DNA of 64,000 nt, from contig CALJOK010000057.1 in the NCBI GenBank assembly GCA_937981555.1, positions 1 to 64,000 of the forward strand. The letters run 5' to 3'. The notes under the pieces were generated by a model. The model ran no database searches, was not told where the DNA came from, and saw nothing but the letters and a program-made list of their open reading frames with translations. The stretch is from an uncultured Saprospiraceae bacterium (GTDB lineage Bacteria; Bacteroidota; Bacteroidia; Chitinophagales; Saprospiraceae). Below, in pieces: positions 1 through 64,000 of the stretch (within the stretch, counting starts at the first letter, position 1; every line of letters begins with the position of its first letter). Position numbers and translations under genes: made by a program.

Positions 1-892
1 TTTTATAAGAAAAATTAACTCCAACTTGAGAAGTTTCCAAAGGTGTTTCGTAGTTCTCACGATTTTGTAACAATATATTTGCATCTGGACCTCTTGCAGT
101 TAAATTTCTTTTTGTAAAATTAACTCCACCATACATTCCAACTGAAAACCGATTTCCTTTTTCTTCGAAGTTTATTATTTTGTATGGTTCTCCAACTTTG
201 TTAACCTCAGCTAATGAAATTTTTTCAGAAGAGAAGTTTAATAAGTTGATCAAAGAAGAAATATCTAAAATCTCTTGCTTGTTTCTATTTTGATTTTCTT
301 GAGCAGGCGGATTTCGAAAAGTAGAATTTTTATCTTCATCTCCAGATTTTACTTTTGAAGATAAAACAGTAGGAGGTATTTTACTTTCCAAAACAATACT
401 TGAACGAGTTGACGATGGTGGATTTGAATCTGATTTATTTTCAGTTACTCGATTTTTACTTTTGGAAAGATTAGATTTTGAATTTGTGATTGTCTTAGCG
501 CTAGCGTTATTGTTATTGTTTTGAGAATCACTTTTGTTGTCGTTGTCATTTTTTCCTAAATTATCTTGCTGAGTAGCTGGAATTCTTAGATCTAAATTTG
601 CTTCTTTTTCTATGGCAGTAGTTTTTACTTCAGGAGTAATTTCTTGATTGTCAGTATGTTCTGCGATATTTCCTTTTGTAGAAAATTGATTTCCCAAAAA
701 ACATAATCCGACTGACAACAATAAAACACCTGCTCCCCACCAAAAGAAAACACCTCTTCGTTTCTTCTTTTTCTCTGTATTTATTTCATCGACTTGAGGT
801 TCGATAGCACTCCAAATACTATCAAAATCGAAGTCGTTATTTTGCCCTTCAGCATCTTTCCTTAACCTGTTATTTAAATTGTCCCAATTCAT
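1..892 (-). CDS. Anti-sigma-like membrane protein with C-terminal outer-membrane-type region, 3' end cut by window edge
   Basis: An open frame starts at the ATG at 892 and has no stop before the window edge (297 codons visible). Residues 1-48 are polar and would be cytoplasmic. A KKKKRR stretch precedes one membrane segment at about residues 49-66 (GVFFWWGAGVLLLSVGL). A long Asn/Ser/Lys-rich linker follows (about 75-215), and the last visible part (FSVGMYGGVNFTKRNL) looks like the first strands of an outer-membrane beta-barrel. The start overlaps the stop of the sigma factor gene (ATGA), implying translational coupling. ECF sigma factors paired with a one-TM membrane partner are common in Bacteroidota, so I infer that the N-terminus holds the sigma factor. 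No canonical anti-sigma zinc motif is seen. Confidence 0.75.
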   Translation of the reverse strand, partial: MNWDNLNNRLRKDAEGQNNDFDFDSIWSAIEPQVDEINTEKKKKRRGVFFWWGAGVLLLSVGLCFLGNQFSTKGNIAEHTDNQEITPEVKTTAIEKEANLDLRIPATQQDNLGKNDNDNKSDSQNNNNNASAKTITNSKSNLSKSKNRVTENKSDSNPPSSTRSSIVLESKIPPTVLSSKVKSGDEDKNSTFRNPPAQENQNRNKQEILDISSLINLLNFSSEKISLAEVNKVGEPYKIINFEEKGNRFSVGMYGGVNFTKRNLTARGPDANILLQNRENYETPLETSQVGVNFSYK

Positions 893-1437
893 GCTGATCT
901 ATATTTAGTAATATTAATTGATTCTAATTTTTTTTTGAGCAATCGTTTTGCTCTTGTTAATTGTGATCTGGAGGAGCTTTCGGTAATGCCCAAAAGTTCT
1001 CCAATCTCATGATGATTATATCCTTCCATCACATTCAAATTAAAAACGGTTCGGTAACCAATGGGTAATTCTTCTACCATTTTTTTTATTTCTTCAATTC
1101 CTAGAGTGTTAAAAATTGTAGGGTCAACGGAATCTTCCACTTCCAAATTAGTGAGCGAAGTTTCTTTTTTAAAATGACTTTTTCCCAACCATTGCAACGC
1201 ACATCTTACGGTAATTCTTCTCATCCATCCTTCGAACGAACCGGTGTGTCTAAATTTATCGATGTATCTAAAAATCCGAATTAAGGATTCTTGTACTACA
1301 TCTTTTGCCGAAGCTTGATCTGAAACATACCGACGACTTACCGTCATCAACATGCCAGAGTACCGCCTCACCAATTCGTATTGGCTTGACTTTTTACCTT
1401 GCTGGCAATCTTTTATTAATTGTTTTTCAGAGATCAA
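889..1437 (-). CDS. ECF-type RNA polymerase sigma factor
   Basis: A 182-residue sigma-70 family protein of the extracytoplasmic-function group. Region 2 lies at about residues 22-88 (core-binding and -10 recognition, including DVVQESLIRIFRYIDKF). Region 4 lies at about 118-172, with the helix-turn-helix HHEIGELLGITESSSRSQL. Regions 1 and 3 are absent, and the length is normal for ECF factors. It should bind core polymerase and direct a stress or envelope regulon when released from its membrane partner. The next gene starts inside its stop codon (ATGA overlap), so the pair forms one transcription and translation unit. The family is certain; the stimulus and targets cannot be read from the sequence. 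Confidence 0.95.
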   Translation of the reverse strand: MISEKQLIKDCQQGKKSSQYELVRRYSGMLMTVSRRYVSDQASAKDVVQESLIRIFRYIDKFRHTGSFEGWMRRITVRCALQWLGKSHFKKETSLTNLEVEDSVDPTIFNTLGIEEIKKMVEELPIGYRTVFNLNVMEGYNHHEIGELLGITESSSRSQLTRAKRLLKKKLESINITKYRSA

Positions 1438-1563
1438 ATTTTTTGTTTTTGCATAGTACGATTTAAACTATTTATCTTTTAATGTTGCTGAGGTTATTTC
1501 AAAAAGAATTAGTTTAAAATATACATAGGTTTTTTCAAAAAAAGTTTAGGTTTTTAAAAATGT

Positions 1564-1587
1564 TGTCGGGGAAATTAATCCCCGACA
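1564..1587 (-). terminator. Hairpin terminator after the large lipoprotein gene
   Basis: Perfect inverted repeat TGTCGGGG / CCCCGACA with an 8-nt loop, T-rich on both sides (a T run at about 1590-1597 on the plus strand and ACATTTTTA on the minus strand). It is the most GC-rich sequence in this gap. It lies about 80 bp beyond the stop of the minus-strand gene and upstream of the sigma factor gene. Confidence 0.7.
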
Positions 1588-1668
1588 CATCTTTTTTGTA
1601 GTTTTAGAATTTAGCTTTAAGTCTTAGAATAGTTTTAGTTTCGAGCTTTAAATAAGAAGTTGATATTT

Positions 1669-3399
1669 TTATAAGTTGACATTAAATTCACCTTCTAATA
1701 ATGCTTCCACGCCGTTGTTGTTGACAATACCACTAAATGTTCCTACTGCTTTCGTATCATATTGAGTTACTGTAAAAGTAGTAAGAGGATCGTTTTGGAA
1801 AATATTCCAATCGTCTACCATTATTCCTTCTATAAAATTATCAGAACTATAATCACCAACCGCATTTCCTCCAAAGCCGATTCCAACAAAGACATTAGTA
1901 GTACCGTCTGTATACATATAAGTACCATTACCACTTGATGAATTAGTAGTAAAGTTAAGTACTGTTTTTGAATCCCCATTAATTGTAAGGATCATATAAT
2001 TTTCCAAAGAAGAACCACAAGTGGATAAATCTCCTAAATCATTAGTTGTTTGAGCGGTCGCAGTTACAGGAGTTCCTTGTTCCATATTATCCATATTTAT
2101 ACCAACCACTTCGATCTGAGCAGTAGCTAAACAAGGTGTCATAAAGAATTCAAATTCACCGCCCGTTACATAGACATAAGTTTCAAATCCATCCATTGTT
2201 GCTATAACCAATCCATTCTGAACTAAGTTATTATCACAATCTCGAAGCGTACCTTTGATCGTGGTATTGTTGACATTTGGATTGTCAACTGTAATTGTTC
2301 CCAAAGATGAATTCGAAGGAAATGGACCAAAGTCGTCACTAAAAATTACATCACCACAATAGTCGTATAAATTGAAAGTTAAAATTTCATTAGCAGGAAC
2401 ACTTGCATGAACCGTCCCCGTATTATAAGTATACCCCGTTCCTGTAGCTCCATTTCCTAATACAATTTCTACTAAATATCCATTCAATGGATTACCATTA
2501 ACATCGTTAAAAGTAGCATCGACAAATATTATTGAGTATGGGTCATCACAATTCCAAAAGGAAAAATGACTTACTTCTCCAACATAAGTATTGTTTTGTA
2601 AAGTAGCAGAAGACTCTTCTTGCCACAATCCATATTCCTCATTGAAAGACCAAAGTGGAATTTCTTCCGGTGCACTATTGGCTAAATCATTAGAAAGCGG
2701 CATAGTGATCGTAGCTGTTTTTCCATCAGCGATATTTAATTTAATTCCATTAGGAGATTCTAATTCGACAGCGATCATTCCAAAAGTTTGTAAAGCAACT
2801 TCTTCACTTAAGATATTGACACCTTGTAAGTTACCAGGCATTTGATCTAAGGTTGCAAGTGCGGTAGGATCCATCCAATGACTTGCTACCATAACTGTTC
2901 CTTCATAACTGTTTCCATCAGCATCTTTGATACTGTTTGGTTCAAATTCGACTTTTGCGCCACCTTCAATTAAAACCGTTGCGCTTTCTTGAGCAGAAAA
3001 TTCGTCGGTAAATTCTTTCTTAATCATTTGAATTTTTATCCGACTTTGTACTCCTTCTTGAGGGAAAAATCGACGACTACCAGGGAAGTGAGTTGCATTT
3101 TGAAATGCTTCAACAAATTGTCCCGCTGAATTCATCGTAACTTCATCAATAATAAAATGACCAAATGCATTGGTGAAATAATCTTCGCCATTCATTTTGA
3201 TTTTTACGTCAATCATTGGTTGGTTGTTTTCATCAACAACTTGCCCAATTAAAGAACCAGTAATATTATTTACAGTAGGGGTGTAATTAAGAACTATGGG
3301 TGGATCAGTTGTCGTCTCTTCAGTTACATCATTGATATCTTTTCGACAAGATGAAATTAAAATCAAAAGCAGTAATCCAATTATATTTAACTTATTCAT
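1669..3399 (-). CDS. Large lipoprotein with carboxypeptidase-regulatory-like domain
   Basis: A 576-residue exported lipoprotein. The signal peptide has a lipobox (LILISSC, Cys18), so the mature protein is lipid-anchored. Residues about 47-95 form a carboxypeptidase-D regulatory-like beta-sandwich (GQVVDENNQPMIDVKIKM, then the typical NAFGHFIIDEV turn). The rest is beta-rich, with repeated G-T-L-R-D-C-like segments suggesting further small beta-sandwich modules, for example around residues 385-430. There is no catalytic motif. The domain type is common in Bacteroidota surface proteins that bind other macromolecules. The gene stands alone, divergent from the SanA-like gene and followed by a hairpin. 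Function unknown. Confidence 0.85.
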   Translation of the reverse strand: MNKLNIIGLLLLILISSCRKDINDVTEETTTDPPIVLNYTPTVNNITGSLIGQVVDENNQPMIDVKIKMNGEDYFTNAFGHFIIDEVTMNSAGQFVEAFQNATHFPGSRRFFPQEGVQSRIKIQMIKKEFTDEFSAQESATVLIEGGAKVEFEPNSIKDADGNSYEGTVMVASHWMDPTALATLDQMPGNLQGVNILSEEVALQTFGMIAVELESPNGIKLNIADGKTATITMPLSNDLANSAPEEIPLWSFNEEYGLWQEESSATLQNNTYVGEVSHFSFWNCDDPYSIIFVDATFNDVNGNPLNGYLVEIVLGNGATGTGYTYNTGTVHASVPANEILTFNLYDYCGDVIFSDDFGPFPSNSSLGTITVDNPNVNNTTIKGTLRDCDNNLVQNGLVIATMDGFETYVYVTGGEFEFFMTPCLATAQIEVVGINMDNMEQGTPVTATAQTTNDLGDLSTCGSSLENYMILTINGDSKTVLNFTTNSSSGNGTYMYTDGTTNVFVGIGFGGNAVGDYSSDNFIEGIMVDDWNIFQNDPLTTFTVTQYDTKAVGTFSGIVNNNGVEALLEGEFNVNL

Positions 3400-3667
3400 T
3401 TTTCTTTTTTTGTAAAAAATTTAAAATAGTTTTAATTTATAAACCTTGTATTTTGCGCAAACTAGGTTAAGAACAAATGCTCATTTTTCCATAGAAAAAA
3501 ATCAATTCTTTCGTTCTTCTGACCCTTAAATCAGTAAAAGAGATAATTCGCTGCACGGAGATTCGTTTTTTTTTAAATAAAATTTTTAACTTTAGATCAA
3601 ACTAATCCTTCCTAGCAATAACTTGCTGATTATCAACATTTTATCAAAACAACAAAAAATTAAAACT

Positions 3668-4303
3668 ATGTTTTTAAAAATTTTAAAATATGGCTTCCTA
3701 GCTCTATTTATAATTCTCCTTTCTATTTTTTTGATTGATCTCTGGGTGCAAAAATCTACTAGTTCAAAGATTTTTACCTCGGTAGATGATATGCCTAAAA
3801 ACAAAGTTGGATTACTTTTAGGCACTCGAAAGATGTTGAAAAGTGGTCGCATTAATTTATATTATACTCATCGAATTAATGCAGCGGAACAACTTTTTAA
3901 ATCTGGAAAAATCGAATACATTCTCATCAGCGGAGACAACAGTCGAGAAGAATATGACGAACCTACCGACATGAAAGAATCTCTGATCGCTAGAGGAATT
4001 CCTGAAAATAAAATCTATCTCGACTTCGCTGGATTTCGAACGTTAGACTCTGTGGTGCGAGCGAATGCGATTTTTGGGCAAGAACAATTTACGGTGATCA
4101 GCCAACCTTTCCACAATGAACGAGCGATTTTTATTTCTGGTAAAAAAGGATTTAAAACGATTGGGTTCAATGCCAAAGATGTGAGTAGTCGATATGGTTG
4201 GAAAGTGCAAGTGAGGGAAAAATTAGCGCGGGTAAAAATGTTGTTGGATATAGTGGTGGGTAAGCAACCGAAATTTTATGGGGAGAAAATTGAAATTGGG
4301 TAA
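3668..4303 (+). CDS. SanA/YdcF/ElyC-family membrane protein (DUF218)
   Basis: I chose the ATG at 3668 (MFLKILKYGFLALF) over an upstream in-frame start because it puts the N-terminal membrane segment (about residues 3-22) at the beginning. The 211-residue protein then shows the DUF218 pattern: VGLLLGTRKM (about 42-51), YTHRINAAEQLFKSGKI, YILISGDNSREEYDEP, and SQPFHNERAIFIS near residue 155. E. coli SanA is an inner-membrane protein of similar length linked to envelope barrier function and vancomycin exclusion at high temperature. ElyC relatives affect peptidoglycan or lipid-carrier metabolism. The biochemical activity of the family is not settled. The family call is firm. Confidence 0.9.
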   Translation: MFLKILKYGFLALFIILLSIFLIDLWVQKSTSSKIFTSVDDMPKNKVGLLLGTRKMLKSGRINLYYTHRINAAEQLFKSGKIEYILISGDNSREEYDEPTDMKESLIARGIPENKIYLDFAGFRTLDSVVRANAIFGQEQFTVISQPFHNERAIFISGKKGFKTIGFNAKDVSSRYGWKVQVREKLARVKMLLDIVVGKQPKFYGEKIEIG

Positions 4304-4357
4304 AATAGTATAAAGGCCAAGGATGACTTGTCTTTTCTGAAAACTAAAAATATAGCT

Positions 4358-5101
4358 ATGCAAAAAAATAATAAGTTTAAAAATAATTTAACCTTCCTGT
4401 TTATACTTTGTTCCGTATCCCTATTGTCTCAAAAGCCTCTTTCGATTAATTTACAATTTCATCATGGGATGACGGCATTAGAACGTGATAACGAATTTGA
4501 GGGATATCTAAATAGTCATAGAAGTTCCATAGAACAAGGGAGTGATTTTTCTTTAGGTCTAGGAGTCAATTATTTTCAAGGTCAGAATAGGCGATTTAGT
4601 TTTAGTGGAAGTATTTTGTGGAATTATTATGCCTTTCAAAGAAAGGAGGACAGGGTAGTAAGATTTATTGGAGGAGGAGCACCTTATGAAGAATATTTTA
4701 CTGGAACATTTCAATGTCACTCTATATTGATTCCCTTAAAAATTAATCTACGTTTTTATAATTTCGGATTATCTTATGGATTGGTTACTCGGAAACGATT
4801 GCGATCGAAGTTTACCATAGAAAGTCTTATTGGAACAACTAATTTAGATTATCATAAAGTTCAATTTTATACGGGAGAAGAAAATCCTCTTATCACTTAT
4901 CCTTCAGATCCTGTGAACTTTGAATCTCAAATAGATCTCCAATATCTAGTCGGAATAAATTATCGCCCTAATGCTGAATTGACTTTTAGTTTGGAATATA
5001 GAAATTTAATTGTAGACAACCCTTTGATAGGGATTGGAACTTATTTTTCTAAACCAAATTCAGCAACTATTTCTTTAGGGATGAGTTATAAGATTTTTTA
5101 A
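4358..5101 (+). CDS. Outer-membrane beta-barrel protein, first of a tandem paralog pair
   Basis: The ATG at 4358 is preferred to an upstream TTG because it gives a compact signal peptide (about residues 1-25, ending LLSQ). The 247-residue protein alternates short amphipathic strands (FSLGLGVNYF, FSFSGSILWNYYAF, LIPLKINLRFYNFGLSYGL) and ends in a strand with terminal Phe (ATISLGMSYKIF), the usual C-terminal signature of a barrel protein. It aligns along its length with the next gene: both have the G-M-T motif after the signal peptide, the ILWN strand and the I-P/F-P-L-K-I strand. Substrate or role unknown. Probably co-transcribed with the following two genes, since the gap to the next is 16 bp. 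Confidence 0.75.
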   Translation: MQKNNKFKNNLTFLFILCSVSLLSQKPLSINLQFHHGMTALERDNEFEGYLNSHRSSIEQGSDFSLGLGVNYFQGQNRRFSFSGSILWNYYAFQRKEDRVVRFIGGGAPYEEYFTGTFQCHSILIPLKINLRFYNFGLSYGLVTRKRLRSKFTIESLIGTTNLDYHKVQFYTGEENPLITYPSDPVNFESQIDLQYLVGINYRPNAELTFSLEYRNLIVDNPLIGIGTYFSKPNSATISLGMSYKIF

Positions 5102-5117
5102 AAAAAATAAACGAAAA

Positions 5118-5915
5118 ATGAAAAACGCTTTTTCTCTAAAAAATAGTTGGTGTATTCTTTTCCTTTTTTTATCGGTCTTTCTTTTTGGACAAAAAGGTTC
5201 GCTAAGTTTTCAAGTCAAACAAGGAATGACAGGCTTCGAAATCAAGAAATTTGATAACTCATCTTATGATAAAATTATAGGTGGAGATTTTTCTATTGGT
5301 TTAGATTATTCATATTCGTTTTTTAAGAAAAAATATTTTGCGGGGAGTTTCGGGATATTATGGAATACTTCTTCCTTTGCAGAAAGAAGAATCCATGAAA
5401 CCAATTTTGGATTTGTTTTTAATGTGCCAACGAGTATTTCACCTCGAAGAGAAGAAACAACATATCGATTTCATATTAATTCAATTCTGTTTCCTCTAAA
5501 AATAAAAACTCAAGTAAGAAAAATAGGAATATCATTAGGACTTATTTCCCGTTATCATTTAAGTACTAAAATGCTTTTTGAAGAAATAACAGAAGTAATA
5601 AGTGCACCATTAGATTATGAAGTAGTAGCGATTACTTATAAGGCAGGAGAAACAATTTTAGATAGTCCTTTAAACTACGGACGTGGCGAGCAACTTTTTT
5701 TAAAAGATAAAATGGATATACAATTTTTATTTGGTTTAGGTTTTTTCTTGAATGAAAGGATTTCTTTTGAGTTGGAATATAGAGATTTACTCTACAATAA
5801 TAACTTTTTAAAAATGAGACGGGAAACTTTTTTTGGAGAGTGGAATATACCTTCTAGAAAATATGATTTTAGTTTGGCAACTATTTCGATTGGAGTAAAT
5901 TACAGGATTTTTTAG
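5118..5915 (+). CDS. Outer-membrane beta-barrel protein, second of the tandem pair
   Basis: A 265-residue paralog of the preceding gene. The N-terminal hydrophobic segment (CILFLFLSVFLFG) ends at a likely cleavage site near residue 25. Matching strands follow: GDFSIGLDYSYSFF, GSFGILWNTSSF, SILFPLKIKTQVRKIGISLGL, MDIQFLFGLGFFL, and the terminal strand ATISIGVNYRIF with final Phe. It starts 16 bp after its paralog and ends 29 bp before a Sel1-repeat protein, so the three probably form an operon. The duplication looks old, because identity is limited to the strand cores. Function unknown. Confidence 0.75.
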   Translation: MKNAFSLKNSWCILFLFLSVFLFGQKGSLSFQVKQGMTGFEIKKFDNSSYDKIIGGDFSIGLDYSYSFFKKKYFAGSFGILWNTSSFAERRIHETNFGFVFNVPTSISPRREETTYRFHINSILFPLKIKTQVRKIGISLGLISRYHLSTKMLFEEITEVISAPLDYEVVAITYKAGETILDSPLNYGRGEQLFLKDKMDIQFLFGLGFFLNERISFELEYRDLLYNNNFLKMRRETFFGEWNIPSRKYDFSLATISIGVNYRIF

Positions 5916-5944
5916 ATTAGTTATAAAGTATTAAATATAAGAAC

Positions 5945-7102
5945 ATGAAAAAAATTATTTTATTAATTCTCCCAGTTTTGTTTTTCAGTTTAACTTCAAT
6001 TGCACAAGAGTCTGTGTTACAAGAAGCAGATATGGAATTTGCCAACAAAGAATATGAATCTGCAAAAACTATTTATCTGATCAATGAACTTAAATTATCT
6101 CCTCGACAAATATCAAATTTAGGTTTATGTTTTTTTATGGAAAATGAACATGAAACAGCTATAAAGTATTTTGAGAAAGCAGTAGAAAAAGGGGATGCTC
6201 ATGGATTCAGATATTTAGGATATGAATATGAGAATGGAAAAGGAGGTTTGACTCAAGATAAAAAAAAGGCATTTGAACTTTATCAAGAAGGAGCAAAACT
6301 GGAAGATAATTTTTCAATATTCAATCTTGGTTATTTTTATTTTCATGGAGTAGGAACTGAGAAAAATGATAAACTTGCTTTTGAGCATTATTCAAAGGCT
6401 GCGGAACTTGGTCATATCAGAGCAATGAACAATCTGGGTAATATGTATGAAAATGGATTCTACGTTTCCCCTGATTTATCAAAAGCTCAGTCATTGTATA
6501 AAAAATCAGCAGATCGAGGAGATGTTTATGGAATGACAAATTACGCTGAATTGTATGAAGAAGGTCTTGGTGTAGAAAAGGATATGGATATCGCAATTGA
6601 ATGGTACACTAAAGCTGCTGAAAAGAAACATACTGTTGCCCAAAATAATTTGGGGAATTTTTATCTACATGGAGTGGGAGTAGAGCAAGACTATGAAAAG
6701 GCATTTTATTGGTTTGAGCAAGCTGCTCAACAAATGGAATTGACTGCTATTGTCAATATTGGGCGAATGTATCGACTAGGGCAAGGAGTTGAGAAAAACT
6801 ATGGAGAGGCTTATAAGTTTTTTTCTTACACGGCAGGACAAGGAAATATTTTTGCCCTGTATGAATTGGGGAATATGTTTTACAATGGAGAGGGAGTGGA
6901 AAAAGATTTAATCAAAGCTTTAAGTCTTTATGAGAAATCAGGGAAGAGTGGTTTTGGTGAAGCACAAACTGTTGCGGGGCACATGTATGAACATGGAGAA
7001 GGGACTGAGATTAATATTGAAAAAGCAAAAGAGTGGTATTCGATGGCAAAAAAATCAGGCAGTAAATATGCTGCTGAGAGGTTGGCAGAATTGGAAAAAT
7101 AA
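5945..7102 (+). CDS. Secreted Sel1-repeat (TPR-like) protein
   Basis: A 385-residue protein with a signal peptide (about residues 1-20, ending SIAQ) followed by roughly nine Sel1-like repeats of about 36 residues. Each carries the A-x-x-x-L-G-x-x-Y/F-x-x-G-x-G-V-x-x-D/N-x-x-K-A-x-x-x-Y pattern, for example NLGNFYLHGVGVEQDYEKAF. Sel1 repeats form curved alpha-helical solenoids that mediate protein-protein contacts and act as scaffolds in signalling or envelope processes. The repeats fill nearly the whole mature protein and there is no enzymatic domain. It lies downstream of two barrel proteins and may serve the same envelope assembly. It ends at a shared bidirectional hairpin. Confidence 0.9.
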   Translation: MKKIILLILPVLFFSLTSIAQESVLQEADMEFANKEYESAKTIYLINELKLSPRQISNLGLCFFMENEHETAIKYFEKAVEKGDAHGFRYLGYEYENGKGGLTQDKKKAFELYQEGAKLEDNFSIFNLGYFYFHGVGTEKNDKLAFEHYSKAAELGHIRAMNNLGNMYENGFYVSPDLSKAQSLYKKSADRGDVYGMTNYAELYEEGLGVEKDMDIAIEWYTKAAEKKHTVAQNNLGNFYLHGVGVEQDYEKAFYWFEQAAQQMELTAIVNIGRMYRLGQGVEKNYGEAYKFFSYTAGQGNIFALYELGNMFYNGEGVEKDLIKALSLYEKSGKSGFGEAQTVAGHMYEHGEGTEINIEKAKEWYSMAKKSGSKYAAERLAELEK

Positions 7103-7108
7103 AATAAG

Positions 7109-7151
7109 GAGGCGAAGCAAGGTAGTATTTCGAAAATCCTTACTTCGCCTC
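7109..7151. terminator. Bidirectional terminator between convergent genes
   Basis: GAGGCGAAG (7109-7117) pairs with CTTCGCCTC (7143-7151), extended by AAGG/CCTT after one mismatch, with a 15-nt loop. It lies just after the Sel1 gene stop. The right arm includes the last three sense codons (Glu-Ala-Lys) and, with its inner extension, the stop codon of the convergent spermidine-synthase-like gene, so the palindrome is partly coding. Confidence 0.65.
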
Positions 7152-8672
7152 ATTATTCAACGATCGCCAATGCTCCAAATAATATTCTAACAAAATCGGC
7201 TGATCTAAATTGTTAGGTAAAACATTCCCCACTCGCACATCTTTTGGAAAATAAAAAAGGTGTTTTAACATTTCTTCTTCTAAATATTTTGTTGGAATTG
7301 TATTGTTATATTTTAGTTCGAGATCATTTCGCGAAGCTAAAATAAATCCCCAATTTCCAAAACTCGGGACATTGATAGAGTAGGGGTAACGATGCTGGAA
7401 TCCAACAGATTCAAGGGTTGCGTCGATACACCAAAATGCATTGGGCGTCAAAGTCGAACTCGTCGCTTGCGTCACAAACAAACCTTCGGGACTTAAGTTT
7501 CGCATCACTAATTTGTAAAAAGCATTACTATAAAGTTTGGCGATGCTTTCGCTATTTGGATCTGGAAGGTCACCAATGATGACATCGTACGTTTCGTTTT
7601 TTTCTAATAAAAATTTAAAAGCATCATCGTTAATGACGGTCACTTTTTCAGATTCCAAAGCGCCGCCGTTAAGCTTTTTTATCAAATCCATTTCAGTCGA
7701 AAGTTTGGTGATTGCAGGATCGATATCTACGATGTCTAATTTTTCAATATTATATTTTAGCACTTCCCGAGCTGCCAAACCTTCGCCGCCGCCGAGCAAT
7801 AAAATATTTTTTGGATTAGGATGTTGCATCATCGCCAAGTGAACGAGCGACTCGTGATAACGATATTCATCACGTGAAGAAAACTGAATTGCACCGTTCA
7901 GATACAACCTAAATTCATTCGCATTTTTGGTCAAAGTAATATCTTGATACGAACTTTGTTCATTGTAAATAACTTGGTGTTTAAAGATACCGTCGTTCCA
8001 TCTTTTCATAAAAGAAGTACTCACCACAATGCTATAAATAATGATGGAAATCAAAATGGCAGAGGTCAAAAAGAAGATTCGTTTTTTTAATTTAGGCAAG
8101 GCAATCTCTTTTTGGAAAAAAAGAAACGTCGCTATTCCCACTAAAATATTGAGCAAACCAAAAAGCAAAGACGATTTATAAATCCCTACAAATGGCAATA
8201 AAAAAAAAGGAAACGCAATCGTCGCAATCAAAGCTCCCAAATAGTCGAAAGTCAAAATCGTCGATATATTATCTTTCAATGAATAATCATCTTCCAAAAT
8301 CCGAGTCAATAACGGCACTTCCAACCCTGTCAAAATTCCAATAATCGAAATGATAAAAAACACAAATAAATTATATCCTTCATAGTCAGCGTACAAAAAA
8401 TATCCATAGCAAAGCGGAACAGAAAATGCACCGACCAATCCCAATAATAATTCAATGACGACAAAATGATAAATTAAATCTTTTTTGAAAATTTTGGAAA
8501 CCCACGCACCCACGCCCATAAATGCCATGTAAAATCCAATGATGAGTGAAAATTGCTTTACGCTATTTCCCAAAAAATAAGAGCTCGCGGTAGAAATGAG
8601 CAACTCATATATTATGGAACACATGCCTACTAAAAAGGTAGTGAGTATAAGGAAGGATTTTTTATTTAGCAT
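7140..8672 (-). CDS. Membrane-fused spermidine synthase-like aminopropyltransferase
   Basis: A 510-residue protein. The N-terminal half (about residues 1-215) has seven or so membrane segments, such as SFLILTTFLVGMCSIIYELL and YLGALIATIAFPFFLLPFVG. The C-terminal half (about 225-500) is a Rossmann aminopropyltransferase/methyltransferase domain with the nucleotide-binding loop NILLLGGGEGLAAREVL, the acidic strand LDIVDIDPAITKL and the catalytic-region motif DVIIGDLPDPN. The usual family reaction transfers aminopropyl from decarboxylated SAM to putrescine; the membrane fusion is a recognised variant whose true substrate is less certain. SpeD, the enzyme supplying decarboxylated SAM, lies about 3 kb away, as does a polyamine-type ATP-grasp ligase. 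Its last codons lie inside the shared terminator. Confidence 0.85.
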   Translation of the reverse strand: MLNKKSFLILTTFLVGMCSIIYELLISTASSYFLGNSVKQFSLIIGFYMAFMGVGAWVSKIFKKDLIYHFVVIELLLGLVGAFSVPLCYGYFLYADYEGYNLFVFFIISIIGILTGLEVPLLTRILEDDYSLKDNISTILTFDYLGALIATIAFPFFLLPFVGIYKSSLLFGLLNILVGIATFLFFQKEIALPKLKKRIFFLTSAILISIIIYSIVVSTSFMKRWNDGIFKHQVIYNEQSSYQDITLTKNANEFRLYLNGAIQFSSRDEYRYHESLVHLAMMQHPNPKNILLLGGGEGLAAREVLKYNIEKLDIVDIDPAITKLSTEMDLIKKLNGGALESEKVTVINDDAFKFLLEKNETYDVIIGDLPDPNSESIAKLYSNAFYKLVMRNLSPEGLFVTQATSSTLTPNAFWCIDATLESVGFQHRYPYSINVPSFGNWGFILASRNDLELKYNNTIPTKYLEEEMLKHLFYFPKDVRVGNVLPNNLDQPILLEYYLEHWRSLNNEAK

Positions 8673-8750
8673 GGAATTATTTTTATGTATTAAGGTGTAG
8701 GTGTGTTTATATTATTTGCGAATAAATTCAAAAACTGTGAACAGAGATTT

Positions 8751-9398
8751 TTATTTATGATTTTTTATAATTTTTTTTGCTACATCAATAAACTCATCTT
8801 GAGAAAATGAAATTTCATTTGAGAAATCAATGTCACATTCTTTTCCTTCAAACCAAATCAATCTCGCTCCTTCATGTTCTTTATATAAGTATCCAAATTC
8901 AGCATTAATTTTTGCACAGAATGATTTAAAGAATTGGTTAATTGAAGTTGATTCTCGAATAAGCCTGCTCATATCTGATGAAACAGCCGTAAATGAAAAC
9001 TGAATTTCATTAGGGGTTTTGTCTTTGATACCCAAGTCAAAGGATCCAATTTCAAATTTTTTATTTATATAAAATGGAGGCTTCCAAGTATCTTTGTTAT
9101 TGGGGATTATTTTTTGTTCAGATTTGGAATGGATATAATTTAATATTTTATCATCTGGAAAAAAACGAAGTGAGCAAGATAAACTAAATTTTCTGTTTAG
9201 AACATCTTCTAAATCTTCTCTTTGGGATTGAACTTCTCCTTGAAAAGAATGGGAATAAAACTTTCTCACAAAATAAAACTTGTCGTTTTTATATTCAATA
9301 TGATTTTCATTCATTGAACAATTCTCCGAAATAAATTTTAACGTATCTCTGAGTTTATTTTTTTTTACATAAATATTATAACTGAAGTTTAGCCCCAT
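8751..9398 (-). CDS. Uncharacterised 215-residue protein
   Basis: I do not recognise this family. The protein is soluble, with no signal peptide or membrane segment, and is rich in Lys, Phe, Ser and Glu. It has an N-terminal beta segment (MGLNFSYNIYVKK), a predicted helical segment near residues 145-165 (SRLIRESTSINQFFKSF) and a C-terminal helix (DEFIDVAKKIIKN). Size, solitary position and the ligand-like sandwich arrangement recall orphan immunity or accessory proteins, but nothing in the sequence proves this. A TATATTTG box lies about 30 bp upstream of its start, so it probably has its own promoter. Confidence 0.7.
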   Translation of the reverse strand: MGLNFSYNIYVKKNKLRDTLKFISENCSMNENHIEYKNDKFYFVRKFYSHSFQGEVQSQREDLEDVLNRKFSLSCSLRFFPDDKILNYIHSKSEQKIIPNNKDTWKPPFYINKKFEIGSFDLGIKDKTPNEIQFSFTAVSSDMSRLIRESTSINQFFKSFCAKINAEFGYLYKEHEGARLIWFEGKECDIDFSNEISFSQDEFIDVAKKIIKNHK

Positions 9399-9426
9399 TT
9401 TTATATTTTTAGTTCTCTTGAAAAGG

Positions 9427-9434
9427 CAAATATA
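9427..9434 (-). promoter_or_regulatory. Bacteroidota -7 box upstream of the uncharacterised gene
   Basis: The minus strand reads TATATTTG, a perfect match to the TAnnTTTG -7 element of Bacteroidota promoters, about 28 nt upstream of the ATG at 9398. This predicts a leader of about 20-25 nt. Confidence 0.5.
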
Positions 9435-9452
9435 AATGTTTAAATACCATTA

Positions 9453-9842
9453 CTAACTGGTAATCTCAATAAAATTATCTTCAGGATCGAGCACCACACT
9501 TTCATAATATCCATCACCAGTTGTTCTTGGTTCGCCCTGAATAGTAAAACCATCCTCTCGTAATTTCTCTGTCAAAGCATTTACTTTTTCCTTAGAACCT
9601 ACACATACCGCAAAGTGAATGATGCCTAAATATTGATTGATTTTTTCATTTTTATTAATTGGAATATCTGGTCGATGCATTAATTCTAAGCGACAGCCTT
9701 CCTCAAAAGAAAGAAAATAGGAGGTGAAATTTTTAGTGGGGTTATGGTATTTTTCACCAGCGGAGGCATTGAAATATTTTTGATAAAAATCTTTCATCTT
9801 TTCCAAGTCATTTACCCAAATTGCTAAATGTTCAATTTTCAT
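9453..9842 (-). CDS. VOC-family (glyoxalase/dioxygenase fold) metalloprotein
   Basis: A 129-residue single-module vicinal-oxygen-chelate protein. Two beta-alpha-beta-beta-beta units are visible: IEHLAIWVNDLEKMKDFYQ at the N-terminus and IIHFAVCVGSKEKVNALTE in the middle. Candidate metal ligands sit in the expected places: His5 (EHLA), Glu in RLELMH, His in GIIHFAV, and the Glu of the C-terminal FIEIT strand. The family includes lactoylglutathione lyases, fosfomycin-resistance enzymes and extradiol dioxygenases. The sequence is closest in style to small glyoxalase-like proteins, but the substrate cannot be assigned. It stands between an unknown gene and the divergent lipoprotein gene. Confidence 0.85.
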   Translation of the reverse strand: MKIEHLAIWVNDLEKMKDFYQKYFNASAGEKYHNPTKNFTSYFLSFEEGCRLELMHRPDIPINKNEKINQYLGIIHFAVCVGSKEKVNALTEKLREDGFTIQGEPRTTGDGYYESVVLDPEDNFIEITS

Positions 9843-9958
9843 TTTTTAGAATTTTTTTTATAAAACTATGCATCATTTATCTTAAATCTTATCTTGTGCG
9901 ACTTAATTAGTATTAAGCTTAAATCTAATTCTTAAATATTTTAAAACTTATTTTCACA

Positions 9959-10507
9959 ATGGTAAAAATAAAATCACAGATCCTAAAAAAATCTGTAAAA
10001 AACCTTAAAATAGCTACGATGGTAATCGGTAGTGCATTTATTATGACTGGATTGGTATCTTCTTGTGGTGATAACACAGAATATGCAACAGTAGAAGTGT
10101 TGGATCCAACTCAAGGAGTCATCACGGAAGTTAAAGAAATGCAAAAAGATTTATTTAAAATCACCGACGAAAAAGTGGTAGCTACGAAAGATGATTCGCG
10201 AATTATTGCTGAATATCTGGATGGTCAAAGAGACACTTTTACATTGGCAGAAGCTCAATTAGTAGATGCTGAAAATCCAACTCGACGAAGTTCGATGAGT
10301 GGTGTATTGATGGGAGGAATGATGGGATATATGATGGGAAAAAGTATGAGTACTCCTGTTTCTAAGTCTGCTTATGCTAGCAATAGTGCTTATGCAAAAA
10401 GTAATACTTCAACTACTAGCTTAAAATCTTCTGCAAAAAGAACAACAGTTAGTAAACCTAAATCTGGATTTGGTTCTTCAAAATCATCTAGATCTTATGG
10501 TGGATAG
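9959..10507 (+). CDS. YgiB/UPF0323-like small lipoprotein ending in Gly-Gly
   Basis: A 182-residue exported lipoprotein. A basic N-terminus (about residues 1-18) is followed by a hydrophobic segment and a lipobox-like Ser-Ser-Cys at Cys36. The mature part has a Gly/Met-rich segment (SGVLMGGMMGYMMGKSM, about 115-131), then a Ser/Lys-rich, probably disordered tail ending SSRSYGG. Layout and context match the YgiB/YjfM (DUF1190) and UPF0323 lipoproteins, which neighbour YgiC/YjfC ATP-grasp proteins in other bacteria. From memory, E. coli YgiB also ends in Arg-Ser-x-Gly-Gly. The stop codon lies 11 bp inside the next gene, which encodes such a ligase, so the two are co-translated. The conserved free Gly-Gly end makes it a candidate ligase substrate (inference). 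Confidence 0.8.
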   Translation: MVKIKSQILKKSVKNLKIATMVIGSAFIMTGLVSSCGDNTEYATVEVLDPTQGVITEVKEMQKDLFKITDEKVVATKDDSRIIAEYLDGQRDTFTLAEAQLVDAENPTRRSSMSGVLMGGMMGYMMGKSMSTPVSKSAYASNSAYAKSNTSTTSLKSSAKRTTVSKPKSGFGSSKSSRSYGG

Positions 10508-11669
10508 AATTATCAAGTTGCCAGGGCGAGCTGAAAAAACGATTAGAGATAAAGGATATGCTTGGTTTATAGATGGGGAGAATGATGAATATTTAACGGA
10601 TGATGCGATTTTAATTAGTCAAGCTGAAACCGATAAATTAGTTGCCGCCTCTGAAGCCTGTTTTGTCCTTTACGAAAAAGCGCTAGACCATATTTCAAAA
10701 AATGATTTATGGTCTAGGCTTGGTTTGCCTCCCGAAATTATTCCTTTGATTCATCATGATATGAAGCGGAATTTGCCACACATCATTGGTCGATTAGACT
10801 TCGCTGGTGGACTAGAACAAATGCCAACGAAGTTGATTGAATTCAATGCAGATACCAATACGATCATGCCGGAATCTGCTTTGTTTCAATCGTGGATGTA
10901 CGAGCCCGTCAAAAAAGATTACAAAGGACAGTTTAATTATTTGCACAAAGATTTAGTGAAAACATTTATTGATCTGAAACAGCAGTTTCCAGATCGACCT
11001 GCAACTTTATTATTGAGTTCGTTAGGACATGTGGAAGATCGATTGAATCTAAATGTAATTTATAAAGCAGCTGTGGAAGCTGGGTTTGAGGTGGAGTATG
11101 CTGATTTAGAAAAAGTAGTTTTTGGCGACGATGGTGTTTTTCTTCATGCGCCAGATGGCTACAAGCAATACTTCTTTTTCTTCAAATTGATTCCATGGGA
11201 ATTCATCATGTTTGAAGAACCTGACTTAATGAAAATCTTAGTTGATCTTTCGATTAATCATGATTTGATTATTTTGAATCCATCATACAGTATCGTTTTT
11301 CAAGCAAAACATATTATGTCGATTATGTATGAAATGTTTCCCGAAAATGATTTGTTGTTGCCAACTTATGATAGCAAAAATTTCCTCAAGGGAAAACAAT
11401 ATGTTCGCAAAGGTAACTTTGGACGCTTAGGAGAAAATATAAAAATAGTGGATCCTTCTGGTGAAACGATTGCGAAGACAAAAGGTGACTTTGGCGATTT
11501 TACAAAAATCTTTCAAGAGTTTGCCGAAATGTATGCGGATGAAGATGGAGACATTTATCAACCAAGTATGTTTTTGGTGGATGGGAGAGCGAGTTGTATT
11601 TCGTTTCGAAGAAGAGATGATTTAATCATTGATGATGATGCGGAATTTGTACCGCATGTGATCTTTTAA
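10497..11669 (+). CDS. Glutathionylspermidine synthase-type ATP-grasp ligase (YgiC/YjfC family)
   Basis: I chose the ATG at 10497 (MVDRIIKLPGRAEKTIRDKG, 390 residues) rather than the in-frame ATG at 10470, because it begins at the conserved family N-terminus; it overlaps the lipoprotein gene by 11 bp. The C-terminal ATP-grasp fold shows LLPTYDSKNFLKGKQYVRK, FGRLGENI and the closing QPSMFLVDGRASCISFRRRD...FVPHVIF. The synthetase domain of E. coli Gsp joins the glycine carboxylate of glutathione to spermidine. YgiC/YjfC relatives lack the amidase half, and their acceptor is unknown. Nearby SpeD and a spermidine-synthase-like gene support a polyamine substrate. The preceding lipoprotein, which ends in Gly-Gly, could be the carboxyl acceptor (inference). 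Confidence 0.9.
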   Translation: MVDRIIKLPGRAEKTIRDKGYAWFIDGENDEYLTDDAILISQAETDKLVAASEACFVLYEKALDHISKNDLWSRLGLPPEIIPLIHHDMKRNLPHIIGRLDFAGGLEQMPTKLIEFNADTNTIMPESALFQSWMYEPVKKDYKGQFNYLHKDLVKTFIDLKQQFPDRPATLLLSSLGHVEDRLNLNVIYKAAVEAGFEVEYADLEKVVFGDDGVFLHAPDGYKQYFFFFKLIPWEFIMFEEPDLMKILVDLSINHDLIILNPSYSIVFQAKHIMSIMYEMFPENDLLLPTYDSKNFLKGKQYVRKGNFGRLGENIKIVDPSGETIAKTKGDFGDFTKIFQEFAEMYADEDGDIYQPSMFLVDGRASCISFRRRDDLIIDDDAEFVPHVIF

Positions 11670-11704
11670 AAACAAGTCTCTGCCATTTTTTTAGCTGACC
11701 TATG

Positions 11705-11878
11705 AACACGTGGTGATCTGCTTTAGCTGATCTGAAAAAAAGAGCGCAGCGAATTTTTTCCAAATAATTTCGAAAAAGAAAATCTATCAAATTGCACAAG
11801 AATAAATAAGTCTTGTGCAATTTTTTTTAATTGTTCCGCTCTTTTTTTAGGTCAGCTAAAGCAGACCACCACGTGTTT
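11705..11878. repeat. Inverted-repeat element, copy A
   Basis: Left arm (about 11705-11746) and right arm (about 11837-11878) are about 42-nt near-perfect inverted repeats. The arm begins AACACGTGGTG, continues TCTGCTTTAGCTGA, then an A-run and AGAGCG; only three positions differ between the arms. The same arm recurs at 18.0-18.2 kb and 38.05-38.16 kb. The element fills the gap between the convergent ligase and speD genes and ends at the speD stop codon. A partial extra copy of the inner motif (TTAGCTGACCT) sits at 11691-11701. A normal terminator hairpin lies in the middle. No transposase is present. It may be a non-autonomous mobile element or a transcription-boundary element. Confidence 0.8.
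11790..11829. terminator. Terminator inside repeat element A
   Basis: A perfect 12-bp stem AATTGCACAAGA / TCTTGTGCAATT with a 9-nt loop, followed by a run of eight T on the plus strand. It should end transcription of the lipoprotein-ligase operon, and its A-rich left side could also serve speD on the other strand. Confidence 0.85.
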
Positions 11879-12258
11879 TAAATGCTACTTGCTATTTGGT
11901 TGACGATTGCTAGATTTCCCCGATCATGAGAATTCACCACTTCCTTTTTCGCCTCCAAAATCTCTCTCAAATAATCGCAAGCTCCTCGCACATCCATTTC
12001 TAAATTACAAGTAAAAATATCAATCGCTGCAAAATCATACTCTGGCCAAGTATGAATATTAATATGACTTTCCTCAATCACAATCGTACCTGAAACGCCA
12101 TGAGGTGAAAATTGATGAAAATATTGTTGAACCATCGTAGCATTTGCTCTATTCGCAGCCTCGACCATTACCTTTTCAATAAAACTGACATCATTTAAAA
12201 ACGTCTTTTTGCAGCCATATAATTCTAGCATCGTTTGCCTTCCCAGTATTTGTTTCAT
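11878..12258 (-). CDS. speD: S-adenosylmethionine decarboxylase proenzyme
   Basis: A 126-residue bacterial class I SpeD of normal length. The self-cleavage and active-site block is clear: IEESHINIHTWPEYDFAAID around Ser64, the residue that becomes the catalytic pyruvoyl group after cleavage between Glu63 and Ser64, with His69 and Cys84 (FTC) as the conserved processing and catalytic residues. The enzyme makes decarboxylated SAM, the aminopropyl donor for spermidine. It converges on the ATP-grasp ligase gene and is separated from it only by repeat element A. Together with the membrane-fused aminopropyltransferase it forms a polyamine neighbourhood. Confidence 0.97.
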   Translation of the reverse strand: MKQILGRQTMLELYGCKKTFLNDVSFIEKVMVEAANRANATMVQQYFHQFSPHGVSGTIVIEESHINIHTWPEYDFAAIDIFTCNLEMDVRGACDYLREILEAKKEVVNSHDRGNLAIVNQIASSI

Positions 12259-12420
12259 GTTTGAATTCTAAGTTGTTAATTTTCTGAAGGGTAAAGGTAT
12301 TAATTATCTTTTTCTAAACTCAGCACAGATTCTTAAATAATCTTCATCGCATAAGAAATAAAAAAACATCTAAACTAAATAACTTAACATATTTAGTTCG
12401 TTCTTAACCATCAATTTAGC

Positions 12421-12428
12421 TACCTTTG
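12421..12428 (+). promoter_or_regulatory. -7 box upstream of the SNF2 helicase gene
   Basis: TACCTTTG matches TAnnTTTG and lies 38 nt before the ATG at 12466, predicting a leader of about 30 nt. A T-rich TTCGTT element sits about 25 bp further upstream as a possible -33 region. Confidence 0.6.
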
Positions 12429-12465
12429 CGAATTACCCGAAATACAAGAAAAATAGAGGCATTTT

Positions 12466-15400
12466 ATGATTGCAACGGAAGAAATGAAGCAATTTAAGAA
12501 GGATTATAAAGAATTAAATGAGGCACAGAAAAATGTGCTAAAAATCCTTTCGATTGCGTATGAATATTTGAAAATTGAGGAACTTCGATCTTGCCTCAAC
12601 CATTGTCGCATCACCGATGCACATGGTAATTATTTTAAAAACGAAGAAGTTTTATTACAGTTTTTGGAATTAATGGAGAGTAAAGGATTCGTCCATGTTT
12701 TTGAAGATGAAGAAGGAGACACCCAAGTAGAATGTACTCGCTCGATGATTGAAGTCGTGATGCGATTTGCGGTGATCGATCATTCGTTTGATTTTTTTGT
12801 AAAAAATATCAAAGACCTTTTTCCATTCCGAGGATGGTACGGCCAATTGAAAGGCTTTCATCGTTCGGTTCGAGAAATGCGAATTGCTCTCTATCAAGGT
12901 AGATGGGAAACCTTTAATTCAGTCTACACTTACGCGACCAATCACCACAAAGAACAACTCGTTGATTTTGATTTATTTCATCAATTATTTGATGATCCAT
13001 TTGACCATCGTTGGTTGAGTACTTTTCATTTGAGTATCCAAATAGAAGTTGTAAAGGTATTGTTATTTGATGCTTTGAAAAAACTTGCTCCTATTGATTC
13101 GTATTTGGATTTTTTAAAAAAACACCCAAATCTCAAAGACCAAGAGGACGACATCAATCCATATTTAGATTTACTGGTGACTGGACTTTTGTTGCAGGGG
13201 AATATTAAAGAAGCTCAATCTTACGCAAAGATAAAAGATATGGAAATGTCTTTTTTGATGCGACAAGGTTGGATTGATTTTTTGAGAAAAAGAAATAATG
13301 AAAGCCTCTATAATTATGCTCATGCATTAAAAATTTATAGAAAAACATGGGCACATCGAGAATCTTATTTTCAAGATATTAGTGGCATTTTCCATCTTTT
13401 AGCATTACTCAAAAAACAAGACCCAACAAGTTTATCACATATTGAAGAATGCGCTTTTCAAACTCGAAAGAGTGAATTTAAAGTTCCTTTTCAATGTCTT
13501 CAATCTGCTGCATCTTACTTACAAGGTGAATTGAAACAAGCAAATACTTTACTCAATAATGTAAAAATTAAATCGACTTTAAGTTTGTTTTTTTACGTTT
13601 TGGTCAGTCGATGGAATCAAAAAAATATTGACGAGACGTGGATTGAAGAATTAGAGCAATTACTTTTACCTGCGAAAAAAAATGGTTTCGTTTGGTTCGA
13701 ATTACAAATTGCAGGACTACTCGCAGAGCTTGAATTAAGTGAAGAAAAAACAAAAAAATATACTCAACTCACTCAACAATTAGAAGAGCAAACTGGCATG
13801 GAGACGATCTTTTCTATGGTAAAAGTAACGGAACGTTGGGAGCACTCACTCGACTTATTGAGCACGATGGGATTGGAAGAAAACTCTTCTAGAAATTCGC
13901 GAGGAAAGAAATCAAGAGTTGCTTGGTTTGTAGATTTTGATCGAAAAGAAATTCAACCCAAATTACAAGTTTTAGGAGGTGATGGAATGTGGAGTAAAGG
14001 GCGGAATATTAGTCTGAAGAAAATCTCCATGTTAGATGTAGATGGTTTGACTAACGATGATCATCGTGTGGTCAAAGCAATCAAATCATTTCAATATGGG
14101 TACAATGCAACTGCTAATTATGAAATAGATTTTGATGAAGCGATCAAAGAATTAGTAGGGCATCCTTATTTGTTTTTAAAAGATTCTCCAGGTGTAGTCG
14201 TGGAGCTTTTGGAAAAAGAACCAGAGCTTTCTGTCGAACCAACTAAGGATGGTTTTGAGATGAGATTCATGCATGATTTTGATACCAAAGGAACAGTTGT
14301 CGTCAAAGAAACACCTACTCGATATATCATCATGAATGTCGAAGAGCGCCACATCAAAATCCAAAAAGCACTCGGAGGTGGTGCATTAAAAATACCAGAA
14401 CAAGCAAAAGGTCAATTGCTCAATGCAATCGGACATGTATCCAAAACGGTGACGGTTCAGTCAGGTTTGGACGAGCACTTGGAAGGTGTGCCGACTGTTG
14501 AAAGTGACGCGTCGATTCATATTCATATGTTGCCAAGCGGTAATGGTTTTAAGATGGAATTTTTCGTCAAACCATTCAAAGATAAACCGCCTTATTTTAA
14601 ACCAGGAGAAGGTCGGAAGAATGTAATTGCAGAGGTAGAAGGCGAGCGAGTTTTGGCGAGAAGAAATATCGAATTGGAAGCAACTAATGCTCAAGCGATT
14701 GAAGATGCTTGTCCTGCATTTGAGTTAGTCCCTTCTCATAATCGAGAATGGTTATTTCCAGATGCACCAAGTTGTTTACAAGTTTTGATGGAAATCGAAC
14801 CTTTGCGGGCCGAAGGAAAATTAATATTGGAACATCCTAAAGGCGAGCAACTTAGACTCACCGGAACAATTGGTTTTGATCAAGTTTCGATGCGAATTCA
14901 GCGAGACAATGATTGGTTTGGTTTGACTGGAAAAGTAAAAGTGAATGACGATTTAGTTATTGATTTTAAAGAATTGTTGAACAAAGTAGAAGGATCAACT
15001 TCGCAATTTATTGAAGTAGGAGAGGGGGAATTTATTGCCTTGACAGAGGCATTGCGTAACCAGATTACTAATATAAATGCCTTGTTAACTGAAACGGATG
15101 GCGAATTGAATTTTCATCCGTTAGCAGCACCAATGATGGAAGAGTTTGCAGGTCATATTCAGGAGTTGGAAGTGGATGCAAATTGGAAAATGCATTTGCA
15201 AAAATTAGATTCCATTCAAGATTTTTCAGCAACTGTTCCAGCGGAATATGAAGCAACTCTGCGAACCTATCAAGAGGAAGGATTTCAATGGCTGTCGCGT
15301 TTAGCTTATTGGGGAGTAGGTGCATGTTTGGCAGATGATATGGGATTGGGAAAAACGATTCAAGCTTTGGCAGTCTTAGTTGACCGAGCAAAAGATGGAC

Positions 15401-16629
15401 CAGCAATGGTGATAGCGCCAGCTTCGGTTTGTAGAAATTGGTTACGAGAAACGGAAAAATTTGCTCCAACTTTAAACCCAGTTTTGTTTGGACAAGGTGA
15501 CCGGGAAAGTATTGTTAATAATCTTGGCCCTCAAGATTTTTTAATCGTAAGTTATGGACTGTTGCCGCAAGAATCTGAATTATTAGTTTCTAAACAATTC
15601 AATACTATCGTGCTCGATGAAGCGCAAGCAATCAAAAACAGAGCAACCAAACGGTCCCGTGCAGCGATGCAATTAAAAGCTAATTTTAAAATATTAACGA
15701 CAGGAACACCGGTTGAAAATCACTTAGGTGAATTATGGAATTTGTTTAATTTTTTAAACCCAGGGTTACTTGGTGGGCTTCGAAGTTTTCAAGAAAGATT
15801 TGCGATGCCGATCGAAAAAATGCAAGACAAAGAACGTCGAGATCAGTTGCGTCGATTGATTCAACCTTTTATCTTGCGACGTCGGAAAGATGATGTTTTG
15901 AAAGAATTACCAAGCAAAACAGAAATCACTTTGACGGTAGAATTGTCAGAAAAAGAACGAGCATTTTACGAAGCATTACGTCAACAGGCGGTGGAAAATA
16001 TTCAAGATTCAAGCGAAGAAAAAGGAAGTTCGAATATGCAAATTTTGGCAGAAATTATGCGCTTGCGACAAGCAGCTTGTAATCCAAAAATGGTGATGCC
16101 GACTTCAGAAATTCAAAGTTCCAAATTGCAACTGTTTGAAGAAACGATTGATGAATTATTGGAAGGAGGACACAAAGCATTGGTCTTCAGTCAGTTTGTC
16201 AAACACTTAAAGTTAGTGCGAGAATTACTCGACAGGAAAGGAATTAATTATAAATATCTTGACGGTAGCACGCCACTTAAAAAACGAGAAGAAGCCATCA
16301 ACGCTTTCCAAGGAGGAGACGGAGATTTGTTTTTGATTAGTTTAAAAGCAGGTGGTGTAGGGCTGAATTTGACAGCTGCGGATTATGTTTTGCACCTAGA
16401 TCCTTGGTGGAATCCTGCGGTGGAAGATCAAGCATCAGATCGAGCGCATCGTATTGGACAGACTCGTCCGGTGACGATTTTGAGATTAGTTGCAGCAGAT
16501 ACGATTGAAGAAAAGATTGTGAAATTGCATGGACTGAAACGAGATTTGGCGGATAGTTTATTAGAAGGAACAGATTCGACGGGAAGGATGTCTGCACAAC
16601 AGTTGTTGGAGTTGATCAAAGAAGTTTAA
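12466..16629 (+). CDS. SNF2/SWI2-family DNA-dependent ATPase (helicase-like)
   Basis: A 1387-residue protein. The first 900 or so residues have no motif I recognise: mostly helical to about 480, then beta-rich. The SNF2 ATPase fills the C-terminus: Walker A MGLGKT with Lys963, motif Ia VIAPASVCRNWLRE, DEAQ box at 1051-1054, TGTPVENHLGELW, and the helicase-C motifs FSQFVKHL, YLDGSTPLKKR and SDRAHRIGQTRPV (about 1323-1335). Such proteins translocate on double-stranded DNA and remodel protein-DNA complexes. Bacterial members include RapA-like and stand-alone chromosomal forms. No nuclease, methyltransferase or other defence gene is next to it, so I do not call it a defence system. It has its own promoter and a hairpin after the stop. 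Confidence 0.93.
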   Translation: MIATEEMKQFKKDYKELNEAQKNVLKILSIAYEYLKIEELRSCLNHCRITDAHGNYFKNEEVLLQFLELMESKGFVHVFEDEEGDTQVECTRSMIEVVMRFAVIDHSFDFFVKNIKDLFPFRGWYGQLKGFHRSVREMRIALYQGRWETFNSVYTYATNHHKEQLVDFDLFHQLFDDPFDHRWLSTFHLSIQIEVVKVLLFDALKKLAPIDSYLDFLKKHPNLKDQEDDINPYLDLLVTGLLLQGNIKEAQSYAKIKDMEMSFLMRQGWIDFLRKRNNESLYNYAHALKIYRKTWAHRESYFQDISGIFHLLALLKKQDPTSLSHIEECAFQTRKSEFKVPFQCLQSAASYLQGELKQANTLLNNVKIKSTLSLFFYVLVSRWNQKNIDETWIEELEQLLLPAKKNGFVWFELQIAGLLAELELSEEKTKKYTQLTQQLEEQTGMETIFSMVKVTERWEHSLDLLSTMGLEENSSRNSRGKKSRVAWFVDFDRKEIQPKLQVLGGDGMWSKGRNISLKKISMLDVDGLTNDDHRVVKAIKSFQYGYNATANYEIDFDEAIKELVGHPYLFLKDSPGVVVELLEKEPELSVEPTKDGFEMRFMHDFDTKGTVVVKETPTRYIIMNVEERHIKIQKALGGGALKIPEQAKGQLLNAIGHVSKTVTVQSGLDEHLEGVPTVESDASIHIHMLPSGNGFKMEFFVKPFKDKPPYFKPGEGRKNVIAEVEGERVLARRNIELEATNAQAIEDACPAFELVPSHNREWLFPDAPSCLQVLMEIEPLRAEGKLILEHPKGEQLRLTGTIGFDQVSMRIQRDNDWFGLTGKVKVNDDLVIDFKELLNKVEGSTSQFIEVGEGEFIALTEALRNQITNINALLTETDGELNFHPLAAPMMEEFAGHIQELEVDANWKMHLQKLDSIQDFSATVPAEYEATLRTYQEEGFQWLSRLAYWGVGACLADDMGLGKTIQALAVLVDRAKDGPAMVIAPASVCRNWLRETEKFAPTLNPVLFGQGDRESIVNNLGPQDFLIVSYGLLPQESELLVSKQFNTIVLDEAQAIKNRATKRSRAAMQLKANFKILTTGTPVENHLGELWNLFNFLNPGLLGGLRSFQERFAMPIEKMQDKERRDQLRRLIQPFILRRRKDDVLKELPSKTEITLTVELSEKERAFYEALRQQAVENIQDSSEEKGSSNMQILAEIMRLRQAACNPKMVMPTSEIQSSKLQLFEETIDELLEGGHKALVFSQFVKHLKLVRELLDRKGINYKYLDGSTPLKKREEAINAFQGGDGDLFLISLKAGGVGLNLTAADYVLHLDPWWNPAVEDQASDRAHRIGQTRPVTILRLVAADTIEEKIVKLHGLKRDLADSLLEGTDSTGRMSAQQLLELIKEV

Positions 16630-16673
16630 TTAATGATGGATGATTAACTGTGGAGGGTTAACTTCCTCGATTT

Positions 16674-16712
16674 AAAAAACCCACTTACTGAAGGACTGCA
16701 AGTAGGTTTTTA
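16674..16712 (+). terminator. Terminator after the SNF2 gene
   Basis: AAAAACCcACTT pairs imperfectly with AAGTaGGTTTTT around a loop containing GAAGGAC, and the T run follows immediately. It lies 45 bp after the SNF2 stop codon. Confidence 0.6.
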
Positions 16713-16714
16713 AT

Positions 16715-16966
16715 TTACGGATTGACGCTAGTAGGTAGTTTCATTTCTTTAAAGTAAAATGTATCGTAAAATTTTCCTGTGTAATACCAATTATCTTTCG
16801 ATAGGCAATACACATTTTTTGTATTATCAGAAAAATTATTGAATTCTATATCAGAAGCATATTCATTTTTAAAATTAACCTTCTCATTAAAAGATTTATC
16901 ATTGGGAATTAAAGAAAGCCATTTGCTGAAGAATGCAAATGGCTTTCTTATTTTGTTTGTCCCGTT
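16715..16966 (-). pseudogene. Start-less gene remnant (about 83 codons)
   Basis: The minus strand has an open frame from an in-frame TAG at 16967-16969 to the TAA at 16715-16717, with no ATG, GTG or TTG in a sensible position. Its composition is protein-like (IRKPFAFFSKWLSLIP, then SDNTKNVYCLSKDNWYYTG, ending MKLPTSVNP). It lies in the 500-bp gap between the helicase and methyltransferase genes. I read it as the C-terminal relic of a deleted gene, perhaps an immunity-type or secreted protein; I do not recognise the family. A chance open frame in AT-rich DNA is possible. Confidence 0.4.
16912..16949. repeat. Perfect 15-bp palindrome within the gene remnant
   Basis: AAGAAAGCCATTTGC (16912-16926) and GCAAATGGCTTTCTT (16935-16949) are exact inverted repeats with an 8-nt loop. 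It could be a terminator (a T-rich tail lies on the plus strand). In the minus frame the two arms are read as coding sequence. Confidence 0.6.
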
Positions 16967-17056
16967 CTAAAATTTGGTGTAACTAAAATTCTAACAGATT
17001 ATTTAAACTTCAAAACCGAAAGAATTTAGTCAAAATTGGATGTATCAAAATTAACA

Positions 17057-17081
17057 CTTCACCGTTAACCATTCACCGTTA
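17057..17081. repeat. Short degenerate direct repeat (TTCACCGTTA unit)
   Basis: CTTCACCGTTAAC is followed directly by CATTCACCGTTA. Related units occur near 61.28 kb and 62.71 kb. It lies in the leader region of the methyltransferase gene. Confidence 0.5.
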
Positions 17082-17129
17082 TATTTTATACATTAGCGGA
17101 AATTTACATACCTACAAACCACTTTTCTT

Positions 17130-18011
17130 ATGGAAACCGCAGCCTTAGCTAGTATTCATTGGCATGATGAACGATTCAAGTATGATTGTGAAGCTCGTAA
17201 TCAGACCGTAGAACAAGCTTGCTTTCATCATTTTTATGGAAAAAACGAAATAACGATTGTTGACTTAGGTTCAGGTACAGGTTCCAATTGTTTATATTTT
17301 TTCGAAAAATTTCCTTCCCAACAAAATTGGATTTTTATAGAACAAGAAGAAAAGATTTCCCAATATGCTTTAAATAGATTGGGTATCGAAGCAGACAAAA
17401 AAGGCTACGAAATAACTCATGGTACCAATTCTTTAGTACTAAAAAAAGAAAATAGAAATATTAATATTAGATATATTACTGATTCATTTTTGAATTTAGT
17501 TGACTTGGTTGATCTGGATAAAGTGGATTTGGTGATGGCAAGTGCTGTTTTTGATTTGATCTCTTTTTCTCAGTTTGTAGATTTTGGAAGTGTATTGTTA
17601 GAAAAGAAATTGCCACTTTTGACGACTTTGAATTATGCAGAAATGAACTTCAATTCTGATACTCCAACTGATGTAGTTTTTATTGAAAAATATGAAAGTT
17701 TTATGAATCGCTCCCAAGAATTTGGGAAGGCGATGGGAAAAAAATGTCCTCGAATATTAGTTGATTTTTTCCAAAAACAAGAAGCTAAGATAGAATATGG
17801 GCCGAGTATTTGGAAACTCGAAGGCGAATCTGCACAAGTGATGAATCATCATTTGTTGAATTTTATGGAGTCGGCGAGTAATCAAATGATGGAAGATCAA
17901 GATGATAGGATGTTGTTTAAAGACTGGATTACTTCGAAAAGAGAAGCGGTAGAAGATGGAGAATTGGATACTTATGTACAGTATTATGATTTGTTTGTTT
18001 CCAACAAATAA
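17130..18011 (+). CDS. Class I SAM-dependent methyltransferase-like protein
   Basis: A 293-residue soluble protein. The SAM-binding motif I is at about residues 44-55 (TIVDLGSGTGSN), followed by the acidic motif II strand NWIFIEQEE (about 68-76). VDLVMASAVFDLIS at about 131-144 takes the motif IV position, and LLTTLNYAEM at about 158-167 the next strand. The C-terminal third looks like a substrate cap. The substrate is not evident. The stop codon (TAA at 18009-18011) coincides with the first bases of the inverted-repeat element B, so the element or its ancestor abuts the gene exactly. It stands alone between a degraded gap and the TonB receptor. Confidence 0.85.
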   Translation: METAALASIHWHDERFKYDCEARNQTVEQACFHHFYGKNEITIVDLGSGTGSNCLYFFEKFPSQQNWIFIEQEEKISQYALNRLGIEADKKGYEITHGTNSLVLKKENRNINIRYITDSFLNLVDLVDLDKVDLVMASAVFDLISFSQFVDFGSVLLEKKLPLLTTLNYAEMNFNSDTPTDVVFIEKYESFMNRSQEFGKAMGKKCPRILVDFFQKQEAKIEYGPSIWKLEGESAQVMNHHLLNFMESASNQMMEDQDDRMLFKDWITSKREAVEDGELDTYVQYYDLFVSNK

Positions 18012-18240
18012 CACGTAGTAGTCTGCTTTAGCTGACCTGAAAAAAGAGCAAAACGATTTTTTCCAAAAAAGAAATCCCAATTTTTTGATTGATCAAAAAA
18101 ATTGGGATTTTTAATTTAGTCCAATATCATTTTGTCATAAAAAGATAAAATCTGTTATGATTTCTGTGTTATATTGATTGTTTTTAGAAGAAATTGCTAT
18201 ACTCTTTTTTCAGGTCAGCTAAAGCAAACCACTACGTGCT
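18009..18240. repeat. Inverted-repeat element, copy B
   Basis: The left arm (about 18009-18048; TAACACGTAGTAGTCTGC, then TTTAGCTGACCTG and an A-run with GAG) is inverted at about 18202-18240 with few differences. Arm sequence and length match copies A and C. The stop codon of the methyltransferase gene forms the first three bases. The 150-bp interior holds a terminator and otherwise AT-rich sequence without a coding frame. Confidence 0.8.
18072..18113. terminator. Terminator inside repeat element B
   Basis: AAATCCCAATTTTTTGA pairs with TCAAAAAAATTGGGATTT around a TTGA loop, followed by TTTAATTT. It serves the methyltransferase gene. Confidence 0.85.
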
Positions 18241-18292
18241 ATTTTGATACGTAAAAGACACAAACCTTTCCATTTAAAAACATTTTAAATTT

Positions 18293-18300
18293 TATCTTTG
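18293..18300 (+). promoter_or_regulatory. -7 box upstream of the TonB-dependent receptor gene
   Basis: TATCTTTG is a perfect TAnnTTTG match 53 nt before the ATG at 18353 and directly downstream of repeat element B, so the receptor gene has its own promoter. Confidence 0.65.
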
Positions 18301-18352
18301 TGGGATATTAAATGCGAGACTTTGCATTATTTTTTCAAATCAAAATGAGATA

Positions 18353-20647
18353 ATGAGATTTAGAATTTTTACAATTCCTATGTTGGTTGGTATGTTTTTA
18401 TTTTTTGCCAATCAAGCAGTAGGACAGACTGGAACTGTTCGTGGAAATATTTTTGATGATTCAGGGGAGCCGATTATTTCAGGAACTGTTCGATTGTTCG
18501 GAACTGATTTGGGAACTACCACAGATATTGATGGATTTTTTGCTTTAGGAAACGTGCCTGTAGGTGATTATAGATTAGTGGTCACTTATATTGGTTATGA
18601 TAGTTTGAGTGTTCCGATTACGATCAAAAGTAATTCAATTAATTATCAACGATTGACACTTGAAGAAGGCGGAGTTGCTTTGTCGGAGATTACCATTTCA
18701 GGTGAGCGGGAAGAGGCAAGGACAGAAGTGAAAGTATCAGCAGTTCGAATTTCGACGAGAGACATTAAAGCTTTACCATCAACAGGAGGAGAGCCTGATA
18801 TCGCACAATATCTATCGGTTCTACCAGGAGTTGTTTTTTCAGGAGATCAAGGAGGGCAGTTGTATATTCGAGGTGGATCGCCTATTCAAAATAAAATTCT
18901 TTTAGATGGATTGACGATTTATAAACCATTTCACTCGATAGGATTTTTCTCTGTTTTTGAAACTGAAGCCATTCGAAGTGTAGATGTTTACACCGGTGGA
19001 TTTAATGCAGAATATGGTGGAAGAATTTCCGCTATCGTAGATATCAAAACTAGAGAGGGGAATAAGAAACGTTGGGGAGGAACTGCATCAGCAAGTCCAT
19101 TTATGGGAAAAGTTTTGTTAGAAGGGCCTTTGAAAAAAATAAATGAAGATAGTGGAAATAGTACTTCTTTATTACTAACTGCAAAGCATTCTTATCTTGA
19201 TCAAACGTCCTCTGCACTCTATGAATATGCTGTGCAAGATTCATCAGGTTCATTGCCGTTTAGTTTTACAGATGTTTATGGAAAATTGTCATTTGTATTT
19301 GGAGGAGGAAGTAAAATGAATTTATTTGGATTTAATTTTACCGACAGAGTGGTGTATGAAGGCTTGGCAACATTGGATTGGAAAACACGAGGAGGTGGTG
19401 CTAATTTTAAGTTGGTACCTCCATCGTCTAATTTGATTATTGATGGAATTGTTGGAGGTTCAAGATATGATATTAGCCTGGTAGAAGATAGCGATAAACC
19501 TCGAAGAAGTAGTATTACTAGTTACAACGTCGGTTTTAACTTTACTTATTTTGGAAAAAATAATGAAGTGAAATATGGTTTTAATTTTACAGGATTAAAT
19601 ACTGATTTTGAATTTACGAATTTGTTCGGTCGAAAATTTGAGCAGGAGAGTTTCGTTTCAGAGGCGGCGGCTTTTGTAAAATACAAACAAATCTTTGGAA
19701 AATTAATCATCGAACCTAGTGTGCGTTTTCAATATTACATTGCAGATTTACCTGATTTGGAAATTGAACCACGGATTGGTTTGAAATATAATGCAACTGA
19801 CAATTTTAGATTGAAATTAGCTGCAGGATTATACTCTCAAAATTTATTGACTTCTGTAAATGAAAGAGATATTGTCAACTTGTTTGTAGGTTTTTTAACG
19901 GGCCCTGATGAGAGTTTATTCAAACCAGGAACTACAGAAAAAACGGATCATCGATTGCAAAAAGCAACGCACTTAGTTGTTGGTACCGAAGTAGATGTCA
20001 CTAAAAAAATTCAAATTAACGTTGAAGGTTATTTGAAAAAATACAATCAGCTCATCAATATCAATCGAAATAAATTAAATGTTCTTGATCCTGATTATAT
20101 TACTGAAACAGGAGAGGCTTACGGAATTGATTTTTTAATAAAGTATAATGCGAAAAAATTATACCTGTACGGAACGTACTCTTTTGGTTTCGTTAATCGA
20201 GATGATGGTGATCAAGTTTACCCAACTATTTTTGATCGTCGCCATAATGTAAATATGTTGGCAACATACAGTTTCGGAGATGAAGGAGAATGGGAAGCAA
20301 GTGCTAGATGGAATATGGGATCAGGTTTTCCATTTACTCAAACGCAAGGATTTTATGAAAATGAACAATTTGATCAAGGAACAAGCACCAATTTTTTATC
20401 CAATAATCCTAGTTTGGGAATTATTTATTCTGACGATAGAAATGGAGGTAGATTGCCTTATTTTCATCGATTAGATATTTCTTTAAAAAGAACTTTTGAG
20501 TTTTCGAAATATACTAAACTTCAAGCAATAGCTAGTGTGACCAATGCTTATGATCGAAATAATATCTTTTATGTAGACCGTGTCACGACAAAAAGAGTAG
20601 ATCAATTGCCTATTCTTCCTAGTATGAGTTTGATTTTTAGCTTTTAA
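18353..20647 (+). CDS. TonB-dependent outer-membrane receptor with N-terminal carboxypeptidase-regulatory domain
   Basis: A 764-residue protein with a signal peptide (about 1-24, ending AVGQ). Residues 25-110 form the carboxypeptidase-regulatory beta-sandwich (VRGNIFDDSGEPIISGTVRL). The plug domain follows at about 125-240 (LYIRGGSPIQNKILLDGL, NAEYGGRISAIVDIKTREG). A 22-strand-type barrel with many alternating aromatic strands follows, ending MSLIFSF with terminal Phe. The family imports siderophores, vitamins, sugars or peptides using TonB energy. No SusD partner gene is adjacent, so it resembles the stand-alone receptors rather than a polysaccharide-utilisation pair. The ligand is unknown. 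It is followed by a palindrome and a secreted deiminase gene. Confidence 0.93.
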   Translation: MRFRIFTIPMLVGMFLFFANQAVGQTGTVRGNIFDDSGEPIISGTVRLFGTDLGTTTDIDGFFALGNVPVGDYRLVVTYIGYDSLSVPITIKSNSINYQRLTLEEGGVALSEITISGEREEARTEVKVSAVRISTRDIKALPSTGGEPDIAQYLSVLPGVVFSGDQGGQLYIRGGSPIQNKILLDGLTIYKPFHSIGFFSVFETEAIRSVDVYTGGFNAEYGGRISAIVDIKTREGNKKRWGGTASASPFMGKVLLEGPLKKINEDSGNSTSLLLTAKHSYLDQTSSALYEYAVQDSSGSLPFSFTDVYGKLSFVFGGGSKMNLFGFNFTDRVVYEGLATLDWKTRGGGANFKLVPPSSNLIIDGIVGGSRYDISLVEDSDKPRRSSITSYNVGFNFTYFGKNNEVKYGFNFTGLNTDFEFTNLFGRKFEQESFVSEAAAFVKYKQIFGKLIIEPSVRFQYYIADLPDLEIEPRIGLKYNATDNFRLKLAAGLYSQNLLTSVNERDIVNLFVGFLTGPDESLFKPGTTEKTDHRLQKATHLVVGTEVDVTKKIQINVEGYLKKYNQLININRNKLNVLDPDYITETGEAYGIDFLIKYNAKKLYLYGTYSFGFVNRDDGDQVYPTIFDRRHNVNMLATYSFGDEGEWEASARWNMGSGFPFTQTQGFYENEQFDQGTSTNFLSNNPSLGIIYSDDRNGGRLPYFHRLDISLKRTFEFSKYTKLQAIASVTNAYDRNNIFYVDRVTTKRVDQLPILPSMSLIFSF

Positions 20648-20657
20648 TTTGCTAAAT

Positions 20658-20709
20658 AGTGTATTGGTTGGTTAGATGATCTATTTATTAACTAATCAAC
20701 CAATACACT
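20658..20709. terminator. Long palindrome between TonB receptor and deiminase genes
   Basis: AGTGTATTGGTTGGTTAG (20658-20675) pairs with CTAATCAACCAATACACT (20692-20709) with one mismatch and a 16-nt loop. There is no strong T tail, so it may stabilise or attenuate the message instead of ending it completely. Confidence 0.5.
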
Positions 20710-20724
20710 TTCAAACTAAAATCC

Positions 20725-22506
20725 ATGCATATGAAAAACAAACTTTTACTCTTCCTCGCCTTTTTATTTTTTCAAAACATAATTATTCAAGCGCAAAATG
20801 ATGAAATTTTGCCGCGTGGTTTTTCCAAAAAAGAATTGCTCGAGATGACTAATAATCAATTTCGAGGAACTATTGGAGCGGGATTTTCAGATCCTCCTCC
20901 TGGTGAAGTTCGGACTATGGCAGAGTGGGAAGAATTGGAAGCTTTGATTATTACTTGGTCAACGGGCTCGAATGGGATTAAAAATATTTTAGTAGAAATA
21001 GTACGTCATGCAAAGGAGGAAGCACAAGTAATTATTGTTTGTTCTAACTCAGCAGTTGTAATTAATCAATTGACGCCAGCAGGTGTGAATACCGATAATA
21101 TTATTTTTGTAGAAACCCAATTTAATAGTATTTGGGTACGTGACTATGGACCAAATACTGTTTATCTAAATGATGTAGAAGAGCAATATATGGTTGACTG
21201 GATTTATAATCGACCTCGTCCTTTAGATGATACGATTGTTCCTCCAGCTGTGGCAAATGCCTTAGATGTTGAAATTTTCCGTACGCTAGATGCGCCATAT
21301 GATTTAGTTCACACAGGAGGAAATTTTATGAATGATGGAATGGGAACTGCTTTTTCATCGAAATTAGTTTTGGATGAAAATGGCCCTTTTAATCAATTTG
21401 GAGTAAGTAATCATAGTGAGGCGGAAGTAAAAAGTATCATGAATTTATTCATGGGAATTGATGAATATGTCTTGATGGATAATCTACCTTACGATCCAAT
21501 TGATCATATTGACATGCACATGAAATTGTTAGATGAAGAGACTTTACTTGTGGGAGAATACCCTGATGGAGTAGCGGATGGACCACAGATAGAAGCTAAC
21601 TTGCAATATATTTTGGACAACTTTATGACACCATATGGAAGGCCTTATGATGTCATTCGAATTCCAATGCCTCCTGAAAATGGAAACTATCCTGATAGTA
21701 GTCCACAAGGTGATTATCGAACTTATGCAAATGCAGTCTTTGTTAATAAAACTGTTTTGTTACCTGTTTATGAAGAACAATATGATACCACAGCTATTAA
21801 GATTTGGGAAAAGGCTTTACCAGGTTACAAAATCCAGGGGATTAATTGTAATGATATTATTTATTTGAATGGAGCAATTCATTGCATTACAAAAGAGGTA
21901 GGAGTGAAAGAACCGCTTTTAATTAATCATGCAAAAGTTCGTGGTGGATGTATGATGCTAGATCAAGTGGTCGAAGCAACGATCCAACACAAGACTGGAA
22001 TTGCTGAAGCGACTTTATTTTATTCAACAGATACGACGGGAAGTTACCAAACTTTGGCGATGACAAATACAGTTGATCATACTTGGAGTGCCATGATTCC
22101 TGCGACTAATGAAGAGGTAGAAATGTTCTATTATATTCAAGCAACTGCCAATGATGGAAAACAGATAAATCGACCAATGGTAGCTCCGCAGGGATACTTT
22201 CATTATGATGTTACTGATTGTAGTGTAGCAACGGAAGATCTTGAAATAGGAATAAGTTTGGAAAATATCTACCCAAACCCAGCCTCTGCAGTTACAGTAA
22301 TTCCTGTAAAAACTACAAAAAATTTAGAGGCTGAAATAGAGGTGACTGATATTTTAGGTCGTACCATGGAAACTATTTTTTCTGGAGAAATACCAGTTGG
22401 TGAGAATAATTATTTTATTCATGCTAATGAATATGCAGCAGGAACTTACTTCGTAAATTTAAAAACAGAAGACAAGATTTTTGTACAGAAATTAATTATT
22501 CATTAA
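20725..22506 (+). CDS. Secreted agmatine deiminase/peptidyl-arginine deiminase-family enzyme with T9SS type A sorting domain
   Basis: A 593-residue exported enzyme (the start may be the second ATG at 20731, MKNKLLLF). The signal peptide covers about residues 1-24. The guanidine-modifying catalytic domain (about 60-400) has the full active-site set: WVRDYGP at 137-143, the HxD-type block DHIDMHMK around 260-267, and the nucleophile Cys387 in GAIHCIT. The family hydrolyses agmatine to N-carbamoylputrescine, or protein arginine to citrulline as in Porphyromonas PPAD. A beta domain follows (about 405-505). The C-terminus (about 515-593) is a T9SS type A signal with IYPNPAS and ending FVQKLIIH. 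It is therefore predicted to act outside the cell or on its surface. Confidence 0.9.
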   Translation: MHMKNKLLLFLAFLFFQNIIIQAQNDEILPRGFSKKELLEMTNNQFRGTIGAGFSDPPPGEVRTMAEWEELEALIITWSTGSNGIKNILVEIVRHAKEEAQVIIVCSNSAVVINQLTPAGVNTDNIIFVETQFNSIWVRDYGPNTVYLNDVEEQYMVDWIYNRPRPLDDTIVPPAVANALDVEIFRTLDAPYDLVHTGGNFMNDGMGTAFSSKLVLDENGPFNQFGVSNHSEAEVKSIMNLFMGIDEYVLMDNLPYDPIDHIDMHMKLLDEETLLVGEYPDGVADGPQIEANLQYILDNFMTPYGRPYDVIRIPMPPENGNYPDSSPQGDYRTYANAVFVNKTVLLPVYEEQYDTTAIKIWEKALPGYKIQGINCNDIIYLNGAIHCITKEVGVKEPLLINHAKVRGGCMMLDQVVEATIQHKTGIAEATLFYSTDTTGSYQTLAMTNTVDHTWSAMIPATNEEVEMFYYIQATANDGKQINRPMVAPQGYFHYDVTDCSVATEDLEIGISLENIYPNPASAVTVIPVKTTKNLEAEIEVTDILGRTMETIFSGEIPVGENNYFIHANEYAAGTYFVNLKTEDKIFVQKLIIH

Positions 22507-22529
22507 AAATTATTTTCAATTTTTGTAGG

Positions 22530-22569
22530 AAAGAAAGCTGCTAACTTGATAGAGTTAGCAGCTTTCTTT
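22530..22569 (+). terminator. Terminator after the deiminase gene
   Basis: A perfect 17-bp stem AAAGAAAGCTGCTAACT / AGTTAGCAGCTTTCTTT with a 6-nt loop, followed by GTTTTGG. Confidence 0.85.
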
Positions 22570-22691
22570 GTTTTGGAAACAATAACATCGCCTATTCGTA
22601 GAAATAAAAGAGATTGGTTTATTTCAAAATACTGAATAATCCAAAAATTGAATTCTAAAATATCATAAACCTAATAAATAAGATTAACGTC

Positions 22692-23390
22692 ATGAAACAT
22701 TTATCTTTTCAACTAAAAATAGTTGCCTTCATTTTTATTTTTTCCCTAGTTAATTTCTCTCTTACTGCTGGATGTATTTATAAAGTAGAACTTCAAGCTA
22801 ACTCAAAAGAAGATGGTAATTTTCTAACTTGGAGCACTAAAAGTGAATCTAATAATCAATATTTTATTATCGAAAGATCTATCAACGGAATTGATTTTGA
22901 GAGAGCAGGTAAAGTAAATGCAGTAGGGAATTCAACCAAAATAAACGAGTATAGTTTTTCTGATTTGAATAAAAATAAAAAGTACACTCGATATTTTTAT
23001 CGATTAGTACAGTTAGATTTTGACGACACCGAATCATTCTCTCATGTGGTGGTTTTGATTCGAAATTCGGATGAGAGATTATTTCAAATGACATCAATGA
23101 ATTCAAGTCTCGTTGATCGATATTTTAATCTTAATTTAAATTCAAAAGTCAAAGGTGAATTAAGTTATAATCTTCAAACTAATATGGGAGATATTCTTTT
23201 AAAAGGAAAAGTTCCGGTGACTAAAGGGAACAATGCAGTTTCTATCGACTTCAATGATTTGGAAGTAGGTCGTTATCAATTTGCATTGAAAGTGAAAAAT
23301 GAAATAACTGTTATTCAAGTAAAGAAAGTAAATTCGACAGAATTGCCAACGATAAATTTGGCGAACAAAAACTCAAAGAAGAAAGATTAG
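22692..23390 (+). CDS. Exported protein with Bacteroidota fibronectin-like WSTxSExNN domain
   Basis: A 232-residue protein with a signal peptide (about residues 1-25). Residues about 40-115 match the beta-sandwich module that often precedes T9SS sorting domains in Bacteroidota surface proteins: FLTWSTKSESNNQYFIIERS, then DFERAGKVNAVGNS and FYRLVQLDFD. A second beta domain at about 130-215 resembles the topology of a T9SS C-terminal domain but lacks the PNP motif and ends in a basic tail (NSKKKD). It may be a degenerate or atypical cargo protein. Function unknown. It is flanked by terminators on both sides, so it is monocistronic. Confidence 0.75.
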   Translation: MKHLSFQLKIVAFIFIFSLVNFSLTAGCIYKVELQANSKEDGNFLTWSTKSESNNQYFIIERSINGIDFERAGKVNAVGNSTKINEYSFSDLNKNKKYTRYFYRLVQLDFDDTESFSHVVVLIRNSDERLFQMTSMNSSLVDRYFNLNLNSKVKGELSYNLQTNMGDILLKGKVPVTKGNNAVSIDFNDLEVGRYQFALKVKNEITVIQVKKVNSTELPTINLANKNSKKKD

Positions 23391-23412
23391 ATATTAAATA
23401 TTTAAAAATATT

Positions 23413-23449
23413 AAAGAGGCATTTTATTTGAATAATAAAATGCCTCTTT
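23413..23449 (+). terminator. Terminator after the exported beta-sandwich gene
   Basis: A perfect 16-bp stem AAAGAGGCATTTTATT / AATAAAATGCCTCTTT with a 5-nt loop, followed by a T-rich tail. Confidence 0.85.
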
Positions 23450-23604
23450 TTATTTTAGTGCATTAAAAATTTATTTTCCAAGGTCTCCTCTTTTCAAAAA
23501 AATAAAAATAACTATTTACTTTTTAGACAAGTCGTGCATATTTGAAAAATAGTACTTCGGTCTTTTTATCAAATTATCTTTTCTAATTTTTTAAATGTAA
23601 AAAA

Positions 23605-24021
23605 ATGAATCAAGATCTACTCGAAAAAATGAAAGACTATTCTGATGTTCGAATCATGAATACGATACAGCAAGCCAATAATTTTGATCCAGAAATAGTT
23701 GAAGTGGCGAAACATATTGCTGCTGAAAAAGGACTGACGTCCCCTGAACGAATGCATATGTTTGAACAACGAGCAAAGTATTTGAGCATGGCGAAAGAGC
23801 AAATTAATAATGGTGTAGAACCTGAACTAATTAAAAAAAGTTTGATGGATCATGGAGCTGACGAATTATTTGCAGTAGAGGTTTTGGGGGAAGCTGCGCG
23901 AACAATGACAGTAGGAGGGAAAAGAGTTGAGGAAAAGGAAAGTAGTGGTCCGTCGATTTGGACGATACTTTTCGTTATTTTTGTTGTGGTTCGTATTATT
24001 TTACGAATGGCAAGAAACTAA
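23605..24021 (+). CDS. Small protein with C-terminal membrane anchor
   Basis: A 138-residue protein. The first 110 residues are soluble and helical (MKDYSDVRIMNTIQQANNF, DPEIVEVAKHIAAEKGL, then QINNGVEPELIKKSLMDHG). The C-terminus is one membrane helix (SIWTILFVIFVVVRIIL) with a short basic tail, so it is a tail-anchored cytoplasmic protein. I do not recognise the family. It lies 24 bp before another small membrane protein gene, and the two are very likely co-transcribed and may form a complex. Confidence 0.75.
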   Translation: MNQDLLEKMKDYSDVRIMNTIQQANNFDPEIVEVAKHIAAEKGLTSPERMHMFEQRAKYLSMAKEQINNGVEPELIKKSLMDHGADELFAVEVLGEAARTMTVGGKRVEEKESSGPSIWTILFVIFVVVRIILRMARN

Positions 24022-24045
24022 TTCTTTTAAGTTAAAAAATAAATC

Positions 24046-24507
24046 ATGGAAGATGAGATCTTAGATGATGGTCGTGAATTTCGAAGAAAATCGCCTGACG
24101 ATTATGTCGAAATAATTAATCTAAAACGTGCACTTGCTGAAGATGAGAAAAAAGTGGAACACGGTACTTATGCAGTTTGGGTTTTAATCATAATCACGGC
24201 AATAGCAGCGGTTTATGAAATGTCAGTTTATGATGAGACCGCTTTACTTTTAGGAATTTATATTCCGATTTTGGTGATTTATTTTGGTTGTGCCTTTTAT
24301 ATGAAAAGTAAACCTCAAATGGCATTCATCATTGTTTTGTCGGTTTATGGAATAGTCCAGTTGCTAGGGATGCTGGCAGATCCGATGGCACTTATTCGAG
24401 GTCTTTTGTTGAAAATAATTTTGATTTATTATTTAGCCGTTGCAATTGGTGCAGCTGGAAAATATGAAAGGGCAAAAAAAAGATTGTATGATTTAGAAGC
24501 AGATTGA
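24046..24507 (+). CDS. Four-TM integral membrane protein
   Basis: A 153-residue protein with a polar N-terminal 45 residues followed by four membrane helices (about YAVWVLIIITAIAAVYEM, LLGIYIPILVIYFGCAFYM, MAFIIVLSVYGIVQLLGML and LLKIILIYYLAVAIGAAG) and a short basic C-terminus. No family is recognised. Arrangement and spacing (24 bp after the tail-anchored protein) suggest a two-gene operon that ends at the hairpin at 24529-24558. Confidence 0.75.
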   Translation: MEDEILDDGREFRRKSPDDYVEIINLKRALAEDEKKVEHGTYAVWVLIIITAIAAVYEMSVYDETALLLGIYIPILVIYFGCAFYMKSKPQMAFIIVLSVYGIVQLLGMLADPMALIRGLLLKIILIYYLAVAIGAAGKYERAKKRLYDLEAD

Positions 24508-24528
24508 ATTTGATATAACGAAAATGTC

Positions 24529-24558
24529 AACAAGTGAATTTTTGAAAATTCACTTGTT
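24529..24558. terminator. Bidirectional terminator between convergent genes
   Basis: A perfect 14-bp stem AACAAGTGAATTTT / AAAATTCACTTGTT with only TG between the arms (the real loop must open further), located between a plus-strand and a minus-strand gene end. Confidence 0.8.
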
Positions 24559-24566
24559 GGTATTTC

Positions 24567-25505
24567 TTATTCTAGGCCTAGTTCTTTTCTATAATGAGCA
24601 TCTTCATTTCCATTCCTTGACCAATAATCCAGCAGGATAGATTTTTTTCTCATTCCTTTAGTTGTCATGGTTTTAGCACTTGAACCAAATCCACTTTTAT
24701 AGGTTTCTTCCCACGAAATTATTTGATGAGGAAATGCTTTTTCAAAAACAATAGATAATTTTCGGTCAAGATTTTTATAGAATAAATGGAAGTGCATTTC
24801 TTCTCCTTTCTCTTTCAAACTAGCGGTTGCTTTTTCATTTTTAAAATCAATATGTTTTAATCTAGCGTATGTGGTGCTTGGAATAATATCAATATTTCCT
24901 TGCGGTAAACTGCTAGGATCGATTCTGATTTTTGACCATAATTCATCTTCCAATAAAGTTCGTTCCAATCTAGTTGTTTTATCACCTTCTGATTCGAAGT
25001 AGGAAAAGAGTTGAGACTCGTAACTATATTTTCCTAAATTCAATTGCATAAAAGTATGCCCGCACCATTCTTGTGAAGAGTTCGTCACCTTTAATGTACT
25101 CGGATTTTTTTTCAAATCAATAGGAGTGAATGAAGACATCATCATCGAGTAAGGATAAATTCCAGTATTGAATTTTCGAGTCATGTTTAGTTTTAAAACA
25201 GGAATGGCATCTTTTGGATGACGACTTGGGTTATCGAGTTTAACATGATTTTTTTTCGAAAAATCCTCAGTTACAAAAACGAGAACAGCACTTCCTTCCC
25301 GCATCTCTCCATAGCGAACTTGCTGCAAATCGTAACTTGTAATTTCAGCTTTTCCTTGATACCAATATTCATTAAATGGATCAACAGAATTTTTGACTTG
25401 CACGGCCAATGGGTTTTTTGAAGGAGTGGGAGAGGAGTCTTGATTCCCACAACTCAACAAGAATAACAAGAGACTTAGCGACAGTATTTTTTTTATATCA
25501 ATCAT
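24567..25505 (-). CDS. Conserved lipoprotein of unknown function
   Basis: The start is set at the ATG at 25505 (MIDIKKILSLSLLLFLLSCG), which gives a clean lipoprotein signal with lipobox Cys; an in-frame start 40 codons upstream would bury it. The 312-residue protein has conserved-looking blocks AEITSYDLQQVRYGEMREG, AVLVFVTEDFSKK, IPVLKLNMTRKFNTGIYPYSMM and WCGHTFMQLN. I recall homologues in Bacteroidota labelled 'septum formation inhibitor Maf', but no Maf nucleotide pyrophosphatase motif is visible, so that label looks wrong. It is probably a periplasm-facing or surface lipoprotein. It lies downstream of the first giant adhesin gene but behind a terminator. Confidence 0.8.
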   Translation of the reverse strand: MIDIKKILSLSLLLFLLSCGNQDSSPTPSKNPLAVQVKNSVDPFNEYWYQGKAEITSYDLQQVRYGEMREGSAVLVFVTEDFSKKNHVKLDNPSRHPKDAIPVLKLNMTRKFNTGIYPYSMMMSSFTPIDLKKNPSTLKVTNSSQEWCGHTFMQLNLGKYSYESQLFSYFESEGDKTTRLERTLLEDELWSKIRIDPSSLPQGNIDIIPSTTYARLKHIDFKNEKATASLKEKGEEMHFHLFYKNLDRKLSIVFEKAFPHQIISWEETYKSGFGSSAKTMTTKGMRKKSILLDYWSRNGNEDAHYRKELGLE

Positions 25506-25595
25506 GATTTGGATTTTTTTGAAAAATGAAAATGGATTCTTATTCAACTGCTTTTCTTTTTTAACAAAGAATATGTGATTCGGTTTTCTCAAAAA

Positions 25596-25632
25596 AAAAG
25601 AGGTGATAGCATTTGTCGCTATCACCTCTTTT
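25596..25632 (-). terminator. Terminator after giant adhesin 1
   Basis: A perfect 15-bp stem AAAAGAGGTGATAGC / GCTATCACCTCTTTT with a 7-nt loop, with a run of T on the minus strand after it. It is 25 bp beyond the adhesin stop. Confidence 0.9.
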
Positions 25633-25657
25633 GTATTATTTTTTAGTAGAAAAAAAA

Positions 25658-28600
25658 TTAGCGAATCAACGTGACATCTTGCACATCTGATTTAACACCT
25701 GCATTATCTACTGATGAGGTAACAGATTGAACTGTTCCATTAGGATATTTTATTTTAATAGAATAAACATAGACATCAGATGGTCCAGGGTCTCCATCAA
25801 TCGTTCCATCCCAACCAGTCAAAGGAGTTTCATTATTGTAAACTAAATTTCCCCATCTATTCCATACTGAGAATTGAACAACTTCGATTGAAGGAAGTCC
25901 TTGTCCTTGTTGTTGTCCATCAAAAGTAATATTGAAGAAATCGTTTAATCCATCACCATCAGGAGTAAATGCATTAGGCGCAACAAAATCTGGAATTGTT
26001 GCATCTATTATGATAGAATTTGAATTTCCTTCACATCCTTCAGCACTTAATGCCACAGCATATATTTCATTTGCAGTACCTTCTTCTAACATCGTAATAG
26101 CTATAGTTTCGCCTTGTCCTACACTTACACCATTGTAAAACCATTCGATGGTACTCAATGGTACGTTAGCATTTTGATAAGTGAATTCAATCGTTTGCCC
26201 AAGTGCTATTTCTCCAACTATTGGATTTGGAATGGTAATGATTTCAAATGTAGGTGCAACTGCAACATTAACAATTGCATCAGCATTTGCTGGACAATCT
26301 TGAATGGTTGCTGAAACATTAAGGACTCCAGAATTTGAAGCAGTCATAGTTACAGTACTCATTTCATTTGCACCTGGATCAATAGTTCCCGCATTGGTTG
26401 TCCATACAAAATCATCTTCTCCATTAAATTCTTCATTGGAAATTTGGTCACCTGCACAAACTGAGATAGTATCCCAAGCCAAGTCTAAAATTGGATCAAC
26501 AACTTCTAGTGTAATCGTCGTCACATCAGTACACGCTCGATTTATTGTTGTTCTTGTATAGGTATTAGTTTCAGTCATTACTAAAACTAAATTCAGATTT
26601 TCCAAATCAGAATCAATAGAAGGGTGTGCCCCCCATTGATGCATAATGTCTGGGAAACGAGAAGGCTCATAAGTTGGTGTAACGATCGAAACAATATCTC
26701 CCGCACAGTAAATATCTTTGAAAGGAATAGTTTCTACTGACAAGTCAGGCAATGAATCTACCCGAACCGTAATCGAATCAAGTACCGTACATGCTCCTAC
26801 AACTAATTGAGTATAGTAAGTAGTTGTTTCCGTAGGTGTAACAGTAATTAAGGTATCCGTTAAAGGAGATAAAGTTGGATCAATTGGATTAGATTGCCAT
26901 TCAAAACCAACTCCTGCCGTTGAAGTATTAGCAGATAAATCTACTGTCTCGCCTAAACAAATTTCGATATAATCATCATTGTTAATATTTGCATTGGCAG
27001 GAAGACCTGTTACATCTACGGTTGCAGTTTGTGAACAAAATGCATTGGCACTTGTCGCAACTACAGTATAAGTTACCGTTCCAGCTGCTGCTTGAACTGT
27101 TGGATTAGGTAAAGTATTGTCATTCATATTTGCATTTGGCGTCCATTCGTAAACAGTAGATGTTCCTGGAATAGGATTAGCCAAATCAAGGAAATAACTT
27201 TCACACAAAGTAGTATCTATAGTCGTCAAATCTGGGAAGTCAAAAGGATCAACATTGACCGTAATTTGATCAGAAACTAAACATCCTGCTACTTCTACAG
27301 AAGCAGTATAAGTGGTAGTTACGGGTGGTGTATCAGTAATAATTTGAGCATTTGGATCAGGAAGACTAGTGCCTGGAGTCCATGTTAAATTTTGGTTGCT
27401 GACATTATTGACAGCTTCTAACATGATATCAGTTCCTTCACAAATGTCTGTTACGGTAAGCGCGCTGATCGAAATCTGTGGATCAACAATTTGAAGGAAA
27501 ATAGAATCCGTATCAAAACATGGTCCTACATTTCCTTCTACATATACCCAAGTGTCAGTTGTTGGAGTAACTGTTGGTGTAGCGGAAGTAGCTGGCGTAA
27601 CCACACTTACTGGAGTCCAGAAATAAGTTGTAGCTCCATCCACCTCTAATACTAGACTATTGTTAGCACAAACTAAAGCAGTATCTGCTCCAAGGTTAAT
27701 GACTACTTCTGGTTCATCTTCTAACTCTATAATGATTTCTGCGAAGTTAATTGTTCCACAACCGAAGTTATTAGAAAGTGTAATGATGATCGTTTCAGTT
27801 CCTTCCAATAAGTTATCTACTAAAGGAATCAATGGAAAATTCAGCGTAGTTTGCCCAGGGTTAAGGGTAACCGTATCAGGCATATTTAAAATATAATCGA
27901 CACCCAAAGTAGCAGTTCCTCCGATGGTTACGCCATATTGGGCAACTTCATCTTGTGGATTATTTAAAGAAACTATTAATTCGTCATCTGTTCCAGAACA
28001 ACCTTCAATCAAGTAATCAATACCTGAAGCAAAGTTTACGTTTAATTGAGGAGTTCCTCCTTTAATATCAGAAATAAAAACACCTGAGTCATATATTCCA
28101 TCTCCTCTATCTGCAATGGCTAATTTTAAATGATAAGTATTACAAGGATCAACTACAGCACTTGCTGTTAAACTTTTTTTGACTCCTAAATAATCAGAAG
28201 TCAAACCACCATAAACTACACTTTGTCCTAGTTCATTATTTCGATAGTATTCCCAATTGTCTTCGTAATTCACACTATTAATCGTAACGAAAGTATTATT
28301 TCCGTCAGGAAGTGTAGCAATATTTAATTGGTTGGCAATATTTACATCACCTGCAATTCCAGGTCCTGAAATCAAAAATGCAAAAATATCATTAACCGTT
28401 CCTCCTACGAAGTTTGGATACTCTTCCGATCCAAAAACATATTCAAACGCTAATTCATCGGTTGCAGCAAATACATCCATTTCTAGAATACACGCATCAA
28501 AAGAACCAGACCCAGGAGGCGTTTCTAAAGAAGAAAAATAATCTAAATCAGGATCACTTGGCGCTCCATTATTACTACTTGAGAAAAAACTAGCAGGATT

Positions 28601-29713
28601 GGCCATGTCAGAAACTTGTCCAGACGAAAGCACAATTCCTTTTTCTAAACCTAAATCAGAATTATCCGCAGTAAAAGTACCATAAGCACCATTTGGACAA
28701 TCGATTATTACATTAGAAATAACCGTTTGTGGAGAAGCTACGGCATCAATAATTTCTTGCTCTGATGCACTAGCTTGTATTTCAATTACATCAAGTGTTT
28801 CACATGGTTGAGCAGAACATTCCCAATTGGCAGCGAAACCTTCAAAAGTAGATGTTCCATCAGATATAAATTCTACGGTCAAACATCCTGTGGCTTGTGT
28901 GGTAAAACACACTCCACCATCTGCGGTCATTCCATTATTTCCGAATCCACCAATAGAGGCTATCTGAGTTCCACCTACTCCATTTGTACCAGAGTAAATA
29001 TTCATTTGATCGCCAGCATCATCAATGTTGTAATATTCTATATTGAAAGTAATACATTCATTATTAGGTACAGGAGGACAAATTTCGAAAACGTAATTCT
29101 CTCCATTACTATAATCGTCATCAGGACCACCTGAATCGAATAGTTCACCCGAACAAGAGTTTGAACCTCCTTCATCAATGGTATTCACCTGAGCTAAGGT
29201 ATCTACACAAAGAATAAAATCTCCCCAGTTTGGAGTAGCGGTTGCTGAAAAATCATCAACTCTCAAAAAATATGGAATACCAGGAGTCAATCCTAATAAA
29301 TCTAATTCTAGACTACTTTCTCCAACATCAGCTTTGGCACAAAGTAATTCATCTAATTCATTGACGGCACAATCTCCCCGATAAACAGCTACTTGTGGTT
29401 GAGTCATTGGAGTTCCATTGGAAGCTTCCCCGCTCAATAAAACAGTAAAATCAACCACACTTCCATCAGCTGGAACGGTGAATTCAAACCAAACATCGTT
29501 ATTGACATTATCCCAACAGGATGGAATATTCACATTCGATGGTGGATCAAAAATTTGAGATGCTGTGGCATTGATATTATTATAAATGGCGGAGGAGTCG
29601 CATAGTGGAGCTTCGCCTAAATTAATTATACCTGTACAATCATCATTTGCTGGTTGGGCAAATAAACTGAAGGATAAAATGGTAAAACAAAAAAGTAAAA
29701 TTCTTTTCATCAT
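25658..29713 (-). CDS. Giant T9SS type B cargo adhesin with choice-of-anchor L and Ig-like repeats (adhesin 1)
   Basis: A 1351-residue surface protein. Signal peptide 1-19. Residues about 20-170 form a Cys-containing beta-sandwich (NDVWFEFTVPADGSV). About 185-300 is a CUB-like domain (GELFDSGGPDDDYSNGENY). About 330-545 is a choice-of-anchor L domain (DACILEMDVFAATDELAFEY, VFGSEEYPNFVGG). About 555-660 is a Calx-beta-like domain, and about 670-1240 holds six or so Ig/PKD-like repeats. The C-terminal 100 residues are the CHU_C/gliding-motility domain (APNAFTPDGDGLNDFF, FSVWNRWGNLVY, ending VQDVTLIR), a T9SS type B sorting signal. It should be exported and attached to the surface for adhesion or gliding. 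It has a close paralog at 32.4-36.4 kb. Confidence 0.92.
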   Translation of the reverse strand: MMKRILLFCFTILSFSLFAQPANDDCTGIINLGEAPLCDSSAIYNNINATASQIFDPPSNVNIPSCWDNVNNDVWFEFTVPADGSVVDFTVLLSGEASNGTPMTQPQVAVYRGDCAVNELDELLCAKADVGESSLELDLLGLTPGIPYFLRVDDFSATATPNWGDFILCVDTLAQVNTIDEGGSNSCSGELFDSGGPDDDYSNGENYVFEICPPVPNNECITFNIEYYNIDDAGDQMNIYSGTNGVGGTQIASIGGFGNNGMTADGGVCFTTQATGCLTVEFISDGTSTFEGFAANWECSAQPCETLDVIEIQASASEQEIIDAVASPQTVISNVIIDCPNGAYGTFTADNSDLGLEKGIVLSSGQVSDMANPASFFSSSNNGAPSDPDLDYFSSLETPPGSGSFDACILEMDVFAATDELAFEYVFGSEEYPNFVGGTVNDIFAFLISGPGIAGDVNIANQLNIATLPDGNNTFVTINSVNYEDNWEYYRNNELGQSVVYGGLTSDYLGVKKSLTASAVVDPCNTYHLKLAIADRGDGIYDSGVFISDIKGGTPQLNVNFASGIDYLIEGCSGTDDELIVSLNNPQDEVAQYGVTIGGTATLGVDYILNMPDTVTLNPGQTTLNFPLIPLVDNLLEGTETIIITLSNNFGCGTINFAEIIIELEDEPEVVINLGADTALVCANNSLVLEVDGATTYFWTPVSVVTPATSATPTVTPTTDTWVYVEGNVGPCFDTDSIFLQIVDPQISISALTVTDICEGTDIMLEAVNNVSNQNLTWTPGTSLPDPNAQIITDTPPVTTTYTASVEVAGCLVSDQITVNVDPFDFPDLTTIDTTLCESYFLDLANPIPGTSTVYEWTPNANMNDNTLPNPTVQAAAGTVTYTVVATSANAFCSQTATVDVTGLPANANINNDDYIEICLGETVDLSANTSTAGVGFEWQSNPIDPTLSPLTDTLITVTPTETTTYYTQLVVGACTVLDSITVRVDSLPDLSVETIPFKDIYCAGDIVSIVTPTYEPSRFPDIMHQWGAHPSIDSDLENLNLVLVMTETNTYTRTTINRACTDVTTITLEVVDPILDLAWDTISVCAGDQISNEEFNGEDDFVWTTNAGTIDPGANEMSTVTMTASNSGVLNVSATIQDCPANADAIVNVAVAPTFEIITIPNPIVGEIALGQTIEFTYQNANVPLSTIEWFYNGVSVGQGETIAITMLEEGTANEIYAVALSAEGCEGNSNSIIIDATIPDFVAPNAFTPDGDGLNDFFNITFDGQQQGQGLPSIEVVQFSVWNRWGNLVYNNETPLTGWDGTIDGDPGPSDVYVYSIKIKYPNGTVQSVTSSVDNAGVKSDVQDVTLIR

Positions 29714-29790
29714 AATGAAATGGTCTTGGTGAAATATATTAGTTACTTCGTTTTGAAAAATTTTTTAAAAAAAGTAATCAGTTTCTTGAA

Positions 29791-29798
29791 CAAAATTA
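29791..29798 (-). promoter_or_regulatory. Possible -7 box upstream of adhesin 1
   Basis: The minus strand reads TAATTTTG (TAnnTTTG), about 78 nt before the adhesin ATG. The upstream -33 region is not clear, so the call is tentative. Confidence 0.35.
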
Positions 29799-29903
29799 CT
29801 CAATCACCAAAAATAGGTACTTTTTTGTCGATTCCAATTATTTTATGACATAAAATGATGTAAAATATGTTTCAAAAGGTGGGTTTATTTTTGATGAAAT
29901 TAG

Positions 29904-29921
29904 AGTGGGGAGTGGGGAGTG
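29904..29921. repeat. AGTGGGG heptamer tandem repeat
   Basis: AGTGGGG is repeated 2.6 times without a mismatch. It is a G-rich island in otherwise AT-rich intergenic DNA and resembles the short tandem heptamers known from cyanobacterial genomes. Confidence 0.7.
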
Positions 29922-30059
29922 AAATTTTGGATTTTTATTTTATGAAATATTAGTCAGTATGATTAAAAAATAAGAAGTGCTAATTTAAATCAAGCAAGGA
30001 TAAAAATCGACGTAAAATCAGGAATCGAACTGAATTTTCAATTTAAAAATTCAGCGTTT

Positions 30060-31391
30060 TTATTTTAATTCAACTTCCCACATCCTGATCGTTTTATCAT
30101 TACCGACACTCACTACGATATTTTTTTTGATTGGATGAAAAACGGCTTCTCTTACATCTGATGAATGACCTTCTAATTTGCAAAGTTCTTTTACATTTTT
30201 TATTTCCCACAATTTGATAGAGTTATCCTCACTTGTAGTTAAGATATATTTACCATCAGTAGAAAAGCGAATGGACATAATTGAATCATCATGTGCTTTG
30301 ATGGTATGTAAATGTTTTCCAGTTTGGGCATTCCATAACCTTAATTTATGATCTGCACTTCCTGTGATGATTAACTTACCATTTGGAGAAAAGACTAGAC
30401 ACGTTACTGATTTTTCAAAACCTTCAAGTGAAAATAAAATTTCCCCAGAGGTTACATTCCAAACCTTAGCTGTTCTATCATTACTTCCTGTTAAGATGTA
30501 TTGACTATCTTTTGAAAATGCCACTTTTGTAATTGCTGAGGTATGACCGCTGAGTTGACGCAACTTGTTTCCCGATTTTGCATCCCAGAGAATAGCGGTA
30601 AAATCAATACTACCTGTTAAAATATATTTTCCATTTGGCGAGTAAGCAACTGAAAAAATTGCGTCAGAATGTCCTTTTAAATTTCTTATTTCTTTTCCAT
30701 TTTTAGCATCCCAAACTTTAGCGGTTTTGTCTATGCTTCCAGTTACAATATATTTTCCATTAGGTGAATAAGCAGTTGATGGAACGTAAGCTTGATGTCC
30801 AATTAATTTAAAAATTTCTTTTCCATCCATATTTAAGACGCTGGCATAATTACTATTATTTCCTACGACAAAATTAGATCCATCGGGAGAAAATGCCACA
30901 CTTGTTTGATTAGTAGCTTTGTCAATTTTTAAAATGGAAGGTGGAGAACAGGAGTGATTAGCAGTTTTAGCAGAACGTTTATCTATGGCTTTATTGATCT
31001 TTTTGACTAGGTTTTTTGGGAGATCAACTTTTACCTCAGGTACAGGTTTTTGTTCCTCTGGTGCAAGAACTGGAGCTTCTTTTTTTTCGAGAAAAGTAGT
31101 TGAGGTGATTGTCTTTTCTTTTCCGGAGACAGTTGGTAATTGCTTTTCTTTTTGTTCGAGGATAGGTTCTTCTTTGATTGGAATTATAGTTTTTTCTTGA
31201 AGGTTAGTTTCTTCTTTGATGGATTTTATTATTTGTAAAGTATCCTTGTTCTCTTGTGGAAGATCATTGATGGCTTCTTCATTTTGCTGATTTGGACATT
31301 TCCATACTCCCAAAATAACGATTAATAAAATCAATAATAGAATATAGACCTTCTGATTATTTGTTGGTTTATCACCTGCTGTTTTCGACAT
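30060..31391 (-). CDS. Membrane-anchored WD40-repeat protein
   Basis: A 443-residue protein with one N-terminal membrane helix (about residues 14-32, VYILLLILLIVILGVW) followed by a low-complexity Glu/Lys/Pro linker (about 38-145). The C-terminal domain is a seven-blade WD40 propeller with near-perfect repeats, such as GHSDAIFSVAYSPNGKYIL and TGSIDFTAILWDAKSGNKL. WD40 propellers are protein-binding platforms. This one is N-terminally anchored, with the propeller on the far side of a flexible linker, in the periplasm if the usual N-in topology holds. It lies between two paralogous adhesin genes, and a role with them is possible but unproven. The high similarity between blades suggests recent repeat amplification. 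Confidence 0.88.
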   Translation of the reverse strand: MSKTAGDKPTNNQKVYILLLILLIVILGVWKCPNQQNEEAINDLPQENKDTLQIIKSIKEETNLQEKTIIPIKEEPILEQKEKQLPTVSGKEKTITSTTFLEKKEAPVLAPEEQKPVPEVKVDLPKNLVKKINKAIDKRSAKTANHSCSPPSILKIDKATNQTSVAFSPDGSNFVVGNNSNYASVLNMDGKEIFKLIGHQAYVPSTAYSPNGKYIVTGSIDKTAKVWDAKNGKEIRNLKGHSDAIFSVAYSPNGKYILTGSIDFTAILWDAKSGNKLRQLSGHTSAITKVAFSKDSQYILTGSNDRTAKVWNVTSGEILFSLEGFEKSVTCLVFSPNGKLIITGSADHKLRLWNAQTGKHLHTIKAHDDSIMSIRFSTDGKYILTTSEDNSIKLWEIKNVKELCKLEGHSSDVREAVFHPIKKNIVVSVGNDKTIRMWEVELK

Positions 31392-31474
31392 TGTAGTTTT
31401 TAATTTTATTTTTTTCCACAGTTTGCTACAAGCTATTAATGATAAATTCTTCTTTAGTTACATGAATTCTAATG

Positions 31475-31981
31475 TTATTTTTTTAAAATTTCTTTCAACG
31501 GATGCGAATCATAAATCCTATTCCAAATAATAGTATTTGGGTCTCTTTTTAAAATTTCCTTCTTTATTAAATCACAAATTTCATCGTAATCATTTTGTCT
31601 TGAATAGCTTTCAGGTAATGGATAAAACTCTTCATGTAATTGTAAATTTGCAACTTTTTCAATTCTTGATTCTTCTTTAAAAATCAAGTCATTTGGAATT
31701 CTTATCACATCATATTTTACTCCAGTATAGAAAATAGAATCGTCGTGTTTTTGCTCGAGCTTCTTTAGACTATTTACTAAATCGGTTGTATCACCTTGCA
31801 TTTTGTAACCTAAAATTCCTGAGGATTTTATTTCTTCTTTAGTTGGAGTTTCTTTGAATAGATCTCCTAAAAGAATAAATCCATGATAAATTTTCTCATC
31901 TTCAGAGTACGAATGATGTAGTATTAATCCAAACCTTTCATCTTCTTTTGTAAATATAATGCAGTCCCCTTTTTTAATCAT
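31475..31981 (-). CDS. Uncharacterised 168-residue soluble protein
   Basis: I do not recognise this family. The protein has no signal peptide or membrane segment. The N-terminal part (MIKKGDCIIFTKEDERFGLILHH) has the small-beta-barrel style seen in SH3-like proteins. The C-terminal part is helical (YDEICDLIKKEILKRDPN). Its ATG follows the stop of the upstream small gene with a single base between (TAAGATG), so the two are translated as a unit. Position among surface-protein genes and the lack of any conserved catalytic motif would fit an accessory or immunity role, but this is speculation. Confidence 0.7.
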   Translation of the reverse strand: MIKKGDCIIFTKEDERFGLILHHSYSEDEKIYHGFILLGDLFKETPTKEEIKSSGILGYKMQGDTTDLVNSLKKLEQKHDDSIFYTGVKYDVIRIPNDLIFKEESRIEKVANLQLHEEFYPLPESYSRQNDYDEICDLIKKEILKRDPNTIIWNRIYDSHPLKEILKK

Positions 31982-31982
31982 C

Positions 31983-32210
31983 TTATACGCTTCTTATAAA
32001 ATTATTTAACAATGAGGATGGAAATGTATAATCGTTTACTTCAATCCAATCATCATTACTTGAATCATTTTCATATACTTTTTTTGCTTTGAATTCATTA
32101 TTTGCAAAATCAATAGTTATTTCGATTAAAGGATATTTTTCCTTTTTATTTTTTGGGATTCGGAATTTTTTGAACCGATCAGAATTACCTTTTAAACCGA
32201 GAATTTTCAT
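31983..32210 (-). CDS. Uncharacterised 75-residue protein
   Basis: I chose the ATG at 32210 (MKILGLKGNSDRFKKFRIP), because the 15 codons upstream look non-coding. The protein is basic at the N-terminus and acidic at the C-terminus (YENDSSNDDWIEVNDY), with a central beta hairpin (YPLIEITIDFANNEFKAKKV). There are no known motifs. Its stop is one base before the ATG of the 168-residue gene, indicating a two-gene operon. Confidence 0.6.
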   Translation of the reverse strand: MKILGLKGNSDRFKKFRIPKNKKEKYPLIEITIDFANNEFKAKKVYENDSSNDDWIEVNDYTFPSSLLNNFIRSV

Positions 32211-32332
32211 GTTACAGTTTTTTTGATTGCAGCAATGAGTATATAAATTATGCACGTACTAGTTTATTTTTAATAATATATCCAACCTACAGTTTATCTC
32301 AAATATCTACTATAAACTTATCTTAATAAGAA

Positions 32333-32366
32333 ATCCCGAATTTCTGAAAAATCAAAAATTCGGGAT
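32333..32366 (-). terminator. Terminator after giant adhesin 2
   Basis: ATCCCGAATTT (32333-32343) pairs with AAATTCGGGAT (32356-32366) with a 12-nt loop; the minus-strand tail is TTCTTATTAAG. It lies 44 bp beyond the adhesin stop. Confidence 0.75.
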
Positions 32367-32409
32367 AACTCTATTTTATTAAAAAAATACGATTCTATTT
32401 TTCCATCAT

Positions 32410-35400
32410 TTAACGAATCAAAGTCACATCCTGAGAATCAGTATTAGTATCGCCATTAGGATATTTTACGGTAATCGCATAAACATAAACGTCAGATGGC
32501 AAATCTTTCCCATCTTGTTTCCCATCCCATCCAGTAGTAGGATTATCATTTTGATAAACAACATTTCCCCATCGATTAAAGATAGTGAACTGGACAATTT
32601 CTGCATTACCAATTTCTATGATTTCATCCGTTCCTTCTTTTTTAAATAGTGGGAAAAAGAAATCATTAAGTCCGTCTCCATCTGGTGTGAAAACGTTAGG
32701 CATAAATAAATCTGGTTTAATTCCAAAAATTTCAACAGGATCACTACAACTACAACCCTCACTATTGGTAACAGTTGCAATAAATGTATTAGAGGTTTCT
32801 AATACAACAACTTCAATCGAATCACCTTGTCCAATTGTATTTCCTTGATTTGTCCACTCAATTGTAACAGAACTTCCTGAAAGGTAATCCATATAAAGAT
32901 TGACAGATTCTCCAATACCAACTTCATTATTTGGAGAAAAAGAAATACCATTACATTCTGGAGATTCAATAATCGTTACATCAATTGATTCTATATCTTG
33001 ACAACCTTCAGTTTCTCCGATTACGGTTACCGTACTATTTCCCCAAGCAGAAAGTGTCGGATTAGGACAATCATTACAAGTTAGAATGTCTGAATTAGAA
33101 ATAGTCCAATTATAATTATCTGCACCAGATGCTTCTAAATCTAAATCTTCTCCTGCACAAAGACTGGCATCTCCAATATTGAGTTCTACATCTACTTCAA
33201 TAACTTCGATAGAAATACTTTCTGTATTGGAGCAAGCTCCGTTGACAATATTTCGAGTGTAAGTTTGAGAGGCAGTAGCAGTAATGGCTAAGTTATAATT
33301 ATCATCATCACTCAAAAAGGAACCATCATTTGGTGTCCACTCAAATTCTATGTCTGGAAAAAACCCAAGATCAAGGGAAGGAGAAATAAATGACACCACT
33401 TCTCCTTTGCAATATTTATCTCGTTGCGGAATCAATTCTATTGAAGTATCAAAAGGAATGGAATCCACTTTGACGGTAACAATTTCTTCCAAAGTACATC
33501 CACCTACCACAAGTTGAGCAATATAATTAGTCGTAAACTCAGGCGATGCAATAACCGAAACATCTGTTCCACTCGTCAAAGAAGAATCAGGTGACCAAGT
33601 AAATCCAACTCCAAGTGTTGAAGTGATTGCATTTAAAGGAACGGATTCGCCTAGGCATAATTCATAATAATTTCCTCCTGCAATATTTAAATCCGCTGGA
33701 ACTACTTCGATACTTACTGAAGCGGTTTCACTACAAAATCCATTTGGACTAGTTGCTACTAATGTATAAGTTGAGTTCGCAGTAGGGTAGGCGATAGTAT
33801 TAGAAATAGTAGGATCAGAAAGTTCGCCACCAGGCGTCCAAGAATAATCAGTTGTAGAACCAGGTGTACTTGATGCCAATATTAAACTATCTCCAAGGCA
33901 AAGCACCGTATCTGTTGTCGTCAAAGTTGGGAATTGAAAGGCATCAACATTGACCGTAATTTGATCAGAAACAGAACAGCCAGCAATCGAAACTGTGGCA
34001 GTATAAGTTATCGTTTGTGGAGGACTTGCATTTGGATTAGCAGAAGTCGGATCATCTAGACCAAAAATAGGAGACCAAGTTAATCCAGAATTTCCTACAT
34101 TATTATTAGCAGATAAAGAGACACTTGATCCTTCACAAATATCTGTTGGAGTGTTCGCAACAATATCAATAGTAGGATCAATAATTTCTACAAAAACATT
34201 ATCAGTCAAATTACAATTTCCTAAAGTCCCCGTTACAGTATAAACTTCACTTGTTGTTGGAGTAGCAATTGGATTGGAAATATTTGGATTGCTCACATTT
34301 CCAGCAGGTGACCAACTATAAGTTAAGGCACCTTCGGCAGTTAGTTGAACGGTACTTCCTGAACAAACAAAAAGAGTATCCATTCCATTCGCTGCGGAAA
34401 ATTCTGGTTCATCTTTTATTTCCAAAACAACTGTCGCAAAGTCAAATGCACCACAGCCAAAATCATAAACGAAAGTTAATTCAATCGTTTCAGTTCCTTC
34501 TACTATTCCATCATTTACGATGTTGATTGGGAAATTCAAATTAGTTTGTCCTGCCAAGAAAGTTACAGAACTTGGAAGGGTTAGATTATAATCTGTTCCT
34601 GCGGTAGCTGTTCCCGCGACTTGAACATTTAAAGTTAAATCTTCCCCTAATGGATTGGACAAATTCAAATTCAACTCATCAGGATTAATACATCCTTCTA
34701 CGAAATAATCAAACGAGCCAATGGCACTCAAAGAAGTGTTTGGTAGTCCGTTGTTTATTTCTCCAAAGAAAACACCAGAATCAGCATTGGTACTAACATC
34801 TGCAATCGCTACTTTTACATGGTACGTGCTACATTGCTCCACAGGAGAAGAAGCCGTTAATGTTTTTTTATTGATACTATTAAAATCGGTAGTTAATCCA
34901 TCGTAGTGTGGTCCCAAAATCGTCTCTTCATTTTTTCGATAATATTCAAAATTAACTTGTGGATTCACATTAACATAATGAACAGGTGTTGTCGTTCCAG
35001 GCAAAACAGAAATCAATTCTTGACCATTATAGTTTGGAGAACCGACAATCCCCGGTCCCGAAATCCAAATACCCATGACATCCCGTCCAGCATTGGAACC
35101 TATGTTCCCCACATAATCATCTGACCCAAAAATATACTCTAATGACAATTCACTTCCTGCTGCTAAAACGTCCATTTCCAAAATACAAGCATCAGTTAGT
35201 GTCGGTTGATTATTGGAAAATGTAGCAGCAAGTGTTGCTAAATCTGCATCTGAATTAGAATTAAGATCAAGATTAGGATCACCATCGGAATCATTTGGCA
35301 TAAATGCATAGTCAACACTTCCTGTAGTTAACACAATTCCATTCGGCATAAAAATCCCGGTGTTATCACCTCCATCAAAAGCTGCATGAGCATCTCCGTC

Positions 35401-36396
35401 GCAATTCACAGTTACATTCGAAATGGAACTTGGCAACGAACCTAATTTTTCAATAATTAAAGCTTCGGTTGGTGAAGTTGTCGCATTGGCACCAGTCCAT
35501 GTTGGACATGGATCAGTCGAACTTTCCCAAGTAATTTCAAAACCTGCGTCATTAATAATGAAGTCCGCATTCCATTCTACTGTAATACATCCGCTAGAAG
35601 CATAAACCGTATAACAACTTCCTCCTGCGGAAACATCTTCTCCGAGTTCGGTAGCGTTAGTGCTATTTCCATCAAAGAATTCTAATTCATCAAAACCAGG
35701 TTCTGTATCATAAGAATTGACCGTCAAAGCAATACATCCAGGATTGGAAGCAGGACAAATAGTAAACGTACAATTTTCTCCATTCGAGTAATTATTATCA
35801 GGTCCACCAGAATCATAAAGTATGCCTGAGTTGGCATCTGAACTCATATTATCGCACATCAAGTTGATGTCAGGTAAAGAATCTACACATACATTAAATG
35901 TTCCCCAAACAGGACTCGCTGTACTACTTTGATCATCTACTCGAATAAAATAACTAATGCCTGGTGTCAACCCTGAAGCATCAAATTTTATTTCAGTTTC
36001 ACCAGCACCAGCAACCTTACAATCTAATTCTGCTAATTCGTCAATGATACATTCACCTCGATAGAGTGCTGCTTTAAATTGACCAATTGGATTTGATCCA
36101 GCACTTGTAACAGATACTTCAAAATCAACAAAACTTCCATCAACAGGAGTTTGAAATTCAAACCAAACATCATGATCTACTGAACCCCAACAGGTAGGAA
36201 TATTATCAGCAGCAGCCGAAAATAATCCAGTCGATAAAGTTGCATCTACATTGGTATATTCTGTAGTAGTACATGTTCCACTAGGGGCAATTCCTAACTG
36301 AATGGCAGTACTGCATTCGTCATATATTGGAACTTGAGCTTGAATTTGGGAAACAGAAAAAAGGAAAGAGAAAATGTAAAAAATTCGCTTAATCAT
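32410..36396 (-). CDS. Giant T9SS type B cargo adhesin with choice-of-anchor L and Ig-like repeats (adhesin 2)
   Basis: A 1328-residue paralog of adhesin 1 with the same domain order: signal peptide 1-20; Cys-containing beta-sandwich (HDVWFEFQTPVDGSFVDFEV); CUB-like domain (GILYDSGGPDNNYSNGENC); choice-of-anchor L domain (DACILEMDVLAAGSELSLEY, IFGSDDYVGN); Calx-beta-like domain; repeated Ig/PKD-like modules with matching C-x-G-x-x-L/V pattern; and the C-terminal CHU_C sorting domain (MPNVFTPDGDGLNDFFFP, ending SQDVTLIR). The similarity runs the full length, so the two genes arose by duplication with the WD40 and small genes now between them. Predicted to be exported by T9SS and held on the cell surface. 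Confidence 0.92.
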   Translation of the reverse strand: MIKRIFYIFSFLFSVSQIQAQVPIYDECSTAIQLGIAPSGTCTTTEYTNVDATLSTGLFSAAADNIPTCWGSVDHDVWFEFQTPVDGSFVDFEVSVTSAGSNPIGQFKAALYRGECIIDELAELDCKVAGAGETEIKFDASGLTPGISYFIRVDDQSSTASPVWGTFNVCVDSLPDINLMCDNMSSDANSGILYDSGGPDNNYSNGENCTFTICPASNPGCIALTVNSYDTEPGFDELEFFDGNSTNATELGEDVSAGGSCYTVYASSGCITVEWNADFIINDAGFEITWESSTDPCPTWTGANATTSPTEALIIEKLGSLPSSISNVTVNCDGDAHAAFDGGDNTGIFMPNGIVLTTGSVDYAFMPNDSDGDPNLDLNSNSDADLATLAATFSNNQPTLTDACILEMDVLAAGSELSLEYIFGSDDYVGNIGSNAGRDVMGIWISGPGIVGSPNYNGQELISVLPGTTTPVHYVNVNPQVNFEYYRKNEETILGPHYDGLTTDFNSINKKTLTASSPVEQCSTYHVKVAIADVSTNADSGVFFGEINNGLPNTSLSAIGSFDYFVEGCINPDELNLNLSNPLGEDLTLNVQVAGTATAGTDYNLTLPSSVTFLAGQTNLNFPINIVNDGIVEGTETIELTFVYDFGCGAFDFATVVLEIKDEPEFSAANGMDTLFVCSGSTVQLTAEGALTYSWSPAGNVSNPNISNPIATPTTSEVYTVTGTLGNCNLTDNVFVEIIDPTIDIVANTPTDICEGSSVSLSANNNVGNSGLTWSPIFGLDDPTSANPNASPPQTITYTATVSIAGCSVSDQITVNVDAFQFPTLTTTDTVLCLGDSLILASSTPGSTTDYSWTPGGELSDPTISNTIAYPTANSTYTLVATSPNGFCSETASVSIEVVPADLNIAGGNYYELCLGESVPLNAITSTLGVGFTWSPDSSLTSGTDVSVIASPEFTTNYIAQLVVGGCTLEEIVTVKVDSIPFDTSIELIPQRDKYCKGEVVSFISPSLDLGFFPDIEFEWTPNDGSFLSDDDNYNLAITATASQTYTRNIVNGACSNTESISIEVIEVDVELNIGDASLCAGEDLDLEASGADNYNWTISNSDILTCNDCPNPTLSAWGNSTVTVIGETEGCQDIESIDVTIIESPECNGISFSPNNEVGIGESVNLYMDYLSGSSVTIEWTNQGNTIGQGDSIEVVVLETSNTFIATVTNSEGCSCSDPVEIFGIKPDLFMPNVFTPDGDGLNDFFFPLFKKEGTDEIIEIGNAEIVQFTIFNRWGNVVYQNDNPTTGWDGKQDGKDLPSDVYVYAITVKYPNGDTNTDSQDVTLIR

Positions 36397-36509
36397 AAAC
36401 TAATGTGTTTTCTACTCTTAGTTGAGTTTTTCGTTAAGTATAGGTTGCCAACGAAATTATTCAATTGGCAATTAGAGATAATTAAATCCACGCAACAAAT
36501 TAGTTATTG

Positions 36510-36908
36510 TTATTCACATTTTTGAAGATTAGCTTCTACTTCTCTAAAATCTGTATATTTTCCGTCATTTCCCCATTGATGATTGATGTAATTTATTAAT
36601 AATGCGACATCCATTGTTCCTAATTCAGGAATGCCAGCCATGGGTTGATTATAAGTTTTTCCATTGACGATCATCTCGCCTTCTACTCCTAAAAGAATAA
36701 TACAAGGTAGTTTTTCATAATTATTTTTTAAATAATCAGACCCAGCAAGAGGCGGAATCAAACCTCGTAACCCAATTCCATCTGGCATATGGCAAGATTG
36801 GCAATGAGTTTCGTACAAGTATTTTCCATCACTAAAAGAATTTTTACAATCTGTTAGGAAGACGATGGAAATGAAGAATAGGATGATTAAAAGAAGGTAT
36901 TGTCGCAT
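36510..36908 (-). CDS. Single-haem c-type cytochrome lipoprotein
   Basis: A 132-residue protein with a lipoprotein signal (FLTDC, Cys21) and one haem c site CQSCH at 36-40. A candidate distal Met ligand lies in YNQPMAGIP near residue 90. It belongs to the small class I cytochrome c group and would carry electrons in the periplasm or on the membrane surface. Its ATG overlaps the stop of the SCO1 gene (TAATG), so it is co-translated with a copper-delivery protein. That fits respiratory oxidase assembly or electron supply, although no oxidase subunit gene is in the window. Confidence 0.92.
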   Translation of the reverse strand: MRQYLLLIILFFISIVFLTDCKNSFSDGKYLYETHCQSCHMPDGIGLRGLIPPLAGSDYLKNNYEKLPCIILLGVEGEMIVNGKTYNQPMAGIPELGTMDVALLINYINHQWGNDGKYTDFREVEANLQKCE

Positions 36909-37525
36909 TATTTTTTTTGAGAATATTCAGATTTTAAAAGGTATTCAATATCTTTCATAAATCGATCAACATCTGCAGGATCAGTTCCATGACAGATGGA
37001 TCGAATGTGTCGATTGGTATCAATTAATACTAAGAGGTCATCGTGGTCAAATCCTCCAGGAGCTGTTTTATCTTTCAATGCATTAGAAAAATAATCATAG
37101 GCAATCGATAAAATTTCTTCTTCATTTCCTGTTACTAAATTCCATTTTGGTGCTTCAATTTCTAGTCCTTCCGCATATCTTTTTAAAATAGGAACACTAT
37201 CCGTTCTCACATCAATAGAATGAGAAATCATTCGCACTCGATCATCCTCTAAAAATTTATCATAGATACGTCCCATATGCAAACTTGTGGTTGGACAAAT
37301 TGAAGGACAAGTCGTAAAAAAGTTATTACTCACATAAATTTTTCCTGCAAAAGTTTTATTCGTCACTTCTACACTATCTTGATTGGTAAACGAAAAATCA
37401 CGAATCCTTTCATGAACCATTTTGCCATTTACTTCTTCTCCTCGGTTCAAAATTTTAAGTGGTTGTCTCTCCACACAACTGGTCAGAAATAAACAGATAA
37501 GACTAAAGAATAAAATGTTTCTCAT
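36908..37525 (-). CDS. SCO1/SenC/PrrC-family copper chaperone/thiol protein
   Basis: A 205-residue lipoprotein (lipobox LFLTSC, Cys17) with a thioredoxin-like fold. The copper-binding motif TTCPSICP gives Cys73 and Cys77 (CxxxC), and the third ligand His lies in GGFDHDDLLVLID near residue 160. SCO proteins deliver copper to the CuA centre of cytochrome oxidase or act as thiol-disulfide reductases. The gene is followed with a one-base overlap by a cytochrome c gene and preceded by a helical lipoprotein gene on the same strand, a likely three-gene operon. Confidence 0.93.
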   Translation of the reverse strand: MRNILFFSLICLFLTSCVERQPLKILNRGEEVNGKMVHERIRDFSFTNQDSVEVTNKTFAGKIYVSNNFFTTCPSICPTTSLHMGRIYDKFLEDDRVRMISHSIDVRTDSVPILKRYAEGLEIEAPKWNLVTGNEEEILSIAYDYFSNALKDKTAPGGFDHDDLLVLIDTNRHIRSICHGTDPADVDRFMKDIEYLLKSEYSQKK

Positions 37526-37585
37526 GTTTCTTTTTTTAAGAAATGTAAAAAAATAAGTATAAAGTGTTATTTGTTTAGAGCATGT

Positions 37586-38011
37586 TTAAATGTCTTGAAA
37601 ACCAGCAATTTGTTTTGCTTTATCCAAATTCTCAATCATTACTTCTTTCATTTTTTGCACTTTTATTTTTTGATCTTTCAAGTATTCAATGGCTTCCTTC
37701 ATAGCGGTGTTCTCAGGTGGATTTTTGAATTGTTTCATCCAATTCATCATTGCATCGTCCGCTACTTGAAGATGGTCGTAAGCAGTTTGATATTTCGCTG
37801 CATTCGTCGAATCAGACTCCATCATCTTTTTCAACTTACCTTGGGCTCCACGAATTTTTCCCATCATCATCATCTCATCATGAACAGCCATGACTTCTTT
37901 GTAAACTTGTTCTCTTTCTTTTTGTAATGGATCTTCTTTTGGTTTTGTCTCTCCACAACTCAACAAAAAAATCGAACTTAAGATTAGAATTATTCCAATA
38001 TTTTTAAACAT
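37586..38011 (-). CDS. Helical lipoprotein of unknown function
   Basis: The start is set at the ATG at 38011 (MFKNIGIILILSSIFLLSCG), giving a lipoprotein signal with a Cys at 19. A longer open frame upstream runs through repeat element C and is rejected. The 141-residue protein is almost entirely helical and charged (REQVYKEVMAVHDEMMMMG, KLKKMMESDSTNAAKYQ, IEYLKDQKIKVQKMKEVM). I recall relatives in Bacteroidota labelled 'viral A-type inclusion protein', a label that says nothing about function. It probably forms an operon with the SCO1 and cytochrome c genes. Confidence 0.75.
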   Translation of the reverse strand: MFKNIGIILILSSIFLLSCGETKPKEDPLQKEREQVYKEVMAVHDEMMMMGKIRGAQGKLKKMMESDSTNAAKYQTAYDHLQVADDAMMNWMKQFKNPPENTAMKEAIEYLKDQKIKVQKMKEVMIENLDKAKQIAGFQDI

Positions 38012-38050
38012 AGCAAAAGTAGTTTTGTAGGAACAAGTCGCACTTATCAA

Positions 38051-38159
38051 TAACACGTAGCGGTCTGCTTTACCAGACTTGGAAAAAAAGAGTGCAGCGA
38101 TTTTTTTCATTTTTAGTTGATTCTTTTTTAGGTCAGCTAAAGTAGACCGCTACGTGTTA
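38051..38159. repeat. Inverted-repeat element, copy C
   Basis: The left arm (38051-38092; TAACACGTAGCGGTCTGC, then a diverged TTTACCAGACTTGG and an A-run) is inverted at 38123-38159 (arm TAACACGTAGCGGTCTAC, then TTTAGCTGACC). It is the shortest copy, with only about 30 bp between the arms and no internal terminator. It lies just upstream of the helical lipoprotein gene. This 300-bp gap holds no other feature except the terminator of arfB at its right end. Confidence 0.8.
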
Positions 38160-38305
38160 CTCGACATAGGACATTAATCCCCAGATGATAATATTTTTTA
38201 TAAAAAAATGAATCTCTCAAAATCAATACAAAAGTACAGAGCGATTTTCCAAAAACAAAAAGGCAAGCATCTATTTAGAGCAGATATAAATTTAGGAGCA
38301 AAAAA

Positions 38306-38337
38306 AAAAGGTTAATCATTTTTATGATTAACCTTTT
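38306..38337 (-). terminator. Terminator overlapping the arfB stop codon
   Basis: A perfect 14-bp stem AAAAGGTTAATCAT / ATGATTAACCTTTT with a TTTT loop; on the minus strand it is followed by a run of T. The arfB stop lies within the stem. Confidence 0.9.
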
Positions 38338-38743
38338 GGCGAGAGACTTTTTTCTCTCCAGTAATTTTCTTTTCCTTTAGTCGTTTTTCATTCAACGATT
38401 TAGGTTTTCTAGTTTTCTTTCTAGGCTTCTCGACGGTCAATGCTTTAGCTAATCTTTCAAAAAATTTTGCCTTAGCATTTTCTTTATTTCGAAGTTGTGA
38501 TCTTGAATCTTGACTAGCAATTTGTAAAATTCCATTTTGGGAAATAATAGCTGCCAAATTTCTTATCACCAATCCTTTTTCTTCATCGGTTAAATTTTCA
38601 GAATTCAAAACATCAAAAAGTAATTCTACTCGAGTAGAAACTTTATTGACATGTTGTCCTCCTTTGCCCGAACTCCTCGACATTCTAAAACTAAATTCTT
38701 TTTCCAATTCCGCTTGCCTTTCGGCTAAATTTTGCGCTTTCAT
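38312..38743 (-). CDS. arfB: Alternative ribosome-rescue factor B (peptidyl-tRNA hydrolase)
   Basis: A 143-residue protein of the RF1-like hydrolase family (ArfB/YaeJ/ICT1). The catalytic GGQ is at residues 28-30 in SSGKGGQHVNKVSTRV. The C-terminal part is a highly basic tail (PRKKTRKPKSLNEKRLKEKK), the element that enters the empty mRNA channel of a stalled ribosome. The codon-recognition domains of true release factors are missing and the length is normal. It hydrolyses peptidyl-tRNA on ribosomes stalled without a stop codon. It is followed by a strong terminator inside its own 3' end. Confidence 0.95.
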   Translation of the reverse strand: MKAQNLAERQAELEKEFSFRMSRSSGKGGQHVNKVSTRVELLFDVLNSENLTDEEKGLVIRNLAAIISQNGILQIASQDSRSQLRNKENAKAKFFERLAKALTVEKPRKKTRKPKSLNEKRLKEKKITGEKKVSRQKVNHKND

Positions 38744-38832
38744 GTTTTCTCTTTTTTACTAAAAATAATAAAACGGTTATACGGATTATTTAGTTCCAGA
38801 AAAATGAAAAAGAAGCGACCGACTATCGATTT

Positions 38833-39345
38833 TTACATATGTTTTGCCAGTTCAACCTTTAATTGCTCAGGTGTTTTATACCCAACAATTTTTTCAATTA
38901 TTTGCATGTTCTCATCCAAAACGACTAAAGTAGGATAGCCTCTAACAGAGAAAAAACCAGATAATTGATGTGGTGAATTTCGACCTCTTTTCTTTGGTTG
39001 AAATCTAGGATTAGCATATTCTTTTCCCATGAAATTAATTGGGTCAGGGCCTTCGGCGTTGAACTTCACAGCGTAAAAATTCTTCCCAATTTGATTAATG
39101 ATTTCAGGATTGGTAAAAGTATTTCTATCCATCATTTTGCAAGGGCCACACCATGGAGTGTAGACATCTACGATAGTTTTTCTAGGTTTTTTAGCGACCA
39201 AAGATTCAATGTTTTCCATGGTAGCCCAAGGAATTTCAACATAATTTTCAGGTTCTTTTACTTCGGTGTTTGCAGTTTCTTTAGAGGAAGAAGAGGAGCA
39301 AGCAAACAATCCAAGCGTTAAAAATATCAGTAGTAAATTTTTCAT
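38833..39345 (-). CDS. Thioredoxin-fold lipoprotein
   Basis: A 170-residue lipoprotein (LGLFAC, Cys16) followed by a Ser-rich spacer. The thioredoxin domain has the active site WCGPCKMMDR (Cys66 and Cys69), a DVYTPW strand before it, the cis-Pro region FFSVRGYPTLVVLDE, and a C-terminal helix. The Cys pair and position suggest a membrane-tethered periplasmic thiol-disulfide reductase. The substrate is unknown. It is on the same strand as the penicillin acylase gene upstream and arfB downstream, but the spacing (54 and 89 bp) does not prove an operon. Confidence 0.92.
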   Translation of the reverse strand: MKNLLLIFLTLGLFACSSSSSKETANTEVKEPENYVEIPWATMENIESLVAKKPRKTIVDVYTPWCGPCKMMDRNTFTNPEIINQIGKNFYAVKFNAEGPDPINFMGKEYANPRFQPKKRGRNSPHQLSGFFSVRGYPTLVVLDENMQIIEKIVGYKTPEQLKVELAKHM

Positions 39346-39399
39346 AAAAAAGGATTTTAAAATTTATTTGTTTTATTTTAATAATTAATTATCTGACAA

Positions 39400-41841
39400 T
39401 TATTTAAATTCTTGACTAAAAAGTATCCGTTCATTTTCCACATCTTTATCTTTAAAAAAGAGTAACTCGTAATATTCTCCACTTGCCCAAGTCTTGACCA
39501 TACTTTCATAAAAAGGACTTCCAGGATTTCCAGATTGTCCCGCAGGGTAGACTCCATAAGCTTTTGGTTCGTCCCCTACTTCCACGATCATTCTCCAAGA
39601 TGGTCCATGAACATTCTTCCCTCTGATTCCAAAAGCATTGAGTACATTTCCATGTCCACCTGCTGAAACAAAATCAGATTGGAAACCCGTCAAACTATTA
39701 ATCATGTGAGGGATTTTAATATCTCGATGATTTTCCCAAGTAGCAAAATTGCCATCTTTTTTCCACTCTTGCGCATTTTTAACAACTTCTTTAAAAGTGA
39801 TCAAAGTAATGTCTTTGGCTGTTTCTTTTTTAGTTGTTTCTTTTATATCAAAAAAGATGTTGTCAGGAGTCTTTTCTAGTAATTCGATCGTTCGCCAATG
39901 TTCAGGGAGAAGTATTGGAAATTCTTTTTTTCTCAAAGCATAAATCTCATCCCAAGTTTTTTTATAAAAATTATTATACCAATTATCAAAAATGACTGGA
40001 GCGACTTTGTCTTTATCAAAATTATAATCCCACTTTTTTAAGATATCAAAGATTTCTTTTTCCTCCGTGCTTAGATTTTCATTTTCTAAAAATTGTAATA
40101 AAATAGGCAAGGTTTCAGCAGCTTTGATACTGAAATTATTACCCTGCAAATCTTTCATATCTTGGATCGTGATATTCGACATTGCTGCTAACGTTCGATT
40201 TAAAACCCGTCCTCGAAAATCTTCAAATCCACCATTATAATAATATGGGTAAGTAGTATCAACAGAAAATTGATTAGCAGAACCTACAAAACCCTGAGTT
40301 GGGTTTTTGACAAAAGGAGTTTGTTCAAAAGGGATATATCCTTTCCAACCACTTGAAGAAAGACTTCCATCTCTAACAAATCGTCCTTGTTCTTTTTCTT
40401 TGATTGGCAATTTTCCCTGAACCTTTAAACCAATCGTTCCATCCTTTATGGCGAATGCTACATTTTGAGCAGGGTTGTCAAACTGTCTCATTCCTTCATA
40501 AAATTCTTCAAAATTTTTGGCTGAATTAACGCCTAAAAAGGTTTTTAATTCATTGCCTTTACTTTCGTGAGCTAACCAATGAAGCGCTAGATCTTGTCGA
40601 GGATGATCTTTGTTTTCATAACTTACTGGCCCCCAATGAGTATATTTTACGGTATCTAAAATATCAGCTTGACCGTTCACCTTGATCGTTTCAATCACAT
40701 ATTGAGTTGGTTTCGATTCGCCATCAAAAATGTAGGCTTCTTTGCTTTCATCTGCCCATTTAATTTTATATAAATCAGAAACATCATGTCCAACATTGGT
40801 AAATCCCCAGGCTAGATCTTCATTGAAACCAATTGTCACTCCAGGAACTCCAGGCAATGAAACGCCATAAACATTAACGTCAGGAGTGTGAATTTGAATT
40901 TCAAACCAGATCGCAGGCAAAGTTAAACTCAAGTGAGGATCATTACACAAAATAGGATTTCCAGAAGCTGTTTTACTTCCTGCCACGACCCAATTATTAC
41001 TTCCGTTTGACTCATGAGGCTTTTCATAAGGTTCATGAAATATTGCTCCGATGCTTGGTGTTTTTATCAAATCGTCAGACAAAGGAGATTCAAAATTCCA
41101 TTCGACATCAGTTGGTATTATTGGTGATTCTTTATCACCCCGTTCAGGGTATAAGAAGTCAAATTGTACTCGACCAAAGGTGGCTAAAGCATTGGTTGCT
41201 TCCAAGTCCGTTTCTCTTGACGAAAGCGATTCCGCCATTGCTTTCATAAATATGGCACTTTTGAGAGGAGTCCATTCTTCCGGTTTATAATTTAAAAATT
41301 TAAACTCGAGAGGGTAGTCCTTTGGTGAAAGAGAATTGATATAAGTATTGGCACCTCTTGCATAGGCTTCCACTAATGCAAACTCTTCTGGTGTTTTTTT
41401 CCAAGACTTAAGGGTGTTTTGAGCGGCATAGACTAATCCTTTTCGACGTTTGCCTTTATCAAAATCAATAGTTCGTTCTCCTAAGACTTCAGATAGTCTT
41501 CCACTTGTAGCTCTAGTCGTAAAATCCATTTGCCATAATCGATGCTTAGATTCAATATAACCTTGAACAGTCATAGCATCCATCAAATTTTCAGCAAAAA
41601 TATGTGGAACCAATTTATCATCATAGATAACCTTTACTGGAGCTTTTAAATCTAACCCTTCCAAAGAGGCTACTTTTGGAAATGCATCTACTTTTTCAGC
41701 ATTTTGCCAAAAACCAGTAAATGGGTTTAATAATTTGCCCAAAGGAGGGAGGGGATTAGATTCAAGAGGAATTGGATTGTTGAGTAGGTATGTTAGAGCA
41801 ATAGTTGCTAATAAAACGATGATAAATTTTAATTTGTCCAT
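39400..41841 (-). CDS. Penicillin acylase-family N-terminal-nucleophile hydrolase
   Basis: An 813-residue exported proenzyme with an N-terminal hydrophobic segment (about 5-21). The N-terminal alpha-chain region (about 60-255) carries the family motif MTVQGYIESKHRLWQMD. Autocleavage is expected before Ser281 in NGSNNWVV, which would become the catalytic N-terminal serine of the beta chain. The conserved DPHLSLTLP motif follows, and an NPGSP motif lies near the C-terminus. The family cleaves amide bonds in penicillins, acyl-homoserine lactones or related acyl amides. The natural substrate is not predictable here, and quorum-signal degradation is one possibility. Length is normal. Confidence 0.92.
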   Translation of the reverse strand: MDKLKFIIVLLATIALTYLLNNPIPLESNPLPPLGKLLNPFTGFWQNAEKVDAFPKVASLEGLDLKAPVKVIYDDKLVPHIFAENLMDAMTVQGYIESKHRLWQMDFTTRATSGRLSEVLGERTIDFDKGKRRKGLVYAAQNTLKSWKKTPEEFALVEAYARGANTYINSLSPKDYPLEFKFLNYKPEEWTPLKSAIFMKAMAESLSSRETDLEATNALATFGRVQFDFLYPERGDKESPIIPTDVEWNFESPLSDDLIKTPSIGAIFHEPYEKPHESNGSNNWVVAGSKTASGNPILCNDPHLSLTLPAIWFEIQIHTPDVNVYGVSLPGVPGVTIGFNEDLAWGFTNVGHDVSDLYKIKWADESKEAYIFDGESKPTQYVIETIKVNGQADILDTVKYTHWGPVSYENKDHPRQDLALHWLAHESKGNELKTFLGVNSAKNFEEFYEGMRQFDNPAQNVAFAIKDGTIGLKVQGKLPIKEKEQGRFVRDGSLSSSGWKGYIPFEQTPFVKNPTQGFVGSANQFSVDTTYPYYYNGGFEDFRGRVLNRTLAAMSNITIQDMKDLQGNNFSIKAAETLPILLQFLENENLSTEEKEIFDILKKWDYNFDKDKVAPVIFDNWYNNFYKKTWDEIYALRKKEFPILLPEHWRTIELLEKTPDNIFFDIKETTKKETAKDITLITFKEVVKNAQEWKKDGNFATWENHRDIKIPHMINSLTGFQSDFVSAGGHGNVLNAFGIRGKNVHGPSWRMIVEVGDEPKAYGVYPAGQSGNPGSPFYESMVKTWASGEYYELLFFKDKDVENERILFSQEFK

Positions 41842-42216
41842 TTTAATTGATCTTGATTATTTTTTGAAATGCAAAATATCATTTATAATAAGATTAGCCA
41901 ATTTTTTCTTTTTGATTGGATATATTAAATTAATTGTGATTTGAATCTTTCATTTAGTCATTTTTAAAAAATATATAAGTGTTGTAATTAAATTTAATGC
42001 GAAGATTCGCGAGACAATTATGATGAGAGCACATTATGTTTTTTTAAATGTAAAATAGATGACTAATAAGTGACGAAAATATAAAATGTATTCAAAAAAA
42101 CCGATTCCCAATTTTTCCTAATTTATCTATGTTTTATAAGGGGTTTGTAAGTAAAATGCCGTTTTTTAATGTCACAAAAAATAACCAATATAGTTGTTGT
42201 ACTAATAAATTCATCT
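41842..42216. other. Non-coding gap upstream of the acylase gene
   Basis: AT-rich DNA with no convincing coding frame. The acylase promoter must lie here, but I see no clear TAnnTTTG box on the minus strand. A small GCGAA/TTCGC palindrome sits at about 42000-42011. Confidence 0.4.
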
Positions 42217-42224
42217 TACTTTTG
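42217..42224 (+). promoter_or_regulatory. Orphan -7 box
   Basis: TACTTTTG matches TAnnTTTG, with GTTGTTG about 19 bp upstream as a possible -33 element. No gene follows on this strand for more than 1 kb, but a terminator lies 55-85 bp downstream. Confidence 0.5.
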
Positions 42225-42230
42225 TTCAAT

Positions 42231-42310
42231 CGAAAATATTTAAAAGTAGTTTTTGTGTTTATTTGTTTGGGTTAGAGACCCTTGCTTTCAAAGCAAGGGT
42301 TTTCTTTTTG
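42231..42310 (+). ncRNA. Candidate small RNA of about 75-80 nt
   Basis: Bounded by the orphan promoter (42217-42224) and the rho-independent terminator at 42278-42310. The transcript would contain a T-rich 5' part, then GGGTTAGAG, which could pair with the left arm of the terminator (GGGT/ACCC) as an alternative structure. No known RNA family is recognised. The boundaries are inferred from motif positions only. Confidence 0.3.
42278..42310 (+). terminator. Terminator of the candidate small RNA
   Basis: ACCCTTGCTTT pairs with AAAGCAAGGGT with a minimal loop, followed by TTTCTTTTTG. Confidence 0.85.
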
Positions 42311-42343
42311 TACCCTATCGAATTGAAGTATAAAAAAGAATTA

Positions 42344-42400
42344 AACCATAAAATAAAAAAGCCTACTCTGATTCCAGAGTAGGCTTTTTATTTTATGGTT
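42344..42400 (-). terminator. Terminator after the DUF1573 gene
   Basis: A very long stem: AACCATAAAATAAAAAAG followed by CCTACTCTG pairs with CAGAGTAGG followed by CTTTTTATTTTATGGTT around ATTC. It lies 33 bp beyond the minus-strand stop and is T-rich on both sides. Confidence 0.9.
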
Positions 42401-42432
42401 GATAAAGGTCAACCAAACTAAATCAAAACGAT

Positions 42433-42915
42433 TTATTGACTTTTACCATTTGGATTCGATAAAATAGTCGGAGCAGCTGCAGGAACAGCTTCTGGCTGAG
42501 CAGCTTTTTTATTAACCATTCCTACTACCTTAAGTACTCTTTTTACATCTGAACCTTCATTAGTATAAAGTGTAACTGTTTTATTGATCTTTCCTAAACG
42601 ATTAGTAGCATATCGAATTTTGATTTCCGAAGTCTCTCCTGGAAGGATAGGTGCTTTTTCGTAAGTAGGAACTGTACATCCACAACTTCCTTTAGCATTT
42701 TTGATAATCAATGGCTCATTACCTGTATTAGTAAATGTAATCGTTCTGAATGGATCAGAATCTTGCTCGATAGTACCAAAATCAACTGTAGTTGAAGATA
42801 ATTCCATTGCTGGACCATCAGTAGCTTCTGTCGCTGGAGCAGTAGATTGAACTTGAGCAAAAGAAATAGTTGCCGCTAAAGACAATAGTGTGAATAATGA
42901 GAATAATTTTTTCAT
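42433..42915 (-). CDS. Secreted DUF1573-domain protein
   Basis: A 160-residue exported protein with a signal peptide (about residues 1-20, ending SFAQ). The DUF1573 immunoglobulin-like domain fills about 38-130: VDFGTIEQDSDPFRTITFTN, then the hallmark KGSCGCTVP and the following PGETSEIKIRY. The Cys-Gly-Cys pair is typical of the family. Such proteins are abundant in Bacteroidota, and their molecular role is not established; a periplasmic or surface structural role is likely. A good TAnnTTTG promoter and a strong terminator bracket the gene, so it is monocistronic. Confidence 0.9.
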   Translation of the reverse strand: MKKLFSLFTLLSLAATISFAQVQSTAPATEATDGPAMELSSTTVDFGTIEQDSDPFRTITFTNTGNEPLIIKNAKGSCGCTVPTYEKAPILPGETSEIKIRYATNRLGKINKTVTLYTNEGSDVKRVLKVVGMVNKKAAQPEAVPAAAPTILSNPNGKSQ

Positions 42916-42964
42916 TGTATTTTTTATTTAATTTTAATTGATGTCCTGAAATTATTTAACGTAA

Positions 42965-42972
42965 CAAAAATA
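42965..42972 (-). promoter_or_regulatory. -7 box upstream of the DUF1573 gene
   Basis: The minus strand reads TATTTTTG, a TAnnTTTG match 50 nt before the ATG, predicting a leader of about 40 nt. Confidence 0.6.
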
Positions 42973-43190
42973 AAGATATATTTTCCAAAATGAAAGTTTC
43001 TTTGTTTTTTATAAGGTTAATAACTTGTTAATAACAAAGACGGTTGAATTATGTTTGACTTTTTGACGTAAAAGATAAGCAAAAAGTAACGTATTTGATA
43101 GTATCATTCATTAAGGTTCTGTTTCTAAGAGAGCAAACTTTATGCCTAGGGAATTCAAGGGAAAAGTGCAAATTTTACCTCAATATTTTG

Positions 43191-43198
43191 TATTTTTG
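43191..43198 (+). promoter_or_regulatory. Possible -7 box for the E1 dehydrogenase gene
   Basis: TATTTTTG matches TAnnTTTG. It would give a long leader of about 175 nt before the ATG at 43379, so either the leader is regulatory or the true promoter is closer. Confidence 0.35.
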
Positions 43199-43378
43199 AA
43201 CTCGATTTAAAGATCAGACCAAATACTTCTTTTTTTATTTTTCATCCACAAACAAATAACGAATTTTATATTATTCAAGAATAGATTTTTGCAATAAAGT
43301 TGGGTGTTATTTTATAACATCCTTTTACGAAAAATGTATTTTGGGAAATTTCGTTAAAAAATAAAATCGTTTTACCTC

Positions 43379-45796
43379 ATGATCGACAATCCTATATTAA
43401 AATCAATTACTAAGAAAGGGAAAAAAGAAAATACATTTCGTTCAGAAGCCCTTGAGGATTTTTGGACCTGCCTAGTTAGCCGTGAAGCATCATTGATGGC
43501 TCGTAAAGAAGTTTTAACTGGAAAAGCTAAGTTTGGAATTACTGGTGATGGAAAGGAAGTTCCTCAAGTTGCCTTGGCTCGAGCCTTTAAAAAAGGAGAC
43601 TGGAGATCTGGATACTATCGAGATCAGACTTTTATGTTCGCAATGGGATTGAGTACGGTGGAGGCGTTTTTTGCTCAATTGTATGCAGATCCTGATAATG
43701 ACCCTTTTTCAGGAGGCCGTCAAATGAATAGTCATTTTGCTACGAGTCTTTTTGATGAAAAAGGTGACTGGTTAGACCATAAAGATTTATATAATGTTTC
43801 TTCGGATATTTCTTCGACTGCGGGACAAATGGCAAGAGCTCTTGGACTAGCTTTAGCTTCGAAAAAATATCGAGAATCTAAAGTTTTGAAAAATACTCAG
43901 TTTTCAAATAAAGGGAATGAGATAAGTTGGGTGACAATCGGAGATGCTAGTACTTCCGAGGGGATTTTTTGGGAAACAATTAATGCTGCAGGAGTGCAAA
44001 ATGTGCCTTTAGCAGTTTGTGTTTGGGATGATGGCTATGGGATTTCAGTTCCTAAAAAATATCAGACTACGAAAGGAGATATTTCTACGCTTTTAGAAGG
44101 ATTTAGAATAGATGAGAAAGGAGTTGGATACAATATGTATAATGTAAAAGGATGGGATTATGTTGGACTTCGGGGAATGTTTAAAGATGGAGCGGAGGCT
44201 ATGCGGAAGAACCATAATCCAGCACTTTTTCATGTTGATGAATTAACTCAACCTCAAGGACATTCTACTTCAGGTTCGCATGAAAGATATAAGTCAAAAG
44301 AGAGATTAGCCTGGGAGCAAGAAAATGATTGTCTTAAACGAATGGAGGAGTGGATGATCGACCAAAAGTTTATCTCTCAAGAAGATGTAGAAATACTTCG
44401 TGAAAATGCAAAGCAATATGTAAAAGAAGCTAAGAATAATGCTTGGAAAATGTTTATTGATCCTATCAAAAAAGAGATCCAAACACTTTCTGAAATGTAT
44501 ACCCAACTTCAAAAAGAAGTACAAAATCCAGAAGAAGTTCATGCTATTCACAAAAAGATGAATAATCTCTTCAGTCCAATGATTTCGGAAGTTCTAGCCA
44601 ATGCAAGGAAGATGTTGTTCGCAACGATTGGAGCTGAAAGCAATGCCCGTGAAAGTATTGTTAATTGGATTGGAAGTATCGAGCAATTAGGTGATAAAAG
44701 ATACCATACTCATCTTTACAGTAATTCTCCAAAATCTGCGTTGAGAGTTCCCGTTATTCCTGCAGTCATTACTGAAAAATCACCTAAGATGAATGGTTTT
44801 GAGGTGCTAAATAAATGCTTTGAAAAAGCATTGAAAAGGATGCCGGAAATGTTCGCTTTTGGAGAAGATGTTGGACACATTGGGGATGTAAATCAAGGGT
44901 TTGCAGGGTTGCAAGAGAAGTATGGGATTGAGCGAATTTTTGATGCTGGAATTCGAGAGTGGAGTATTATGGGACAGGCCATAGGAATGTCGATGAGAGG
45001 GATGCGACCGATTGCTGAAATTCAATATTTAGATTATCTAATTTATGGTTTAGAGCCTTTGACTGATGACTTAGCAACCATGCGTTGGAGAAGTAATAAT
45101 TTGCAACAAGCCCCAGCTATTATTCGAACGAGAGGGCATCGATTAGAAGGAGTTTGGCATGCAGGATCTCCACTAGGAATGATAATTAATTCATTGCGAG
45201 GAATGTATGTTTTGACTCCAAGAAATATGACACAAGCAGCTGGTTTTTACAATACATTATTACAGTCAGATGATCCAGCAATTGTGATTGAATGCTTGAA
45301 TGGATATAGACTAAAAGAAACTTTACCTGATAATATTGATAAATTCACCGTTCCATTAGGTGTTCCTGAAGTTTTGCAAGAAGGAACAGATGTAACTTTA
45401 GTTACTTATGGTTCTTGTGTAAGAATTGCTCAAGCTGGGATAGTACAGTTGGAAAAACACAATATTTCAGTTGAATTAATTGATGTTCAAACTTTGTTAC
45501 CTTTTGATTTGGAGCACCAAATAGTGGAATCGATTAAAAAAACAAATCGAGTAGTTTTCTTAGACGAAGATTTTCCAGGTGGAGCAACTGCCTACATGAT
45601 GCAGGAAGTTTTAGAAAAACAAGGCGGATATGAATTTTTGGATGCTCAACCATTGACAATTACTGCTCGTCCAAATCGATCTCCTTATGGTTCAGATGGT
45701 GATTATTTTTCAAAACCCAACGCAGAAGACATTTTTGAAGTTATATATAATATGATGCGAGAAGGAGAACCGAATAGATTTTCAAAAATTCGATAA
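43379..45796 (+). CDS. Fused alpha/beta 2-oxoacid dehydrogenase E1 component (branched-chain type)
   Basis: An 805-residue natural fusion of the E1 alpha and beta subunits. The alpha half (about 20-410) has the thiamine-diphosphate/Mg motif GDASTSEGIFWETINAAG (188-205), with VWDDGYGISVP in the usual place of the closing Asn. The beta half (about 470-805) has FAFGEDVGHIGDVNQGFAGL, FDAGIREWSIMGQAIGMSMRG and GADVT-like LVTYGSCVRIAQAG. E1 decarboxylates branched-chain 2-oxoacids and transfers the acyl group to the lipoyl E2 component. The products prime the iso-branched fatty acids typical of Bacteroidota. E2 and E3 genes are not in the window. A terminator follows. Confidence 0.92.
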   Translation: MIDNPILKSITKKGKKENTFRSEALEDFWTCLVSREASLMARKEVLTGKAKFGITGDGKEVPQVALARAFKKGDWRSGYYRDQTFMFAMGLSTVEAFFAQLYADPDNDPFSGGRQMNSHFATSLFDEKGDWLDHKDLYNVSSDISSTAGQMARALGLALASKKYRESKVLKNTQFSNKGNEISWVTIGDASTSEGIFWETINAAGVQNVPLAVCVWDDGYGISVPKKYQTTKGDISTLLEGFRIDEKGVGYNMYNVKGWDYVGLRGMFKDGAEAMRKNHNPALFHVDELTQPQGHSTSGSHERYKSKERLAWEQENDCLKRMEEWMIDQKFISQEDVEILRENAKQYVKEAKNNAWKMFIDPIKKEIQTLSEMYTQLQKEVQNPEEVHAIHKKMNNLFSPMISEVLANARKMLFATIGAESNARESIVNWIGSIEQLGDKRYHTHLYSNSPKSALRVPVIPAVITEKSPKMNGFEVLNKCFEKALKRMPEMFAFGEDVGHIGDVNQGFAGLQEKYGIERIFDAGIREWSIMGQAIGMSMRGMRPIAEIQYLDYLIYGLEPLTDDLATMRWRSNNLQQAPAIIRTRGHRLEGVWHAGSPLGMIINSLRGMYVLTPRNMTQAAGFYNTLLQSDDPAIVIECLNGYRLKETLPDNIDKFTVPLGVPEVLQEGTDVTLVTYGSCVRIAQAGIVQLEKHNISVELIDVQTLLPFDLEHQIVESIKKTNRVVFLDEDFPGGATAYMMQEVLEKQGGYEFLDAQPLTITARPNRSPYGSDGDYFSKPNAEDIFEVIYNMMREGEPNRFSKIR

Positions 45797-45802
45797 GAAA
45801 TT

Positions 45803-45842
45803 AAGAAGTTGAATGATAGATTTCTTTATCATTCAACTTCTT
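45803..45842 (+). terminator. Terminator after the E1 dehydrogenase gene
   Basis: A perfect 16-bp stem AAGAAGTTGAATGATA / TATCATTCAACTTCTT with an 8-nt loop. Confidence 0.8.
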
Positions 45843-45954
45843 AAAATAGAAAAGCTATGTTAAAACTGAATACAATCTGACAAAAACTCCAAATATTATT
45901 TTCCCCATCGAAACATATATTATTTTTTAGTCTTTTGTATAACTAAAAAAAAAT

Positions 45955-45962
45955 TATATTTG
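45955..45962 (+). promoter_or_regulatory. -7 box of the glycosyltransferase gene
   Basis: TATATTTG is a perfect TAnnTTTG box, with TTTG at 45934-45937 as a -33 candidate. It predicts transcription from about 45969 and so rules out the in-frame TTG at 45960 as the start codon. Confidence 0.65.
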
Positions 45963-46010
45963 CCGTTGTATCAATTACAAAATAATAAAGTAACCATTAA
46001 TTCTACAGCC

Positions 46011-46745
46011 TTGTCGGATAGCATTGTCATTATACCTACCTACAATGAGAAAGAAAATGTAGCCAAAATTATTGAGGCAGTATTTTCTCTCAATAAATCT
46101 TTTCACATTCTGATCGTGGACGATGGTTCGCCTGATGGAACTGGTGCTATAGTTAAACAACTCCAAAATAAATATCCAAAATCACTTTTTATTGAAGAGC
46201 GAACAGGGAAACTAGGATTAGGGACTGCCTATATTCATGGTTTTAAATGGAGTTTGGAAAAAGATTATGACTTTATTTTTGAAATGGATGCAGATTTCTC
46301 TCATAACCCAAAAGATTTGATTCGATTGTATGCTGCTGCTAAAGATTGTAGTGGAATGTCAGTCGGTTCTCGATATGTTTCTGGAGGGAAATTAGAGAAT
46401 TGGCCTTGGGATAGAATTTTACTTTCTTATGGAGCATCTTGGTATGTTCGAATGATTACTTGGATGCCAGTCAAAGATCCAACTGCTGGATTTGTTTGTT
46501 ACTCTCGAGAAGTTTTAGCAAAAATGGATTTTGATAAAATCAGGTTTATTGGTTATGCTTTCCAAATCGAAATGAAATTTGCGACTCGATCTCTTGGGTT
46601 TAAAATAGCAGAAGTGCCGATTACTTTTACAGATAGAGTAGAAGGAGATTCCAAAATGCATGGCGGAATTATTAAAGAAGCAATTCTTGGAGTTTTAAAT
46701 ATGAAGTGGAAGAGTTTTTTTAATTCTTATGAGAAAACGAGTTAA
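46011..46745 (+). CDS. Polyprenol (dolichol-type) monophosphate glycosyltransferase, GT2 family
   Basis: The start is placed at the TTG at 46011 (MSDSIVIIPTYNEKENV), because an upstream in-frame TTG overlaps the -7 promoter box and no ATG is available; this leaves a 42-nt leader. The 244-residue protein has the GT-A fold signature: VIIPTYNEKENV, the DDGSPDGTG nucleotide-binding loop, EMDADFSHNP with the catalytic Asp, and DPTAGFVCYSREVL. It lacks membrane segments, as in soluble Dpm1-type enzymes, which transfer mannose from GDP-mannose (or a similar sugar) to polyprenyl phosphate for protein O-glycosylation or surface glycans. Sugar specificity is not readable. Confidence 0.9.
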   Translation: MSDSIVIIPTYNEKENVAKIIEAVFSLNKSFHILIVDDGSPDGTGAIVKQLQNKYPKSLFIEERTGKLGLGTAYIHGFKWSLEKDYDFIFEMDADFSHNPKDLIRLYAAAKDCSGMSVGSRYVSGGKLENWPWDRILLSYGASWYVRMITWMPVKDPTAGFVCYSREVLAKMDFDKIRFIGYAFQIEMKFATRSLGFKIAEVPITFTDRVEGDSKMHGGIIKEAILGVLNMKWKSFFNSYEKTS

Positions 46746-47136
46746 TATTTCCCATTCCTTCCTTGATTTTTAATTTTTTTCTATTTTTTTCTTGAAAAAA
46801 TTCTCTTTGCCTAGTTTTCTGATTTAGATCAGTAAACTACATCCACAATTTCCCACCTTCTTTTCATTTTTAGTCAAAAATACCCACCTCTTTTTTTTAA
46901 ATACATAATTCATTGAAAATCAGTCTTATTTAATCCTTTTTTTATCAGATATGAGTATTCTTTTTCTCTGAAATTCCTTTTTCTATAAAAAAATGACTTC
47001 TCTTCCACTTCTTCCCACACTTCTTTCAACTTTTTAAATCAAAAATAATAGCAATATATCCACTTTTTAATTACATAATAATCAATTTTATAATGATTTG
47101 ACAATCATTTGTTTATAAAAAATCAAAGTCAAGAAA

Positions 47137-47145
47137 TGTGGATAA
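47137..47145 (-). promoter_or_regulatory. Consensus DnaA box upstream of mraZ
   Basis: The minus strand reads TTATCCACA, an exact match to the strong DnaA-binding consensus. It lies about 23 bp upstream of the phased GTGG repeats. A single box may be chance, but its position ahead of the division cluster is notable. Confidence 0.4.
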
Positions 47146-47159
47146 CTTTTTGCAAAAAA

Positions 47160-47189
47160 AAAGTGGCAGAAAGTGGTAATTTGTGGGCA
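47160..47189 (+). promoter_or_regulatory. Three phased MraZ-type operator repeats
   Basis: Three consecutive 10-bp units: AAAGTGGCAG, AAAGTGGTAA and TTTGTGGGCA, with GTGG at 47163, 47173 and 47183. MraZ proteins of other bacteria bind direct GTGG/TGGG repeats of about this spacing upstream of their own operon. The repeats cover the -50 to -21 region of the promoter below, so bound MraZ should repress it. Confidence 0.65.
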
Positions 47190-47196
47190 TTATTTA

Positions 47197-47204
47197 TACT
47201 TTTG
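47197..47204 (+). promoter_or_regulatory. -7 box of the mraZ/dcw operon
   Basis: TACTTTTG (TAnnTTTG) 61 nt before the mraZ ATG, directly downstream of the phased repeats; the predicted leader is about 55 nt. Confidence 0.6.
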
Positions 47205-47264
47205 AATTAGGTTCTTACAAAAAGAACTTCTTTTTCACATAAATTAAGTAGAGCAAAAAACAAA

Positions 47265-47747
47265 ATGCCTCAATTATTAGGAGAATATGACTGTAAACTC
47301 GATGCAAAGGGTAGGGTAAGGATGCCTTCTCCTCTCTTGAAGCAATTGGGTGAACAGGAAGAAGGGAAATCCTATGTTTTTGTGGTGAATAGAGGAATTG
47401 AAGATTGTTTGACTCTATATCCTAAAGCAATCTGGGATGATGTAAGTGAAGAAGTAAATCAGTTGAATACTTATGTAAAAAAGAATAGAGCATTTGTTCG
47501 ATACTTTTTTAGAGGTGCGACTGAGTTGAATACAGATAGTTCTGATCGAATTAATTTGCCGAAAAAATTATTGGAATATGCAGGAATTGACAAAGAATTA
47601 GTCCTTTTCGCACATACTAATAAAATTGAAATTTGGGCAAAAGATAAATATGATGAGGTTCTAGAAGAAGAGCCTGAAGATTTCTCCGACCTAGCAGAAG
47701 AGGTAATGGGAAAGGTCAATAAAGGGACTTCGTCTGGAGAGACGTAG
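47265..47747 (+). CDS. mraZ: Transcriptional regulator MraZ
   Basis: A 160-residue protein with two AbrB/SpoVT-type swapped-hairpin domains. The first (residues about 5-50) has GEYDCKLDAKGRVRMPSPLLKQ. The second (about 85-130) has FFRGATELNTDSSDRINLPKKL. The DxKGR and DSSDRI motifs are the DNA-contact loops of the family. MraZ is the first gene of dcw clusters and represses its own promoter in studied species. A phased triple repeat overlapping the promoter upstream is the likely site. The acidic C-terminal tail (EEEPEDFSDLAEEV) is a little longer than average. Confidence 0.96.
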   Translation: MPQLLGEYDCKLDAKGRVRMPSPLLKQLGEQEEGKSYVFVVNRGIEDCLTLYPKAIWDDVSEEVNQLNTYVKKNRAFVRYFFRGATELNTDSSDRINLPKKLLEYAGIDKELVLFAHTNKIEIWAKDKYDEVLEEEPEDFSDLAEEVMGKVNKGTSSGET

Positions 47748-47779
47748 TTTTTCGAAACCAATAACCAACTTTAAACTTT

Positions 47780-48703
47780 ATGACCTACCATGACCCCGTT
47801 CTGAAGGATGAAAGCATAAATGCTTTGATGATAACGCCAGGTAGCATCCATGTGGATGCTACTTTTGGCGGAGGAGGACACACTAGAGCAATACTTGAAA
47901 GACTGGATGAAAACAGTCGGCTTTTCGGCTTCGACCAAGATGAGGATGTGCTGCCGAACTTACCAAACGATGATCGATTTACCTTCGTTCATCACAATTT
48001 CAAGTACTTAAAAAGATTTTTAAAACTGCATGGCGTAACCGAAGTGGATGGGATTTTAGCAGATTTAGGTGTTTCGTCACATCAATTAAATGAAGCGGAA
48101 AGAGGTTTTTCATATCGATTTGAAGCGGAACTAGATATGAGGATGAATCAACAAGATGCACTTTCAGCTAAAGAATTAGTGAATTCTTATTCTGCAAGTG
48201 AACTTCAAAGAGTGTTTAGTGATTACGGTGAAGTTAGAAATTCAAAAACACTTGCTGAAGCTATAGTTAAGGAAAGAGAATTGAAACCTATTCATACAAC
48301 TAGCGATTTTTTAAGAGTAGCAGGTCCATATATCAGAGGTCAAAGATTACGCTATTTGTCGCAAGTTTTCCAAGCAATACGAATTGAGGTAAACGATGAG
48401 ATGGGAGTTTTAAAAACATTCCTTCAAGAATCGTTGGAAGTGCTGAAGCCTGGTGGACGTCTAGTAGTTATTACCTATCACTCGATTGAGGACAGATTTG
48501 TGAAAAAGTTTTTAAAAGCGGGCAACTTCGACGGAGAACCTGAAAAAGACTTTTATGGCAATATTTATCGTCCCTTCAAAGTCATCACAAAAAAGCCAAT
48601 ACTTCCCTCTAAGGAGGAAATAAAAATAAATCCAAGAGCAAGAAGTGCGAGTTTAAGAGTAGCGGAGAAAGTAGAAGATAAAAGGAAACATGGCAAAGAA
48701 TAA
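47780..48703 (+). CDS. rsmH: 16S rRNA (cytosine-1402-N4)-methyltransferase
   Basis: A 307-residue RsmH (MraW). Motifs: TYHDPVLKDESINAL at the N-terminus, SAM-binding VDATFGGGGHTRAIL at about 25-39, the LADLGVSSHQLNEAERGFSY block and its D-M-R-M continuation (about 92-115), LSQVFQAIRIEVNDE, and the C-terminal ITYHSIEDRFVKKF. It methylates N4 of C1402 in the ribosomal P site, as in nearly all bacteria, and sits in its usual place after mraZ (32-bp gap). The ftsL-like gene starts 14 bp before its stop. Confidence 0.97.
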   Translation: MTYHDPVLKDESINALMITPGSIHVDATFGGGGHTRAILERLDENSRLFGFDQDEDVLPNLPNDDRFTFVHHNFKYLKRFLKLHGVTEVDGILADLGVSSHQLNEAERGFSYRFEAELDMRMNQQDALSAKELVNSYSASELQRVFSDYGEVRNSKTLAEAIVKERELKPIHTTSDFLRVAGPYIRGQRLRYLSQVFQAIRIEVNDEMGVLKTFLQESLEVLKPGGRLVVITYHSIEDRFVKKFLKAGNFDGEPEKDFYGNIYRPFKVITKKPILPSKEEIKINPRARSASLRVAEKVEDKRKHGKE

Positions 48704-49037
48704 ACCTAAAGAATTAAAAGATTATTTGACGCTAGATTTTAGTGCGGAAACGGTTTTGAAAAATTTGCCTTTTATTTTGTTTATAGGATTGATTGGGATG
48801 ATGTACATAATGAATGCCCACTATTCTGAAAAGAAATTATGGCAAATTCAAAAATACGAAAATGAAATAGAGGAGTTGAAATGGGAGTATGATGCAATCA
48901 AAGCGAATCTGATGTATCAAACCAAACAATCTGAAGTGGCAAAAGTAGTAGAAAGTATTGGTCTGAAAAATTCAACTTCTACTCCAAAAAGAATAACCGT
49001 GAAAAAAGGAATTGAGATAAAAGGTACTGAGGAATAA
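48690..49037 (+). CDS. ftsL: FtsL-like divisome membrane protein
   Basis: A 115-residue protein with a cytoplasmic N-terminus (about 1-25), one membrane helix (LPFILFIGLIGMMYIMNAH, about 25-44) and a periplasmic coiled-coil region (KLWQIQKYENEIEELKWEYD). Size, topology, overlap with rsmH and position directly before ftsI identify it as the FtsL counterpart; the sequence itself is poorly conserved across phyla, as usual for FtsL. It would form the FtsQLB-type complex that activates septal peptidoglycan synthesis. Confidence 0.88.
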   Translation: MAKNKPKELKDYLTLDFSAETVLKNLPFILFIGLIGMMYIMNAHYSEKKLWQIQKYENEIEELKWEYDAIKANLMYQTKQSEVAKVVESIGLKNSTSTPKRITVKKGIEIKGTEE

Positions 49038-49083
49038 GCCATCAAATTTCTAATACCAAAATTCACAATATTGAACAAGAGAA

Positions 49084-51204
49084 ATGAGTCAGAATAAAAA
49101 TGAAGTTTTATATCGCGTGTACATTGTGTTAGGATTGTTAGTGATTTTCGCGGGATTCATTTTTTATAATGCTGTAAAAATAAATGTGCTGGAAGGGGAG
49201 AAGTGGAGAAAAGAAGGTGAGAAGGATCATTTTCGGAATCATGTGGTAAAAGCCAGCAGAGGAAATATTATGACAGAAGATGGCGCGTTGTTAGCCTCTT
49301 CACTTCCGTTCTTTGACATATTTTTTGATTTGACTAGACCATCAAGAGAGTTGTGGACAAACTCTAATCTCGATTCTTTAGTTGAAGGATTGATGCCTTA
49401 TATAGGCGATGATTGGATGATGACAGATTATGCATTTAGAGATTCATTGATCAAAGCAAGAAATGCAGGTCGGCAATATATGTTGATTAAACGAGGTGTT
49501 TCTTATGCAGATTATGAAAAAATAAAACAACTACCAATTTTTAGGAAAGGTCAAATGACAGGTGGTTTTATCGCTGAAGAAAATTTTAAAAGGGAAAGAC
49601 CATATGGAATGTTAGCTCGAAGAACTTTGGGTTATGTTCTAAATGATAGGAAAGTAGGTTTGGAAGGTTTTTTTGACAAAGCACTAAGAGGTTCTGATGG
49701 GAAAAAGTTAAAGGTTTATGAAGCAGCTTCTAAAATTTTGGTTCCAGTTAATGACTTAAATTCAATCAAGCCAAAAAGTGGTGATGATATAGTTACAACC
49801 TTAAATGTCAACATTCAAGATGTAGTGCAAAAAGCATTACTTCGAGGAATGGAACATCATGATGCTCAAACTGGAACGGTCATCGTCATGGAAGTAAAAA
49901 CAGGAAAAATCAAAGCCATTTCTAATGTTGGAAAAACTTCAACAGGATGGTACGAAGATTATAATTATGCTATTGGAACTAAAGTAGAACCAGGTTCGAC
50001 TTTCAAATTAGCTTCAATGATGGCACTTTTGGAAGATGGATATGTTGATTTAGATGATTCAATTGACCTCGAACAAGGATTGCATACTTTTTATGAAGAA
50101 GAAATGCGAGATGCATCTTTTCATCAATTGGATTCTACCACGATTCGAAAAGCGTTTGAAATTTCATCAAATGTTGGGATCGCAAAACTGATTCAAAAGT
50201 ATTATGGTAACACAGATGATGCAGCAAAGTTTATTCAACACCTAAGAGATTTTAGATTAGATCAATTAGTTGGAATTGAAATCAACGGAGAAGATAAACC
50301 ATATGTAAAACAAGCTTATAACGCAGATGATAACTGGAGTGGAATTTCTCTACCATGGATGTCAATCGGTTATGAAGTTGAATTGACGCCTTTGCAATTA
50401 TTGACTTTTTATAATGCGGTGGCAAATGATGGAAGAATGATGAAGCCATATTTAGTGACTCAGATTCAACATTTTGGAGAGCCATTAAAAACATTTAAAC
50501 CGACTGTCATTAAAAAACAAATCGCTAAACCGGAAACTATTCAAAAAGTAAAAGAACTTTTAGAAGGTGTAGTTGAAACAGGAACAGCTAAAAAATTAAA
50601 ATCAGATCGCTACAAATTTGCAGGGAAAACAGGAACGGCTCAAATTAATTATTACAAATTTGACCAAAGAGATAATATCAAATATCGCGCTTCATTCGCA
50701 GGATATTTTCCAGCTGAAGATCCAGTTTATTCTTGCATCGTAGTTATTACGGAACCTCGACAAAATGGCCGATATGGTTCAGAAGTCGCAGGACCAATTT
50801 TTAGACAAATAGCGGATAAATGTTTTATCCAACAAAAAGATTTATATCCCAAAGAAAATGAGCTAAAAGAAAAACTAACAAAAAAACAATTACCACAATT
50901 AGATGTGGGCTACAGAAAAGATGTAGATAAAATTTTGAAACAACTAAACTTAAAACACACCGATAGTGGTGTGAAAAATTGGGCAGTATTAACTGCTGAC
51001 ACAGATACACTTCATATAGCACCTCGATATATCAGTCGAGATTTAGTGCCAAATGTAGTTGGGATGGGTTTGAGAGATGCACTTTATGTTTTAGAGAATC
51101 TAGGATTAAAAGTAACATTTGAAGGTTCTGGAAAAATTGTCCAACAGTCGCTCAAAGGAGGGACAAAAATTAGGGGACAAAAAATAAATTTGAAATTAAG
51201 ATAA
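49084..51204 (+). CDS. ftsI: Septal peptidoglycan transpeptidase (PBP3/SpoVD type) with C-terminal PASTA domain
   Basis: A 706-residue class B penicillin-binding protein. N-terminal membrane anchor at about 9-28, dimerisation domain to about 220, and transpeptidase domain with catalytic Ser305 in STFK (305-308), SSN at 361-363 and KTGT at 515-518. The C-terminus (about 640-706) is a PASTA module (VPNVVGMGLRDALYVLENLG), found in Gram-positive FtsI/SpoVD types and also in Bacteroidota. The enzyme crosslinks septal peptidoglycan together with FtsW. It follows ftsL by 46 bp and is the longest gene of the cluster. Confidence 0.96.
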   Translation: MSQNKNEVLYRVYIVLGLLVIFAGFIFYNAVKINVLEGEKWRKEGEKDHFRNHVVKASRGNIMTEDGALLASSLPFFDIFFDLTRPSRELWTNSNLDSLVEGLMPYIGDDWMMTDYAFRDSLIKARNAGRQYMLIKRGVSYADYEKIKQLPIFRKGQMTGGFIAEENFKRERPYGMLARRTLGYVLNDRKVGLEGFFDKALRGSDGKKLKVYEAASKILVPVNDLNSIKPKSGDDIVTTLNVNIQDVVQKALLRGMEHHDAQTGTVIVMEVKTGKIKAISNVGKTSTGWYEDYNYAIGTKVEPGSTFKLASMMALLEDGYVDLDDSIDLEQGLHTFYEEEMRDASFHQLDSTTIRKAFEISSNVGIAKLIQKYYGNTDDAAKFIQHLRDFRLDQLVGIEINGEDKPYVKQAYNADDNWSGISLPWMSIGYEVELTPLQLLTFYNAVANDGRMMKPYLVTQIQHFGEPLKTFKPTVIKKQIAKPETIQKVKELLEGVVETGTAKKLKSDRYKFAGKTGTAQINYYKFDQRDNIKYRASFAGYFPAEDPVYSCIVVITEPRQNGRYGSEVAGPIFRQIADKCFIQQKDLYPKENELKEKLTKKQLPQLDVGYRKDVDKILKQLNLKHTDSGVKNWAVLTADTDTLHIAPRYISRDLVPNVVGMGLRDALYVLENLGLKVTFEGSGKIVQQSLKGGTKIRGQKINLKLR

Positions 51205-51488
51205 ATGAATTTTTCTGATTGGTGAAAAATGCTTTTAGAAGGCTAAACTAAATTATAGCATTTTTTTACAACCACCGATCTTAAACATACTTTTTTACAC
51301 AACAAATAGTACGAGAAACTTCTCGCACTTTTGAGACACTACACAAAGTTTTTTTTGAAAAAAAGAAACTACACAACGTTTGGAGTTTTAAACTTTTGTC
51401 AGGAAAAGAGAGAAATCAAAAAGCTATTGGAGGCGATTGATTTTACTTTTTTTCTGACTCCAAACAAAACTAAAAATCAAGAATTGAA
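51205..51488. other. Gap between ftsI and murE
   Basis: 284 bp without a coding frame. It contains a direct repeat ACTACACAA(A/C)GTTT in two copies (about 51338-51352 and 51368-51383) and a weak T-rich stretch. No TAnnTTTG box is obvious. Confidence 0.4.
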
Positions 51489-52949
51489 TTGTACGAATTA
51501 AATAAAATACTACAAAGGATATCAGTAAAAGAACTGATCGGAGAACAGAAGTTAAAGGCTAAAAATATAACTTTTGATTCTCGAAAAGTAAATGACGAAA
51601 GCATTTTCGTGGCGGTCTCAGGAACGCAAGTCGATGGTCATGATTTTATTGAAAAAGCAATTCAGAATAAAGCGATGGCAATCGTTTGTGAGGTTTTACC
51701 TCAAGAGTTACACAAAGGTGTGACTTACATTCAAGTCTCAGATTCGAGTGAAGCCCTAGGAATAATGGCTTCTAATTTCTACGGAAATCCATCTGAGCAA
51801 TTGAAATTAATCGGTATTACAGGTACCAATGGAAAGACAACAACAGTCACCCTTTTGCATGATTTATTTTCCAAAATGGGATACAAGGTTGGCTTACTTT
51901 CCACGGTCGAAAATAAAATCGGAAACAAAGTGATTCCTTCCACGCACACCACACCAGATGCGGTTGCGATGAACGAATTGATTTCTGATATGGTCGATGC
52001 AGGTTGTGATTATGCTTTTATGGAAGTGAGTTCACATGCTATTCATCAACGAAGAATTGCAGGATTGACTTTTGCAGGTGGCGTTTTTACCAACATCACT
52101 CATGACCATTTGGACTATCATAAAACATTCAAAGAATATTTGAATGCGAAGAAAAAGTTCTTCGATGATTTACCAAAAGATGCATTTGCTTTGACCAATT
52201 TAGACGATAGAAATGGAATGGTGATGGTGCAAAATACCAAAGCTAAAATCCAAAAATATAGTCTGCGCAAGAAGGCAGATTTTAAAGTAAAAATAGTGGA
52301 CAACAGTCTTTCGGGACTCCACCTTGAAATAAATGGCAACGAATTTTTTGGAAGATTAATCGGCGAATTCAATGCGTATAATTTACTTTCAGCTTACGCC
52401 GTAGGAGTATTGTTAGAAAAGGATAGTTTAGAAACGCTCACAATTTTGAGTCAACTAAAATCTGCCGAAGGAAGATTCGATTATATAAGAAATCAAGAAA
52501 CGGGAACAATCGGAATCGTTGATTACGCACATACGCCCGATGCTTTGGAAAAAGTCCTAAGCACAATTGACAAATTAAGAACAGGTAATGAACAAATCAT
52601 AACTGTTGTTGGATGCGGAGGAGATCGCGATAAAGCGAAACGTCCCGTGATGGCAAAAATAGCATGCGCTTACAGCAATCATGTTATCATCACTTCAGAC
52701 AATCCTCGAACGGAAGACCCTGACGAAATCATTGAAGACATGATGAAGGGAGTTCCGATTAGTTCGCAGAACAAAATTTTGGCCATTACCAATCGCTTGC
52801 AAGCAATCAAAACTGCAAGTCGAATTGCAAATAATGGAGACATCATTTTGGTAGCTGGCAAAGGCCACGAAAAATACCAAGACATTAATGGAGTCAAACA
52901 TGCATTCGACGACAAGCAAGTTTTGAAAGAATGTTTGGAAGTAAATTAA
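51489..52949 (+). CDS. murE: UDP-MurNAc-L-Ala-D-Glu:meso-diaminopimelate ligase
   Basis: A 486-residue Mur ligase. The start is a TTG at 51489 (MYELNKILQRISVKEL); no ATG is available at the conserved N-terminus. The ATP-binding GTNGKTTT is at 112-119, the domain 2 pattern TTPDA and MEVSSHAI follow, and the amino-acid-selectivity motif DNPR is at 404-407, which marks meso-diaminopimelate-adding enzymes (Lys types differ). It adds the third residue of the peptidoglycan stem peptide. A hairpin follows the stop, so transcription may be partly reset before mraY. Confidence 0.96.
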   Translation: MYELNKILQRISVKELIGEQKLKAKNITFDSRKVNDESIFVAVSGTQVDGHDFIEKAIQNKAMAIVCEVLPQELHKGVTYIQVSDSSEALGIMASNFYGNPSEQLKLIGITGTNGKTTTVTLLHDLFSKMGYKVGLLSTVENKIGNKVIPSTHTTPDAVAMNELISDMVDAGCDYAFMEVSSHAIHQRRIAGLTFAGGVFTNITHDHLDYHKTFKEYLNAKKKFFDDLPKDAFALTNLDDRNGMVMVQNTKAKIQKYSLRKKADFKVKIVDNSLSGLHLEINGNEFFGRLIGEFNAYNLLSAYAVGVLLEKDSLETLTILSQLKSAEGRFDYIRNQETGTIGIVDYAHTPDALEKVLSTIDKLRTGNEQIITVVGCGGDRDKAKRPVMAKIACAYSNHVIITSDNPRTEDPDEIIEDMMKGVPISSQNKILAITNRLQAIKTASRIANNGDIILVAGKGHEKYQDINGVKHAFDDKQVLKECLEVN

Positions 52950-53315
52950 AAGATTATCATTCTCAGATTCACTTTGATTGATAGTTGCGGCGGTAAATTA
53001 TTTTACTGCTGCAACTATTAATTTTTTAAAAAGACAAAATGAATTTGATGTAAGAAAATATATTTTGACATAATATCGGTTTCAAAAAGTCAAAAAAATA
53101 GCAACCAAAAACCTAGATTTCTTTTAAAGAAATCTGTTATATGATTGTTTTTTTGTCAACAAAAAAGAAGGATCAAAACAGCTGAAAAGTTGTGTTGAGT
53201 TTACTTTATTTTTGATCTAAAATAAGTAATTATTTAACAGAAAAGGAAAAAACAAAAAACGTCCAAATTTATTTGGAACAATTAAAACGAACGAAGCCAA
53301 CAATTTTTTTGACCA
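52950..53315. other. 366-bp gap between murE and mraY
   Basis: No coding frame. It holds the hairpin at 52981-53027 and then AT-rich DNA with a run of A and T tracts. A promoter for mraY is expected, but no exact TAnnTTTG box was found. Confidence 0.4.
52981..53027 (+). terminator. Terminator-like hairpin between murE and mraY
   Basis: ATAGTTGCGGCGGTAAA pairs with TTTACTGCTGCAACTAT (two mismatches) with a short loop, followed by TAATTTTTT. It lies 32 bp after the murE stop inside the dcw cluster. Confidence 0.65.
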
Positions 53316-54569
53316 ATGCTTTATCACTTACTTGAGTACATTGCACAAATTTGTCCAGACTGCCCAGGAGGTAATCTGTATAAATTTATATCCTTCCGTG
53401 CAGGTATAGCCATGATTATTTCTCTTACAATATCATTATTGTTTGGGGGACGCATAATCAAATTTCTCAAAGCATTACAAATTGGTGAAACCGTTCGAGA
53501 CTTAGGTCTAGCAGGACAAAAAGAAAAAGAAGGAACCCCCACTATGGGCGGCGTCATAATAATAATGGCAATCCTGATTCCCTTTTTGCTCATGGCTGAC
53601 TTGTTGAACATGTATTCCTTAGTGATGATACTCGTCACGACTTGGTTAGGAATTATTGGGTTTACTGATGATTATATCAAAGTTTTTAAAAAGGATAAAG
53701 ATGGATTGGCAGGGAGATTTAAAATATTAGGACAAGTGGTGTTAGGATTGATAGTCGGAGTTGTAATGTTCAATAGTGATGATATAAGAGTAAGAATGGA
53801 TTATCAAGTTGCAGAAGAATATGAATATGTAGAAGCTATTCAACAACCTGAAAATGAAAATTCAAATAAAACAGATGTAAAGGCAGCATTAACGAATATG
53901 CCTTTTTTTAAAAACCATGAATTAGATTATTCCATTTTCTTAAAGCCGTTTGTAGAAGATCCGGTAAAAAGACAAAGATGGGCTTGGATAATTTTTATCC
54001 CAATAGTCATATTCATAGTTACCGCAGTTTCAAATGCTGCGAATTTGACAGACGGAATAGATGGATTAGCAACTGGAGTTTCCTCCATAATTGGGGCGAC
54101 GTTGGGAATTTTGGCCTACGTTTCCAGTAATGCAATTACGGCAGAATATCTTCATATAATGCATCTGCCTGGAGCACAGGAATTAGTAATTTTTTCTGCT
54201 TGTTTTCTAGGAGCATGTATTGGATTCTTTTGGTACAACTCATTTCCTGCTCAGATCTTTATGGGCGATACAGGGAGTTTGACTATCGGAGGTGTGATTG
54301 CAGCAGTTGCCATCTTAATTAGAATGGAATGGTTGATTCCGATTCTTTGCGGAATATTTGTAGCGGAAAATTTATCAGTAATGATTCAAGTTTCCTACTT
54401 CAAATATACTCGGAAAAAATATGGAGAAGGAAGACGGATTTTTAAAATGTCTCCTTTGCATCACCACTACCAAAAACTAGGAATGCATGAGTCAAAAATT
54501 GTTTCCCGATTTTTAATCATCGGAGTTTTACTAGCAGTTTTGACACTCATTTCTTTAAAATTTAGATAA
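53316..54569 (+). CDS. mraY: Phospho-N-acetylmuramoyl-pentapeptide transferase
   Basis: A 417-residue integral membrane protein with about ten membrane helices. Family motifs: GTPTMGGVIII, the DDYIKVFKKDKDGL catalytic loop, AANLTDGIDGLATG and the FKMSPLHHHYQKLG loop. It transfers phospho-MurNAc-pentapeptide to undecaprenyl phosphate to make lipid I. It is about 55 residues longer than E. coli MraY because of an insert at about 160-215 (rich in Glu and Asn, then FFKNHELDYSIFLKPF), a pattern I recall from other Bacteroidota enzymes. A 366-bp gap with a terminator precedes it, so it may have its own promoter. Confidence 0.96.
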   Translation: MLYHLLEYIAQICPDCPGGNLYKFISFRAGIAMIISLTISLLFGGRIIKFLKALQIGETVRDLGLAGQKEKEGTPTMGGVIIIMAILIPFLLMADLLNMYSLVMILVTTWLGIIGFTDDYIKVFKKDKDGLAGRFKILGQVVLGLIVGVVMFNSDDIRVRMDYQVAEEYEYVEAIQQPENENSNKTDVKAALTNMPFFKNHELDYSIFLKPFVEDPVKRQRWAWIIFIPIVIFIVTAVSNAANLTDGIDGLATGVSSIIGATLGILAYVSSNAITAEYLHIMHLPGAQELVIFSACFLGACIGFFWYNSFPAQIFMGDTGSLTIGGVIAAVAILIRMEWLIPILCGIFVAENLSVMIQVSYFKYTRKKYGEGRRIFKMSPLHHHYQKLGMHESKIVSRFLIIGVLLAVLTLISLKFR

Positions 54570-54633
54570 GAAAAGGTAATGCCTTTTAAAGAAGTAATCT
54601 TTTTTCGTGAGAAAAATTAGGATTATATATAGA

Positions 54634-54728
54634 CGAAAAACCATAGAGATCGGGATGCAAAATGGCTATTCTGTACTCGGTCTCAATAAAAAAAAAGTTT
54701 GAGTATTCTATCTCTATGCTGTTTTTCG
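54634..54728 (+). other. Structured intergenic element in the murD leader
   Basis: CGAAAAACCATAGAGAT (54634-54650) is inverted at 54710-54728 (ATCTCTATGCTGTTTTTCG, with two extra bases). Inside, TACTCGGTCTCAA faces TTTGAGTA across an A9 tract, and a separate hairpin AGCCT/AGGCT follows at about 54741-54755. The 95-nt element would fold into a long branched stem just upstream of murD. No known riboswitch motif is recognised. Confidence 0.45.
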
Positions 54729-54801
54729 GCAATTGTTTAAAGCCTTGCTTAGGCTGAATTAAAAAAGAAAATTTGACTAAGAATCAAAAAGGATTTTTGA
54801 A

Positions 54802-56112
54802 ATGAAAATAGTTATTCTGGGAGCTGGGGAAAGTGGAGTAGGAGCTGCATTGTTAGCTCAAGAAAAAGGCTTCGAAGTTTTCGTTTCAGATCGAGGAATA
54901 ATCAAAGCGGAATTTAAATCCGAATTAGAAGAAGCAAAAATTCCATACGAGGAATTACAACATACGGAAAGTAAAATTTTCGAAGCTTCAGAGATTATCA
55001 AAAGTCCAGGCATTCCTGACAAAGTTGTTTTAATAAAAGAATTAAAACAACGAGGAATCCCAGTCATCTCTGAAATTGAATTTGCGGCAAGGTTTACCAA
55101 CGCTACCATCATAGGAATTACAGGTAGCAATGGAAAAACGACCACTACAAAACTCATTTTTCACCTGCTTAAAACAGCAGGGTTAAATGTAGCAGTTGGT
55201 GGGAATATTGGGACGAGTTTTGCTCGGCTTTTGGTAGAAGGGAATCATGATTATTATGTGTTGGAACTTAGTAGTTTTCAGCTCGATGGTATTCAAAGTT
55301 TTCGACCAGATATAAGTGTATTGTTAAATATTACACCCGACCATTTGGATAGATATGATTACAAAATGGAAAATTATGTCTATTCAAAATTTCGAATAAT
55401 TGAAAATCAAAAAGATAAAGATCTTTTTATTTATAGCGGTTTTGACGAAAATATCAAGACCTATTTACAGGACAAACAACTGAAAGTTAAAGAGATACCC
55501 GTTAATGAAGTTTTTTATAAAAAAAATAAATTGACGGTAGCGGTCTCAGAATTTGATACTACAAAGTGCAGCCTAAAGGGGCAGCATAACATGTTCAACG
55601 CCACTTGTGCGATCCACGCAGTTCAAGCAATTGGTGTTGACGAAAAATTTATTCAGCAGGGTTTAGATACTTTTATCAATGCTCCGCACCGCTTGGAATA
55701 TGTTGCTACTATTGATGGAGTTGAATTTATTAATGATAGCAAAGCAACCAATGTAGATGCTGTTTTTTATGCGCTTTCAGCGATGGAAAAACCAGTCATT
55801 TGGGTAGTGGGAGGAGTAGACAAAGGCAACGATTACAAAGCTATCGAAAGTTTAGTTTTAGAAAAAGTAAAAGCCATTGTTTGTTTGGGAGTGGATAACA
55901 CTCCAATCATTGAAGCCTTTAAAGGTAAGATTGAAATCATTGAAGAAACGCAAAGTTGTAAGGATGCGATTAAGATTTCCCAACAATATGCACACGTGGG
56001 CGATGTAGTTCTACTTTCACCAGCTTGCGCAAGTTTCGATTTGTTTAAAAATTACATTGACAGAGGCGATCAATTTAAAACTGCTGTACTTGAAAAGAAG
56101 ACTAAGGATTGA
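54802..56112 (+). CDS. murD: UDP-N-acetylmuramoyl-L-alanine:D-glutamate ligase
   Basis: A 436-residue Mur ligase. N-terminal UDP-binding domain with ILGAGESGVGAALLAQ, ATP-binding GSNGKTTTT at 108-116, central YVLELSSFQLDG and NITPDHLDRY, and the C-terminal NDSKATNVDA and LLSPACASFDLF motifs. It adds D-glutamate to UDP-MurNAc-L-Ala, the second step of the stem peptide. A structured 232-bp leader separates it from mraY; ftsW follows 9 bp downstream. Confidence 0.97.
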   Translation: MKIVILGAGESGVGAALLAQEKGFEVFVSDRGIIKAEFKSELEEAKIPYEELQHTESKIFEASEIIKSPGIPDKVVLIKELKQRGIPVISEIEFAARFTNATIIGITGSNGKTTTTKLIFHLLKTAGLNVAVGGNIGTSFARLLVEGNHDYYVLELSSFQLDGIQSFRPDISVLLNITPDHLDRYDYKMENYVYSKFRIIENQKDKDLFIYSGFDENIKTYLQDKQLKVKEIPVNEVFYKKNKLTVAVSEFDTTKCSLKGQHNMFNATCAIHAVQAIGVDEKFIQQGLDTFINAPHRLEYVATIDGVEFINDSKATNVDAVFYALSAMEKPVIWVVGGVDKGNDYKAIESLVLEKVKAIVCLGVDNTPIIEAFKGKIEIIEETQSCKDAIKISQQYAHVGDVVLLSPACASFDLFKNYIDRGDQFKTAVLEKKTKD

Positions 56113-56121
56113 AGATTCAAG

Positions 56122-57315
56122 ATGATGGATTTCGGAAGTCCTAAATTCATAATCCTAAATCAAAAAGAAAGAATGTCATTTGGAAATCAATTATATGCGA
56201 AGTTAAGAGGTGATCGAGTGATCTGGATGATCGTGGCAATTTTGTCCATCTATTCCATCTTAACTGTCTATAGTGCATCGACCACAGAGGCTTATCGATT
56301 GAGTGGAGGAAATACAGAAGCGGCGATGATCAAGCATACGACATTGATTTTGTTTGGACTTTTTTTGACCTATGTATGTTACTTAACACCTTATATACAA
56401 TATTCAAAATTAGCACCCTACTTGATGTTGATTACGATTCCTTTGCTGGTTTATACCATGGCTTTTGGAGTCGAGCTGAACGAAGCGACCAGATGGGTAA
56501 GAGTCCCATTTGTAGGTTTGACATTTCAACCTTCTGATTTTGCAAAGATTGCGCTCATTATATATGTGGCACGTGCGATCTCATCAAAACAGGAATACAT
56601 TGATGATTTCAATGATGCATTTATGCCGATCATTATTCCAATTTTGATTGTAGTGGGTTTGATTGCACCAGATGATTTATCAACAGCAGCGGTGCTGTTT
56701 TTTACTTGCCTTTTGATGATGTTCATGGGCCGTGTTAATTTGAAATATATTTTGCTTTTGATGTTTTTAGGCGTGGTTCTTTTTTCATTCTTAGTAACCT
56801 TAGGAACACTTGCTCCTGAAACAGTAAGAATTGGAACTTGGATTAAACGAATTACAGCATTTTGGTATGGAGAAGCAGGCGCTGAAAATATTCAAGTTAT
56901 TCAAGCCAAAATCGCAATTGCTAATGGTGAATGGTTTGGATCTGGACCAGGGAATAGTATTCAAAGGAATTTTATTCCAGCCTCGAATTCAGATTATATT
57001 TATGCTATTATTTTTGAAGAGTATGGATTAATTTTCGGAGGATTTGTGATTCTCTTTCTTTACGTTGCTTTATTTTTTAGAGTAGTGACGATTGTAACGA
57101 GAAGTCCAAAAGCATTTGGAGCGATGCTCGCGCTAGGATTAGGATTAATGATCTCACTTCAAGCGATGATGAACATGGGAGTAAATGTAAATATTTTGCC
57201 AGTAACGGGATTGGCACTTCCGATGGTAAGTAAAGGAGGAACCTCAGTTCTGTTTTCAGGAATTGCCTTCGGAATGATTTTGAGCGTAAGTCGATATATT
57301 GAAAAGACAACATAA
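56122..57315 (+). CDS. ftsW: Septal peptidoglycan glycosyltransferase FtsW (SEDS family)
   Basis: A SEDS-family integral membrane protein, 397 residues from the first in-frame ATG; the true start is probably the ATG at 56173 (MSFGNQLYAKLRGDR), which matches the usual short cytoplasmic N-terminus. About ten membrane helices. Conserved blocks: TVYSAS, RWVRVPFVGLTFQPSDFAK (periplasmic catalytic loop region), GEWFGSGPGNS and the C-terminal NMGVNVNILPVTGLALPMVSKGG-type loop, read here in two parts. It polymerises lipid II at the septum with FtsI. It starts 9 bp after murD. Confidence 0.95.
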   Translation: MMDFGSPKFIILNQKERMSFGNQLYAKLRGDRVIWMIVAILSIYSILTVYSASTTEAYRLSGGNTEAAMIKHTTLILFGLFLTYVCYLTPYIQYSKLAPYLMLITIPLLVYTMAFGVELNEATRWVRVPFVGLTFQPSDFAKIALIIYVARAISSKQEYIDDFNDAFMPIIIPILIVVGLIAPDDLSTAAVLFFTCLLMMFMGRVNLKYILLLMFLGVVLFSFLVTLGTLAPETVRIGTWIKRITAFWYGEAGAENIQVIQAKIAIANGEWFGSGPGNSIQRNFIPASNSDYIYAIIFEEYGLIFGGFVILFLYVALFFRVVTIVTRSPKAFGAMLALGLGLMISLQAMMNMGVNVNILPVTGLALPMVSKGGTSVLFSGIAFGMILSVSRYIEKTT

Positions 57316-57318
57316 CAA

Positions 57319-57340
57319 TTTCATTTTTGTAAAAATGAAA
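57319..57340 (+). repeat. Small AT-rich hairpin after ftsW
   Basis: TTTCATTTTT / AAAAATGAAA with GT between, right after the ftsW stop and before the embedded unknown gene. It has no T tail and is a weak terminator at best. Confidence 0.4.
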
Positions 57341-57398
57341 AACAGACTATAAAAACAACAAGTAAATAGACCCTAAAATTTTTAAAATAATTTCGCAT

Positions 57399-57932
57399 AT
57401 GAGACCAACGATATTATATTTTGACAAGAAGATAGAATTTAAAGGACAAGTGAGTGAGCAACTGTTAGCTGACACTTGGATTGCAGTAAAAAATATTTCT
57501 AGAAAGGAATTGATGGAAAAATTAGACTTGCAAGTTTCTTTGAATTTAAATTGGGATGCTGGTTTATTATTAAAAAATGATGCAGCAAGAGCATTAGGTG
57601 GAAATTATTTAATGCCTCCAAGTTTGGATGGTTGGTCAATTATTGTTGGAAAATATTTTAATGATAATTTAGAAATGGTTAGAAAACTCAGAGTGTTGAG
57701 TGAAGAATATGGAGAAGTTTATTTTTTCTCAAGTATTGATTCTATGGAGAAAAATTTATGGATTCATGGAGAAGATGGAGTGATGGAAAAATGGGAAACA
57801 GAAGATGAAGACTTAGAAGACGAAGTAGAACATTTACCATTTGATTTTAGAAACTTCAATCATCAATTAAAGTTCAACGATGTCCTGCTTTGCAAAAACA
57901 AAAAGAGCTTGAACCAAATGAGATTGTGGTAG
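57399..57932 (+). CDS. Uncharacterised protein embedded in the dcw cluster
   Basis: A 177-residue soluble protein with no signal peptide or membrane segment. Blocks that look constrained: [19 protein letters not shown], a [11 protein letters not shown] strand, [18 protein letters not shown] and [16 protein letters not shown], followed by an acidic stretch ([13 protein letters not shown]). The order of a W-x-I-I-V-G strand, a helix, G-E-V-x-x-F and a W-x-x-x-x-D-G turn resembles a loosely known group of small bacterial proteins of unknown or immunity-like role. I cannot assign it. Its stop overlaps the murG GTG start (TAGTG), so murG translation is coupled to it, an unusual neighbour for a cell-wall gene. 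Confidence 0.8.
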
Positions 57933-59029
57933 TGAAAAAACTAAAAGTAATTATAAGTGGCGGTGGATCTGGCGGGCATATTTTTCCCGCAATAGCGATT
58001 GCAAATGAATTCAAAAAACAACGTCCCGATGCAGAAATTCTATTCGTAGGAGCAAAGGGAAAAATTGAAATGGAGAAAGTCCCGAAAGCGGGATTCCCGA
58101 TCAAAGGTCTTTGGATCAGCGGGTTCCACAGAAAATTGACATTACGGAATTTGATGTTTCCTTTCAAACTAGTGAGTAGTTTGTTCAAAGCTTTTGGAAT
58201 CATTCAAAGTTTTAAACCTGATGTGGTGATTGGAGTTGGTGGCTACGCAAGTGGACCAACACTTCAAGTTGCAACGATGAAAGGAATACCAACTTTGATT
58301 CAAGAACAAAATTCTTTTCCAGGTATCACAAATCGACTTTTAGCAAAAAAAGTAAATCGAATTTGTGTGGCTTATGATGGAATGAATAAGTTTTTTCCAA
58401 AAGAAAAAATTAAACTCACAGGGAACCCAGTTCGACAAGATATAGTTGAGTTGACTGATAAAAAAGAAGAAGGCTTAAAGCATTTTGGTCTAGACCAAAA
58501 TAAAAAAACGATTCTACTTTTTGGAGGAAGTTTGGGAGCAAGAACATTAAATGATTCGATGGCAGCAAATAAAGATTTGTTGGAAAAAAATCAAAACGTA
58601 CAAGTGCTTTGGCAAGCAGGGAAACTCTACATTGAAGAGTTCAAAAATTCTGCTACAGCTCAATTAGACAACGTTAAGATTTTACCATTTATAGATCGAA
58701 TGGATTTGGCCTATGCGATGGCGGATGTGGTGATTTGTAGAGCAGGGGCATTGACGATTTCGGAATTGTGTTTGGTAGCAAAACCAGCGATTCTGATTCC
58801 ATCACCAAATGTGGCTGAAGATCATCAAACGATGAATGCAAAGGCACTTTCGACCAAAGATGCAGGCATTTTAGTAGAAGATAAAGACGCTAAAATGATG
58901 TTGGAACAGGCTTTGCATGTCCTTGATAATGAGCAAGTTATAAATAGTTTAAAAAATAACATTCAAAAGTTAGCAAAAGCAAATGCTACTAAAAATATAG
59001 TTTCTGAAATATTACAAATAATAAAATGA
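57932..59029 (+). CDS. murG: UDP-GlcNAc:lipid I GlcNAc transferase
   Basis: A 365-residue GT28 enzyme. I choose the GTG at 57932 ([20 protein letters not shown]) over an in-frame ATG 14 codons upstream, because it gives the normal N-terminus and a TAGTG overlap with the preceding gene. Motifs: [16 protein letters not shown] (lipid I and pyrophosphate loop), [25 protein letters not shown], and the UDP-GlcNAc site with [10 protein letters not shown] and [14 protein letters not shown]. It completes lipid II on the cytoplasmic face of the membrane. murC begins in its stop (ATGA overlap). Confidence 0.96.
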
Positions 59030-60378
59030 AGCTAGAAGATATTAGAAAGATATACTTCATCGGAATCGGAGGAATAGGGATGAGTGCATTGGCGAGATAT
59101 TTTAATAACCGGAAAGTTGAAGTTTTTGGATATGATAAGACAGCAACAACGTTGACTAAAAAGTTAGTTAGCGAAGGGATGAAAATCCATTTTGAAGATG
59201 ATATTTCGCAAATCCCTGAAGGAGTGGATTTAGTGGTTTTTACACCAGCAATTCCAAATTCTCATGGCGAGTTGAATTACTTTTTGGAAAATAATTTTCC
59301 AGTAAAAAAGAGATCAGAAGTACTCGGAATTATCAGTCGAAGTAAAAAAACGATTGGTGTTGCAGGGACTCATGGCAAGACTTCGACGAGTTCGATTTTG
59401 ACTTGGATATTAAAAATTGGAGGTGTTGATTGCACGGCTTTTTTAGGTGGAATTGCTCAAAATTTTGAAAGCAATTTTATTGAAGGAAAAAGTGATTGGG
59501 TAGTTATTGAAGCAGACGAATATGATCGTTCATTTTTGCAACTGAATCCTGATATGTCAATTATTTTGTCAATGGATGCAGATCATCTTGATATTTATGG
59601 AGATGCTGCGACTTTACAAAAAGCATTTTTTGACTATGCGAATAAGACGAAACCGAGTGGATTTGTTTTTGTAAAAGATGGTTTGCGAATGCCTTTTTCC
59701 AAAAATGGAATTACGTACGGACAGTTTGGAATCGATAAAGGAAGTTATCGAGCAGAAAATGTGAGAGTGGAAAATGGTTACTTCGTTTTTGACTTTAAAA
59801 GCTGGATTGAAAATATTGAAAATATAAAAATCACCTTGGCAGGAAAACATAATGTTGAAAATGCTACCGCTGCAATTGCAATTGCCCAACAACTGGGAAT
59901 AAAAGGTGACGATATAAAAAAAGCACTCGCTTCATTCAAAGGAATCAAGCGACGATTTGAAAGAATTTTTGACAATGACGAAGTAGTTTATATTGATGAT
60001 TATGCACATCATCCTTCTGAACTAAAAGTAGCGATTGAAGCAGCAAGAATGCTTTTCCCTAACAATATAATTACGGGGATATTTCAACCACATTTATTCT
60101 CAAGGACGAATGATTTTGTGGATGAATTTGCAGCTGAGTTGGATGAATTGGATGAGGTGATTTTAATGGATATTTATCCAGCTAGAGAATTGTCGATGCC
60201 CGGAGTGACATCGAAAATTATTTTTGATAAAATGAAAAACCTCAACAAAGTGATGGTAACAAAATCAACTTTGATGGATGAATTAAAAGATAGAAAAGTA
60301 GAAGTGGTGTTGACGTTAGGAGCAGGAGATATTGACACTTTTGTTTTAAAGATAAAAAATTGGTTAGGCGAAAAGTGA
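59026..60378 (+). CDS. murC: UDP-N-acetylmuramate:L-alanine ligase
   Basis: A 450-residue Mur ligase. N-terminal nucleotide-binding domain [20 protein letters not shown]-binding [10 protein letters not shown] at 114-123, [13 protein letters not shown], the [10 protein letters not shown] pattern, [11 protein letters not shown] and FQPHLFSRT. It attaches L-alanine to UDP-MurNAc, the first step of the stem peptide. It starts with a 4-bp overlap (ATGA) with murG, and ftsQ follows after 75 bp. Confidence 0.97.
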
Positions 60379-60453
60379 ACTAATTTTTTAGACTTAATGT
60401 ATTGATAATCAGTTTTTTATAAAAAATAGAACTGAAAAAATAATTGATTGAGA

Positions 60454-61239
60454 ATGAATGCCGAGACACTACAAACCATCAAACGACTTACGATCATTGC
60501 GACCGTATTTGTATTGTTAGGATTCATTGTGTGGTCAGTCAATAAGCGAGAAAGTTCGCTTTCGGAAGGATTGAAAATAGAAGTTGAGCCTTTGATAAAT
60601 GGAAGAAATCTATTAACCATTGGTGATATTCAAAAAATAATACAACGAAGTTTTGTATATAATTTAAAAGAGGAAAAAGTTCCTTTGGGAAAATTGAAAG
60701 TAGGTGAAATAGAGCAAGTATTGGAAGCAGAACCATTTGTTTTGGATGCAGAAGTTTATGTGGATAATCAAAATCAACTGTACGTTCACGTGACTCAACG
60801 AACACCTATTCTTAGAGTAATTGACAAGGACAATCAAACCTATTACATGGACATAACTGGTAGACAAATGCCGATGTCCGATCATAGTACGGCAAGAGTA
60901 TTGGTAGCAACGGGAGAAATTCCACCTTACACTCCTGACTTTCAAGAGCCAAGGAAAAAGCATTTTTTGAAAAAAATGTTTGACTTGACAGAGTACATTA
61001 GAAATGATGAATTCTTGAATCCGATGATCGAACAAATCTATGTAAATCAAAATGAAGAATTTACGCTCATCCCAAAAGTGGGAAGGCAGAAAATAATTTT
61101 TGGAAAATACGAAGATGTAGAAGACAAGTTTAATCGCTTGGAATTATTTTACGAAGAAGGAATGTCTAGGGAAGGATGGCAAAAGTATAAAACCATTAAT
61201 TTGAAATATCGCAAGCAAGTAGTTTGTGAGAAACGATGA
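60454..61239 (+). CDS. ftsQ: FtsQ-type divisome protein
   Basis: The start is taken at the ATG at 60454 (MNAETLQTIKRLTII); a TTG two codons upstream is possible. The 261-residue protein has a short cytoplasmic tail, one membrane helix (about 9-27), a POTRA domain (about 45-115, NGRNLLTIGDIQKIIQRSFV through VYVDNQNQLYVHVTQRTP) and the beta-rich C-terminal domain. Topology, size and position directly before ftsA identify FtsQ. It recruits FtsL-type partners and FtsI/FtsW in the periplasm. Confidence 0.9.
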   Translation: MNAETLQTIKRLTIIATVFVLLGFIVWSVNKRESSLSEGLKIEVEPLINGRNLLTIGDIQKIIQRSFVYNLKEEKVPLGKLKVGEIEQVLEAEPFVLDAEVYVDNQNQLYVHVTQRTPILRVIDKDNQTYYMDITGRQMPMSDHSTARVLVATGEIPPYTPDFQEPRKKHFLKKMFDLTEYIRNDEFLNPMIEQIYVNQNEEFTLIPKVGRQKIIFGKYEDVEDKFNRLELFYEEGMSREGWQKYKTINLKYRKQVVCEKR

Positions 61240-61278
61240 AATAATAAATGTTAATGCTTAACACCAACCGATATTAAG

Positions 61279-61305
61279 CATTCACAGTTAACTATTCATC
61301 ATTAA
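61279..61305. repeat. Degenerate TTCAYCRTTAA repeat in the ftsQ-ftsA gap
   Basis: CATTCACAGTTAAC is followed directly by TATTCATCATTAA; similar units occur at 17057-17081 and 62710-62730. An ATGCTTAA/TTAAGCAT inverted repeat lies just upstream (61253-61281). Confidence 0.45.
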
Positions 61306-61377
61306 GAAGAAACTTATTCCCTTACATTATTTAACCATAAAAGAACATAACACTCTTTTTTTAAACTTAGAAACATT

Positions 61378-62709
61378 ATGATGGAGACAAACTTACCGAA
61401 ACAAGATGTGGTTGTTGCCTTAGACATAGGGACAACTAAGGTCTGTGCCATTGCAGGTCGTAAGGACAAACATGGAAAAATCGAAATTCTAGGAGTTGGT
61501 AAAGTAGATTCTGAAGGCGTGATGCGAGGAATTGTTACCAATATTGAAAAAACAGTTAGAGCAATTTCTGATGCAGTTGCTGCTGCTGAACGAGCAGTTG
61601 GGAAACCAATCAAAATCGTTCATGTAGGTATTGCAGGTCAACACATTAAGAGTTTGCAACACCGAGGAATTTTGACTCGCCAAGACGATCATGACGAAAT
61701 TAGTCAAAAAGATATCGATCAATTAGTGAGTGATATGTATAAGTTAGTTTTGCCTCCAGGCGATAAAATTTTGCATGTGATTCCTCAAGAATATACCATT
61801 GATAGCGAGCAAGGAATTACTGATCCTATCGGAATGTCAGGGGTAAGATTGGAAGCTAATTTCCACATTATAACAGGACAAATTACTGCTTCACACAATA
61901 TTGACAGATGCGTTCGAAAAGCAGGTTTGCAAGTAGCAGACATGACCTTAGAACCAATCGCATCAGCTGCAAGTGTTTTGAGCGCTGAAGAAAAAGAAGC
62001 TGGAATTGCATTAGTAGATATAGGTGGAGGAACAACTGATATTACTATTTTCCAAGAAGGTATTATTCGCCATACGGCTGTGATTCCTTTTGGTGGAAAT
62101 GTAATTACAAAAGACATCAAAGAAGGATGTTCAGTAATTCATCAGCAAGCTGAAAAATTAAAAATTAAATTTGGATCTGCTTTAGCGGAAGAAGTTTATG
62201 ATAATCGAATCATTACTATTCCTGGTTTGAAAGGACGTGATCCAAGAGAAATATCTGAAAAGAATTTGGCAAGAATCATCCAAGCAAGAGTGGAAGAAAT
62301 TATGGATTATGTGGTTTGGGAAATTCGTCGATCAGGGTATGAGCGTAAGTTAATTGGAGGGATAGTTTTGACAGGGGGAGGAGCCTTGTTAAGCAATATC
62401 GAAAAATTAACTGCTTATCACACAGGGATGAATACTCGAATTGGTTTGCCTATTGAGCAATTGGCTCATGGGTATTCAGAACAAATTTGTAGTCCAGTAT
62501 TTTCAACTGCTATCGGATTGTTAATCAAAGGTATAGATGCCAATGAAAAACGACCTGAAAGAATTGAAGAACCAGCTGCCGAAGTGGCAGTAGAGGAGAT
62601 GGGAGAAAAAGAACCATCAAACGCAAAAGAAGTTGGTGGCAAATGGTATGACCAATTATTCAAAAAAACCAAAGAATGGTTTGAAGACGAACCAGACTCT
62701 GAGTTTTAA
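61378..62709 (+). CDS. ftsA: Cell division ATPase FtsA
   Basis: A 443-residue actin-like protein (start at the first of two adjacent ATGs). Blocks: VVALDIGTTKVCAIAGRKD (phosphate 1), the 1C domain about residues 85-165 with VHVGIAGQHIKSLQHRGILT, ALVDIGGGTTDITIFQ (phosphate 2) and IVLTGGGALLSNIEKL (adenosine). The C-terminal tail (about 390-443) ends WYDQLFKKTKEWFEDEPD, an amphipathic helix expected to bind the membrane. FtsA tethers FtsZ to the membrane and recruits later division proteins. ftsZ follows 66 bp downstream. Confidence 0.97.
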   Translation: MMETNLPKQDVVVALDIGTTKVCAIAGRKDKHGKIEILGVGKVDSEGVMRGIVTNIEKTVRAISDAVAAAERAVGKPIKIVHVGIAGQHIKSLQHRGILTRQDDHDEISQKDIDQLVSDMYKLVLPPGDKILHVIPQEYTIDSEQGITDPIGMSGVRLEANFHIITGQITASHNIDRCVRKAGLQVADMTLEPIASAASVLSAEEKEAGIALVDIGGGTTDITIFQEGIIRHTAVIPFGGNVITKDIKEGCSVIHQQAEKLKIKFGSALAEEVYDNRIITIPGLKGRDPREISEKNLARIIQARVEEIMDYVVWEIRRSGYERKLIGGIVLTGGGALLSNIEKLTAYHTGMNTRIGLPIEQLAHGYSEQICSPVFSTAIGLLIKGIDANEKRPERIEEPAAEVAVEEMGEKEPSNAKEVGGKWYDQLFKKTKEWFEDEPDSEF

Positions 62710-62730
62710 CCGTTCATCATTAACTATGAG
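62710..62730. repeat. TTCATCATTAAC unit in the ftsA-ftsZ gap
   Basis: CCGTTCATCATTAACTATGAG shares the TTCAYCRTTAAC core with the repeats at 17.06 kb and 61.28 kb. Confidence 0.4.
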
Positions 62731-62775
62731 ACATTATATCTAATTCCTTTATAAAAAAATAAAACACACTATATT

Positions 62776-64000
62776 ATGTTATTTGATTTGCCAAAAGAAA
62801 CTAGCTCAATAATTAAAGTGATTGGCGTCGGAGGTGGCGGAAGCAATGCAGTAAATCACATGTTTGATTTGGGTATCGTAGGAGTAGATTTTGCGATCTG
62901 CAATACAGACAACCAAGCTATGGAACTCAGTAAAGTTCCTACAAAAATACAATTAGGGCCAGACTTAACTGAAGGGTTAGGTGCAGGTTCAAAACCAGAT
63001 ATTGGTCGCCAAGCATGTATCGAGTCTATTGACGAGATCAAAACATTCTTGGCCAATGGTACAAAAATGCTTTTTGTAACTGCAGGAATGGGTGGTGGAA
63101 CCGGAACAGGTGCTGCACCGATCATTGCCAAAGCAGCTCAAGAAATGGATATTTTAACGGTAGGGATTGTTACACTTCCATTTTCATTCGAAGGTCGTCG
63201 TCGTTCAAAACAAGGCGTTGATGGATTGGATGAATTAAAGAAAAATGTTGATACATTAATCGTGATTTCTAATGATAAATTACGTCAGATTCACGGTAAT
63301 CTAAAATTATCAGAAGCATTCTCTGAAGCAGATGATATTTTATCAACAGCTGCCAAAGGTATCGCAGAAATCATCACCGTTCCTGGTTATGTGAACGTGG
63401 ATTTTGAAGATGTTAATACCGTTATGAGAGGTAGTGGAGTTGCCATTATGGGAACTGCAACTGCTGAAGGTGATGACCGAGCAAAATTAGCTGTTGATGA
63501 AGCATTAAATTCTCCACTTTTGGAAGAAAATGATATTAGAGGTGCTCAGCACATTTTATTAAATATTACTTCTGGAAACAAAGAGGTAACGATGGACGAA
63601 ATTTTTGAAATCACAGAATTCGTTCAAGAGGAAGCAGGTTTTGGAACAGATTTGATTTGGGGAAATTGTTATGACGAAACTTTGGGTGACCAACTAAGTG
63701 TAACAGTTATCGCAACTGGTTTTGAAGAAAGCCAACCAACTGCTGTCAAAACTGGAAATGCTAAAATTAAAATCCCTTTGGATAGTTCAGAAAATGCTAA
63801 AAAAAAGAATGGCATTTTTGAGGTAGGACATGACCAAGGTCAATCTGCAAATACAGTAGAATTTGATAACGTTCGATCTAACTACGAGCAGTACCAAAGA
63901 CAAATGGGATACTCGTACGAAGAACCTTATGTGAAAAGTGAGGACAAAGAAAGAATGGAAGAAGAACGTAGAAGAAGGCTTGAATTTGAAGCACAAAAAA
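62776..64000 (+). CDS. ftsZ: Cell division GTPase FtsZ, 3' end cut by window edge
   Basis: An open frame from the ATG at 62776 runs to the window edge (408 codons, no stop). N-terminus VIGVGGGGSNAVNHM, tubulin signature GGGTGTG at residues 106-112, VTLPFSFEGRRRSKQG, and the synergy-loop region VNVDFEDVNTVM. The GTPase and C-terminal domains are complete (about 12-325), and the visible rest is the variable linker, ending in a Glu/Arg-rich stretch (EDKERMEEERRRRLEFE). The conserved C-terminal peptide that binds FtsA would lie beyond the edge. FtsZ forms the division ring. The linker is long, as in many Bacteroidota. Confidence 0.97.
   Translation, partial: MLFDLPKETSSIIKVIGVGGGGSNAVNHMFDLGIVGVDFAICNTDNQAMELSKVPTKIQLGPDLTEGLGAGSKPDIGRQACIESIDEIKTFLANGTKMLFVTAGMGGGTGTGAAPIIAKAAQEMDILTVGIVTLPFSFEGRRRSKQGVDGLDELKKNVDTLIVISNDKLRQIHGNLKLSEAFSEADDILSTAAKGIAEIITVPGYVNVDFEDVNTVMRGSGVAIMGTATAEGDDRAKLAVDEALNSPLLEENDIRGAQHILLNITSGNKEVTMDEIFEITEFVQEEAGFGTDLIWGNCYDETLGDQLSVTVIATGFEESQPTAVKTGNAKIKIPLDSSENAKKKNGIFEVGHDQGQSANTVEFDNVRSNYEQYQRQMGYSYEEPYVKSEDKERMEEERRRRLEFEAQK

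Follow-up and report, generated by a model that had tools for sequence, protein, structure and literature searches.

A Gly-Gly-ended lipoprotein as candidate substrate for C-terminal polyamination by an adjoining YgiC/YjfC-type ligase in an uncultured Saprospiraceae bacterium

Introduction

What does a stand-alone ligase of the glutathionylspermidine synthase type join to a polyamine, when the gene that overlaps its start encodes a lipoprotein ending in two glycines? The question is raised by a locus in the window, by which we mean the whole analysed stretch of 64,000 nucleotides from an uncultured Saprospiraceae bacterium. An earlier, sequence-only reading of this DNA had assumed that the enterobacterial pairs YgiB/YgiC and YjfM/YjfC have no established reaction, which is out of date: peptide-spermidine ligase activity of E. 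coli YgiC and YjfC was reported in 2023, as cited in the accessible parts of PMC12568646 and PMC10948618, and the accessible part of PMC12506659 describes YgiC as being without Gsp synthase activity. The RefSeq product names of both enzymes are peptide-spermidine ligases. While this chemistry is reported already, no natural substrate of YgiC or YjfC was found in the searched literature, which lacked the full 2023 activity paper. What the present analysis adds is evidence on the substrate, namely one candidate protein per locus, with a short peptide in it named by conservation of the tail.

Results

The gene arrangement was found nearly as first described (Table 1). The lipoprotein frame ending in SSRSYGG, its 11-bp overlap with the ligase gene, the absence of the amidase half and the position of speD directly opposite, convergent with the ligase gene and 208 bp from it, all hold; the spermidine-synthase-like gene stands at the expected distance (1,286 bp from the lipoprotein start), but before the lipoprotein, on the opposite side of the pair from speD, and not beyond it. 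The PRK03612 match of its product spans residues 4-504, N-terminal membrane half included, and spermidine synthase structures match it inside residues 227-487. The same overlap length recurs in five related loci (L011, L012, L016, L020 and L022).

Table 1. Position of the lipoprotein-ligase pair and its polyamine-related neighbours in the window
Feature	Position	Strand	Remarks
Carrier lipoprotein	9959..10507	+	182 aa; homologues in ligase loci
Bipartite tail KSGFGSSKSSRSYGG of carrier lipoprotein	10460..10504	+	KSGFG box, Ser/Lys/Arg linker, terminal Gly-Gly
YgiC/YjfC/GspS-family ATP-grasp ligase, without amidase domain, 390 aa	10497..11669	+	PF03738
Lipoprotein/ligase gene overlap, 11 bp	10497..10507	+	Ligase ATG at 10497
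speD, S-adenosylmethionine decarboxylase (Bsu type)	11878..12258	-	TIGR03330 140 bits (cut-off 75.65); PF02675
7TM-spermidine-synthase (7TM-SpdSyn) fusion (membrane aminopropyltransferase)	7140..8672	-	PRK03612 584 bits (cut-off 472)

The ligase matches PF03738 over its whole length (269 bits, cut-off 29.3, E 8e-80, residues 13-389), which is its sole Pfam match, and PRK10507 reaches 91 bits against a cut-off of 882. Its PDB sequence match is YgiC (5e-31), its best PDB matches are 7uk8 and 7uk6 (YgiC/YjfC), and its AF2 model aligns to YjfC 7uk6 with TM 0.87 and E 4e-30, the best model having a pLDDT of 85 and the other four 54-66. Family and fold are those of YgiC and YjfC, and the fold and catalytic residues are those of the synthetase domain of E. 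coli GspSA: the positions aligned to GspSA R316, D318, E330, N332, K498, K533, R538 and R598, labels which we take to be the catalytic residue numbers of that enzyme, are all conserved, and the GspSA S335 and S337 positions are Thr. Among the 76 linked ligases introduced below the catalytic residues are kept in all, with R371 in 75 and a gap in the other. By analogy we infer that the window ligase has the chemistry of GspSA, though it differs from it in having no amidase half and in its proposed acceptor, a protein tail and not glutathione; by family it is a putative peptide-polyamine ligase.

The lipoprotein begins with a hydrophobic stretch and a lipobox-like LVSSC, which holds its only cysteine, continues into a predicted ordered domain (residues 42-170) and closes with a basic Ser/Arg tail that ends GFGSSKSSRSYGG. 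We found no convincing fold relative, with no PDB match at E < 0.001 and a best structural alignment of VIA-align Z 2.4, to ribokinase, the beta-grasp fold being examined too. A GYMMGK segment (GYMMGR in relatives) was considered as a transmembrane element that would leave the tail in the cytoplasm; this was not adopted, since the Kyte-Doolittle mean never exceeds 0.9 in 19-residue windows there and AF2 puts the segment inside the ordered domain. When the genome was scanned with a relaxed S-x-[KR-type]-S-x-G-G tail pattern, 43 matches appeared against 36 in a reversed control; 30 of the 43 are stop-ended, and 29 of these 30 close frames no longer than 37 residues; the one left over is the window lipoprotein.

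As in the window, the genes of E. coli YgiB and YjfM immediately precede those of their ligases; YgiB ends SSRSMGG, in agreement with the Arg-Ser-x-Gly-Gly end given for it in the sequence-only reading, and YjfM ends GHWGG. The body of the window carrier is different, however, and is not DUF1190: the Pfam score is 16 bits, under the cut-off of 22, and the four conserved DUF1190 body cysteines are absent, there being no cysteine cluster. Common to both are the GYMMGR-type segment (hhalign probability 95%, 22 residues) and the RGGFG-type box with terminal GG, which in the window take the variant forms KSGFG and SYGG. Across a 13-row DUF1190 alignment Met1, four Cys, two Gly of the GGxG box and the last Gly are invariant, and terminal GG occurs in 12 rows. 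Through an iterated HMM only, the window lipoprotein is linked to the Campylobacterota family PRK04081/NF003146, which we take to be UPF0323 and in which the pair order is alike; the equivalog model gives it 22 bits, under the cut-off of 194, against 307 bits for a Campylobacter concisus member.

Lipoprotein and ligase keep company across genomes. Of the 296 Bacteroidota genomes sampled, 8 have the former, and a close ligase was found in exactly these 8, in one of which the two genes are present but unlinked. The other 288 gave one weak, unrelated-looking match (G093, E 1e-4) with a hydrophobic FMLR tail end, and no convincing lipoprotein without ligase was seen among the 296. Judged by gene content, the two look like an obligate pair. 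Starting from the ligase, a lipoprotein homologue is present at 69 of the best 80 of at least 547 confirmed loci, where it is by far the commonest conserved neighbour; the examined flank held no carrier at the other 11, three of which have less than 350 bp upstream.

These 69 carriers and 7 relatives make up a set of 76, whose members are not independent (tails are near-identical in L041/L045 and L071/L090, for example) and from which we removed the longer piece of the frame-broken L053, retaining its C-terminal piece, and L002, which is on the contig of L011. The expectation that Gly-Gly would be conserved in ligase-linked homologues was borne out in part. Terminal GG occurs in 53 of the 76, all four Gly codons being found at both positions, while shuffling of the last 30 residues gave a mean of 2.4 and a maximum of 8 (5000 draws). 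Background six-frame ORFs, unverified as genes, have it in 10 of 1125, a slightly conservative control, as the 1125 still contain the removed copy from L002 and both E. coli frames, YgiB and YjfM. This pattern of conservation supports selection of the Gly-Gly end at the protein level. The frequency is 23/25 in order-level relatives and 13/15 in the Campylobacterota PRK04081/NF003146 carriers, but 17/36 in Cytophagales, which provide 19 of the 23 exceptions, and 0/6 in carriers of a second Bacteroidota ligase clade; two of the eight co-occurring genomes lack it as well, so that a strict Gly-Gly rule, or a strict Gly acceptor, is ruled out. At least eight changes between GG and other ends are needed on the tree of the 76 ligases, which means that the trait changes repeatedly, yet is clade-structured. 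The aligned catalytic positions of these ligases showed no covariation with the tail end, and the columns topping the ranking look like phylogenetic signal.

Conservation extends to a second half of the signal, overlooked in the sequence-only reading: an upstream box, [KR]xG[FYW][GF]/RGGFG, present in 57 of the 76 lipoproteins against 6 of 1092 background ORFs, though so defined it occurs in only 7 of the 15 Campylobacterota carriers. The last 40 residues of carriers hold on average 0.5 D/E and 7.2 K/R (background 3.8 and 5.1). In the window we propose the bipartite tail as a candidate site of both ligase recognition and acceptance.

The same two parts, the box and then usually GG, recur in other phyla and in phages, on carriers whose bodies differ. 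Within 19 plasmid and phage ligase loci, hand-picked for diversity (14 places from two sets of plasmid records, 158 and 138, and 5 among 136 records for phage ligases), 17 have a tail-bearing protein at most 600 bp from the ligase, 13 of them with GG, and two have no carrier with such a tail. Three small genes (548 bp) lie between carrier and ligase in phage phiAS4, and an annotated homospermidine synthase gene adjoins both in phage Motura. The seven phage DUF1190 proteins that we sampled from 133 records all keep the box and GG in phage genomes that have no PF03738 ligase, which at face value speaks against Gly-Gly occurring only where the ligase is present; the hosts being Enterobacterales, a host ligase may serve these carriers. 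It would be attractive, if still somewhat short of an even bet, to see here a portable bacterial C-terminal polyamination signal, in which an RGGFG-type box and GG would mark structurally different exported carriers for ATP-dependent ligation of the YgiC type in Bacteroidota, Campylobacterota, Proteobacteria, Actinomycetota and Bacillota (one GG example in each of the last two), phages either bringing carrier and ligase together or bringing the carrier only and borrowing the ligase of the host.

Discussion

From our analysis we suggest, with a probability of about 0.6, that the lipoprotein is a dedicated substrate of the adjoining ligase, its C-terminal carboxylate being amide-joined to a polyamine, most likely spermidine, before export. 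That the ligase attaches spermidine or another amine to the tail, which would place positive charge on the envelope, was already proposed in the sequence-only reading; the 8/8 co-occurrence, the selected GG and the conserved speD and 7TM-SpdSyn genes speak for it, and the fact that Gly-Gly is not universal speaks against. The K/R-x-G-F-G box would be where the ligase binds the tail, which is flexible, basic and free of acidic residues; with ATP, the ligase would activate the C-terminal carboxylate of the tail (normally Gly-Gly, sometimes Ser-ended) to an acyl phosphate, which would then form an amide bond with a primary amine of the polyamine, SpeD and the membrane aminopropyltransferase supplying or shaping this amine. 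Modification would come just after translation and ahead of export, as the ligase depends on ATP and an export signal is evident in the lipoprotein but not in the ligase, and the gene overlap would favour such timing. Timing is a real difficulty for the mechanism, given export of the lipoprotein but not of its enzyme. The product would be a tail without its negative carboxylate and, with spermidine, with two more positive charges. The genes, their families and neighbours, the catalytic residues, the co-occurrence and the conservation of the tail are observed; what we infer from them is the reaction on the window lipoprotein, which amine it uses, when it takes place and what it serves.

The neighbouring genes bear on the choice of amine. 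In order-level relatives 7TM-SpdSyn was found in 7/8 ligase-bearing against 3/52 other genomes (PF01564 at E < 1e-34 in frames of 510-560 residues, the membrane half being checked for the window and L120 only, and shorter speD-joined frames in G025, G046 and G049 left out), and speD in 6/8 against 6/52; ligase-positive G022 has neither, and G009 has no speD. Of 18 order-level loci from the best 80 of at least 547, 14 carry the fusion gene on the strand opposite to that of the ligase and no more than 1.2 kb upstream of it, and speD directly follows the ligase on the same strand in L012, L020, L022 and L029. Both genes are conserved neighbours of the pair in the host's order, which fits a polyamine as amine donor; for putrescine, the genome also has agmatinase and a gene resembling arginine decarboxylase. 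The two enzymes might instead constitute a separate system that aminopropylates a membrane substrate and merely stands beside the pair, which would be compatible with the tail as substrate; the 3 of 52 relatives with 7TM-SpdSyn-type genes and no ligase would fit this, and Li 2019, a paper cited in PMC11237479, is said to have proposed a polyamine-independent AdoMetDC role together with 7TM-SpdSyn-type fusions. Against such independence stand the close placing of the fusion and the same-strand position of speD, and we consider it rather unlikely, though it is the alternative that survives best. The accessible part of PMC11237479 describes PspA/YjfJ operons with a GspS-like ATP-grasp enzyme, DUF350 and DUF1190, linking this ligase type to lipoproteins and polyamine genes; it assigns ligase and SpdSyn fusion to separate operon groups and makes no mention of a C-terminal tail as substrate. 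The window locus has speD and 7TM-SpdSyn, and none of its main genes between 3.6 and 20.6 kb matched DUF350, PspA or YjfI.

Unlikely, to a greater degree, is that the ligase makes a small soluble conjugate, either similar to glutathionylspermidine or some other peptide-polyamine metabolite, the lipoprotein being an effector of the same pathway that keeps its tail for, e.g., binding of an anionic polymer. GspSA, a relative of the ligase, has glutathione as its substrate according to PDB titles, strongly basic tails could serve binding by themselves, and phage carriers retain the tail with no phage ligase; composition, however, does not account for a GG placed at the very end (53 against 2.4 after shuffling) or for its repeated appearance, next to the same enzyme, on otherwise different bodies, and YgiC itself is without Gsp synthase activity according to the accessible part of PMC12506659.

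With a lower chance again, the tail would be the acceptor and the amine something other than a polyamine: for example ethanolamine or phosphatidylethanolamine, in a lipid anchor like that of Atg8, or, in tagging or cross-linking, a lysine of some second protein. No speD or SpdSyn was detected by phmmer beside Cytophagales or Campylobacterota ligases among the best 80 of at least 547 loci, unlike in the window, so these genes are not obligatory, and eukaryotic ubiquitin-like conjugation uses a C-terminal Gly-Gly acceptor (accessible part of PMC12270671). Among stand-alone relatives, however, the closest that have been characterised are reported, in the citing sources above, to act with spermidine; speD and SpdSyn are enriched as neighbours in the host's order, and phage Motura has its homospermidine synthase gene beside carrier and ligase. 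An origin of the Gly-Gly end as a mere side effect, whether of a low-complexity tail rich in Ser/Gly/Arg or of the gene overlap at the start codon of the ligase (GG in 14/14 overlapping pairs), is in the main refuted by GG in 39/62 non-overlapping pairs, by the use of all four Gly codons and by shuffles that reach at most 8 of 76.

If the tail is indeed the polyamine acceptor, the pair would represent a dedicated bacterial C-terminal protein polyamination of envelope lipoproteins. It would also give bacteria a counterpart to the conjugates of spermidine with SUMO and ubiquitin that were recently described in eukaryotes and in which, according to the accessible part of PMC12270671, a C-terminal Gly-Gly carboxylate is joined to spermidine (+127.147 Da), although that conjugation employs E1/E2 enzymes and beta-grasp modifiers. 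Polyamines would in that case have a covalent role at the cell envelope.

Conservation of the lipoprotein-ligase pair

The pairing of the window lipoprotein with the neighbouring YgiC/YjfC/GspS-type ATP-grasp ligase is, according to our analysis, real, conserved and testable. Genome contigs were scanned with an alignment of seven ligases, and in 69 of the best 80 of 547 confirmed loci, which were used here, an HMM iterated from the window lipoprotein recognised a homologue, at a median distance of 56 bp from the ligase gene; three of the 11 loci without a homologue have less than 350 bp upstream. By plain blastp the lipoprotein was by far the commonest conserved ligase neighbour in the best 80 of 547 (62 loci, the next family 14). 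A survey of 296 Bacteroidota genomes at least 90% complete found a close ligase (E below 1e-90) in eight and the lipoprotein in the same eight (Fisher p 7e-15, uncorrected for kinship), ending in GG in six and in GS and SG in the other two; in genome G305 both genes are present on one contig, far apart. One of the 288 other genomes gave a weak lipoprotein match (E 1e-4), a protein ending in FMLR that looks unrelated to the family. In six more genomes the ligase is more distantly related (E 1e-53 to 1e-68) and the window-type lipoprotein is absent. Immediately before the ligase each of the six has a small gene of another kind, whose product is lipoprotein-like in five cases; in one genome a small ORF intervenes. 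Two other genomes gave weak partial ligase matches alone (E 6e-4 and 9e-4).

The carriers of L006, L012, L094 and L095, four of the collected loci, have a plain N-terminal membrane segment and no lipobox Cys, so lipid anchoring seems not to be essential to the system.

Organization of the locus

The sequence-only reading had described an 11-bp overlap of the two genes and a ligase lacking the amidase half, and both are present at 9959-11669: the ligase ATG falls inside the last lipoprotein codons, and the Pfam match of the window ligase is PF03738, the amidase domain being absent. The window genome comprises 7.25 Mb in 117 contigs and, judging by the organisms of the closest loci (Saprospiraceae and Chitinophagales), belongs to the Bacteroidota. 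In a relative (G020) the spermidine-synthase (SpdSyn) fusion directly adjoins the lipoprotein gene in divergent orientation, so that the two genes between them in the window look like an insertion. Among the main window genes from 3.6 to 20.6 kb there were no matches to DUF350, PspA or YjfI. The core of an inverted repeat beyond the ligase, TCAGCTAAAGCAGA, occurs in the window in 7 copies at up to 2 mismatches (0.44 expected). The copies, three facing pairs and one single, probably mark a small mobile element or a REP-like one.

Coordinates of the features discussed (in the window unless a locus is named)
Feature	Position	Strand	Remarks
7TM-spermidine-synthase fusion	7140-8672		1,286 bp upstream of lipoprotein
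Unassigned gene	8751-9398		between fusion and lipoprotein
Glyoxalase-family gene	9453-9842		between fusion and lipoprotein
Lipoprotein	9959-10507	+	182 residues; hydrophobic signal region, LVSSC lipobox, C-terminus GFGSSKSSRSYGG
Ligase	10497 (ATG)-11669	+	full-length PF03738, 269 bits
Inverted repeat	11705-11877		between ligase and speD; 36-nt arms, 92% complementary
speD	11878-12258		convergent with ligase
Other repeat-core sites	18022-18228, 38064-38146, 62176
L011, ligase of a close relative	2263-3432		contig shared with L002; frame broken by in-frame TAG, lipoprotein GG intact
L068, Campylobacter concisus	4327-4944		family member, matches PRK04081
L140, Achromobacter phage Motura	1303-4128		three consecutive genes: annotated homospermidine synthase, carrier, GspS-like ligase

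The ligase

The kind of enzyme is already known. The nearest solved structures are YgiC (7uk8, E 5e-31) and YjfC (7uk6, 2e-25), followed by GspSA and trypanothione synthetase, and an AlphaFold2 model built from seven sequences (pLDDT 85, four other models 54 to 66) resembles YjfC at TM 0.87. In GspSA numbering, which we take to mark the catalytic positions, the residues aligned to R316, D318, E330, N332, K498, K533, R538 and R598 are all conserved in the window ligase, and the catalytic positions are invariant across 76 linked ligases except for one gap at R371. The serines S335 and S337, which in GspSA lie close to the glycine of glutathione, are Thr in the window ligase. The reaction of YgiC and YjfC had been considered not established, which is out of date, because Pederick 2023, as cited in PMC12568646 and PMC10948618, reportedly calls them "peptide-spermidine ligases", a name that RefSeq also uses; an excerpt of PMC12506659 describes YgiC as having no Gsp synthase activity. 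The in-frame TAG in the L011 ligase may be an error or a recent loss.

A two-part C-terminal tail

The expected conservation of Gly-Gly in ligase-linked homologues holds in part. Among 76 linked lipoproteins (from the 69 loci, plus 7 relatives) the last residue is Gly in 57, Ser in 18 and Ala in one. The terminal pair is GG in 53, SS in 9, GS in 6, SG, HG and HS in 2 each, and RS and GA in one each; shuffling the last 30 residues of each protein gave a mean of 2.4 GG ends (maximum 8), and among 1125 other six-frame ORFs (100 aa or longer) from the collected loci 10 have this end. By groups assigned by hand from record titles, GG is found in 23/25 relatives of the window's order and 13/15 Campylobacterota, but in 17/36 Cytophagales and in none of the six second-clade carriers, those of the distant ligases, which end in SS (four), HA and GS. 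Gene overlap as the origin of the signal, suggested by GG in 14/14 overlapping pairs, is ruled out, since 39/62 non-overlapping pairs also end so and all four Gly codons are used at both positions.

The motif [KR]xG[FYW][GF] is a second element of the tail: 57/76 lipoproteins have it within their last 45 residues (Cytophagales 31/36, order-level relatives 19/25, Campylobacterota 7/15) vs 6/1092 background ORFs. The second-clade carriers have the exact RGGFG box in three of six and a variant in the other three. The last 40 residues are nearly acid-free (mean 0.54 D/E vs 3.8 in background). Given the Cytophagales and second-clade ends, GG is a common and not an obligatory terminus; what the tails retain is a Gly-aromatic box followed by a small residue at the C-terminus. 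A relaxed pattern, S-x-[basic-type]-S-x-G-G-stop, matched the window genome 43 times, 30 with a stop codon, and the sole real reading frame among these 30 is the window lipoprotein, the other 29 frames having at most 37 residues; the scan would point to one substrate per genome.

The same tail on other carriers

Of the two E. coli DUF1190 proteins, YgiB ends in SSRSMGG, as had been noted, and YjfM in GHWGG. An alignment of 13 hand-chosen DUF1190 rows from bacteria and phages is invariant at Met1, at four Cys, at two Gly within the RGGFG box and at the last Gly; 12 rows end in GG. Profile comparison joins the window family to DUF1190 through a 22-residue GYMMGR-type segment (probability 95%, E 3e-8; 87% after removal of the last 45 residues) and aligned nothing beyond it, so kinship of the N-terminal bodies is unsupported. 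Such a tail lies less than 600 bp from the ligase in 17 of 19 plasmid and phage loci hand-picked for diversity, 13 with GG, the carrier preceding the ligase and in one case following it; the Bacillus, Arthrobacter, Tsukamurella, Trichormus and Sphingomonas carriers matched no Pfam family over threshold.

Box and GG are intact in all seven DUF1190 proteins examined from large phages of Erwinia, Cronobacter, Citrobacter, Pectobacterium, Klebsiella, Salmonella and Enterobacter (L144-L150), and none of these seven whole genomes has a PF03738 ligase. At face value this is a tail without a linked ligase; it is not a ligase-free control. Use of the host's ligase would fit: all seven phages infect Enterobacterales, and a PF03738 ligase is present in E. 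coli, one of the control genomes. YgiB matched 133 records of the phage collection, of which a few are probably of bacterial origin. The Motura carrier is small and lipoprotein-like and ends RGGFGSTGSSFSAGG, and its three genes look like a complete amine-plus-carrier-plus-ligase cassette.

Proposed amine supply

Among the best 80 of 547 loci, 14 of the 18 order-level ones have the 7TM-SpdSyn fusion on the opposite strand less than 1.2 kb upstream of the ligase, and 12 have speD, directly after the ligase on the same strand in L012, L020, L022 and L029; phmmer detected neither gene beside the Cytophagales or Campylobacterota ligases of this set. In 60 relatives, which are not independent, a fusion-type SpdSyn occurs in 7/8 ligase-bearing vs 3/52 other genomes (p 2e-6) and speD in 6/8 vs 6/52 (p 4e-4). 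A 2019 study reportedly assigned fusions of this type a role different from spermidine synthesis, so the product of the window fusion may be another one. Putrescine is probably made by the window organism, since its sole PF02784 match resembles an arginine decarboxylase (PRK05354, 181 bits against a cut-off of 369) and adjoins an agmatinase (TIGR01230, 222 bits, cut-off 174).

Proposed mechanism and significance

In the most economical reading the lipoprotein would be polyaminated at its C-terminus by the partner ligase, which would recognise the box and use the last residue as acyl acceptor. The main difficulty is the compartment: the ligase would have to act ahead of lipoprotein export. AlphaFold2 predicts an ordered lipoprotein body (residues 42-170, mainly at pLDDT >90, with 67 in a loop around 101-110), for which structure comparison found no known fold. 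The tail is modelled with low confidence, which would suit a flexible substrate. A eukaryotic parallel is the joining of the C-terminal Gly-Gly of SUMO and ubiquitin to spermidine (+127.147 Da; excerpt of PMC12270671).

What is new here is the substrate assignment, the two-part tail common to different carriers and the speD/SpdSyn-linked version; the literature searched, in the portions available, has no statement of the tail as ligase substrate, the key 2023 paper, which may discuss the tail, lying outside that search. C. jejuni Cj0371 is, we presume, UPF0323. Its polar location and the hypermotility and altered chemotaxis of its mutants (passages of PMC4944492 and PMC6104132) are a possible phenotype lead for the family. 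In other bacteria, operons of the ligase-lipoprotein kind are linked with PspA systems of membrane stress (passages of PMC11237479). As the tail is already basic, a polyamine would raise and cap its charge, and candidate effects are anionic polymer binding, membrane stabilisation, and phage or stress roles.
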